From positions 1 through 29,643 of IMG/VR virus record IMGVR_UViG_3300035225_000014: DNA of 29,643 nucleotides; one strand, 5' to 3'. The DNA comes from a virus. The translations under genes and the position numbers were made by a program. Of this stretch, positions 1 through 29,643 are shown piece after piece. Under the pieces are notes generated by a model. The model was not told where the DNA came from. It ran no database searches and worked only from the letters and a program-made list of their open reading frames with translations. Each line of letters begins with the position of its first letter. Within the stretch, counting starts at the first letter, position 1.

Positions 1-2
1 AA

Positions 3-605
3 AAGTTTACAAAATCGACATTTGAAGAATCATTAAGAGATATTTTTCCATTATTACAGAAAGTAAATGAAGAAGAATTGGAAAATCGTAGACTCAATCA
101 AGTAGATAGAGTTAAAGAAATAATTTCGGCAAGAACAAAAAAGACTGATGAAATAATCAATGTGATATCTTTTGGTGGACCAAAAGATGGATACGACTAC
201 GAGCAGATTAAGAAGCAATATGCTGAACCTCGTACACCGGAAGAAGCGGCTCAAAAGAAAATTGATATGATAGCAATGACATTTGATGATTTAGCGGACA
301 GAGTTGATGTAGATACATTAGATGACAAAAAAACGAAAAAGAAAGGGCACGACAGAGCGGCAGAATTGTCATTCTTCTTGACTGATATTGCTAATGATAT
401 TCGCAAGACTCCAGCAGGCGTTGATAAAGAAAGAATAAAAGTCGCTGGTCATTTATTGAAAATGTCTAAAGTAAAGATAGAAAAACAGACAAAAACAGCA
501 GATGAAAATTGGGATGTGATGGTTGAACAAGCATTTTCAAAGTTTGACTCAGATAGAGTTCTGATTCAGGAAGAAAATACAAAAAATATGTCATTTTCTA
601 GTTGA
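3..605 (+). CDS. Unrecognised phage protein, 5' end outside window
   Basis: The reading frame is open from the first complete codon at position 3 to TGA at 603-605, so this is the C-terminal 200 or so residues of a longer protein whose start lies upstream. An internal TTG at 78 lacks a ribosome-binding site and is not a convincing start. The protein is strongly charged, with many Lys, Asp and Glu residues and no membrane segment. It contains a run of basic residues (DDKKTKKKGHDRAAE) and is predicted to be mostly helical. It ends just before a terminator hairpin. I do not recognise the family. Its place before the gp32 gene does not by itself define a role. Confidence 0.7.
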   Translation, partial: KFTKSTFEESLRDIFPLLQKVNEEELENRRLNQVDRVKEIISARTKKTDEIINVISFGGPKDGYDYEQIKKQYAEPRTPEEAAQKKIDMIAMTFDDLADRVDVDTLDDKKTKKKGHDRAAELSFFLTDIANDIRKTPAGVDKERIKVAGHLLKMSKVKIEKQTKTADENWDVMVEQAFSKFDSDRVLIQEENTKNMSFSS

Positions 606-631
606 CAAACACACATCAATTGTGTTATAAT
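602..631 (+). promoter_or_regulatory. Sigma70-like promoter upstream of the gp32 leader
   Basis: TTGACA at 602-607 and TATAAT at 626-631 are both exact consensus hexamers, separated by 18 bases. The -35 box overlaps the stop codon of the preceding gene. The predicted start near 638 falls inside the terminator hairpin at 632-656, so transcripts from this promoter would lack the 5' arm and escape termination. It would add a second, longer leader of about 200 bases to the gp32 mRNA. Confidence 0.65.
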
Positions 632-658
632 AAAAGGGAGTTAAGTGCTTCCTTTTTT
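632..658 (+). terminator. Rho-independent terminator
   Basis: The arms at 632-640 and 648-656 form a 9-bp stem with one G-U pair and a 7-base loop. The stem runs into a T tract at 653-658. It probably ends transcription of the upstream gene. The hairpin is AT-rich apart from the GGG segment, so it may be leaky. Confidence 0.55.
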
Positions 659-724
659 ATTGTTTAAATTATTTTCACAACAATCTTGAAGTTAAAAAAA
701 CATTCAAAAAGTAGCATTTAACTC

Positions 725-753
725 TTGACTTTTGCAAAAAAGATAAGTATAAT
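725..753 (+). promoter_or_regulatory. Sigma70-like promoter for gp32
   Basis: TTGACT at 725-730 and TATAAT at 748-753 are separated by exactly 17 bases. Transcription would start near 760, giving a leader of about 80 bases before the gp32 start codon. The 236-base gap between 606 and 841 contains only this promoter, the upstream promoter and terminator, and the leader elements. Confidence 0.8.
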
Positions 754-754
754 G

Positions 755-841
755 GTATCATGCTTAAAAAATATATGATACGTTTAGGCTAATATAACTA
801 ATATACAACAAAACTAATAAAGGCTAATATAGGAGAATATA
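755..841 (+). promoter_or_regulatory. gp32 mRNA leader: hairpin plus CTAATA repeats
   Basis: GTATCAT at 755-761 pairs perfectly with ATGATAC at 775-781, giving a 7-bp stem with a 13-base loop. Downstream, the unstructured AU-rich leader contains CTAATA four times (789-794, 798-803, 814-819, 824-829). AGGCTAATATA occurs twice (786-796 and 821-831), the second copy running into the ribosome-binding site AGGAGA. T4 gp32 is known to repress its own translation by nucleating on a 5' structure and spreading over an unstructured AU-rich leader to the ribosome-binding site. The same layout here suggests an analogous operator. That role is inferred, and no T4 sequence match is claimed. Confidence 0.5.
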
Positions 842-1840
842 ATGGCTACACTAGCAGAAATCCGTGCGAAATTACTCGCACAAGACAATAAGGCATCAGA
901 AAACTCACAAGCAAATCGAGGCTCAGATGCAGTATATCCTTTCTGGAATATGGATAATGACAATACAGCAGTATTGAGATTCCTTCCAGATGGAGACCCC
1001 ACTAACACATTCTTTTGGAAAGAACGTCAAGTTGTTAAACTTCCGTTTCCAGGTGTTAAAGGCGGCGATGAAGCAAAACGAGTAATCGTTCAAGTTCCTT
1101 GCGTTGAAATGTGGGGAGAACCATGCCCAATTCACGCAGAGATTCGTCCTTGGTTCAAAGATCCAGCGATGGAAGATTTAGGTCGCACATACTGGAAGAA
1201 ACGTTCTTACGTTTTTCAAGGATTAATTGTTACCGATCCAATCGGTGGTGAAAAACCAGAAAATCCAGTACGTAGATTTATCATTGGACCACAAATCTTC
1301 AAGTTATTGAAGGCGGCTCTAATGGACCCAGATATGGATAATCTACCAACAGATTATGAACAAGGTACTGACTTCCGTCTTACTAAGACAACAAAAGGTC
1401 AATATGCTGATTATTCAACTTCAAGTTGGTCACGCAAAGAACGTTCATTAAATGAAGAAGAACGTGCGGTAATTGAAACGCATGGTCTTTTTAATTTAAA
1501 TGAGTTCATGCCAAAACGTCCAACAGAAGATGATATGAAAGTAATCACAGAAATGTTTGAAGCATCTGTTGATGGTGAATTATATGATCCTGCACGTTGG
1601 GGACAATATTATAAACCTTACGGTTTAGATGTTCCTGCAGGAACTTCAACAACTAAAACTGCAACTCCAACTACTCCTAAAGTAGAAGAAGTTAAAGTAG
1701 AGGCAACAAAGGAAGAGACAGTAGCACCAGCAACTGCAACTCCTACACCGTCATCTGCGACAGTAACAGTAACCTCTGATGCACCGAAGGCCGATGCGGC
1801 AGATATCTTAGCAATGATTCGTAGTAGAAAAACTGACTAA
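842..1840 (+). CDS. gp32: gp32-like single-stranded DNA-binding protein
   Basis: This 332-residue protein matches the T4 gp32 family. Gp32 coats single-stranded DNA during replication, recombination and repair, and recruits the helicase loader, polymerase and UvsY. The core is visible around residues 87-118, with C87 and C95-x2-H98 in the zinc-finger region followed by RPWFKDPAMEDLGRTYWKKR, a stretch conserved in marine T4-like gp32. T4 uses His and three Cys as ligands. One of these appears replaced here, so zinc binding is uncertain. The C-terminal third is a low-complexity Thr/Pro/Ala/Val/Glu linker ending in a conserved-looking ADAADILAMIRSRK tail, where T4 has its acidic protein-interaction tail. 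The start ATG follows AGGAGA with good spacing. The gene has its own promoter and terminator, as in T4, and a leader suited to autoregulation. Confidence 0.93.
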   Translation: MATLAEIRAKLLAQDNKASENSQANRGSDAVYPFWNMDNDNTAVLRFLPDGDPTNTFFWKERQVVKLPFPGVKGGDEAKRVIVQVPCVEMWGEPCPIHAEIRPWFKDPAMEDLGRTYWKKRSYVFQGLIVTDPIGGEKPENPVRRFIIGPQIFKLLKAALMDPDMDNLPTDYEQGTDFRLTKTTKGQYADYSTSSWSRKERSLNEEERAVIETHGLFNLNEFMPKRPTEDDMKVITEMFEASVDGELYDPARWGQYYKPYGLDVPAGTSTTKTATPTTPKVEEVKVEATKEETVAPATATPTPSSATVTVTSDAPKADAADILAMIRSRKTD

Positions 1841-1851
1841 GAACCAATATG

Positions 1852-1878
1852 AGTGTGGGGAGCAATTCCCACACTTTT
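1852..1878 (+). terminator. Terminator after gp32
   Basis: AGTGTGGG at 1852-1859 pairs perfectly with CCCACACT at 1868-1875 around an 8-base loop. A short T run follows at 1875-1878. It lies between gp32 and uvsX. The T tract is short, so partial readthrough into uvsX, which has no obvious promoter of its own, is likely. Confidence 0.7.
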
Positions 1879-1899
1879 ATAACACATTAGGAGAAATAC

Positions 1900-2970
1900 A
1901 TGGCAAGAGCCTTTGATGCGAGTAAATTTCGCAAAAGTATAACGAAATCTGTTCCTGGTATGAGTGTTGGTTTTAGAGACCCAGATACTTGGATATCAAC
2001 AGGAAATTATACATTAAACAAACTTATCAGTGGAGACTTTAATAAAGGTGTACCACTAGGCAAAGTAACAGTATTTGCTGGCGAGAGTGGAGCAGGAAAA
2101 TCATTTGTTGCCGCAGGTAACATTGTAAAAAACGCACAAGACCAAGACATATTTGTAGTACTAATCGATAGTGAAAATGCACTTGATGAAAAGTGGTTAC
2201 ATGCACTAGAGGTAGATACTACACCAGAAAAATTATTAAAATTGAGTGTATCAATGATTGATGATGTTGCTAAAATCATCTCAGACTTTATGAAAGGGTA
2301 CAGAGAAGACTATGGAGACACACCAGACGCAGAACGTCCAAAAGTTTTGTTTGTGATTGATAGTCTAGGAATGATGATGACCCCAACCGATGTTGACCAG
2401 TTTAATAGAGGTGATATGAAAGGTGATATGGGTCGTAAGCCAAAAGCATTAGCATCATTAGTACGCAATAGTGTCAATTTGTTTGGACAATATAATGTAG
2501 GATTAGTTGCTACGAATCACACATATGCATCGCAAGATATGTTTGACCCAGATGATAAAATCTCAGGTGGTCAAGGATTTATCTATGCATCTAGTATTGT
2601 AGTAGCAATGAAGAAACTTAAGTTAAAAGTAGATGCTGACGGAAATAAAACTAGTCAAGTACATGGTATCAGAGCGGCATGTAAAGTAATGAAAACTCGT
2701 TACTCAAAACCATTTGAAAGTGTACAAGTTGAGATTCCTTATGAAACAGGAATGAACCCATATAGTGGATTAGTTGAATTTTTTGAGGCAAAAGGGTTAC
2801 TAGTAAAACAAGGTAACCGATTGAAATATATAACAAAATCAAGCGAAGAGATGATAGAATTTCGTAAGAATTGGACATCAGAAAAACTTGATATTGTTAT
2901 GAGTGAGTGGAATGATGAAAATCTAGACGATGAAAAACACGAGTTAGAGCAACATGAGTCTGAGGGATAA
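1900..2970 (+). CDS. uvsX: UvsX RecA-like recombinase
   Basis: This 356-residue RecA/Rad51-family strand-exchange protein catalyses homologous pairing and strand invasion in T4-type recombination-dependent replication. The Walker A motif GESGAGKS is at residues 61-68. A Walker B-like strand, VLFVIDSLGMMM, lies near residue 150, and the DNA-binding loop region SGGQGFIYASS follows near 223. The C-terminal tail is acidic. The start ATG follows TTAGGAGAAATAC. Its partners gp32 and UvsY are encoded on either side, which is the expected presynaptic-filament set. The length is close to that of T4 UvsX. Confidence 0.95.
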   Translation: MARAFDASKFRKSITKSVPGMSVGFRDPDTWISTGNYTLNKLISGDFNKGVPLGKVTVFAGESGAGKSFVAAGNIVKNAQDQDIFVVLIDSENALDEKWLHALEVDTTPEKLLKLSVSMIDDVAKIISDFMKGYREDYGDTPDAERPKVLFVIDSLGMMMTPTDVDQFNRGDMKGDMGRKPKALASLVRNSVNLFGQYNVGLVATNHTYASQDMFDPDDKISGGQGFIYASSIVVAMKKLKLKVDADGNKTSQVHGIRAACKVMKTRYSKPFESVQVEIPYETGMNPYSGLVEFFEAKGLLVKQGNRLKYITKSSEEMIEFRKNWTSEKLDIVMSEWNDENLDDEKHELEQHESEG

Positions 2971-3000
2971 AATATATAGAAATATATAGCAATATATATA
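2971..3000 (+). repeat. Three tandem 10-bp AT repeats
   Basis: Three consecutive decamers, AATATATAGA, AATATATAGC and AATATATATA, fill the start of the uvsX-uvsY intergenic region. The period equals roughly one DNA helical turn. The last copy merges into the late-promoter octamer at 2997-3004. Confidence 0.7.
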
Positions 3001-3004
3001 AATA
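2997..3004 (+). promoter_or_regulatory. T4-type late promoter, TATAAATA
   Basis: This is an exact match to the T4 late promoter -10 octamer TATAAATA, with no -35 element needed. The predicted start is near 3010, about 37 bases before the TTG start of the small gene that is translationally coupled to uvsY. T4 uvsY is itself known for a canonical late promoter, which supports the reading. Confidence 0.65.
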
Positions 3005-3046
3005 CATTGCTTACACATATTAAGATATACTAAGAGGAGACTTTTT

Positions 3047-3262
3047 TTGGAATCAGAATCACTTTACGAATTATGGGAAACTTTAAAAAGTTATATTCCC
3101 GCTAAAGATAGAATAGAAGCAGGTGAAATGTTTATTAAACAATGTGACGACTTAGGAATGAGTACCGAAGAAATTGGAGAATTGATTGACGGTGATGAAG
3201 TCTTAGAAGTCGCATTGAATAGATTTTTTGATGAAGAAGATGATTATGATGATTGGGACTAA
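3047..3262 (+). CDS. Small acidic protein preceding UvsY
   Basis: The product is a 71-residue, highly acidic protein ending in EEDDYDDWD. I do not recognise a family. No ATG is available until residue 27, while TTG at 3047 is placed seven bases after AGGAG (3035-3039), so TTG is the likely initiator. The stop codon TAA (3260-3262) shares a base with the uvsY ATG, so the two genes are translationally coupled. The location between the recombinase and its mediator suggests a role in recombination or in setting UvsY levels. This is inference from position only. Confidence 0.7.
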   Translation: MESESLYELWETLKSYIPAKDRIEAGEMFIKQCDDLGMSTEEIGELIDGDEVLEVALNRFFDEEDDYDDWD

Positions 3263-3726
3263 TGAATTGGTATAGCAACATAGTAAAAGACTGGAGTGAA
3301 ATACCCAACTTTATTCAATTTTTTGAAAAAGAACTCACGGACGCAAGAAAAGAAGTAAAGATACATGGAAACATTGAGATGAATTCTACTCGACTTCCTG
3401 CATATGTTGAATTACGTTTCGGTCAATTACAAGAGATAGAAGCAATATTAGAACATTTAAATATTCAATTACGCAGAAAGAGAAGTCAATATTTAAGAAA
3501 ATATTTAGAGAATTATAACAAAGTTTTAAGTAGCAGAGATGCTGAGAAGTACGCAGACGGCGAAGATGAAATTGTTGCAATTGGGGAATTGATAAATCAA
3601 GTAGCACTTATAAGAAATCAGTACCTAGGAATAACAAAAGGATTCGAAATTAAACACTTCCAACTGACAAACATTATCAAGTTACGTGTGGCAGGAATGG
3701 AAGACTCAGAGATTAACACATTTTAG
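3262..3726 (+). CDS. uvsY: UvsY recombination mediator
   Basis: This 154-residue protein is recognisable as UvsY, the mediator that helps UvsX displace gp32 from single-stranded DNA. The signature is in the middle and C-terminal parts: a basic helical segment (LRRKRSQYLRKYLE, about residues 69-82), then SSRDAEKYADGEDE, INQVALIRNQYLGI near residue 126, and IIKLRVAGMEDS at the C-terminus. ATG at 3262 overlaps the previous stop codon as TAATG. A slightly longer reading from TTG 3253 is possible but lacks a ribosome-binding site. UvsY forms hexamers in T4. Confidence 0.9.
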   Translation: MNWYSNIVKDWSEIPNFIQFFEKELTDARKEVKIHGNIEMNSTRLPAYVELRFGQLQEIEAILEHLNIQLRRKRSQYLRKYLENYNKVLSSRDAEKYADGEDEIVAIGELINQVALIRNQYLGITKGFEIKHFQLTNIIKLRVAGMEDSEINTF

Positions 3727-3739
3727 GGTAGAGAAAAAA

Positions 3740-6046
3740 ATGGCTAGTATTCAAATAGTTAAACGAAATGGAGAAAAAGAAGACTTAGATTTAGAAAAAA
3801 TGCACAAAGTTGTTTTTCAGGCATGTAACAGTATTAATAATGTGTCTGCTAGTGAAATTGAATTAAAATCACATATTCAATTTTACAATGGAATGACAAC
3901 TAGTGAAATTCAAGAAACATTAATCAAAGCGGCAGCCGAATTAATAACAGAAGAGTTACCAAACTATCAATGGGTTGCTGGAAACCTAATCAATTATCAC
4001 ATTAGAAAAGAAGTATATGGCGCTTTCAAACCATGTCATCTTTTAGAGTTAGTTAATAAGAATGTTGAATCTGGATTTTATGATGAATCATTACTAACTG
4101 ACTATACAGTAAATGAATGGGAAAAGATTAATGGTTTTATCAAACATGATAGAGATTTTGACATCACTTATGTTGGAATGGAACAGTTCCGTGGAAAATA
4201 TTTAGTTCAGAATAGAGTTACAAAACAACTTTATGAAACACCACAAATGTCGTATGTGTTAATTGCGGCAACATTATTCAGTGAATATCCAAAAGAAGAA
4301 AGATTAAAATGGGTCAAAGATTACTATGACGCAATTAGTACTTTTGATATCTCATTACCGACTCCTGTTATGGCAGGTGTTCGTACTCCACAAAGACAAT
4401 TTAGTAGTTGTGTATTGATTGAAACAGATGATTCGTTAGACTCAATTAATGCTACGACTAGTGCTATCGTTAAGTATGTTTCTCAAAAAGCGGGAATTGG
4501 CATCGGTGCAGGAAGCATTCGTGCTATTAATTCACCAATCAGAAATGGCGATGCTAGTCATACAGGTGTAGTTCCTTTTTATAAAATGTTTCAAGCAGGA
4601 GTAAAATCATGTTCACAAGGTGGTGTTCGTGGCGGTGCGGCTACATTATATTATCCAATTTGGCACTATGAAGTAGAAGATTTACTTGTATTGAAGAACA
4701 ATAAAGGTACAACAGATAATCGTGTTCGACATATAGATTATGGAGTTCAATTCAATAAACTTATGTATGAACGTCTAATGTCAGGTGACAATATTACATT
4801 GTTCTCACCACATGATGTTCCTGAGTTATATGATGCATTCTTTAATGACCAAGATAAGTTTCGTGAACTTTATGAAATGGCAGAACGCAAAACATCTATT
4901 CGTAAGAAAACAGTATCTGCCCTTGACCTATTTTCGTCATTTATGACTGAACGCAAGAACACTGGTCGCATCTATTTGATGAATGTTGACCATGCTAATG
5001 ACCATAGTTCTTTTGATTCAAAAGTGGCACCCATTAAACAAAGTAATCTATGTTGTGAAATTACTCTTCCAACTAAGCCACTGAATAGTATAGTAGATGA
5101 AGAGGGCGAAATTGCTCTCTGTACACTAAGTGCTATTAATTGGGGTAATATAAGAACACCAGAAGAATTTGAGAAACCATGCGAGTTAGCAGTTAGAGGA
5201 CTTGATGCATTATTGAGTTATCAGAACTATCCATTAATCTCAGCCGAGTTAGCAACGATTAATAGGAGACCTTTAGGTGTAGGCATTATTAATTTTGCGT
5301 ATTGGTTAGCAAAAAATGATATGACTTATACTGATGCTAACTTAGAGTTAGTTGACGAATGGGCAGAAGCATGGAGTTATTATCTCATTAAAGCATCAAA
5401 TCAATTAGCCCAAGAGCGAGGACCTTGTCCTAAAACAGATGAAACAAAATATGGGCATGGTATTGTGCCAATTGATACTCGTAAAGTAGAAGTTGACGAA
5501 CTTGTTGCTCATAAAGAGAGAATGGATTGGAAATCTCTTAGAGAAGACCTTAAAGAATATGGAATAAGAAATTCAACTCTTATGGCTCTTATGCCCGCAG
5601 AAACATCTGCACAGATTTCAAATTCTACAAATGGTATTGAACCACCAAGAAGTTACGTGTCAGTGAAACAATCAAAGCATGGAGTATTGAAACAAGTTGT
5701 TCCTGGTATTCATAAGTTGAAGAACAAATATGAACTACTATGGGACCAAGAATCTCCAGAAGGTTATTTGAAAATTATGGCAGTATTACAAAAATATATA
5801 GACCAAGGTATATCAGTGAACACAAGTTATAATCCTGTATTCTTTGAAGATGAAAAGATACCAATGAGTGTAATGTTACAACATCTTATTATGTTCTACA
5901 AATATGGCGGAAAGCAGTTGTATTACTTTAACACATTTGATGGACAAGGTGAAATGGATGTTGGCTTCAATACAATGGACAAGAACGAAGAAGTACCGAC
6001 AGGTTCTCTAATAGATGATGAAGACTGCGATAGTTGTACAATATAA
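3740..6046 (+). CDS. nrdA: Ribonucleotide reductase class Ia, large (alpha) subunit
   Basis: This 768-residue NrdA reduces ribonucleoside diphosphates to deoxyribonucleotides, with NrdB supplying the tyrosyl radical. An ATP-cone-like regulatory domain occupies roughly residues 4-95. The active site shows RQFSSCVL (redox Cys), NLCCEITLPT (the Asn-Cys-Glu catalytic triad) and the radical-relay tyrosine pair in LYYFNTFDG. The C-terminus DCDSCTI carries the shuttle cysteine pair C763 and C766, so re-reduction by a thioredoxin or glutaredoxin is expected. The gene is uninterrupted by an intron, unlike some phage nrd genes. ATG 3740 follows TAGGGTAGAGA. An in-frame extension upstream overlaps uvsY and is unlikely. 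Confidence 0.96.
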   Translation: MASIQIVKRNGEKEDLDLEKMHKVVFQACNSINNVSASEIELKSHIQFYNGMTTSEIQETLIKAAAELITEELPNYQWVAGNLINYHIRKEVYGAFKPCHLLELVNKNVESGFYDESLLTDYTVNEWEKINGFIKHDRDFDITYVGMEQFRGKYLVQNRVTKQLYETPQMSYVLIAATLFSEYPKEERLKWVKDYYDAISTFDISLPTPVMAGVRTPQRQFSSCVLIETDDSLDSINATTSAIVKYVSQKAGIGIGAGSIRAINSPIRNGDASHTGVVPFYKMFQAGVKSCSQGGVRGGAATLYYPIWHYEVEDLLVLKNNKGTTDNRVRHIDYGVQFNKLMYERLMSGDNITLFSPHDVPELYDAFFNDQDKFRELYEMAERKTSIRKKTVSALDLFSSFMTERKNTGRIYLMNVDHANDHSSFDSKVAPIKQSNLCCEITLPTKPLNSIVDEEGEIALCTLSAINWGNIRTPEEFEKPCELAVRGLDALLSYQNYPLISAELATINRRPLGVGIINFAYWLAKNDMTYTDANLELVDEWAEAWSYYLIKASNQLAQERGPCPKTDETKYGHGIVPIDTRKVEVDELVAHKERMDWKSLREDLKEYGIRNSTLMALMPAETSAQISNSTNGIEPPRSYVSVKQSKHGVLKQVVPGIHKLKNKYELLWDQESPEGYLKIMAVLQKYIDQGISVNTSYNPVFFEDEKIPMSVMLQHLIMFYKYGGKQLYYFNTFDGQGEMDVGFNTMDKNEEVPTGSLIDDEDCDSCTI

Positions 6047-6051
6047 AAGAC

Positions 6052-6080
6052 TTGTATATATTATTAAAATAATGTATAAT
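6052..6080 (+). promoter_or_regulatory. Sigma70-like promoter before the methyltransferase
   Basis: TTGTAT at 6052-6057 and exact TATAAT at 6075-6080 are separated by 17 bases. The predicted start near 6087 lies about 24 bases before the ATG at 6111. It starts the methyltransferase-nrdB operon just after nrdA. Confidence 0.6.
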
Positions 6081-6110
6081 AGATATTAATGAATATTGAA
6101 AGGAAACAAA

Positions 6111-7034
6111 ATGCCGTTTGACCAGAAAATAACTAGAAAAGATTTTGACGAGATAGTTCACGGAAGTGGACTTGTCGTAGATATCGATGTTGCTTGGAAT
6201 GATGCAAAAGAGCATATCTTGGTTTCGGCTGACTCTAATATTAAGTATAGCCCCACTAATAAGGCTCTAGGGTTATTTGAAAAGTGGTACAAGTCAGTTA
6301 AGCAAGGTAATCCAGATTACAATGGAGTGTATGGCGACCCATATTACATTACTGATGTATGGGCTTGTTGGAAAATGTACTCTAGGGATAGTGTAAAAGC
6401 ACTTGCTAGACCAAAAATGATTAACGAAATTAGTGTCATAGAGCATATGACAAATCATATAGGTGAAATAAAAACAGTAGTAGATGCTGGTTGTGGTATT
6501 GCTTATACAACAGGCCAACTTAAAGAAATGTTTCCAGATGCAAAAGTTACAGGAACTAATTTGCAAGGAACTTGGCAATATGGCTTTGGTAAGAAATTAG
6601 GTTTGTCTCATGGCTTTGACATGGAACCAGAAATCACTACACTAAAAGATGTTGATTTGATATTTGCTTCCGAATACTTTGAGCATTTCTATGAACCGAT
6701 TGCTCATTTAAAAGATATTTTGGATAATTGTAATCCTAAGTTTTTAGTTTGTGCAAACGGATTTACTGGTGATGCAATTGGTCATTTTGATTTTTATAGA
6801 GTTGATGATGATTTAGAAGAATCTGATAAACAATGGAATCTATTTTCTCAAAAAGGTGAACCTAAAGGGAATATTCAAACTGATAAAGAAACAAGTAAGA
6901 GATTTGGTAAATATCTAAAAAGCAGAGGATATACAAAATTAGATACTAACATTTTTAATAGTAGACCAAATATATGGCAAAAAGGTCCAGTTAATAAGCC
7001 AGCAAGTGAAAATTTTGAGGAACTTTTTGATTAA
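6111..7034 (+). CDS. Class I SAM-dependent methyltransferase-like protein
   Basis: The product is 307 residues long. The central part has a Rossmann methyltransferase motif I, VVDAGCGIAYTTG (DAGCG about residues 125-129), preceded by a hydrophobic strand and followed by a helix. An acidic loop segment FASEYFEHFYEP corresponds to the region around motif IV. The substrate cannot be read from sequence. The N-terminal 100 residues are aromatic-rich and may bind substrate. ATG 6111 follows AAAGGAAAC. The gene sits between nrdA and nrdB behind its own promoter, and its TAA overlaps the next ATG. Possible targets include a nucleotide, DNA, a glycan or a small molecule, and I cannot choose among them. 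Confidence 0.75.
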   Translation: MPFDQKITRKDFDEIVHGSGLVVDIDVAWNDAKEHILVSADSNIKYSPTNKALGLFEKWYKSVKQGNPDYNGVYGDPYYITDVWACWKMYSRDSVKALARPKMINEISVIEHMTNHIGEIKTVVDAGCGIAYTTGQLKEMFPDAKVTGTNLQGTWQYGFGKKLGLSHGFDMEPEITTLKDVDLIFASEYFEHFYEPIAHLKDILDNCNPKFLVCANGFTGDAIGHFDFYRVDDDLEESDKQWNLFSQKGEPKGNIQTDKETSKRFGKYLKSRGYTKLDTNIFNSRPNIWQKGPVNKPASENFEELFD

Positions 7035-7252
7035 TGAATAATAGATTTTATAACGATGAAGCAGAGATTACTTGTACAGACAATGACAATGTTGTTACTG
7101 CTGAAGTTGATGATTTCAGATTAGAAGACTCGTTAAATGCATTTGTTGCCACTAATAAAATTCATATGAAATGGAACGGTAGTGTATATGTAGGCAATGC
7201 ATTTGGTATGGAATTTACTACTAAAGGTCCAAAATACTTAGGAAAAAAATGA
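7034..7252 (+). CDS. Small hypothetical protein
   Basis: The product is 72 residues long, and I do not recognise it. It begins with ATG overlapping the methyltransferase stop (TAATG), so it is probably translated by coupling. The N-terminal half is acidic, and the C-terminal half holds a short beta-like segment, HMKWNGSVYVGNAFGMEF. It ends one base before the nrdB ATG. No signal peptide or membrane segment is seen. Confidence 0.65.
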   Translation: MNNRFYNDEAEITCTDNDNVVTAEVDDFRLEDSLNAFVATNKIHMKWNGSVYVGNAFGMEFTTKGPKYLGKK

Positions 7253-7253
7253 A

Positions 7254-8384
7254 ATGACAGTTCTTAATGCAAAAAATAAACAAGACCATACAAAGTCAAA
7301 AGCATTCTTGGACCCGTCTGGTGGCGTAGCAATTCAACGTTTTGATACATTAAAGTATAAACAGTTTGACAAATTGACTGAGAAACAATTAGGTTTCTTT
7401 TGGAGACCAGAAGAAGTAGACATTCATAAAGATGCTAACGATTTCAAACTTCTCACAGAACATGAACGACATATTTTCACATCAAATCTAAAACGTCAAA
7501 TCTTATTAGATAGTGTACAAGGACGTGCCCCTAGCGAAGCATTTGGACCACTTATTAGTCTTCCAGAACTAGAAGCATGGACAACAACGTGGACATTTAG
7601 TGAAACAATACATTCACGTAGTTATACACATATTATTCGTAATGTGTATGCTAATCCTAGTGAAGTCTTTGATGATATTATGGATATTAAAGAGATTGTA
7701 GATTGTGCTGGTGATATCAGTAGAAACTATGACGAACTGATTGACCTTACATTAAAGTATCAATTACTGGGTAAGGGAAATCATACAGTTAATGGTAAAA
7801 AAGTTGAAGTTGATTTGTATGAAATTAAAAAATCACTCTATAAGACTCTTATGAGTGTAAATATTTTAGAAGGTGTACGTTTTTATGTTTCATTTGCGTG
7901 TAGTTGGGCATTTGCTGAACTTAAGAAGATGGAAGGCAATGCTAAACTTATTAAGTTAATTGCACGTGATGAAAATTTACATTTAGCATTTACGCAGTCA
8001 CTTCTAAAACTTCTTCCAAAAGATGATAAAGATTATAAAAAAATTGCAAAAGAAACAGAAGAAGAATGTATTCAGATGTTTATAGATGCAGTTGAACAAG
8101 AAAAAGCATGGGCTGATTATCTATTTAAAGATGGTTCAATGATTGGTCTTAATGCACAGTTACTACATGATTATATTGAATGGATTTGTTGTAAACGTAT
8201 GATTGCCGTTAATTTAAAATGTCCTTATACAACACCACAAATGAATCCTCTACCTTGGACACAAAAGTGGATTGCAGGCGCAGAAGTACAAGTAGCACCT
8301 CAAGAAACAGAAATAACCTCTTATATTACTGGCGGAGTAAAGCAAGATGTGTCAGAAGATACATTTAACCATTTAACACTATGA
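7254..8384 (+). CDS. nrdB: Ribonucleotide reductase class Ia, small (beta) subunit
   Basis: This 376-residue NrdB holds the di-iron centre and tyrosyl radical for NrdA. All key residues can be placed by comparison with E. coli NrdB: D86 in LLDSVQG, then E117, H120 and radical tyrosine Y124 in SETIHSRSYTH, a Glu in LEGVRFYVSFACSW, and the Glu and His of ARDENLH. The short C-terminal tail (TFNHLTL) would dock on NrdA. Similarity to enterobacterial class Ia NrdB is striking. It overlaps the next gene by ATGA. There is only a weak ribosome-binding site (GGAAAAAAATGAA), so translation may rely on coupling to the small gene upstream. Confidence 0.96.
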   Translation: MTVLNAKNKQDHTKSKAFLDPSGGVAIQRFDTLKYKQFDKLTEKQLGFFWRPEEVDIHKDANDFKLLTEHERHIFTSNLKRQILLDSVQGRAPSEAFGPLISLPELEAWTTTWTFSETIHSRSYTHIIRNVYANPSEVFDDIMDIKEIVDCAGDISRNYDELIDLTLKYQLLGKGNHTVNGKKVEVDLYEIKKSLYKTLMSVNILEGVRFYVSFACSWAFAELKKMEGNAKLIKLIARDENLHLAFTQSLLKLLPKDDKDYKKIAKETEEECIQMFIDAVEQEKAWADYLFKDGSMIGLNAQLLHDYIEWICCKRMIAVNLKCPYTTPQMNPLPWTQKWIAGAEVQVAPQETEITSYITGGVKQDVSEDTFNHLTL

Positions 8385-8809
8385 TTGAATTAGATAAGAT
8401 TGGTACCGTAGATTACGAAGTAAAAGATTTTGTTGCGTTGACACCACATAATGATGCACATTTTTGTTTGGTGCCTAGAAACGTTGACCAGAAAAGTATT
8501 TTAAAATTACAAAAGATTATGATGGATATTGGTAATGCTAACATATCAAATGGAGTGTGTAAGCAGTATAAGACGATAATGAAGTTCGTCAACGACCATC
8601 CAATCGTAGAAATCCATTTAACACAGGAGAAAGACATGACAACAATGGGATTAGAGTTTCAAGAATGGGTACAAAGTACCTGGATGGAGCATTTAGATGA
8701 GAAATTGATGTGGAGAGAGAAAGTAGATTACACTCAAGCCGATTGGCTTAAGAAGAATTTAGAGTTCTTAACTGATAAATTTCAGAAAACAGTTAGAAAT
8801 AAAAAATGA
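8381..8809 (+). CDS. Hypothetical protein after nrdB
   Basis: The product is 142 residues long, and I do not recognise a family. ATG 8381 overlaps the nrdB stop as ATGA, and its own stop overlaps the next ATG in the same way. The N-terminal half looks mixed alpha/beta. The C-terminal half, about residues 88-140, is Trp- and charge-rich and probably helical (EFQEWVQSTWMEHLDEKL). It appears soluble and cytoplasmic. Tight coupling to nrdB and the cytidylyltransferase-cupin gene places it in the same operon, but no function follows from that. Confidence 0.7.
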   Translation: MIELDKIGTVDYEVKDFVALTPHNDAHFCLVPRNVDQKSILKLQKIMMDIGNANISNGVCKQYKTIMKFVNDHPIVEIHLTQEKDMTTMGLEFQEWVQSTWMEHLDEKLMWREKVDYTQADWLKKNLEFLTDKFQKTVRNKK

Positions 8810-9585
8810 AAATAGTACTTGCTACGGGTGGATTTGATCCACTTCATTCGGGACATATTGAATTTCTTAATTCTGCGGCAAAGTTAGGTGGTATGCTTCT
8901 TGTAGGTTTAAACTCTGATGAATGGTTAGAACGTAAAAAAGGCAAAGCATTTATGCCTTGGAACGAACGTCTTAAGATTTTAAATAATCTACAGATGGTC
9001 GATGAAGTATTTACGTTTGTAGATGACGATGATTCTGCTATAAATTTTATAAAACAGGCCAAGGCACATTATCCAAAAGATAAACTAATTTTTGTTAACG
9101 GTGGAGACAGAACAGCAGATAATATTCCAGAAATGATATTTGATGATGTTAAATTTGTATTTGGTGTTGGCGGTGAAGATAAAAAGAACTCAAGCAGTTG
9201 GATATTAGAAGAATGGAAAGCACCTAAAACTATTCGTAATTGGGGATATTATAGAATATTACACGAAGATGGTATGGGTGGTAATCTTAAGACTAAAGTA
9301 AAAGAACTCACATTAGACCCAGGAAAGTCTATATCGTTACAACGTCATAAATTCAGACGTGAGTATTGGGTAGTTACATCTGGTATAGCCACTGTAGAAA
9401 TAGAAGGTCAACCTAGAACATTAGGTATACACGAGGATGTAGAGATACCTATAGGATGGTGGCATAGACTAAGTAATAAATCAACAATGCCTTTGCGAAT
9501 CGTAGAGATTCAAACAGGAATGAAGTGTGATGAAGAGGACATAGAACGTGCGCCTCATAAAGAAGACCATGATTTTCGAGTATAA
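8806..9585 (+). CDS. Cytidylyltransferase-like / cupin fusion protein
   Basis: This 259-residue two-domain protein starts with a HIGH-type nucleotidyltransferase domain (about residues 1-135). It has GGFDPLHSGH at 8-17 with H14 and H17, the RLKILNNL helix at 55-62, VNGGDR at 97-102, and a Ser-rich KKNSSSWI segment in place of the usual ISST. This family transfers CMP or AMP to phosphate groups, as in TagD and the nucleotidyltransferase half of HldE. The second domain, about 143-240, is a cupin like the C-terminal phosphomannose isomerase domain of ManC/AlgA. Its signature is PGKSISLQRHKFRREYWVV and GWWHRL, with H181, E186 and H220 as likely metal ligands. Together they suggest making an activated sugar or polyol for glycan modification. 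The substrate is unknown. Confidence 0.8.
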   Translation: MKIVLATGGFDPLHSGHIEFLNSAAKLGGMLLVGLNSDEWLERKKGKAFMPWNERLKILNNLQMVDEVFTFVDDDDSAINFIKQAKAHYPKDKLIFVNGGDRTADNIPEMIFDDVKFVFGVGGEDKKNSSSWILEEWKAPKTIRNWGYYRILHEDGMGGNLKTKVKELTLDPGKSISLQRHKFRREYWVVTSGIATVEIEGQPRTLGIHEDVEIPIGWWHRLSNKSTMPLRIVEIQTGMKCDEEDIERAPHKEDHDFRV

Positions 9586-9602
9586 CTAAGGAGAACAATA
9601 TG
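9583..9602 (+). repeat. Translation-start repeat, copy 1
   Basis: The 20-base segment TAACTAAGGAGAACAATATG contains the ribosome-binding site AAGGAGA and ATG at 9600. A copy with one mismatch lies at 9721-9740, exactly 138 bases (46 codons) downstream and in the same reading frame. Confidence 0.85.
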
Positions 9603-9965
9603 GAAGATAAAAATACAGACCGTCCTAGAATATATGAACGCAATCCAGATACAGGCGTGACTCGTTGGAGATACATGGATGAAAGTTTAAAAGATTATAA
9701 CTGGCCCGATTATGGGAATATAACTAAGGAGAATAATATGCAAGGAACTACAACAGAAAGAGTATATGACAGCAAGAATTCAATGAATTTATTGGGCTTA
9801 TCAGAAACAGAGATAGCACAATTAATCGAGTCATTGGCTACAAATCCAAGTATCAAAGCAGACGAAAAAGAGTCAACATTAAATTGGATGCGTGAACAAT
9901 TTTCTGAACAGAAAATTGGCGGAGCATGGAAACGTAGAATTAGAGAGAAAGGCTATGTTATATGA
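9600..9965 (+). CDS. Hypothetical protein with two in-frame starts
   Basis: The full-length product from ATG 9600 has 121 residues. A second ATG at 9738 gives a 75-residue C-terminal product. Both ATGs follow AAGGAGA with identical spacing, so both could be used. The first 46 residues are rich in Asp, Arg and Tyr, with no recognised domain. The C-terminal part contains a helical segment (LSETEIAQLIESLATN) and a basic tail, WKRRIREKGYVI. I do not recognise the family. The stop overlaps the next ATG as ATGA. The sugar-nucleotide-like fusion gene ends immediately upstream. Confidence 0.75.
   Translation: MEDKNTDRPRIYERNPDTGVTRWRYMDESLKDYNWPDYGNITKENNMQGTTTERVYDSKNSMNLLGLSETEIAQLIESLATNPSIKADEKESTLNWMREQFSEQKIGGAWKRRIREKGYVI
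9721..9740 (+). repeat. Translation-start repeat, copy 2
   Basis: TAACTAAGGAGAATAATATG differs from copy 1 only at position 9734 (T for C). It provides an internal AAGGAGA site and ATG 9738 in the frame of the surrounding gene. Within the long product it encodes the peptide around NITKENNM. Confidence 0.85.
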
Positions 9966-10345
9966 TAAAAAGTCTGAGAGTGCCCTTACTTGCTTTGAGT
10001 ATGATGCTTTTAATGGGTGCGTCTTCAGATAATCGTTCTGATTTTTTAGTTAAATCTCCGTCAGAGTTTACTTTGACACATGAATTATTAGATAAGAACA
10101 CAGCGATATTTGTTTTAGGCGGAATTGATTATTACGTTGAGAACTGTACCGAATTAACTCCACTCGGAGTTGAATATAGAAATTATATTATTTCCTATCA
10201 CGATATTAATGTAGGTTTACTATCTATTACTCCTCTATATATTGAAGGTGCGTTTGCGATTTCTATGTTCACCTGTAATGAAATGTACGAAATGGTGACT
10301 ACATTAGATAGTAATAATCTTGTAATGAAGCCAAAGGACTATTAA
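9962..10345 (+). CDS. Exported hypothetical protein
   Basis: The product is 127 residues long. Its N-terminus is a typical signal peptide: MIKSLR, then a hydrophobic core (VPLLALSMMLLMG), then a cleavage-like site near ASS at about 20-22. The mature domain of about 105 residues looks beta-rich and has two Cys (in ENCTEL and FTCNEM) that could form a disulphide in the periplasm. No lipobox Cys is seen at the cleavage point. The start overlaps the upstream stop as ATGA. An exported phage protein of this size could act in superinfection exclusion, envelope change or lysis, but nothing in the sequence selects one. Confidence 0.7.
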   Translation: MIKSLRVPLLALSMMLLMGASSDNRSDFLVKSPSEFTLTHELLDKNTAIFVLGGIDYYVENCTELTPLGVEYRNYIISYHDINVGLLSITPLYIEGAFAISMFTCNEMYEMVTTLDSNNLVMKPKDY

Positions 10346-10353
10346 ACTAAATA
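10346..10353 (+). promoter_or_regulatory. Possible late promoter, ACTAAATA
   Basis: ACTAAATA lies five bases before the ATG at 10359, directly after the upstream stop codon. It shares TAAATA with the late octamer and has the same distance to the ATG as the GATAAATA at 20911. No ribosome-binding site is present in the 13-base gap. The second base deviates from the consensus, so this is a weak call. Confidence 0.3.
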
Positions 10354-10358
10354 TTAAT

Positions 10359-11729
10359 ATGACAAATTATCCTTCAAAAACTTGGTGTACATATCCATTT
10401 TCGTCCTTAGTGTTACATAATAGTGGCACATATGGCCCATGTTGTACTGCTACTGAAATGGTGAGTACTGATTTACATGGCGATGAAATTGTTTTTAAAA
10501 TGCATGACCCAAGTGATACGAGACAGTTCAAACCCTATAGTATGACCGCGAGTGAGGCACTTAATAGTGAATTTATGAAAGACATTCGTCAGCAAATGAT
10601 GAACGGTAAAAAACCAACTGCGTGTAGTCGTTGTTGGCATGATGAAAGTATTGGAGTGAAAAGCAAACGTCAAGGCATGAATGAATTTTATTTAGATTCA
10701 CATAGTTCAGGAGTTCGTGATGGTGGATTTGATTATGATGTCGATGAAATGGTTAAAAATCCACAGATACGTTCATTAGATTTAAAGTTTGATAATAAAT
10801 GTAATTTACATTGTTTAATGTGTAGTAGTGGTAGCAGTGATATGTGGGTTCCGTTAGATAACAAAATGCATAAGTATCTTGCTTTACAAAATGTAAGTGA
10901 AGAAAAAGATTTAGATTTATATATTGATGATTCACATCGTCAATCATGGGTACCGGAAGAATTTCCTGAATCATTATTTGAAGAAATTAAATCATTAGTT
11001 CCACAATTACAAGAAATACAATGTACTGGCGGCGAACCTTTTATAAATTCACATTTTATTGAATTGTTGAAATATATAATTGAAACTGGTCACGCAGAAC
11101 ATATATCATTAGAAGTTACTACAAATGGTACTAAATTTGTCACTGAGGTTATGGAGTTATTAACACATTTTCGACACATACGATTTTTGATAAGTGTAGA
11201 TGGTACCAAAGGTACATATGACTATATTAGGACACCTTATCGTTATGATTTATTATTGAAACGATTGAAAACATTGGATGAATATTTCGTATCAGAAAGA
11301 ATTAAAGGTTGGGCTGAGATTAGTGCAGTAGCAATGTCGTATAATATGTTTGATTATCAAAACTTATCTACAATTATTGAAGATATGGAATATGAACATT
11401 TTGAAGTTGAGGGTAATGTAAACTTTTTTATGCATAATATGGATAATCCTTTACATATTAAATGGTTGCCTGATGAATTAATAAACGAAGCAATAGATTA
11501 TTATAAATCTATGCCAACAGCACAAGAAGAACATTTGAAACTAGTCATTTCACACTTTGAAGGATATGTAAAGAATAATCAGGTTGACAAAGAAACAAAA
11601 TTACATAATCAACGCCGAATGAAAAATTATACAGTATTAATGGATAAAATGCTCGATAGAGATTACCATGATTATCTTGATTCTCGTCTATGTAAATTTT
11701 TAGATACTGTTGATTGTGATGTTAAATGA
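10359..11729 (+). CDS. Twitch-type radical SAM protein
   Basis: This 456-residue protein has the radical SAM cluster motif C148-x3-C152-x2-C155 (CNLHCLMC), which binds a 4Fe-4S cluster and SAM to generate a 5'-deoxyadenosyl radical. TGGEPF near residue 225 is the typical GGE motif. An N-terminal Cys-rich part (C10, C28, C29, C89, C92) resembles a twitch/SPASM-type auxiliary cluster region, as in WCTYPF and ACSRCW. Family members occur in marine phages, but their substrates are not established to my knowledge. The gene follows an exported protein and a nucleotidyltransferase-cupin fusion, so glycan or peptide modification is possible. No ribosome-binding site precedes the ATG. Confidence 0.88.
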   Translation: MTNYPSKTWCTYPFSSLVLHNSGTYGPCCTATEMVSTDLHGDEIVFKMHDPSDTRQFKPYSMTASEALNSEFMKDIRQQMMNGKKPTACSRCWHDESIGVKSKRQGMNEFYLDSHSSGVRDGGFDYDVDEMVKNPQIRSLDLKFDNKCNLHCLMCSSGSSDMWVPLDNKMHKYLALQNVSEEKDLDLYIDDSHRQSWVPEEFPESLFEEIKSLVPQLQEIQCTGGEPFINSHFIELLKYIIETGHAEHISLEVTTNGTKFVTEVMELLTHFRHIRFLISVDGTKGTYDYIRTPYRYDLLLKRLKTLDEYFVSERIKGWAEISAVAMSYNMFDYQNLSTIIEDMEYEHFEVEGNVNFFMHNMDNPLHIKWLPDELINEAIDYYKSMPTAQEEHLKLVISHFEGYVKNNQVDKETKLHNQRRMKNYTVLMDKMLDRDYHDYLDSRLCKFLDTVDCDVK

Positions 11730-11737
11730 GATAAATA
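11730..11737 (+). promoter_or_regulatory. Late-promoter octamer GATAAATA
   Basis: The motif begins at the base after the radical SAM stop codon (TGA 11727-11729). It lies 75 bases before the next start codon, upstream of a sigma70 promoter, so the membrane-protein gene may be served by both early and late transcription. Confidence 0.45.
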
Positions 11738-11747
11738 TGTATATAAT

Positions 11748-11776
11748 TTGACATTTTTATATCTTTATGCTAAAAT
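11748..11776 (+). promoter_or_regulatory. Sigma70-like promoter
   Basis: TTGACA at 11748-11753 is exact, the spacer is 17 bases, and TAAAAT at 11771-11776 matches five of six. The predicted start near 11783 gives a leader of about 29 bases with a strong AAAAAAGGAG ribosome-binding site before the gene at 11812. Confidence 0.75.
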
Positions 11777-11811
11777 GAACTTAGAAGTTTTAATAAAAAA
11801 AGGAGTAATAG

Positions 11812-12036
11812 ATGATAGAGTTAACTGATACATTTTACATGATATGGATTGCATGTGGAGTATGTATGTTTCTTTCTTATTTTATAGGTAAAACTGCAGG
11901 ATATAAAAAGATGCATTTACAGATAGCAACTTCATTAATTGATATAGAATTAGAACGTGCAAAAGTTCAGATAATGAAAGCCGAGATATCAAAAGTTCAA
12001 GATGAGTTAACACAAACAATCGAAGATAACAAGTAG
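11812..12036 (+). CDS. Small membrane-anchored coiled-coil protein
   Basis: The product is 74 residues long. A single hydrophobic segment at about residues 8-27 (FYMIWIACGVCMFLSYFIGK) is followed by a long helical, heptad-like part from about 35 to 72. That layout suggests a small inner-membrane protein with a cytoplasmic or periplasmic coiled coil. ATG follows AAAAGGAGTAATAG, a strong ribosome-binding site. It could be a holin-like or regulatory spanning protein, but charge and length do not decide this, and no lysis enzyme is visible beside it. Confidence 0.7.
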   Translation: MIELTDTFYMIWIACGVCMFLSYFIGKTAGYKKMHLQIATSLIDIELERAKVQIMKAEISKVQDELTQTIEDNK

Positions 12037-12039
12037 ATT

Positions 12040-12207
12040 ATGAGTTTAGCAAGACAAAGAAATCTAAGACTTCAATCGAGTCGCATTATGAGAAATCTCC
12101 AGATGCGGAGACGAGTATCGATGAAACAGAAGACAAAAAAGAAGATTCAAGAGCAGGAAGACAGCGTTGACTCAGCCGAGATGAAAAGAGATTCTATTAA
12201 ATCCTAG
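12040..12207 (+). CDS. Small basic hypothetical protein (55 aa)
   Basis: ATG 12040 to TAG 12205-12207 encodes 55 residues. It starts four bases after the previous stop and fills an otherwise empty gap. The first 36 residues are very basic, with many Arg and Lys (SLARQRNLRLQSSRIMRNLQ, then MRRRVSMKQKTKKK), and the tail is mixed and acidic. A nucleic-acid-binding or regulatory role would fit the charge, but I recognise no family. There is no good ribosome-binding site, so coupling to the upstream gene is likely. Confidence 0.5.
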   Translation: MSLARQRNLRLQSSRIMRNLQMRRRVSMKQKTKKKIQEQEDSVDSAEMKRDSIKS

Positions 12208-12222
12208 ATTATGGAGGTCAGA

Positions 12223-12462
12223 TTGGAACAAATAACACAATTAAAAGTAGGAACAGTAATTCAACATAAGCACACTCATAGACTGGCAAAAATTACTGAT
12301 GCTTATCAACCACCTGATAATCCCGCGGTCATATCTGTAACATATAAGTATGTAGATACAGACCAAGGACGCACAATAATAGATAGTACAATTGAAAGAT
12401 TTAGTGAAAAATGGGACATACTAGACACTAAACCGAAGTCAAATAAACGGATTCCCGTTTAA
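12223..12462 (+). CDS. Small hypothetical protein, TTG start
   Basis: The product is 79 residues if translation starts at TTG 12223, which lies five bases after GGAGG (12213-12217). An in-frame ATG at 12211 would add four residues, but it overlaps that ribosome-binding site and has none of its own. The protein is beta-rich, with segments such as VGTVIQHKHTHRLAKITDAY suggesting a small barrel. It is rich in basic residues near the end. I do not recognise a family. The stop codon lies in the 3' arm of a hairpin (12445-12460). Confidence 0.6.
   Translation: MEQITQLKVGTVIQHKHTHRLAKITDAYQPPDNPAVISVTYKYVDTDQGRTIIDSTIERFSEKWDILDTKPKSNKRIPV
12445..12460 (+). other. Hairpin overlapping stop codon
   Basis: AAACGG at 12445-12450 pairs with CCGTTT at 12455-12460 around a 4-base loop. 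The first base of the TAA stop is in the stem. No T tract follows (AAATACCCC), so it is not a standard terminator. A second hairpin follows at 12504-12520. Confidence 0.45.
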
Positions 12463-12503
12463 ATACCCCAAAATCCCCTTAAAAATTCAAAAAAAAGTTA
12501 AAT

Positions 12504-12520
12504 CCCTTATGGTATAAGGG
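12504..12520 (+). terminator. Possible weak terminator hairpin
   Basis: CCCTTAT at 12504-12510 pairs perfectly with ATAAGGG at 12514-12520 across a 3-base loop. It is followed by TTGTAGCC and not by a T run, so termination would be weak. It lies just upstream of the promoter at 12540, consistent with an operon boundary. Confidence 0.35.
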
Positions 12521-12539
12521 TTGTAGCCGCGTCTAAAAC

Positions 12540-12567
12540 TTGACAGATCCTTGATTAATGCTATAAT
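12540..12567 (+). promoter_or_regulatory. Sigma70-like promoter with extended -10
   Basis: Exact TTGACA (12540-12545) and exact TATAAT (12562-12567) are separated by 16 bases. TGC directly before the -10 box is an extended -10 element. Predicted start is near 12574, with AAGAGAGG as ribosome-binding site before ATG 12601. This is among the strongest-looking promoters in the window. Confidence 0.8.
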
Positions 12568-12600
12568 AGTAGTATATTTAATAAAAAGAGAGGTCAAAAA

Positions 12601-12942
12601 ATGTTAATAAACGCAGAAGAATTAAAAAATATCATTAACGAAGCAAAAACAGCCGCAAATAAGGCATCTAGGGAATATTTAGATGTAAACCTTAAAGGCG
12701 AAGACAATTATCCTTGTGGATTTGCTTGGGTTAATATTTATGGTGTTAAAGGTAACACTAAACAAGGTAAAGCATTCAAAGCCGCTGGACTTGAAAAAGA
12801 TTATAGCGGTGCATATAGCATTTGGAATCCAGGTAATGTCAATGTACAAAATGTTGATGTTAAAGAAGCAGGTGCCGAAGCGGCGGCTGACGTTTTTAAA
12901 TCATACGGTTTTAAAGCATATTCTGGTTCGAGGTTAGACTAA
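12601..12942 (+). CDS. Conserved-looking hypothetical protein
   Basis: The product is 113 residues long. It begins with a helix (about residues 5-25, Ala- and Lys-rich). A compact domain follows with PCGFAWVNIYGVKGNTKQGK, then SGAYSIWNPGNVNVQNVDV and a C-terminal helix rich in Ala. It looks like a small, well-folded soluble protein. I cannot name the family. It is the first gene after a very strong promoter, so early and abundant expression is likely. The two downstream genes continue the operon toward the AAA+ ATPase. Confidence 0.75.
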   Translation: MLINAEELKNIINEAKTAANKASREYLDVNLKGEDNYPCGFAWVNIYGVKGNTKQGKAFKAAGLEKDYSGAYSIWNPGNVNVQNVDVKEAGAEAAADVFKSYGFKAYSGSRLD

Positions 12943-12965
12943 TTTTAATTAAAAAAGGAATAAAA

Positions 12966-13247
12966 ATGAAAATTTACGCTGATTATTCAATGGAAGACCA
13001 GAAACTATTACGAAAGTATATTAGTCCTGGATTCGAGTATAGTACTTTTAAAGGTATTCCGATGTCTTTGTTTAAAAAAGTAACGAGAATGTTACCTAAA
13101 AAAGATAGACGAATTAAATTCAGAGGTCCTTCATCTGCTACATTCAAAAGGTCCCCATATAATACAATAAAATCTGAGGCGACATCGTTTGCAGTTTATT
13201 ATGACAACGATGTTATTTTACATTTAGGCAAACCAGGAGACGTATAA
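12966..13247 (+). CDS. Hypothetical basic protein
   Basis: The product is 93 residues long and basic. The middle has KKVTRMLPKKDRRIKFRGPS, suggesting a nucleic-acid or phosphate contact, followed by a beta-like C-terminus (SFAVYYDNDVILHLG). I recognise no family. ATG 12966 follows AAAAAAGGAATAAAA. The stop TAA shares a base with the next ATG, so it is coupled to the LPD29-like gene. Confidence 0.7.
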   Translation: MKIYADYSMEDQKLLRKYISPGFEYSTFKGIPMSLFKKVTRMLPKKDRRIKFRGPSSATFKRSPYNTIKSEATSFAVYYDNDVILHLGKPGDV

Positions 13248-13675
13248 TGGCTTATATATCAACAAACGAAGTAAAAGAAGTTCGAACTGCTCTTAAAGAG
13301 AGGTTCAAAAATAAACTAAAATTCTCAGTTAAAAGAGACCACTATTCAAGTGTTGTAGTTTCTATTATGTCGGGTGAGATAAACTTCTATGATGGAAGTT
13401 TAGACCGTGAGGACTCTTGGCACAAAGATGCCGCCAAACATATATTTGACGGTCACGAATCAATTAACGAGTATTATCCTGAAAATTACGGCAAACATGG
13501 TGCGTTATTTCAAGATATTGTTAATATTATGAAAACTGCTCCTGCTAACGCAGAGAATGGTCGTGAATGGTATGACAGGTCAGATGCAATGACTGACTAT
13601 TTTGATACTGCATTTTATGTAAATTTAAGTGTCGGTAAATGGGATAAACCTTACGAATTCAAGGGAGCAAAGTGA
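13247..13675 (+). CDS. LPD29-like domain protein
   Basis: The product is 142 residues long. Its N-terminal part (AYISTNEVKEVRTALKERFK, then KFSVKRDHYSSVVVSIMSG) resembles the LPD29 domain found in large polyvalent proteins of phages and plasmids and as stand-alone phage proteins. The function of LPD29 is not established. The remaining part is rich in Tyr, His and Asp, and includes DRSDAMTDYFDTAFYVNLSVG. Stop at 13673-13675 is followed within a few bases by a new promoter for the AAA+ gene. The domain assignment is by visual resemblance. Confidence 0.6.
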   Translation: MAYISTNEVKEVRTALKERFKNKLKFSVKRDHYSSVVVSIMSGEINFYDGSLDREDSWHKDAAKHIFDGHESINEYYPENYGKHGALFQDIVNIMKTAPANAENGREWYDRSDAMTDYFDTAFYVNLSVGKWDKPYEFKGAK

Positions 13676-13680
13676 AAAAC

Positions 13681-13708
13681 TTGACAAATCTGAAAAATGT
13701 GTTATTAT
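13681..13708 (+). promoter_or_regulatory. Sigma70-like promoter before the AAA+ gene
   Basis: Exact TTGACA at 13681-13686 is followed by TATTAT at 13703-13708 after 16 bases. Predicted start is near 13715. GGGAGAGG ribosome-binding site precedes ATG 13738. Confidence 0.65.
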
Positions 13709-13737
13709 ATAAGTAGGTTAAAAATGAGGGAGAGGTT

Positions 13738-14748
13738 ATGAATAATATAAAGATTGAAAATGGGATATACAACAATACAGATATCAGTGGTGTATTTCCT
13801 TTACTTAAAGGTCTTACAAAATCCAAAGATGGTTCGTATTTTGTAAAAATCAATGTTAGTGATGCAGAGGACAAAGTTTTCAAAGGTCGTGAAGCAGTTC
13901 GAGTTAAAATTGAAAACCAAGACCAAGTTACCGAAGTTGAAGATGTTAAACTTGGTAAAAAAGTTGTTGAAACTGACGAACAAGGAATGGATAGAATTAA
14001 AGAACGTTTTGAAATTCTGGAAGAAATGACTAATGCTACTCTTGACGGTATAGTTAGGGGTATGGTTGTTACAGGACCTCCAGGAGTTGGTAAAACATAC
14101 GGTGTTGAACAAGTTCTTGAAAAAGATGGTTTGTTCGATATGATGGCAGACCGACCAATGCGACATACATTTGTTAAAGGTGCCATGTCGGCACTTGGAT
14201 TGTATTCTAAACTTTATGAGTATAAAGATTCTAATAATATCCTTGTTCTTGACGATTGTGATACAATTCTGTTTAATGAAGATGCCCTTAATATTCTAAA
14301 AGCGGCTCTTGACTCTTGTAAGAGAAGAAAGATTTCTTGGAATACAGATTCTCATTTATTAAGAAGAGAAGGTGTTCCTAGTACATTTGAGTTTAATGGT
14401 TCTGTTATCTTTATTACTAACTTAAAGTTTGATAATATGAGAAGTACAAAGATTAGAGACCACTTAGAGGCTATTCTTTCAAGATGTCACTATCTTGATT
14501 TGACCCTTGATACAACTCGTGATAAGTTGTTGAGAATTAAACAGATTGCCAGAGAGGGCGGATTGTTTGATACTAAGGGCTTGACTAAAGTTCAAGAACA
14601 AGAAATTATCGACTTTATGTATGAAAACAAAAATAAACTTAGAGAGATTTCTTTGAGAATGGCTCAAAAGATTGCTGACCTAAGAAACATGGATTCAAAT
14701 AGATGGAAACTTCTGACTGAATCAACTTGTATGAAACGAGCAGTTTAA
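13738..14748 (+). CDS. AAA+ ATPase
   Basis: This 336-residue protein has a Walker A motif GPPGVGKT at 113-120 and Walker B ILVLDDCD at 168-175. Sensor-1 lies in VIFITNLKF (N228), and an Arg in LSRCHYLDL near 249 may be the arginine finger. The first 100 residues form a separate basic/acidic domain. AAA+ proteins remodel proteins or nucleic acids. This one is not the usual gp44 clamp loader, since the flanking residues differ and gp62 is not adjacent. A standalone phage AAA+ protein with its own promoter is best described as a remodelling ATPase of unknown target. The stop codon lies in a perfect 22-bp palindrome. Confidence 0.85.
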   Translation: MNNIKIENGIYNNTDISGVFPLLKGLTKSKDGSYFVKINVSDAEDKVFKGREAVRVKIENQDQVTEVEDVKLGKKVVETDEQGMDRIKERFEILEEMTNATLDGIVRGMVVTGPPGVGKTYGVEQVLEKDGLFDMMADRPMRHTFVKGAMSALGLYSKLYEYKDSNNILVLDDCDTILFNEDALNILKAALDSCKRRKISWNTDSHLLRREGVPSTFEFNGSVIFITNLKFDNMRSTKIRDHLEAILSRCHYLDLTLDTTRDKLLRIKQIAREGGLFDTKGLTKVQEQEIIDFMYENKNKLREISLRMAQKIADLRNMDSNRWKLLTESTCMKRAV

Positions 14749-14757
14749 ACTGCTCGT
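14736..14757 (+). other. Perfect 22-bp palindrome across AAA+ stop codon
   Basis: The arms ACGAGCAG and CTGCTCGT flank TTTAAA, giving an 8-bp GC-rich stem with a 6-base loop. The TAA stop (14746-14748) is in the loop. There is no T tract after it, so it may be an mRNA-stability hairpin, a weak terminator, or a protein-binding palindrome. Confidence 0.6.
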
Positions 14758-14788
14758 CTACTAATTTTAATAAGAGAGGAGTAATAAG

Positions 14789-15235
14789 ATGGGTATATTT
14801 AATGTAGTGTGGTTTGTATTTGTTGGATGGTGGAGTGCATTGATTACAATGATACTTGCAGGAGCAATGGCTATGACAATAATTGGAATTCCAATTGCTA
14901 AGTCAATGTTTCAGTTAGCAAAATTGAATGCATTTCCTTTTGGAAAAGAAATAATTCGAGAAACTGAATTGAAAGGTAAAAGTAATGTTTCAACTGCTAG
15001 AAAAGTTGGCGGTATAATTGCTAATATTATATGGTTTCCATTTGGTATATGCCTTGCAGTTCTAAATTTAATTGCAGGAATATTTGCATTTTGTACTATA
15101 ATCGGAATACCATTCGGTGTAGTATATGTAAGAATGGCGGCATTTGTTGTGTTTCCTATCGGTGCAAAAGTTGTAACAAAGAAACAAGCATTTGCATCAG
15201 CAGTTGTGAATGAAATGGGCCGAAGACTAGCCTAA
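14789..15235 (+). CDS. YccF-like inner-membrane protein
   Basis: This 148-residue protein resembles the bacterial YccF family (DUF307) of small inner-membrane proteins. Two related halves each carry a hydrophobic hairpin ending in an IIGIPIA or IIGIPFG motif (about residues 27-33 and 108-114). The intervening loop contains LNAFPFGKEIIRETEL, and the end contains FVVFPIGAKVV. YccF function is not well defined. The phage copy could alter the host membrane or transport. ATG 14789 follows AGAGAGGAGTAATAAG, a strong ribosome-binding site. A strong terminator ends the operon directly after it. Confidence 0.8.
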   Translation: MGIFNVVWFVFVGWWSALITMILAGAMAMTIIGIPIAKSMFQLAKLNAFPFGKEIIRETELKGKSNVSTARKVGGIIANIIWFPFGICLAVLNLIAGIFAFCTIIGIPFGVVYVRMAAFVVFPIGAKVVTKKQAFASAVVNEMGRRLA

Positions 15236-15255
15236 GTAAAAAGTTTAACCTCCCG

Positions 15256-15288
15256 ACGGCAGTAAGAGAAATTTTACTGCCGTTTTTT
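15256..15288 (+). terminator. Strong rho-independent terminator
   Basis: ACGGCAGTAA (15256-15265) pairs perfectly with TTACTGCCGT (15274-15283) around an 8-base loop, followed by six T residues (15283-15288). It is the clearest terminator in the window and separates the YccF operon from uvsW. Confidence 0.92.
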
Positions 15289-15308
15289 ACATCTGATGCT
15301 AAAATCAC

Positions 15309-15337
15309 TTGTATTTTGTGTCAGAATATGTTATACT
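15309..15337 (+). promoter_or_regulatory. Sigma70-like promoter for uvsW
   Basis: TTGTAT at 15309-15314 and TATACT at 15332-15337 are separated by 17 bases, with AATATGT before the -10 box. Predicted start is near 15344, about 21 bases before ATG 15365. Confidence 0.55.
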
Positions 15338-15364
15338 AACACATATGTTGAGAAAAACGATATA

Positions 15365-16810
15365 ATGAGCAAATGTACAATTATAATCAAGGACGAAGTA
15401 AACGTAAAGTTAGAAGGTCTTGACCCAGCAACACGCAGAAAGTGTAGTGATAAACTGAAATTTTTCTTACCACACGCCTTTCATATGCCTGCGTATAAAT
15501 TAGGTAGATGGGATGGCACAGTTCGTTTCTGTGATGTCGGTGGTAGAACTTTCTTAAATTTACTAGATGATGTATTGCCTGTAATCATTGAACAAGGCTA
15601 TGAAGTAGTGATTGATGATAGGCGTAAGAACGAAGAAATGGAATTTGAACTCGTTACCGAAGATTTTTGGGAAGGAGTTACTTGGCCTGAAGGACATATA
15701 CACGCAGGTGAACCGATACTATTAAGAGATTATCAAGTAGAAGTGATTAATCAGTTCATATCTGCCCCACAATGTCTTCAGGAGATAGCCACCGGTGCTG
15801 GTAAGACGATTATGACTGCGACAATGAGTAAGGTAGTAGAGAAGTATGGTAGGTCAATCGTTATCGTTCCAAACAAAGACTTAGTAAGACAAACAGAAGA
15901 AGATTATAATAATTGCGAATTAGATGTTGGCGTATATTTTGGAGATAAAAAGGACATAGGAAAGACTCACACGATTTGTACTTGGCAGAGTTTGAATTCA
16001 TTAATGAAGAAAACTAAGAAAGGTGAAGCAAACATCCAGGAATTTATCGAGGACGTATGTTGCGTTATTGTTGATGAAACACATCAAGCAAAAGCAGATG
16101 TGTTGAAAGATTTATTGACAAGTGTGTTTGCTAATGTGCCTATTCGGTGGGGATTGACTGGCACTATTCCAAAGAGTGATTGGGAATCTGCTAGTTTACG
16201 GAGTTCAATTGGTGATGTAGTAAACAAACTGTCAGCAAAAGAATTACAGGACCAGGGAATATTAGCAAATTGTCACGTTAATATTCTACAAACACAGGAG
16301 ACTGCGAGTTATACCAATTATCAAAATGAAATGACATACTTGCTTGAAGATAAAAAGAGATTAAAGTTTATTGCTAATAGAATTAAAAATATTTCTGTAA
16401 CTGGAAACACTCTTGTTCTAACGAATAGAATAAAAAACGGAAAAGAGTTACAAGAGTTAATTCCAGATGCTGAGTTTGTACAAGGTGCAATGAAGGTCGT
16501 GGATAGAAAGGATGCATACAATGACATAAACGAAGGAACAAATACAGTTACTATTGCTACTTATGGAGTGGCTTCTGTTGGAATTAACATTCCTCGTATA
16601 TTTAATTTGGTATTATTAGAACCAGGCAAATCGTTTGTCAGAGTTATTCAGTCGATTGGACGTGGAGTTCGAATTGCGAAAGATAAAGATTTTGTGCAAA
16701 TATGGGATGTGACCAGTAGATGTAAGTATTCAAAAAGACACTTGACACAACGAAAGAAATACTATAAAGAGGCTTCATATCCATTTACAATAGAAAAAAT
16801 AGAATATTAA
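15365..16810 (+). CDS. uvsW: UvsW ATP-dependent helicase
   Basis: This 481-residue SF2 helicase matches T4 UvsW, which unwinds branched DNA and R-loops. It helps switch phage replication from origin-dependent to recombination-dependent mode. Walker A is ATGAGKT at 142-148, the DExH-type box is DETH at 237-240, motif III is GLTGT, and motif VI is IQSIGRGVR near the C-terminus. The N-terminal 100 residues fit the UvsW DNA-binding domain (MPAYKLGRWDGTVRF). ATG 15365 is chosen because the upstream in-frame extension crosses the promoter and has no ribosome-binding site. A weak GAGAAAAACG precedes the ATG. Confidence 0.92.
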   Translation: MSKCTIIIKDEVNVKLEGLDPATRRKCSDKLKFFLPHAFHMPAYKLGRWDGTVRFCDVGGRTFLNLLDDVLPVIIEQGYEVVIDDRRKNEEMEFELVTEDFWEGVTWPEGHIHAGEPILLRDYQVEVINQFISAPQCLQEIATGAGKTIMTATMSKVVEKYGRSIVIVPNKDLVRQTEEDYNNCELDVGVYFGDKKDIGKTHTICTWQSLNSLMKKTKKGEANIQEFIEDVCCVIVDETHQAKADVLKDLLTSVFANVPIRWGLTGTIPKSDWESASLRSSIGDVVNKLSAKELQDQGILANCHVNILQTQETASYTNYQNEMTYLLEDKKRLKFIANRIKNISVTGNTLVLTNRIKNGKELQELIPDAEFVQGAMKVVDRKDAYNDINEGTNTVTIATYGVASVGINIPRIFNLVLLEPGKSFVRVIQSIGRGVRIAKDKDFVQIWDVTSRCKYSKRHLTQRKKYYKEASYPFTIEKIEY

Positions 16811-16819
16811 AGGAAAACT

Positions 16820-17320
16820 ATGAAAATATTAACACCAGAAAACAGATGTTTCGAAATGAACAGTCTACCAGAAGAAATAGACGATATTCGATATTGTGTA
16901 ATGGATGTAACTGATAAAGATGACCCAGATTTCTTTTTTATTCCGTTAGTTTTTATAGAAACATTTAGTGCGCCTAGTATGAGTATTAGTCTTGGACCAT
17001 ATAACATTGAAATGCCAATTGATTGGAATATTATGATTGGTGAAGCCGAACTTGGATTACTAGAATTTATTCCATTGACAAGTATCAATGAACGCAAGTT
17101 TGATACACTATTGACAAATCCATTAAAAGGGTATACAATGGATTGGCAACCTATAAAAGTTAATAATGTATTTGCAGATGTGAAATGGTTCTTTCCTAAG
17201 TTGAAATACGGACATATTCTTGCGATACCGATTGAATACGGAGATAATCCTAAATGTGCATATTTTGTAAAAGATTTAAATCGAATTCCAGACCAGATGA
17301 GTAGTTATGATTTTTTCTGA
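16820..17320 (+). CDS. Hypothetical protein after UvsW
   Basis: The product is 166 residues long. It looks like a beta-rich soluble protein with many Pro, Ile and aromatic residues, including WNIMIGEAELGLLEFIPLTS and a C-terminal KLKYGHILAIPIEYGDNPKC. The middle shape is reminiscent of small phage accessory proteins placed among replication genes, but I cannot name the family. ATG 16820 follows AAAGGAAAAC. Its last 14 bases overlap the next gene. Confidence 0.75.
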   Translation: MKILTPENRCFEMNSLPEEIDDIRYCVMDVTDKDDPDFFFIPLVFIETFSAPSMSISLGPYNIEMPIDWNIMIGEAELGLLEFIPLTSINERKFDTLLTNPLKGYTMDWQPIKVNNVFADVKWFFPKLKYGHILAIPIEYGDNPKCAYFVKDLNRIPDQMSSYDFF

Positions 17321-17522
17321 TAGTAATAATGGGCATAGAGTAGTCATTGATTCATATAAGAAAGGGGATGATGCATATCAATGGTGTTCAGATAATCTTC
17401 CATTGTCAGAGTGGACAGTAGTCCAAGATGAGAATGCAGAATCGTTTTATTTTGAGGAAGAACAATATGCTCAGAATTTTTTATTAGTGTTTGGCGGAAG
17501 GTATTATAAACATGGCGGCTAA
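17307..17522 (+). CDS. Small hypothetical protein
   Basis: The product is 71 residues long. It starts inside the end of the preceding gene (14-base overlap) and its end overlaps the next start by 11 bases, as is usual in this operon. It is acidic and aromatic-rich (SFYFEEEQYAQNFLLVFGGRYY). A segment near the C-terminus of the related small protein encoded at 19613-19930 has a similar pattern (KIYFEDENDAAMFALVW), so the two may be distant relatives. No known family is recognised. Confidence 0.65.
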   Translation: MIFSDSNNGHRVVIDSYKKGDDAYQWCSDNLPLSEWTVVQDENAESFYFEEEQYAQNFLLVFGGRYYKHGG

Positions 17523-18000
17523 GTTACCACTAAATGATGTATTAAATGCAATTGATAGAAAAGATTTCAATTGGTATGCTAACCTTGATGCTGAGAAAAA
17601 GAAAGCATGGGGTAGTTGGTTGTTCTTGCGTTATGCGAGTTCAACTAAGGGAAAAGATAAAGAAGAATTGTTGCTTAATACAAATGAGTTTGTGAACAAA
17701 CATTATGGTGATATCTATAAGTATGATGAATTAGTTTGGAAGTTATTGTGTCTGACTAGCACAGGTAAAAAACAATATCATGAGTGGATTAAACCACCAA
17801 ATGCGAAAATAAAAACAGATACGATTTCACAGTTCGTATCAGAAACATATCCTACCATGAATGGTGATGAGATAGAATTGTTTCAAAAAATGAACGATGT
17901 TTCAGATTTGAAACAAATGGCAGGTGATATGGGTATGACTGATAAAGAGATTAGTGAAATTTTTGACAAAAAGAAAGCAAAAAGGAAGAAGAAAAAATAA
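17512..18000 (+). CDS. Probable clamp-loader small subunit (gp62-like)
   Basis: The product is 162 residues long. The N-terminal part (LPLNDVLNAIDRKDFNWYAN, then KKKAWGSWLFLRYASS, and later TNEFVNKHYGD) has the pattern I associate with divergent T4-like phage clamp-loader subunit A, the gp62 equivalent that works with gp44 to load the sliding clamp. The C-terminal end is a helical segment plus a Lys tract. The AAA+ partner gp44 is not evident in the window, which weakens the call. ATG 17512 lies within the end of the previous gene. A slightly longer TTG start at 17491 is possible but has no ribosome-binding site. Confidence 0.55.
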   Translation: MAAKLPLNDVLNAIDRKDFNWYANLDAEKKKAWGSWLFLRYASSTKGKDKEELLLNTNEFVNKHYGDIYKYDELVWKLLCLTSTGKKQYHEWIKPPNAKIKTDTISQFVSETYPTMNGDEIELFQKMNDVSDLKQMAGDMGMTDKEISEIFDKKKAKRKKKK

Positions 18001-18669
18001 ATGTTTGAATGTCAATATTGCGAAGCGAAATTTAAGTCTGAAAGGACTATAATGATTCATGTCTGTGAACCTAAAAGACGTTATATGAATAAAGATGAAA
18101 AATATTCAAGACTGGCGTTTCATGCTTATAGTAGATTTTATGAATTAACACAAGCAGTTGGCGGAAGAACATTTGATGATTTTGCAAAAAGTAAGTTTTA
18201 TTTGGGGTTTACCAAGTTTGGAATGCATATAATCAACATAAATGCAGTAAATCCTGAAGATTTCATTGACTTTGTTATACGAAATAGTGTAAAATTAGAT
18301 AGATGGTGTTCAGATTCCGTATATGAAACGTATATACAAGAATTGAATAGAAAGGAATCAGCCGACAGAGCAGTAGAACGTAGTATATTGTTAATGCAAA
18401 AATGGGGAGCAGATTATGACAGACCGTTTAGTAGATTTTTTAAAGAAGTCAGTAAACCATTGGCCATACATTATATTACATCAGGACGACTTAGTCCTTG
18501 GGTCATTTTTAATTGTGACTCTGGTGCAGAACTAATTGATAGTTTTTCTGACCAAGAACTAATTATGATTAATGAGTATTTAGAACCCTCGTTCTGGACA
18601 AGAAAATTTGAAATTAGACGAGAAGATGTGCAATTTGTAAAAATGATATTAAAAAAGGCAGAAATATAA
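18001..18669 (+). CDS. Zinc-finger-containing hypothetical protein
   Basis: This 222-residue protein begins with a single C2HC-type finger: C4-x2-C7 (CQYC) then H20-x1-C22 (HVC), followed by a basic patch, PKRRYM. The rest is mostly helical with aromatic residues and no recognised domain. A finger at the very N-terminus suggests DNA, RNA or protein binding. ATG begins at the base after the gp62-like stop codon. Its stop codon shares a base with the next ATG. Its place beside replication genes suggests a DNA-linked role, which is inference. Confidence 0.7.
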   Translation: MFECQYCEAKFKSERTIMIHVCEPKRRYMNKDEKYSRLAFHAYSRFYELTQAVGGRTFDDFAKSKFYLGFTKFGMHIININAVNPEDFIDFVIRNSVKLDRWCSDSVYETYIQELNRKESADRAVERSILLMQKWGADYDRPFSRFFKEVSKPLAIHYITSGRLSPWVIFNCDSGAELIDSFSDQELIMINEYLEPSFWTRKFEIRREDVQFVKMILKKAEI

Positions 18670-18869
18670 TGGCAACGAAAAGAGAAACACACAAAACTGG
18701 CAATCTAGTAATACAGAAAGATCCAGATACTGGAGAACTATATTTAGAACTACCTAAGAAGACCTTAAACAAGTTAGGTTGGTCTGAAGATGATGAGTTA
18801 GAATGGATAGAGAATCCAGATGGAACTTGGCATGTAAATAAAGTGGAGAATAAAAATGAATCCCGATGA
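18669..18869 (+). CDS. Small AbrB/MazE-like protein
   Basis: The product is 66 residues long. The segment ELYLELPKKTLNKLGWSEDD followed by ELEWIENPDGTWHV resembles the swapped-hairpin AbrB/MazE fold, where a beta hairpin, a Pro-Lys helix cap (LGW.EGD-like) and a strand recur. Such proteins bind DNA as transcription regulators or antitoxins. No toxin is adjacent, so a regulatory role is more likely than a toxin-antitoxin pair. ATG overlaps the previous stop codon (TAATG). The end overlaps the next gene by 14 bases. Confidence 0.6.
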   Translation: MATKRETHKTGNLVIQKDPDTGELYLELPKKTLNKLGWSEDDELEWIENPDGTWHVNKVENKNESR

Positions 18870-19140
18870 TTTAGATTTAGATTTAGATTATGTAACAGGC
18901 TCATATAATGATGTCACAGTGACGTTAGATTCTAATGTGTGGGGCGACCCCGAAGAAGATAGCGACCAAGATGCATTCAAATCAATCAATGATAGATTGT
19001 CAACGATTGAAAATCGTTTATCAATTCTTGTACCAGATAAAGAGATGCTAGAGAAGTATGAAGTATTACAGGACATGTACAAGCAGTATAAGGCCGCAGA
19101 GGCTCTATTAGATGGTCCAGACCCGGAGCAAATGATATGA
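18856..19140 (+). CDS. Acidic hypothetical protein
   Basis: The product is 94 residues long. The start is Asp-rich (NPDDLDLDLDY). A helical coiled-coil-like part from about 42 to 85 (INDRLSTIENRLSIL, then KYEVLQDMYKQYKAAEALL) suggests oligomerisation. ATG 18856 follows GTGGAG at a good distance, inside the end of the preceding gene. Its stop overlaps the next ATG as ATGA. I do not recognise a family. Confidence 0.68.
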   Translation: MNPDDLDLDLDYVTGSYNDVTVTLDSNVWGDPEEDSDQDAFKSINDRLSTIENRLSILVPDKEMLEKYEVLQDMYKQYKAAEALLDGPDPEQMI

Positions 19141-19625
19141 AGAACAGAAAATATACTTGGGATGGAGTACAAGAAGCGATTAGTTCAATTGCAATGCAAA
19201 TGTTTAAAGACGAATGGCGCCCAGATTACATCGTGGGAATCACTCGAGGCGGACTTATTCCAGCAGTTCTTCTTTCACATGTTACTGATATTCCAATGCA
19301 TACATTATGTGTTCAACTAGAATCTGAGGGACTAGATGCGAATACAGAATCTAATACTTGGATGGCAGAAGAGGCATTGATAGAGAAGAAAAAAATTCTA
19401 ATCATTGACGATATTAATCGAGGTGGAGACGCAATAAGTTGGATTATGAATGATTGGCAACTAAGTGTTCCAGGTATTTCTTCTGGTGATGCCGTCTGGC
19501 ACAATAATATAAGATTTGCATCTTTGATTGATAACCCAAATTCTAAAGTACCAATGGACTATTGTAATGACGAAATTGACCTGGACGAGGAGGGCATTTG
19601 GGTGGAGTTTCCATGGGAGAATTAA
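19137..19625 (+). CDS. Phosphoribosyltransferase-like protein
   Basis: This 162-residue type I phosphoribosyltransferase-fold protein has YIVGITRGGLIPA at about 31-43 and the PRPP-binding signature ILIIDDINRGGDA at 87-99, with the two Asp residues. These enzymes transfer ribose-5-phosphate from PRPP to a base, most often in purine or pyrimidine salvage. The second half, VPMDYCNDEIDLDEEGIWVEFPWE, resembles the C-terminal part of bacterial hypoxanthine/xanthine-type members. The base used cannot be inferred. It would fit phage nucleotide supply alongside NrdA/NrdB. The start overlaps the previous stop as ATGA. Confidence 0.85.
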   Translation: MKNRKYTWDGVQEAISSIAMQMFKDEWRPDYIVGITRGGLIPAVLLSHVTDIPMHTLCVQLESEGLDANTESNTWMAEEALIEKKKILIIDDINRGGDAISWIMNDWQLSVPGISSGDAVWHNNIRFASLIDNPNSKVPMDYCNDEIDLDEEGIWVEFPWEN

Positions 19626-19930
19626 TAAGACGAAATCCCAAAAGAACACAAGAAAGACTATCGAGGCTTCGTTCTATTGTCAAGCCCAAGAAACCTAAAA
19701 GACGATTTCCATCAGATTTTAATAACGAGGAATACTTAGAATGGACTTCTATTTCTTCTGACAATGTAGATTACGAAGTAACTCCATTAGTAAAAGGAGC
19801 AGGTCGTCTGGGAGAATTAGTAGATTGGTGTGATGATAATTGTAGCAAATTATATATTATAGGAAAAGCCAATAAAATATATTTTGAAGATGAAAATGAT
19901 GCGGCAATGTTCGCGTTGGTATGGAAATGA
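19613..19930 (+). CDS. Hypothetical basic protein
   Basis: The product is 105 residues long. It starts inside the end of the phosphoribosyltransferase gene, with GGTGGAG about five bases upstream. The first 40 residues are very basic (LIRRNPKRTQERLSRLRSIV, then KPKKPKRR). The C-terminal half looks alpha/beta (LGELVDWCDDNCSKLYIIG, then KIYFEDENDAAMFALVWK), resembling the end of the 71-residue protein at 17307. No family recognised. The end overlaps the next gene as ATGA if that starts at 19927. Confidence 0.68.
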   Translation: MGELIRRNPKRTQERLSRLRSIVKPKKPKRRFPSDFNNEEYLEWTSISSDNVDYEVTPLVKGAGRLGELVDWCDDNCSKLYIIGKANKIYFEDENDAAMFALVWK

Positions 19931-20520
19931 ATATAGTAAAAACTGATATTGACATTGATGTGATTGATAGGGAATCGTTATTGGTTCACTTCAAACATAT
20001 CCCTGCGATTATTAAAAAGAAAGATGATACATATGACAAGCATAATACTGGTGTGTATTTTCAACCTATTCCGTGTGACCAGTTAACTGGATTATCATCA
20101 ATTGATTACAAGGAAGCAGAAGACCGTGGATATTTCAAGTTAGACTTTCTTAACAATAGTTTGTATGAAGGTGTGCGAGATGAAGACCACCTCGACAGTC
20201 TGACAACTCAAGAACCGATATGGGATTTGTTACAACATGAGGATGTTGTTAAAAATCTAGCACATGTTCATAATCATATTAGTGTATTGAATGTTTTAAA
20301 ACCAACAAACATTGTAGAATTAGCAGAAGTTCTGGCAATCATTCGACCAGCAAAAAGACATCTCTTAAACGAGAGTAAATCAAAAATTAAAAAAGAAGTT
20401 TGGGTGAAACCAACCGATGGTTCTTATTATTTTAAAAAAGCACATGCGATTGCATATGCAGTAAGTATTGTTGTACAACTTAATCTATTTTGCGAACAAG
20501 TTGAACAGAACGCCGTTTAA
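19927..20520 (+). CDS. DnaE-like (polymerase III finger-like) protein
   Basis: The product is 197 residues long. A segment near residues 94-140 (IWDLLQHEDVVKNLAHVHNH, then LNVLKPTNIVELAEVLAIIRP) resembles the finger region of bacterial DNA polymerase III alpha (C-family), where the palm leads into a conserved Arg-Pro. Short relatives occur in marine T4-like phages. The active-site palm Asp residues of a full polymerase are absent, so it cannot be an independent polymerase. It may be a remnant or a binding partner. ATG 19927 forms an ATGA overlap with the previous stop, and ATG 19921 is the other choice. Its 3' end overlaps the minus-strand gene by 41 bases. Confidence 0.6.
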   Translation: MNIVKTDIDIDVIDRESLLVHFKHIPAIIKKKDDTYDKHNTGVYFQPIPCDQLTGLSSIDYKEAEDRGYFKLDFLNNSLYEGVRDEDHLDSLTTQEPIWDLLQHEDVVKNLAHVHNHISVLNVLKPTNIVELAEVLAIIRPAKRHLLNESKSKIKKEVWVKPTDGSYYFKKAHAIAYAVSIVVQLNLFCEQVEQNAV

Positions 20521-20872
20521 TTCTCTTTTGAATAATATTCATCAAACTCGTTTCTGGTCCCCATAGCACTTCACAATCTTTTGAATTCATATTTAGAATA
20601 CATCCTCTGAATGGCTCTATCTGTGTTTTTAGAAATAGATTTATAGGAATTAATCTGTTCGATTCCCACCACCATTGTTCACCAAGTTCTATGAAATGTT
20701 TTCTTGCTTCCGCATCATTAATCATTTCAAAGTTATACATTGATGTTATTGTGGAGTCGCTGTTGATGATGATTCCAAGGTATTCTGTATATTCTTTTTT
20801 GTTTCCATATTTAACACAGGAAAAGAAAGGATAGTTATCTTGTAGCCATTGTATCTTATCTTCGTCTATCAT
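20480..20872 (-). CDS. Hypothetical protein, the only minus-strand gene
   Basis: The product is 130 residues long, on the opposite strand to everything else. It fills the 400-base gap on the plus strand, which carries no other plausible gene. The composition is protein-like, with a Trp-rich core (LGEQWWWESNRLIPINLF) and a basic C-terminus (KRIKRRSVQLVRKID). No family is recognised. The minus-strand octamer GATAAATA (20886 to 20879) ends six bases before ATG 20872, and no ribosome-binding site separates them, which predicts a leaderless late message. The 3' end converges with the DnaE-like gene, so antisense interference is possible. Confidence 0.75.
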   Translation of the reverse strand: MIDEDKIQWLQDNYPFFSCVKYGNKKEYTEYLGIIINSDSTITSMYNFEMINDAEARKHFIELGEQWWWESNRLIPINLFLKTQIEPFRGCILNMNSKDCEVLWGPETSLMNIIQKRIKRRSVQLVRKID

Positions 20873-20878
20873 AGAACA

Positions 20879-20886
20879 TATTTATC
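20879..20886 (-). promoter_or_regulatory. Late promoter, minus strand
   Basis: The minus strand reads GATAAATA from 20886 to 20879. The distance to ATG 20872 is six bases. It faces away from the plus-strand octamer at 20911, with 24 bases between. Confidence 0.6.
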
Positions 20887-20910
20887 ATTCCAAGAATTCA
20901 TCCCCTGGAA

Positions 20911-20918
20911 GATAAATA
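20911..20918 (+). promoter_or_regulatory. Late promoter, plus strand
   Basis: GATAAATA lies five bases before ATG 20924. The predicted start coincides with or lies next to the ATG, so the message would have no leader. It forms a divergent pair with the minus-strand octamer at 20879-20886. Confidence 0.65.
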
Positions 20919-20923
20919 CTACT

Positions 20924-21727
20924 ATGATAAATTTTAACTTATACCAATACCAACGAGAAATAGAAGTTGTTGTCTTGGACGCTGACAACAATACAACTAT
21001 GACTCAATACCTGGGGAATATGCCAATGTATGATAACGCACACAAACTACATAAGGGTATCGACAATACTCTTAGATTTAAATTTAGGGATACAGATAGA
21101 AAATCTATAGACCTTACAAATAAAACTGTTATATGGAAAATGTATGACAGAGAATCGAGAGAAAATGTTCTGTTTCGATATTTGACAGTAACGAATGCAA
21201 CTAAAGGGATGGCAATGTTAGAAATTCCAACGTCAGACACTATCTTACTTCCAGAAGGATTTTATCAGTTCGCAATGTACACAGTCGAAGACGGCGTAGA
21301 GCAAATAATCTACACAGACACAAATGACAATGCTCATGGTGTTCTTGAAGTATTGGATGATGTTTATCCTGAGTTCGAAAACTCACAGGAAACAGCAACA
21401 TTCTTTGATGATGGTGCTAGATTTATCTCAACAGTATTTGATGGTGCTGGTAACACTATTAAATCAAAATCAATACATACATTTGCTGTATATTATAACG
21501 GATTTACAGGAGTTATAAAAATAGAAGGCGACTTGAGTGAGCAACCTAGTACAGCAGATAGCGATTGGTTTGATTTAACTCCAAGACTTATGTATGACCC
21601 AGACATCACAATCAATAACGAAACTGGAGTTCAAGGATATGTCGTACAAGCCAACGTTAATTGGATGAGAGTTACACATCTTAATACAGCAACTGGCACT
21701 GTAGATAAAATTATGATGAGAAACTAA
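20924..21727 (+). CDS. Probable virion protein (tail-fibre / BppU-like)
   Basis: The product is 267 residues long and beta-rich. The part from about 45 to 140 (RFKFRDTDRKSIDLTNKTVI, then GMAMLEIPTSD and GFYQFAMYTVEDG) follows the pattern of the BppU-like N-terminal domain of phage baseplate and receptor-binding proteins: a strand, LT, a linker, then a strand and G-Y/F-Y/Q. The C-terminal half is a second beta domain ending in VNWMRVTHLNTATGTVDKIM. This fits a tail or baseplate protein, although the exact place in the virion is unknown. It has a late promoter directly before the ATG and no ribosome-binding site. An in-frame extension upstream would cross the promoter. Confidence 0.65.
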   Translation: MINFNLYQYQREIEVVVLDADNNTTMTQYLGNMPMYDNAHKLHKGIDNTLRFKFRDTDRKSIDLTNKTVIWKMYDRESRENVLFRYLTVTNATKGMAMLEIPTSDTILLPEGFYQFAMYTVEDGVEQIIYTDTNDNAHGVLEVLDDVYPEFENSQETATFFDDGARFISTVFDGAGNTIKSKSIHTFAVYYNGFTGVIKIEGDLSEQPSTADSDWFDLTPRLMYDPDITINNETGVQGYVVQANVNWMRVTHLNTATGTVDKIMMRN

Positions 21728-21739
21728 TCACATAATCAC

Positions 21740-21768
21740 TTGACTTTTTGCTTCCATTATAGTATTAT
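21740..21768 (+). promoter_or_regulatory. Sigma70-like promoter fused to primase start
   Basis: TTGACT at 21740-21745 and TATTAT at 21763-21768 are 17 bases apart. The primase ATG at 21775 is six bases after the -10 box, so transcription would begin at or next to the start codon. An alternative TATAAC at 21766-21771 would give a 20-base spacer. Confidence 0.6.
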
Positions 21769-21774
21769 AACTGT

Positions 21775-22773
21775 ATGGAACTTCAACAAACGGTTTATCA
21801 ATTCATTCCCGGTAAGACAAGACAGAGTTCAGGCGGTTGGCTGAGTTTTAATTGTCCGTGCTGTATCGACCAGGGAGAATCTCGTGGCGACACGAGAATG
21901 AGGGGTGGATTAAAGACTGAGGGCGACCTCATGTCATATCATTGCTTTAATTGTGGTATTACAGCATCTCACAGAAAAGGGCACGTCATAAACAAGAATT
22001 TTGTTAAGTTTATGAGATTATTAGGTGTTGCTGAAAGTGAAATAAAAAGATTACAGATTGAAAGTATCCGAGATAAAGAATTATCTGAGGGTCCGTGGGT
22101 ATTTACATCAAAAACTCAAACGACAAGAATTCCATCGTTTGTAGATATGAAACTGCCAGAGAGTTCAGAATTGTTAGATGATATAATAAATAAAGAATCT
22201 CCCCCGGAAGGTGCGATTATGGCTGCTAAATACCTTTTAGACAGAGGTTTATATGACTTTGTAGATACATACTGGAGTAATTCATTTGGATTTAAGAATC
22301 GTATTATATTTCCGTTTATCCAAGGTGACAGAGTTGTAGGTTATACAGGAAGAGATTTTACAGGTAAGTCAGAATCTAAATATATGACGAAACAACCAAA
22401 GAATTTTTTATATAATTCTGATAAGATAAGGGAAGATAAAGAGTTTTTAATTGTAGTTGAAGGAACGATTGATGCGGCAGTATTAGATTGTGTTGCGATA
22501 ATGAGCAACGAAGCATCACAAAAACAAATTGATTATATTAATCAGTTTAAAGGGGAAGTAATTGTGTGTCCTGATAAAGATAGTGCAGGAAAGAAACTAA
22601 TATATCAGGCACAAGAAAATGGTTGGAGTGTTTCATTTCCAATCTGGGAAGAACATATTAAAGATGCGGCAGATTCAGTAAAAGAATATGGAAAATTGTA
22701 TACGTTAAAATCAATTGTTGATGGCCGTATAAGTAATAAAACGAAAATAAGTGTGAAAACACGTATAATGTAA
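21775..22773 (+). CDS. gp61: gp61-like DNA primase
   Basis: This 332-residue T4 gp61-type primase makes RNA primers for lagging-strand synthesis in partnership with gp41. An N-terminal zinc-ribbon is formed by C27, C29, C30 (CPCC) and C57-x2-C60 (CFNC). The TOPRIM part has LIVVEGTIDAAV with E229 and CPDKDSAGKK with D267 and D269, the metal-binding acidic residues. No ribosome-binding site precedes ATG 21775, and the promoter is placed so that the mRNA would be leaderless. A start further in would cut into the region before the zinc ribbon, so this start seems right. Confidence 0.92.
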   Translation: MELQQTVYQFIPGKTRQSSGGWLSFNCPCCIDQGESRGDTRMRGGLKTEGDLMSYHCFNCGITASHRKGHVINKNFVKFMRLLGVAESEIKRLQIESIRDKELSEGPWVFTSKTQTTRIPSFVDMKLPESSELLDDIINKESPPEGAIMAAKYLLDRGLYDFVDTYWSNSFGFKNRIIFPFIQGDRVVGYTGRDFTGKSESKYMTKQPKNFLYNSDKIREDKEFLIVVEGTIDAAVLDCVAIMSNEASQKQIDYINQFKGEVIVCPDKDSAGKKLIYQAQENGWSVSFPIWEEHIKDAADSVKEYGKLYTLKSIVDGRISNKTKISVKTRIM

Positions 22774-22836
22774 CGTAATCAAAACTCAAGGTAGCGGGTG
22801 ACCCAAACGACCGCACTAAAAAGCGTAGGAGAAATA

Positions 22837-23493
22837 ATGGAAAAAGATATAGATATAGACACTAAACAGAATATAATACCAGAACCTAAAGAAATGCCAG
22901 AGGCACCACCACCGCCACCGATGCCGATGCCGCCGGTTCCACCAAAACCACCAGGCGAGTTTTTAAGGGATAATGGTATCTTGCACATGGATAAAGAATT
23001 TAATCAGGAAAATTGTATGCCATTAGTTAAGATGATTATGGAGTATAATTTAATGCCAGAAAAAGAGGCACCAGAAATTATTCATTTGTATATTAATAGT
23101 CCAGGTGGATTCGTAGACAGTTGTATGCATCTTATTGATGTAGTAAAACAATCACGAATTCCGGTGTATACATACGGAATGGGTTCAATTGCATCGTGTG
23201 GTGTTATGCTTATGATGGCTGGTAAGAAAGGACATCGTTATCTAACACAAAATACAGCAGTGATGTCGCATGAATTTAGTGGTGGAACTCGTGGTCAATA
23301 TCACGATATGCTAGATGCTCAGGCACATATGGAATGGACTAATAAAAAGTTAATGGAACATTATATGAAATGTACAGGAAAGAAACAAGCATATATTCGT
23401 AAACATATGTTAGCACCAAAAACAGACCATTGGTTGACTCCAGAAGATGCAGTCAAGCACGGTATTGCAGATAAAATAGTTGAAACATATTAG
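22837..23493 (+). CDS. ClpP-like serine protease
   Basis: This 218-residue protein has the ClpP fold signature. The catalytic triad can be assigned as S120 (GSIASCG), H145 (NTAVMSHEFSGG) and D197 (KTDHWLTPEDAV), with INSPGG at 86-91 as the oxyanion-region loop. ClpP-type proteases form barrels and cut unfolded or tagged proteins. In phages related proteins also act in prohead maturation, but here the neighbours are primase and helicase. The first 40 residues are unusual: an acidic start followed by a poly-Pro run (PPPPPMPMPPVPPKPP). ATG 22837 follows AGGAGA. A longer in-frame start upstream lacks a ribosome-binding site. Confidence 0.88.
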   Translation: MEKDIDIDTKQNIIPEPKEMPEAPPPPPMPMPPVPPKPPGEFLRDNGILHMDKEFNQENCMPLVKMIMEYNLMPEKEAPEIIHLYINSPGGFVDSCMHLIDVVKQSRIPVYTYGMGSIASCGVMLMMAGKKGHRYLTQNTAVMSHEFSGGTRGQYHDMLDAQAHMEWTNKKLMEHYMKCTGKKQAYIRKHMLAPKTDHWLTPEDAVKHGIADKIVETY

Positions 23494-23495
23494 TA

Positions 23496-23524
23496 TTGAC
23501 AAAATGGTAATAATTTTGTATAAT
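23496..23524 (+). promoter_or_regulatory. Sigma70-like promoter for gp41
   Basis: Exact TTGACA (23496-23501), 17-base spacer, exact TATAAT (23519-23524). It lies just after the ClpP-like stop codon. Predicted start is near 23531, 18 bases before ATG 23549. Confidence 0.82.
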
Positions 23525-23548
23525 ACAGTAATAACTCTAGAGAACTAA

Positions 23549-24970
23549 ATGTCAGAAGTCAAAAATTATTCCGCAGATATGCAGAAATTATTCGTTCAGT
23601 TTATGCTGACCGACCCCCAGTTATTCACTAGAATCATGGGAATTGTGGATGACCGTCACTTTGACAGAGAAGTTCGAGATGTTGTAAAATTTCTTATTTC
23701 GTATAGTAATGAATATCAGACTATGCCATCAGTTGAGCAGATAAAAGCAGAAACTGGGCAGGTAATAGAGTTACTTGATAGTATAGAACAACATAGTGAC
23801 TGGTTTATAGATGAGTTTGAAACATTTTGCAGGCACAAGGCAATCGAACGAGCAATCGTTAATAGTGCAGATTTACTTGAAGAAGGTAAATATGGCGAAG
23901 TAGAAACAACAATCAAAGATGCAGTTCAAATAGGATTGACGAGGTCATTGGGTACAGATTATTTTGATGACCCAAGAAAAAGACTTGAACATTTAAAGGA
24001 GAACAATGGACAAGTTACTACAGGTTGGAAAGATTTAGATGATAAACTTTATGGTGGTATTAATCGAGGTGAAGTAACTATTTTCGCTGGTGGTTCGGGT
24101 TCAGGCAAATCATTATTCATACAGAATTTGTGTTTGAATTGGGTACAGATGGGAATGAATGTCGTTTATGTTACCTTAGAATTATCGGAAGAGTTGTCGG
24201 CAATGCGTATTGACGCAATGGTAACTGACCGTAGCACCAGACGTATTTTTAAAGAACTCGATGATGTTGAATTACAAGTTAGAACAGTTGGTAAGAAATC
24301 TGGAATGCTTAGAATTAAATATATGTCATCAGGTTCAACGATTAATGATATACGTTCGTACTTGAAAGAACTTCAAATCGTTACAGGCAAAGTAGTTGAT
24401 TGTGTATGTATCGATTATCTAGACCTTGTCATGCCAGCGACTAAGAAGGTTAATCCTGGCGATTTGTTTATTAAAGATAAGTATGTCACAGAAGAAATGC
24501 GTAACTTTTCTATGGAAACACAGACAGTATTTGTTACAGCATCACAATTAAATCGTTCAGCAGTAGAAGAAATTGAGTTTGACCACTCTCATATTGCTGG
24601 TGGTATCTCTAAAATTCAAACTGCTGACAATGTTATCGGCATCTTTACAAGTAACGCAATGAGAGAACGAGGCCAATATCAACTCCAATTATTGAAAACA
24701 CGAAGTTCAAGTGGTGTTGGTTCTAAAATAAATCTAGTATTTGATAGAGATAGTCTAAGAATTAGTGATTCAGATTTAGATGATGACGATTTAGCAGTCG
24801 GAACTCAAGATTCACAAACTTCAAAGGTGATGGATACATTAAAAAGAAAAAGTACCATAACAGACTCTATTGATACTACATCTGCTATTCCACCAGAGAA
24901 ATCAGAGTCAGCCATCAACCTTCGGGCTATGGTAAAGTCAAAAAAGTCCAATCCATTTGATGATAATTGA
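23549..24970 (+). CDS. gp41: gp41-like replicative DNA helicase
   Basis: This 473-residue DnaB-family hexameric helicase unwinds DNA ahead of the fork and works with gp61 primase. The N-terminal domain (1-140) is helical. The RecA-like core has Walker A GGSGSGKS at 181-188 and Walker B VDCVCIDYLDLV, with TASQLNRSAVEE and GGISKIQTADNVIGI as the later conserved motifs. The C-terminal 60 residues are a low-complexity, acidic and Ser/Thr-rich tail ending in KSNPFDDN, as in other gp41 proteins. ATG 23549 is preceded by TAGAGAACTAA, a weak ribosome-binding site. Confidence 0.94.
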   Translation: MSEVKNYSADMQKLFVQFMLTDPQLFTRIMGIVDDRHFDREVRDVVKFLISYSNEYQTMPSVEQIKAETGQVIELLDSIEQHSDWFIDEFETFCRHKAIERAIVNSADLLEEGKYGEVETTIKDAVQIGLTRSLGTDYFDDPRKRLEHLKENNGQVTTGWKDLDDKLYGGINRGEVTIFAGGSGSGKSLFIQNLCLNWVQMGMNVVYVTLELSEELSAMRIDAMVTDRSTRRIFKELDDVELQVRTVGKKSGMLRIKYMSSGSTINDIRSYLKELQIVTGKVVDCVCIDYLDLVMPATKKVNPGDLFIKDKYVTEEMRNFSMETQTVFVTASQLNRSAVEEIEFDHSHIAGGISKIQTADNVIGIFTSNAMRERGQYQLQLLKTRSSSGVGSKINLVFDRDSLRISDSDLDDDDLAVGTQDSQTSKVMDTLKRKSTITDSIDTTSAIPPEKSESAINLRAMVKSKKSNPFDDN

Positions 24971-24976
24971 TAAATA
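24969..24976 (+). promoter_or_regulatory. Late-promoter octamer GATAAATA
   Basis: The octamer overlaps the stop codon of gp41 (TGA 24968-24970). It lies 37 bases before the ATG at 25014 and would start the late operon for the ligase-fold protein and its two small upstream genes. Confidence 0.6.
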
Positions 24977-25013
24977 CTGATAACGGAGAAATTATCTCTT
25001 GGAGAACAATTTT

Positions 25014-25274
25014 ATGACTAGAAAACCTCGTAGAAGTCTATTTGAAGAGTTAAACTCAATGGCGATTTCTAAAAATGAGCCAGAAAGATTTGTCGAACAA
25101 AAAGGCGAACATATAATTTCTGGCGCAATAAATTTAATTGAATTCATACATCGTGAATTTGATGAGGAAGTTGCATTAGATTTAACTAAACGTCTTGTTA
25201 ATAGCATACGTAGTGGTGACATGAGAAAGTTCAAACGAGGAATAACTCATGCGAAACGAAAAAATGACACTTGA
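25014..25274 (+). CDS. Small hypothetical protein (late operon)
   Basis: The product is 86 residues long, mostly helical and charged, with LFEELNSMAISKNEPERFVE at the start and KRLVNSIRSGDMRKFKRGI near the end. No family is recognised. ATG 25014 follows GGAGAA (25001) at a longish spacing. A TTG start at 24999 is possible but overlaps that site. The end overlaps the next gene by 26 bases. Confidence 0.68.
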   Translation: MTRKPRRSLFEELNSMAISKNEPERFVEQKGEHIISGAINLIEFIHREFDEEVALDLTKRLVNSIRSGDMRKFKRGITHAKRKNDT

Positions 25275-25482
25275 GCAACAGTTAAAAGAATTAAAAGTTC
25301 TTGCAGGCATCTATAAACCATATAAAGTGAAAGATGAACCACAAGAAAACATTTCTTATATAGGAACTGCAAAATCTAAGTATCAAAAGAAGCATAAAAT
25401 AGAACCAGGAACAGATGATTGGTTTAGACTTTGGTTTGCTCGTCCCAGATTAACAGGCGAGTCTCCATACGGCAAGGAATGA
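25249..25482 (+). CDS. Small hypothetical protein
   Basis: The product is 77 residues long and basic, with TLEQQLKELKVLAGIYKPYK at the start and a Trp/Phe/Arg-rich end (DDWFRLWFARPRLTGESPY). GAGGA lies seven bases before ATG 25249. A second in-frame ATG at 25264 would drop five residues. It overlaps the preceding gene and is directly followed by the ligase-fold gene. No family is recognised. Confidence 0.65.
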   Translation: MRNEKMTLEQQLKELKVLAGIYKPYKVKDEPQENISYIGTAKSKYQKKHKIEPGTDDWFRLWFARPRLTGESPYGKE

Positions 25483-25483
25483 T

Positions 25484-26689
25484 ATGAAGATTAAAGAACT
25501 TAATTTATGGAAAGGTCGAGAACGTAGATTCAGAGGACCTAGAAAACCTCGTAATGTACAAATTGGCTTTCATAAGAGAATGAAAGAACTTATTGACGCC
25601 GCTATTAAAGAGGCAGATAATGGAGCAAGAATTCAACATTTAGAAGACTTGGTCATATGGCACGGCTCTGAAGGTGGTAAAAAATCAATTCAAAAACTAC
25701 ATCAAGTAGAATCTTCACCAAAATCAATTAGTATCAAATGGGATGGCTCACCAGCCGTTATCTTTGGTAGAAATGCAAATGGAGAATTTGTATTAACCGA
25801 TAAAAGTGGATTTACTGCAAAAGGTTATAACGGAAAAGTTACAAGTGGCGATGATTTAGAGAAAATGTTTCTAGGTAGAGCCAAAGGCGAGATAGATGAT
25901 AGTAGACGAGATTTTGCATCAAAGATGAAGAACATATGGAACACTGTAGAAAGTGTTATACCTGACGACTTTAGAGGATACTTACATGGTGATTTATTGT
26001 GGTTCTCTACTCCACTGTCAAAAAATGGCAGACTTACATTCAAGCCAAACGTAACTACATATTCAGTAGATGCTAAAAGTGACATTGGTCAAAAGATAAC
26101 AAATTATGATGTCGGTATTGTAGTACATCAGTCTATTGATTTAGAAGGAAATAAAAACAAAGTAGATATGGGACAACTTAGAGATGGTAAAACATTTATT
26201 ATGCCACCAGTATACGTTACTCAATCTCCTGGCGTTGACCTTCCAGAAGTAGACAGATTAGAAAATTATTTAACAGCAAATGCCAAATCAATTGATACAT
26301 TACTAGCAGTACCGCCCGAATTAAAAATGGCAGACTTTGGTAATATTCTTTACACTTATATTAATAATAGTGTAAAAGCGGGCAACCTAGACAAACTAGG
26401 AACAAATTTTAGTCAATGGGTTGAGACCTCAAAATTAAGTGGACCTAAGAAAGAACGAGTGGTTCAATGGATTCAACAAAACAGTGATGGCTTTGAAGCA
26501 ATATTTACATTCATCAAAGGTGTTATGACTACAAAGAATAAGATTATAAAAACGTTAGATTCTCAACCAGCAGACATAGAAGCCAATACGAATGGTGAGA
26601 AAGGTGGAGAAGGATACGTAATAGATAAAGACGTGAAACTTGTAAATAGAGCAGGATTTACAGCGGCGAATATGAGGCAAGAGAGATAA
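25484..26689 (+). CDS. Ligase-fold nucleotidyltransferase-like protein (DUF6267-like)
   Basis: This 401-residue protein carries what look like the motifs of covalent nucleotidyltransferases (DNA/RNA ligases and capping enzymes). Motif I is K85-W-D-G (SIKWDGSPAVIFGR, with R96), a motif III-like segment is GYLHGDLLW at 165-173, motif IV-like is EGYVI at 376-380, and motif V-like is VKLVNR at 384-389. The N-terminal LEDLVIWHGSEGGKKSI is typical of the marine phage family I associate with DUF6267. Between motifs III and IV lie about 200 residues of unknown role. Its substrate is unknown. It is encoded in a late operon, not with the replication genes, which suggests a role in virion DNA or protein. 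ATG 25484 has no strong ribosome-binding site (GGCAAGGAATGAT). Confidence 0.72.
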   Translation: MKIKELNLWKGRERRFRGPRKPRNVQIGFHKRMKELIDAAIKEADNGARIQHLEDLVIWHGSEGGKKSIQKLHQVESSPKSISIKWDGSPAVIFGRNANGEFVLTDKSGFTAKGYNGKVTSGDDLEKMFLGRAKGEIDDSRRDFASKMKNIWNTVESVIPDDFRGYLHGDLLWFSTPLSKNGRLTFKPNVTTYSVDAKSDIGQKITNYDVGIVVHQSIDLEGNKNKVDMGQLRDGKTFIMPPVYVTQSPGVDLPEVDRLENYLTANAKSIDTLLAVPPELKMADFGNILYTYINNSVKAGNLDKLGTNFSQWVETSKLSGPKKERVVQWIQQNSDGFEAIFTFIKGVMTTKNKIIKTLDSQPADIEANTNGEKGGEGYVIDKDVKLVNRAGFTAANMRQER

Positions 26690-26732
26690 CCAGTATCACT
26701 TAATTAGTGCAAGTAATTATAGGAGAACTTGG

Positions 26733-26882
26733 ATGGGCAAAAGAGCAGTACCATTCGTAGAAATAAAAAGAAATGCGAATACCCGTAAAGCAACAGCATC
26801 TAAGAAACATATGAGTCACGGTTCATTTAGATGTGTAAGACATCCCAACAGTAAAAGATGTAGAAACGGAAGTACCAAGTAA
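26733..26882 (+). CDS. Small basic protein with Cys pair (49 aa)
   Basis: ATG 26733 to TAA 26880-26882 encodes 49 residues. AGGAGAAC lies a proper distance upstream. The protein is very basic, and its C-terminal part is HGSFRCVRHPNSKRCRNGST, with C34 and C43 separated by eight residues and a His between. This could be a small metal- or nucleic-acid-binding element. It lies immediately before a late-promoter octamer and after the ligase-fold gene. Confidence 0.65.
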   Translation: MGKRAVPFVEIKRNANTRKATASKKHMSHGSFRCVRHPNSKRCRNGSTK

Positions 26883-26890
26883 GATAAATA
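26883..26890 (+). promoter_or_regulatory. Late-promoter octamer GATAAATA
   Basis: It begins at the base after the stop codon of the 49-residue gene and lies 30 bases before ATG 26921, which has GGGGAGAG as ribosome-binding site. It would drive the DUF6356-like gene and the one after it. Confidence 0.6.
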
Positions 26891-26920
26891 CTATTATAAT
26901 TGAGAAATGAGGGGAGAGTT

Positions 26921-27127
26921 ATGTTTAAGGAGTCTAAAGAACACCTTATTAACAACGATATGACTTATTGGGAACATTTTATCTTTGCATTTATGTTTAT
27001 GATAGAGTGTTTAAAGATGGTTTTAGCATTAATAGTACATATGGTTGTACCAGGATTTTTTACTACATATTCAAGTAAAAAAACTCTTGAAAATGCAAAA
27101 ATGTTAGAAGAAATGGAAAGAAATTAA
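26921..27127 (+). CDS. DUF6356-like small membrane protein
   Basis: The product is 68 residues long. The arrangement of a short acidic start (FKESKEHLINNDMTYWEHF), a hydrophobic segment (IFAFMFMIECLKMVLALIVH) with a following MVVPGFFTTYSS, then a charged helix at the end, matches the DUF6356 family of small bacterial and phage membrane proteins of unknown function. The hydrophobic part could span the membrane once or twice. ATG 26921 has a strong GGGGAGAG site. Its stop codon is directly followed by the next ATG. Confidence 0.72.
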   Translation: MFKESKEHLINNDMTYWEHFIFAFMFMIECLKMVLALIVHMVVPGFFTTYSSKKTLENAKMLEEMERN

Positions 27128-27910
27128 ATGGAACAATATAGAGAAAAGTTAGAACTTGTAAATACATTGTCTGAAAGTAGATTATTCAGAACTAAAAAGA
27201 TGGCGAATGATGTCAATATAGATGATGCGGCTGATTTAGTTTTTGTTCACTTTCTTGTATTGAATATATTTAATAAAGATTATGATTTTGCCCCATTGGC
27301 GAATGACATAGCATCACGCACTATGGTTTATAGAAATTTTGATTATTTCAGAACAAATGGAACGGATATGTATATGGCTCTTAATCGTTTGATGGGTAAA
27401 GATAATGATATCGGTGATGATGAAAAAGATGAGATAGCAAAAGAAAGACTTTCATTATATAAAGCCGATATTTTGAGATTTCTACTTCATTATTCAAACA
27501 ATAGAAGCGATTCGTCATTTGAGCAAAGATATTTGTTACGTTATCAAAGAAATCTTAACGTTCAAGACGGCATGTTAAAATCAGTTCGTAGACTAGTTGG
27601 AGATTGGGATAATTTAAGTCAAAATCAGAGAGCATTGGTAGTAACACGTCTGGTTCAATGGTTCCGTAGAAAGGCAAGACTTGCAGAAATTCTACCAGCA
27701 CTTCTAAAATTACAAAAACGTGGTAATTATTCGGTTGACGACAAAAAAGATGATAAGAAAAAGATGTGGGACAATCCAATAGTACAAACCGGCGCATTTA
27801 TTGCCGCCCACCAAGCAGGTAAAGCCGCAGGTAAAAGATTAGGGCGAACAACCTATACTACAAAGAGAGAATATGGTCATAAATTCGCTGATAGATATAA
27901 AAGAGATTAA
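27128..27910 (+). CDS. Hypothetical late protein
   Basis: The product is 260 residues long, mostly helical and basic. Points seen are a Tyr/Arg-rich segment (SFEQRYLLRYQRNL), a basic helix (RLVQWFRRKARLAEILPALL), and a Gly/Ala-rich C-terminal part (TGAFIAAHQAGKAAGKRLG) that may be flexible or membrane-active. I recognise no family. The late promoter upstream and the strong terminator downstream suggest a virion or assembly protein. Confidence 0.7.
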   Translation: MEQYREKLELVNTLSESRLFRTKKMANDVNIDDAADLVFVHFLVLNIFNKDYDFAPLANDIASRTMVYRNFDYFRTNGTDMYMALNRLMGKDNDIGDDEKDEIAKERLSLYKADILRFLLHYSNNRSDSSFEQRYLLRYQRNLNVQDGMLKSVRRLVGDWDNLSQNQRALVVTRLVQWFRRKARLAEILPALLKLQKRGNYSVDDKKDDKKKMWDNPIVQTGAFIAAHQAGKAAGKRLGRTTYTTKREYGHKFADRYKRD

Positions 27911-27926
27911 TTAAATTTAATTAATT

Positions 27927-27954
27927 AAAGAGGGGACAAATTGTCCTCTTTTTT
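27927..27954 (+). terminator. Rho-independent terminator
   Basis: An 11-bp stem with two G-U pairs is formed by 27927-27937 and 27943-27953, with a 5-base AAATT loop and a run of six T at 27949-27954. It ends the DUF6356-like operon just before two tandem late-promoter octamers. The AT-rich bases before it (27908-27927) are nearly palindromic. Confidence 0.75.
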
Positions 27955-27967
27955 AGTTTTGCTTGAA

Positions 27968-27975
27968 GATAAATA
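27968..27975 (+). promoter_or_regulatory. Late-promoter octamer GATAAATA, first of tandem pair
   Basis: It is preceded by GAA, giving GAAGATAAATA. The same eleven bases recur 21 bases downstream. Either could give a leader of about 30-50 bases for ATG 28030. Confidence 0.55.
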
Positions 27976-27988
27976 ACATACTGAAGAA

Positions 27989-27996
27989 GATAAATA
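27989..27996 (+). promoter_or_regulatory. Late-promoter octamer GATAAATA, second of tandem pair
   Basis: The second copy of GAAGATAAATA lies 21 bases (two helical turns) after the first, so both sites face the same side of the DNA. It is followed by CAATTAG, 33 bases before ATG 28030. Confidence 0.6.
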
Positions 27997-28029
27997 CAAT
28001 TAGAAATTAATTTTATTTGAGGAGATTCT

Positions 28030-28278
28030 ATGGCTGATAAAGAACCAAGATTAGCACATCTAGAAGCAGAGAGTTTGGAAACTCACGTGGCTGTATGCTA
28101 CGAGAGATACCATCACTTTAATAAGTCATTGCTAGATATTAATACCAAGATTGACAAGAACGAAAAAGAGATGGATAAAGGCTTTACTGAAGTAAAGAGA
28201 ATGTTGATATGGACAGCATCAACTTTGTTTTCTACTATGTTGATTGCCATATTTGCACAGATGTTTAACCTCTTATAA
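28030..28278 (+). CDS. Coiled-coil protein with C-terminal membrane anchor
   Basis: The product is 82 residues long. Residues 10-58 are helical with a heptad-like pattern, and the last 22 residues form a hydrophobic membrane segment (IWTASTLFSTMLIAIFAQMF). The layout resembles XhlA-type haemolysin/holin-accessory proteins, which act at the membrane in host lysis. No lysin is visible nearby, so the assignment rests on architecture. A GAGGAG ribosome-binding site precedes ATG 28030. Confidence 0.65.
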   Translation: MADKEPRLAHLEAESLETHVAVCYERYHHFNKSLLDINTKIDKNEKEMDKGFTEVKRMLIWTASTLFSTMLIAIFAQMFNLL

Positions 28279-28288
28279 GAGAAACAAA

Positions 28289-28570
28289 ATGTTATTTAAT
28301 GAACTTGCCCAGGAAGAGATATACGAAGCAAAGTTAGTATATGCTAGAAAGGGAAGAACGATTATTCGTAAATATAGATGTGGTTCTGGAAGACTTAAGG
28401 GTAAAACAGTATCAACACCTGGCGCATGTTTTAAACCAGTTAATATGAAGAAACGTTTCACATTAGCAAGAACAAAAGCAAAAATGGGTGCAAGAATGAA
28501 ACGTAAGTCTAAGATGACTCGTAGAATGAATCCAGCCAGTAAAAGATTAAAAACTCTAAATAGAAGATAA
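28289..28570 (+). CDS. Small basic protein with Cys motif
   Basis: The product is 93 residues long and very basic. A central module KYRCGSGRLKGKTVSTPGAC, with C31 and C47, is followed by a Lys/Arg-rich helix (LARTKAKMGARMKRKSKMTR) and SKRLKTLNRR at the end. Similar short basic proteins occur in marine T4-like phages, and a DNA-binding or packaged virion role is likely but not proven. ATG 28289 is chosen because the longer in-frame extension lies inside the preceding gene and lacks a ribosome-binding site. The site itself is weak (AAGAGAAAC). Confidence 0.68.
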   Translation: MLFNELAQEEIYEAKLVYARKGRTIIRKYRCGSGRLKGKTVSTPGACFKPVNMKKRFTLARTKAKMGARMKRKSKMTRRMNPASKRLKTLNRR

Positions 28571-28581
28571 CGGAGAATATA

Positions 28582-29415
28582 ATGTCATTAAAAGATAAAA
28601 TAGAAAAAACAATGTATGCTGAAGGTATGGATGATAGAATTCAGGATATTGCTAATCTTATTGGTGCTTCAGTAGAAGGCGTACAGAAAAGACTAAAAAC
28701 ATTGACATTTTCTGATTATATTTTTGTGATGAATGCAGTAGACAATAAAGACAAACTCTCTATTGAACGTCTTCTGGGATTGGTACATTCTCCCATTGAT
28801 GACGTTGAAGAAGGTGCAGAGATGCATATTTCTCCAGACATAGCAAGAGCAAAAACACTTCAACACACACTTCCGAGTTTAGACAGAGAAAAATACGAAC
28901 CACGTGATGGGCTTGAAGGACCAATTATGACAAAATCAGGCAAAGTAGTGTACTACGACCCGATAGAAGGCAGTTACTACGATCCAGACACAGATATCTA
29001 CTTAACATATGAAGAATGGAAAGAATTAAGCGAAGCATATAGTACAGGTTCACAAGGTCCTGATGACGAAGGCGGGGACGCATATGTAGATGTAGATGCA
29101 GAAGTAGACGAACCGGTGGGAGCAACAGCACCTATGGATAATGCGACAATGGGTAAAGTCAAAGCGGCAAGAATTCAATCAATGCAACGTCTTGGAAGAG
29201 ACAACTTAGGCGGAGCAACAGCGGCACAGGCAGCAGATGCAATGGACAAAGCAGAACAGGGCAAACCATTGACTCCTATTCAGCGTAAGGCTATGGCATA
29301 TCAAGCACAGAATTTAGACAGTCTGGCAGGAAGTCCAGATACTAGAATACAGTTTAGAAATTTACTTAATAGATTAAGAAAACAACAACAAAGACTACAG
29401 CAAGAGCAAGAATGA
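28582..29415 (+). CDS. Hypothetical late protein, probable structural
   Basis: The product is 277 residues long. The N-terminal 70 residues are helical. A tyrosine/aspartate repeat-like segment (KVVYYDPIEGSYYDPDTDIY) is followed by LTYEEWKEL. An acidic Gly/Asp/Val linker lies near 155-185, then a Gln/Ala-rich helical C-terminus (RNLLNRLRKQQQRLQQEQE). No family is recognised. Its length, composition and late-region position fit a virion or scaffold protein. CGGAGAATATA precedes ATG 28582. Its stop codon overlaps the next ATG as ATGA. Confidence 0.68.
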   Translation: MSLKDKIEKTMYAEGMDDRIQDIANLIGASVEGVQKRLKTLTFSDYIFVMNAVDNKDKLSIERLLGLVHSPIDDVEEGAEMHISPDIARAKTLQHTLPSLDREKYEPRDGLEGPIMTKSGKVVYYDPIEGSYYDPDTDIYLTYEEWKELSEAYSTGSQGPDDEGGDAYVDVDAEVDEPVGATAPMDNATMGKVKAARIQSMQRLGRDNLGGATAAQAADAMDKAEQGKPLTPIQRKAMAYQAQNLDSLAGSPDTRIQFRNLLNRLRKQQQRLQQEQE

Positions 29416-29606
29416 AATTAAAAGAGATATTAGGTGGGTTATACGTAATGATTACAGAGGAAGAAGAAGATTTGATAACCAAATACTTCTCCGAGGGAGA
29501 TTATGTGAATGAATCGCAACTGTCAGGTAGAGAAATGAGACTGGCAGAGGGATTATCACACAAAGGTGTGTTAGTTCCTACTTTACGAGGATATAAAACT
29601 GTTTAA
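29412..29606 (+). CDS. Small hypothetical protein, winged-helix-like
   Basis: The product is 64 residues long. The first part MKLKEILGGLYVMI is followed by a helix (EEEEDLITKYFSEG) and a compact tail with QLSGREMRLAEGLSHKGVLV, which has the look of a small winged-helix or HTH unit. ATG 29412 overlaps the previous stop codon as ATGA. I cannot name a family. Confidence 0.6.
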   Translation: MKLKEILGGLYVMITEEEEDLITKYFSEGDYVNESQLSGREMRLAEGLSHKGVLVPTLRGYKTV

Positions 29607-29623
29607 ACAACTAGGAGTCTCAA

Positions 29624-29643
29624 ATGTCTGCACCAACCAAAAA
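29624..29643 (+). CDS. Start of a gene running off the window
   Basis: ATG 29624 follows AGGAGTCTCAA at good spacing, and the frame (MSAPTK) stays open to the end of the window. Only six residues are visible, so the product cannot be named. Confidence 0.5.

Follow-up and report, generated by a model that had tools for sequence, protein, structure and literature searches.

Does the leader of a phage gene for a single-stranded-DNA-binding protein (SSB), headed by a hairpin and carrying one six-base word four times ahead of its ribosome-binding site, act as the switch through which the protein limits its own synthesis? Autoregulation of gp32 is a textbook case, detailed in T4 and RB69. The leader studied here occupies positions 755-841 of the window, by which we mean the whole 29,643-nt stretch of DNA that was analysed (IMG/VR record IMGVR_UViG_3300035225_000014) and on which all coordinates are given. 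On the analyses below we consider it probable, with moderate confidence, that 755-841 is the leader of a gp32-type SSB mRNA and most likely serves that gene's own product as a translational operator. Study across diverse T4-related phages has been urged in a 2010 review (PMC3014915).

The SSB gene and its relatives

The gene behind the leader (842-1840, plus strand) encodes 332 aa and had been called gp32 in the initial annotation. Profile searches bore this out, with matches to the Pfam gp32 family (PF08804, E 1.2e-6, above the family cut-off) and to the SSB family phrog_1192 (E 8.9e-67), and so did the predicted fold. The structure model (mean pLDDT 66.3) matched T4 and RB69 gp32 cores in Foldseek, the best four chains ranging from E 8.5e-8 (T4 gp32) to 2.6e-7, and VIA-align gave Z 14.2 to the RB69 gp32 core and 13.9 to the T4 gp32 core, the first unrelated row standing at Z 3.8. 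A sequence search of the PDB (query A2) gave no match up to E 1, although the fold search matched. The next gene, at 1900-2970 on the plus strand, encodes a UvsX-like recombinase by profile matches, and UvsY and NrdA genes also lie downstream. Kinship with marine T4-like phages, which the initial annotation had supposed, was not borne out: among the 40 of 61 matches listed, the nearest named relatives are the jumbo phages Sinorhizobium Phosso, Pseudomonas Paride and PA5oct, Agrobacterium Atu_ph07, GAP32 and RaK2, at 45-57% identity.

Leaders were compared in two sets. The first was drawn from 80 relatives, from which L030 (its match starts at residue 88) and L018, L034 and L048 (too short) were excluded; the remaining 76, together with the window and 8 named phages, made 85 leaders in 37 clusters. 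The hold-out set began with 160 loci, of which 23 were dropped for a partial match or short flank and 56 as too similar to the first set, leaving 81 leaders in 33 clusters. Since both sets belong to one protein family and the clusters are related, the p-values given below are too small (optimistic).

The leader and its two predicted promoters

The hairpin lies at 755-781 on the plus strand. Its arms, GTATCAT (755-761) and ATGATAC (775-781), pair perfectly around a 13-nt loop, which confirms the 7-bp stem of the initial annotation, and a helix of this strength at this position is uncommon in dinucleotide shuffles of the window leader (p 0.02). The word CTAATA follows on the same strand at 789-794 (within AGGCTAATATA), 798-803, 814-819 and 824-829 (within AGGCTAATATAGGAG). 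The four copies do reach the ribosome-binding site as proposed, the last one ending one base short of the Shine-Dalgarno sequence AGGAG (831-835, plus strand), behind which the ATG stands at 842. Between the hairpin and the start codon there are 60 nt (782-841), more than 40 nt, with a mean unpaired probability of 0.59 in the window. Whole-leader folding z-scores were uninformative, that of the window being unremarkable (z -0.57). The 50 nt upstream of SSB start codons have an unpaired probability of 0.62 (n=59) versus 0.52 in G+C-matched leaders of other genes (n=105), and the suggestion of a weakly structured leader is thereby upheld. Rfam covariance models gave 0 matches up to E 1 in window positions 500-1000, and sub-threshold rows only on T4.

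A sigma-70-type promoter, TTGACT-17-TATAAT (725-753, plus strand, 11/12 match), is common to close relatives. Sigma-70 starts usually fall about 7 nt past the -10 element; the predicted +1 is here near 760, inside the 5' arm, and in folding an RNA from 760 is unable to form the stem. Overlapping this promoter is a T4-late-type motif, GATAAGTA (742-749, plus strand), that differs from the T4 late promoter TATAAATA at 2/8 positions and is invariant in 18 aligned close leaders, while relatives carry GATAAATA, TATAAATA or ACTAAATA in its place. T4 late promoters have TATAAATA at -13 to -6 (PMC1524935), and with the same spacing the motif predicts a +1 at 755, where the stem begins. The initial annotation had placed the hairpin at the predicted 5' end of the mRNA, which agrees with the late-type start (755) and disagrees with the sigma-70 start (about 760, within the stem).

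In total, NATAAATA-type sites are no more frequent in the window than expected by chance, and only their placement is notable: 6 of the 8 plus-strand sites are intergenic (2997, 11730, 24969, 26883, 27968 and 27989), where intergenic DNA amounts to 1912 of 29643 bases by the ORF list. These six are likely late promoters. Besides NATAAATA motifs, the T4 late system has in common with this family a gp55-like sigma (phrog_12791) in the relatives. It was found in 8/8 complete named relatives and in 5/10 further contigs, the five being all those above 170 kb that were searched; shorter contigs, fragments that may miss it, gave 0/19 (including 0/14 of 30-115 kb), and no gp55-type sigma was among the scanned ORFs of the 29.6-kb window. 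For the jumbo phages CBB and GAP32 a late-type motif ATAAATA has been proposed from the regions upstream of structural genes, and in CBB it was reported together with a gp55-like sigma (PMC5259590). The class of motif is the same as in the present leaders; the SSB leader goes unmentioned in the accessible sections of that paper, and no late-type motif is evident at the SSB leader of GAP32.

Conservation of stem, words and hairpin start

According to the initial annotation, alignment of relatives' leaders would tell whether stem and repeats are conserved, and a lack of conservation in close relatives would speak against an operator. In the alignment the stem covaries, with a score of 0.266 against 0.163 for shuffled data (0/500 shuffles, 18 close leaders), and the repeats are retained. 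Standard pairs fill 91.2% of the stem cells in the 18 distinct close leaders, as against 12-56% in slid controls, and G-U pairs take the place of Watson-Crick pairs in the stems of close relatives. Native 3' halves pair better than chimeric halves taken from other leaders (18.6 versus 11.0, 23 clusters), the native pairing ranking above all 22 chimeras in 12/23 clusters. The dimensions of the hairpin are variable across relatives, with best-stem loops of 4-26 nt and arm lengths that also vary widely. RNAalifold found a weak consensus on alignment A1 (-1.97 kcal/mol), in our reading because MAFFT misregisters the rows with longer arms (L017, L020, L021 and L024).

Four copies of CTAATA were seen in 0/2000 leader shuffles, and no 6-mer reached four copies per 45 nt in 60 shuffles of the window; pairs of identical 6-mers number 20 in the window leader versus 2.4 when shuffled (p 0.003). 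Among the 22 close members CTAATA occurs four times in 17 and three times in 5. The last two copies are 10 nt apart in all 22, other spacings running from 9 to 24, and the last copy begins 18-20 nt ahead of the start codon. The family form of the word is AGGCnnA. A wider form, WGGCHHA, was derived by eye from the first set, in which it is present in 28/30 environmental SSB-leader clusters (at least two copies in 19) versus 10/194 leaders of other genes (at least two in 2). In the hold-out it was found in 20/33 clusters, with at least two copies in 7/33, so the word weakens with distance. Exact 6-mer repeats gave no clear separation, being significant in 9/37 SSB leaders versus 11/80 controls, and T4's own leader is likewise non-significant in that test. 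Other repeats occur in named phages, namely CACAAT in Atu_ph07 (p 0.007) and AACAAA in XbC2 (p 0.09).

AGGCnAA words were also observed ahead of the Shine-Dalgarno sequence of two AAA ATPase genes of phrog_1250 (L043:6146-6961 and L049:3633-4445), and are not in the leader of the window's own phrog_1250 gene (13738-14748). The ATPase is a possible second target.

The hairpin start was compared with the predicted late +1 by scoring the best helix that begins at each offset from it. The late motif NNTAARTA, with its +1 at 60-100 nt from the start codon, is present in 23/37 first-set clusters. Mean helix score peaks at offset 0 (16.2) and is 5-9 at more than 10 nt away, and 17/23 clusters exceed dinucleotide shuffles at p < 0.05. 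Because the idea arose from first-set leaders, the test was repeated on the 33 new clusters: the motif was in range in 12/33, the peak again fell at offset 0 (18.0), and in 9/12 the best helix was no more than 2 nt away. When the range was loosened to 35-127 nt, a hairpin stood at the late +1 in 16/28 (first set) and 9/22 (hold-out) motif-bearing clusters, where random anchors gave an expected 3.0 and 2.0 and a maximum of 7 in 200 trials each. The rule fails in the other 12/28 and 13/22, and 20/70 clusters (9/37 and 11/33) have no motif even in this range; in several hold-out clusters the motif is further upstream and the hairpin begins 6-20 nt past its +1. A hairpin beginning at the late +1 is a real tendency across these relatives and is not universal.

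This tendency is largely particular to the SSB gene. At 28 late-like motifs preceding other genes of these loci, scores at offset 0 averaged 6.4, and a score of 16 within 2 nt was attained by 2/28 of them versus 15/23 SSB clusters (Fisher p 1.4e-5). None of 17 other late-like motifs in 240 kb of Atu_ph07 reaches 16, a threshold that its own SSB leader, at 14, also falls below. As for the sigma-70-type promoter, 17/70 clusters are without one, and its start falls within the best hairpin in 34 of the 53 clusters that have it; in the remainder the hairpin is wholly downstream (7), upstream (1) or none is strong enough (11). Hairpin profiles anchored on the sigma-70 start have no sharp peak. The 26 clusters with both promoter types, whose predicted starts are 5-16 nt apart, allow a direct comparison: the late +1 is the better predictor of the hairpin start in 20 and the sigma-70 +1 in 6 (p 6e-4).

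The operator reading and its rivals

Autorepression is made the most likely function by a protein of the same fold, by parts in the same order as in T4, and by words nearly confined to the SSB gene. T4 supplies the precedent for gp32 autoregulation through the leader (PMC535899, PMC3014915). SSB in excess of single-stranded DNA would settle on its own leader, probably making first contact at the hairpin, and would then spread along the words (CTAATA in the window, AGGCnnA across the family), which are weakly structured, until the Shine-Dalgarno sequence is covered and translation stops. Counting against the operator are the lack of a conserved pseudoknot, a sigma-70 RNA that would be without the stem, the clusters that break the rule of a hairpin at the late +1, the poor separation by exact 6-mer repeats, and the phrog_1250 gene with the same words in cluster L043.

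The T4/RB69 gene 32 operator and the window have in common a gp32-fold SSB gene, a 5' structure followed by a weakly structured A+U-rich leader, and repeated words that extend to the ribosome-binding site. The words are UUAAA/UAAA in T4/RB69, whereas the window has four CTAATA and the family AGGCnnA, and in the relatives, unlike in T4/RB69, the hairpin tends to begin at the +1 of a late-type motif. The T4 operator begins with a pseudoknot, its nucleation site (PMC535899), whereas the window has a plain hairpin and no conserved pseudoknot was found. Of the T4 layout, the gp32 fold, the weakly structured leader and repeated words, of another sequence, are present here, and a conserved pseudoknot was not found. 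In our reading of the T4 structure, the loop of a 7-bp hairpin pairs with bases upstream of the hairpin. Among our leaders, pairing of loop and flank was better than for shuffled loops in 0/21 clusters (38 leaders, combined p 0.98; window p 0.13), and the candidate second stem showed no covariation. With the second stem unsupported, the element in the window is best called a hairpin. A pseudoknot of GCUUA (762-766) with UAGGC (785-789) is attractive by eye in the window and was supported neither by shuffles nor by covariation; the order of its pieces would probably be sterically awkward.

Two candidate H-type pseudoknots, both chosen by eye first, were noted in other SSB leaders: CGTTGT/ACAACG in Vibrio phage 2.275.O (L084, p 0.012), the only leader that looks pseudoknot-positive, and AACCC/GGGTT in Paride (L083, p 0.089).

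The operators of T4 and RB69 already differ in sequence (PMC535899). RB49 has no pseudoknot according to the accessible parts of both PMC3014915 and PMC535899, which disagree about its leader, the former giving no A+U-rich sequence and the latter conserved UUAA units. An independently evolved operator, as the initial annotation suggested, is not supported: since the protein is homologous and the T4 and RB69 operators already differ, such an origin is indistinguishable from fast divergence.

Among the other explanations, one that seems to us unlikely is that the hairpin stabilises the late mRNA from its 5' terminus and that the words act as a translation enhancer or standby site, with no SSB binding. 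This would suit a hairpin at the predicted 5' end of the late RNA, as 5' stem-loops slow mRNA decay, and an unstructured leader also favours efficient translation; a general stabiliser, however, is expected on other late transcripts, and only 2/28 and 0/17 other late-like motifs have a hairpin, and the near-confinement of the words to the SSB gene also counts against it. More improbable is that some other RNA-binding protein of the phage, RegA-like or unknown, binds the words and controls SSB and a few other genes. A general repressor would mark many genes and at least two words are found in only 2/194 other leaders, although the same words do stand before the Shine-Dalgarno sequence of the phrog_1250 ATPase gene in cluster L043. 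T4 offers precedents on both sides, RegA, whose sites are A+U-rich and lie at start codons (PMC3014915), and gp32 itself.

We give still less credence to the two remaining explanations. If the inverted repeat were the operator of a dimeric repressor over the promoter, which is very improbable, it would lie in the usual place, straddling the sigma-70 start in the window as the best hairpin does in 34/53 clusters. Against this, its loops (4-26 nt) and arms vary widely in length, G-U replaces Watson-Crick pairs in close relatives, and its start tracks the late +1 over the sigma-70 +1 (20 versus 6 clusters). The least likely of all is a terminator overlapping the promoter and shielding the SSB unit from read-through: of the 34 clusters with a hairpin across the sigma-70 start, 8 do have a T-run after the 3' arm, but the window hairpin, with 7 A+U-rich pairs and no T-run, is absent from the terminator-like sites of our scan.

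The reading of 755-841 as an SSB operator may have a further layer. As an early start would cut the hairpin, promoter choice could decide, by the start base, whether the SSB mRNA carries the hairpin operator, a reading of the sequence that we hold possible but doubtful. A sigma-70 and a gp55-type late promoter would be nested in about 30 bp with the 5' arm between or across their two starts; early RNA would be without the hairpin and late RNA would start with it. Provided that SSB nucleates on the hairpin, SSB mRNA made early would escape repression and that made late would come under feedback, and the coupling of the hairpin to the late start, if it is real, would add a temporal layer to gp32 autoregulation. 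In the open-licence literature, titles and abstract openings dealt with T4 and RB69 or with jumbo phages in general; none described gp32 leaders of jumbo phages or connected a hairpin with a late start, which does not prove that no such work exists.

Several other elements were noticed at or near SSB leaders. A T-run follows a hairpin straddling the sigma-70 start, in the manner of a terminator overlapping a promoter, in L037, L058, L072, L189, L192, L198, L209 and L258. Further upstream in the window, at 602-656, a perfect sigma-70 promoter (TTGACA-18-TATAAT, 12/12, with TG before the -10) abuts a terminator-like hairpin with a T-run (632-656). A unit of this type with changed stem letters is present in L001, L002, L004, L006, L008, L010, L013, L014, L015 and L019 and absent from L017, L020, L021 and L024 (14 relatives inspected); it would produce a very short transcript or protect the SSB unit. 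By eye, the SSB promoters of L029, L033, L042, L044 and L067 contain an inverted repeat, ACAGTA..TACTGT or variants, with its arms on the -35 and -10; the letters of the repeat change between groups, and in these five the leader hairpin is internal.

Follow-up and report, generated by a model that had tools for sequence, protein, structure and literature searches.

Divergent T4-type late promoters placed five and six bases from their start codons, and a predicted class of leaderless late genes in jumbo phages and T4-like pelagi- and methylophages

The region between two divergent genes at 20870-20926 of the window (the whole 29,643-nucleotide stretch analysed, IMG/VR record IMGVR_UViG_3300035225_000014) raises the question of where transcription starts when a late promoter leaves only a few bases before the start codon. 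A first-pass annotation had proposed that two opposite-strand octamers drive the two genes at this locus, with no ribosome-binding site and with mRNAs beginning at or next to the ATG. The sequence agreed with this layout. The plus-strand T4-type late promoter octamer GATAAATA (20911-20918; predicted -13 to -6) was followed by the 5-base spacer CTACT (20919-20923) and by the ATG (20924-20926) of a 267-aa virion structural protein gene (20924..21727, plus strand), predicted to be leaderless with +1 at the A of the ATG (20924). On the minus strand, the same octamer (20886-20879) was followed by the 6-base spacer TGTTCT (20878-20873) and by the ATG (20872-20870) of a 130-aa gene (20480..20872) of phrog_11637, of unknown function, with a predicted +1 at 20872 or 20873 and thus a predicted leader of 0-1 nt. 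The octamers were separated by 24 bp (20887-20910), and neither the 5-base nor the 6-base spacer contained a Shine-Dalgarno (SD) sequence. At its other end (20480-20520), the minus-strand gene overlapped tail to tail, by 41 bases, the 3' end of a plus-strand polymerase-fragment gene (19921-20520).

The 267-aa protein matched phrog_14467 (virion structural), and its viral matches included an annotated structural protein of Serratia phage BF. A Pfam search with this protein gave no match, its AlphaFold model had low confidence over the N-terminal half (mean pLDDT 58), and PDB matches were set aside as not convincing. The protein was left as virion structural, from the PHROG match and from the mass spectrometry note on its orthologue in the cultured jumbo phage PA5oct, gp262, which is noted as detected by ESI-MS/MS.

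The T4 late promoter octamer is numbered from -13 (PMC2988020); an octamer at -13 to -6 leaves five bases before +1, which is then the sixth base downstream. Leadered late promoters had A at that position in 66% of 132 cases in the jumbo-phage group and in 74% of 27 cases in the pelagi- and methylophages, and the phages' own preference for A and the T4 numbering gave the same answer for the predicted +1. The base directly after the octamer in leadered promoters was clade-specific (C in 58% in the jumbo group, G in 44% in pelagi- and methylophages). Bacterial promoters usually start in a context of pyrimidine at -1 and purine at +1. A pyrimidine preceded the ATG in 29/32 fused genes, in which the octamer stands 5 bases before the start codon, of the jumbo group and in 19/20 of the pelagi- and methylophages (91-95%), vs. 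43-45% at SD-led starts (Fisher 4e-8 and 7e-6). With +1 at the sixth base, a 5-base spacer puts the predicted start on the A of AUG, and the 6-base spacer of the minus-strand gene puts it on the A or on the base before, as the first-pass annotation had anticipated.

T4-type late promoters have a TATAAATA-like 8-bp box at the -10 position and lack a -35 element. Such a box was found at both window sites as GATAAATA, octamers preceded many genes in relatives, and a gp55-family late sigma factor (phrog_234) was found in G001-G004, PA5oct, Atu_ph07 and Phosso, with gp55-family sigma genes also in pelagi- and methylophages. The search for phrog_234 found none in the 146-kb G005 contig, and the 29.6-kb window fragment is not expected to show it. 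The analogy with T4 drawn in the first-pass annotation to place the start thus held up on the sigma factor of the relatives, on the octamer numbering and on the preference for A. T4, HTVC008M and Mosig each had a match to the T4-type clamp (gp45-type, phrog_223); the search gave none in G001, G003 and PA5oct, where a diverged clamp might have escaped it. Activation of late transcription may therefore differ from that of T4, through an activator that is different or strongly diverged.

Counts of GATAAATA in the window (7 sites vs. 3.7 expected) were only modestly above chance and by themselves uninformative; they were dropped as evidence, the non-random part being the position relative to the ATG. 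The sites other than the divergent pair were all on the plus strand and outside gene cores. Two were leadered late promoters, at 24969..24976 and 26883..26890, with the ATG 37 and 30 bases downstream, respectively, and an SD-like sequence in each case. A tandem pair (27968..27996, the second octamer at 27989; 21 bases apart) lay 54 and 33 bases before the ATG at 28030, which had an SD. The octamer at 11730-11737 directly followed the stop of a radical SAM gene, about 75 bases before the ATG at 11812, and had a start codon at neither usual distance. With octamers 30-54 bases from an ATG with SD beside the fused pair, the window holds two arrangements, leadered and fused. A third fused candidate was the radical SAM/SPASM gene itself (10346..11729, plus strand), which read ACTAAATA-TTAAT-ATG, with the ATG at 10359; its orthologue in G009 read AATAAATA-GTGGT-ATG. 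Radical SAM genes recurred in the predicted leaderless class of G001 and G009.

Conservation of the locus was followed by an IMG/VR scan with the 267-aa protein, which gave 80 loci (66-100% identity) that collapsed to 44 distinct upstream sequences. Exact 5-base spacing between octamer and ATG was kept before the plus-strand gene in 43/44 of them, with 9 different spacer sequences; the exception, L009, had an 8-base spacer. For the minus-strand gene, an octamer (GATAAATA, CATAAATA, GCTAAATA or TATAAATA) lay 5-8 bases from the ATG in 42/44, spacers that would allow leaders of 0-3 nt. The distance between the two octamers varied from 15 to 25 bp, and the octamers overlapped in two relatives; the constrained unit is thus the octamer with its start codon. 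L003 and L057-L060 had another neighbour on the minus side, yet kept the plus-strand octamer and its 5 bases.

The spacing was also kept in PA5oct, in which gp262 read TATAAATA-CGTGT-ATG at its annotated start (ATG at 144985 of NC_071039) and in which gene order was the same (polymerase piece, minus-strand gene, structural gene, primase, helicase). A minus-strand gene was found at the equivalent place in PA5oct, Atu_ph07 and Phosso, and that of PA5oct was leadered. The orthologues in Atu_ph07 and Phosso retained divergent octamers but had leaders of at least about 30 nt; the fused form thus characterizes only part of this phage group.

Divergent fused pairs were found elsewhere. At 3129/3132 of G001 (L115, 3125-3136) the divergent octamers overlapped by 4 bp, and at 18916/18943 of HTVC008M they were adjacent (TATTTATA|TCTAAATA, 18922-18937), each octamer in both pairs being 5 bases from its ATG. 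About 51 bp separate the two predicted starts in the window, less than two polymerase footprints, which suggests that its two promoters alternate and probably exclude each other.

Genome-wide counts were made in two 342-kb relatives (G001 and G003), smaller relatives, PA5oct and control phages, with contigs pieced together; ATGs opening at least 50 codons were tallied by their distance from an upstream ATAAATA, and permuted 7-mers served as the control. At a spacer of 5 bases, counts exceeded expectation in G001 (11 vs. 0.30), G003 (8 vs. 0.47), G010 (4 vs. 0.15) and PA5oct (4 vs. 0.38; 2 in a stricter gene-call test), as well as in the T4-like pelagiphage HTVC008M (9 vs. 0.12). Of the T4-like pelagi-/methylophages, Mosig, with 6 vs. 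0.34, also showed an excess, as did Melnitz, with 3 vs. 0.04. ATAAATA-N5-ATG was absent or rare in T4, KVP40, RB49 and the cyanophages (0 in T4, KVP40, RB49 and S-PM2; 1 vs. 0.12 in P-SSM2). Pooled over the jumbo group, there were 35 cases at spacer 5 and 0-4 at each other spacer from 0 to 15, and the variant CTAAATA also peaked at spacer 5. ATAAATA ranked top of all 16,384 7-mers at spacer 5, above SD words, in G001, G003, HTVC008M, Mosig and the pooled set, third in PA5oct and fourth in Melnitz. The single locus of the first-pass annotation is one case of a class found across the genome.

The predicted ATG was the annotated start in those fused genes of HTVC008M, Mosig and Melnitz that were compared with the deposited annotation, which include genes for tape measure, DNA end protector, head closure, tail tube cap, baseplate wedge and CsgF. 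The DNA end protector (T4 gp2) was fused and so annotated in both HTVC008M and Mosig; Melnitz has a likely counterpart, recorded as hypothetical, that was also fused. HTVC008M gp025 and gp027 belong to the predicted leaderless genes, and in this phage primary 5' ends are predicted at 6280, 7562, 18943, 19456, 31132 and 49760 on the plus strand and at 16007 and 18916 on the minus strand. In the jumbo phages, the fused class comprised the virion structural protein, several radical SAM/SPASM proteins, an HNH endonuclease, a ClpP-like protease, a Zeta/AAA-type kinase and unknowns. Fused genes made up only about 6-50% of octamer-driven genes, most late genes of these phages having leaders of 20-40 nt with SD. 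An N-terminal motif, M[KR]xx[ED][ILF], was enriched in the predicted leaderless genes of G001, G003, G010 and PA5oct (8/40 vs. 16/1299 SD-led ATGs), a pattern chosen after looking; it resembles T4 capsid-targeting peptides, and some products may for that reason be packaged in the head.

Taken with the conserved spacing, these counts support a new class of T4-type late genes, predicted to be leaderless, in which the octamer is locked 5 bases from the AUG in a conserved subset. Judged from sequence, this jumbo-phage group has the class, and so, separately, do T4-like pelagi- and methylophages. The locus at 20870-20926 is best read as a pair of divergent gp55-type late promoters from which transcription would start on the A of the start codon, or no more than one base away from it, to give leaderless mRNAs, with a probability of about 85%. 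The phage sigma factor would bring RNA polymerase to the octamers late in infection, leaderless mRNAs for the virion structural protein (plus strand) and for the small conserved protein (minus strand) would be made, and ribosomes would begin translation, with no SD, at the AUG that forms the 5' end. As the predicted start leaves no SD in the mRNA, we infer initiation at the 5'-terminal AUG as the natural reading.

An addition to this explanation would make phage-encoded bS21 a switch that replaces host bS21 on the 30S subunit late in infection and favours 5'-terminal AUGs over SD-led host mRNAs. It is considered tentatively, and the joint reading, in which the gp55-type sigma factor makes the leaderless subset and phage bS21 in host ribosomes shifts initiation from SD-led to 5'-terminal AUGs, is rather doubtful. 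Among genomes with the class, bS21 (PF01165) was present in G001, G003, G005, G009, PA5oct, HTVC008M, Mosig and Melnitz; it was absent from eight T4-type controls (T4, KVP40, P-SSM2, S-PM2, P-SSM4, P-HM1, RB49 and Aeh1), in which the class was missing or had 1-2 cases. It was found in all large or cultured genomes with the class and not in the fragments G006, G010 and G011; G010, a fragmentary contig with the class, counts against the link. Summed by hand, fused starts were 41/257 of the octamer-driven starts in genomes with bS21 vs. 4/178 in those without. An excess of fused starts in phages with bS21, predicted beforehand, held in Mosig and Melnitz, with the counts given above, but not in SCTP-2, which has bS21 and no excess (10 vs. 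8 in the control); Vibrio 2.275.O, with bS21 and no ATAAATA-N5-ATG match, was uninformative for the prediction. Having held in 2/2 informative pelagi-/methylophages and failed in SCTP-2, the link to bS21 is only a secondary hypothesis. As the genomes represent about two lineages, shared descent confounds the association, which is a lead, not a result.

In published work, bS21 of HTVC008M enters Escherichia coli ribosomes and translation of a reporter falls to about 5%, a defect that its authors ascribe to possible incompatibility or missing factors (PMC6375957). In Bacteroidetes phages, bS21 expression accompanies that of late structural genes (PMC9723584). A role of bS21 in the leaderless class is speculative; if true, it would provide a specific function for phage bS21 and a reason for the class to exist.

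An unlikely alternative is dual use of the locus, by which the octamer would give a leaderless late mRNA and earlier read-through transcripts would use an upstream GGAAG or GGGAG as a weak, distant SD. In the window, GGAAG at 20907-20911 lies 12 bases from the ATG at 20924 and upstream of the predicted +1, and would therefore be outside the late mRNA. GGAAG or GGGAG recurred directly before the plus-strand octamer in many relatives, as dual use would have it, but was missing in L051, L057-L060 and L065 and in other predicted leaderless genes, and its spacing of about 12 nt from the ATG is long for an SD.

Less likely again is that the octamers are late promoters from which transcription starts further upstream or downstream, leaving either a short ordinary leader or an mRNA that begins inside the gene and uses a downstream start codon. 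Minus-strand spacers, which vary from 5 to 8, would fit with this, but the A at the sixth base of leadered promoters and the pyrimidine before the ATG locate the predicted +1 at the A. A true start of the plus-strand gene further downstream was rejected on N-terminal conservation: from 20924 on, the sequence is protein-coding and conserved, with synonymous changes among relatives, and the next in-frame ATG (20999) has no SD. The annotated starts of HTVC008M, Mosig and Melnitz also agreed where compared.

That the ATAAATA before the ATG arose by chance, or as a side effect of AT-rich DNA between genes and of the TAA stops of upstream genes, could draw on the modest excess of octamers in the window but was rejected as extremely improbable, as permuted 7-mers and one-mismatch variants gave no peak at 5 bases, where only ATAAATA and CTAAATA peaked, the peak lay at a single exact spacer and was neither spread nor in steps of 3, divergent pairs have no upstream gene as a source of stop codons, and T4, KVP40, RB49 and S-PM2 showed no excess.

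The reading of the locus as divergent leaderless late promoters bears on promoters that are among the best studied in phages and whose genes are normally assumed to be SD-leadered. If the genes are leaderless, part of late expression would take a different route of initiation, both in phages that infect abundant marine bacteria and in cultured jumbo phages of Pseudomonas; the window itself comes from a marine jumbo phage, and the class extends to its relatives. The class can be tested in cultured phages, offers a concrete hypothesis for the phage-carried ribosomal protein bS21, and may aid gene calling, in that an octamer plus 5 bases would mark true starts.

T4-type late promoters are classical and leaderless phage mRNAs are known; their combination is the new part and was not found in the literature searched. 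The search, which covered late promoters, T4 and T4-like phages and bS21/jumbo phages but not most subscription papers, turned up no T4-type late genes described as leaderless. Most phages with the class encode bS21, in which they resemble known bS21-encoding phages (HTVC008M, Melnitz and freshwater Bacteroidetes phages), and the accessible parts of the papers on such phages do not mention a leaderless architecture. The late promoters of T4 (the gp55/gp33/gp45 system) are alike in the octamer, (N)ATAAATA at the -10 position, and in the phage-encoded gp55-family sigma factor. They differ in having leaders of about 12-36 nt, most with SD, and no ATAAATA 5 bases from the ATG, in contrast to the class predicted here to have zero leader, and T4 has a clamp of a type for which the search of the jumbo genomes gave no match.

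Leaderless mRNAs are known in general, lambda cI and others being examples; the genes described here would share with them a 5'-terminal AUG and the lack of an SD, and differ in forming a conserved genome-wide class with one promoter family and divergent pairs. The Thermus phage phiYS40 uses the sigma factor and RNA polymerase of its host, and most of its middle and late mRNAs are leaderless; leaderless middle and late mRNAs also occur in Thermus phage P23-45. The likeness to phiYS40 lies in a lytic phage with non-early mRNAs that lack leaders, and the difference in the T4-type sigma factor and in the restriction to about 6-50% of octamer-driven genes. Changes in initiation factors have been proposed to favour translation of the leaderless middle and late mRNAs of phiYS40 (PMC3594737), and the principle thus has a precedent.
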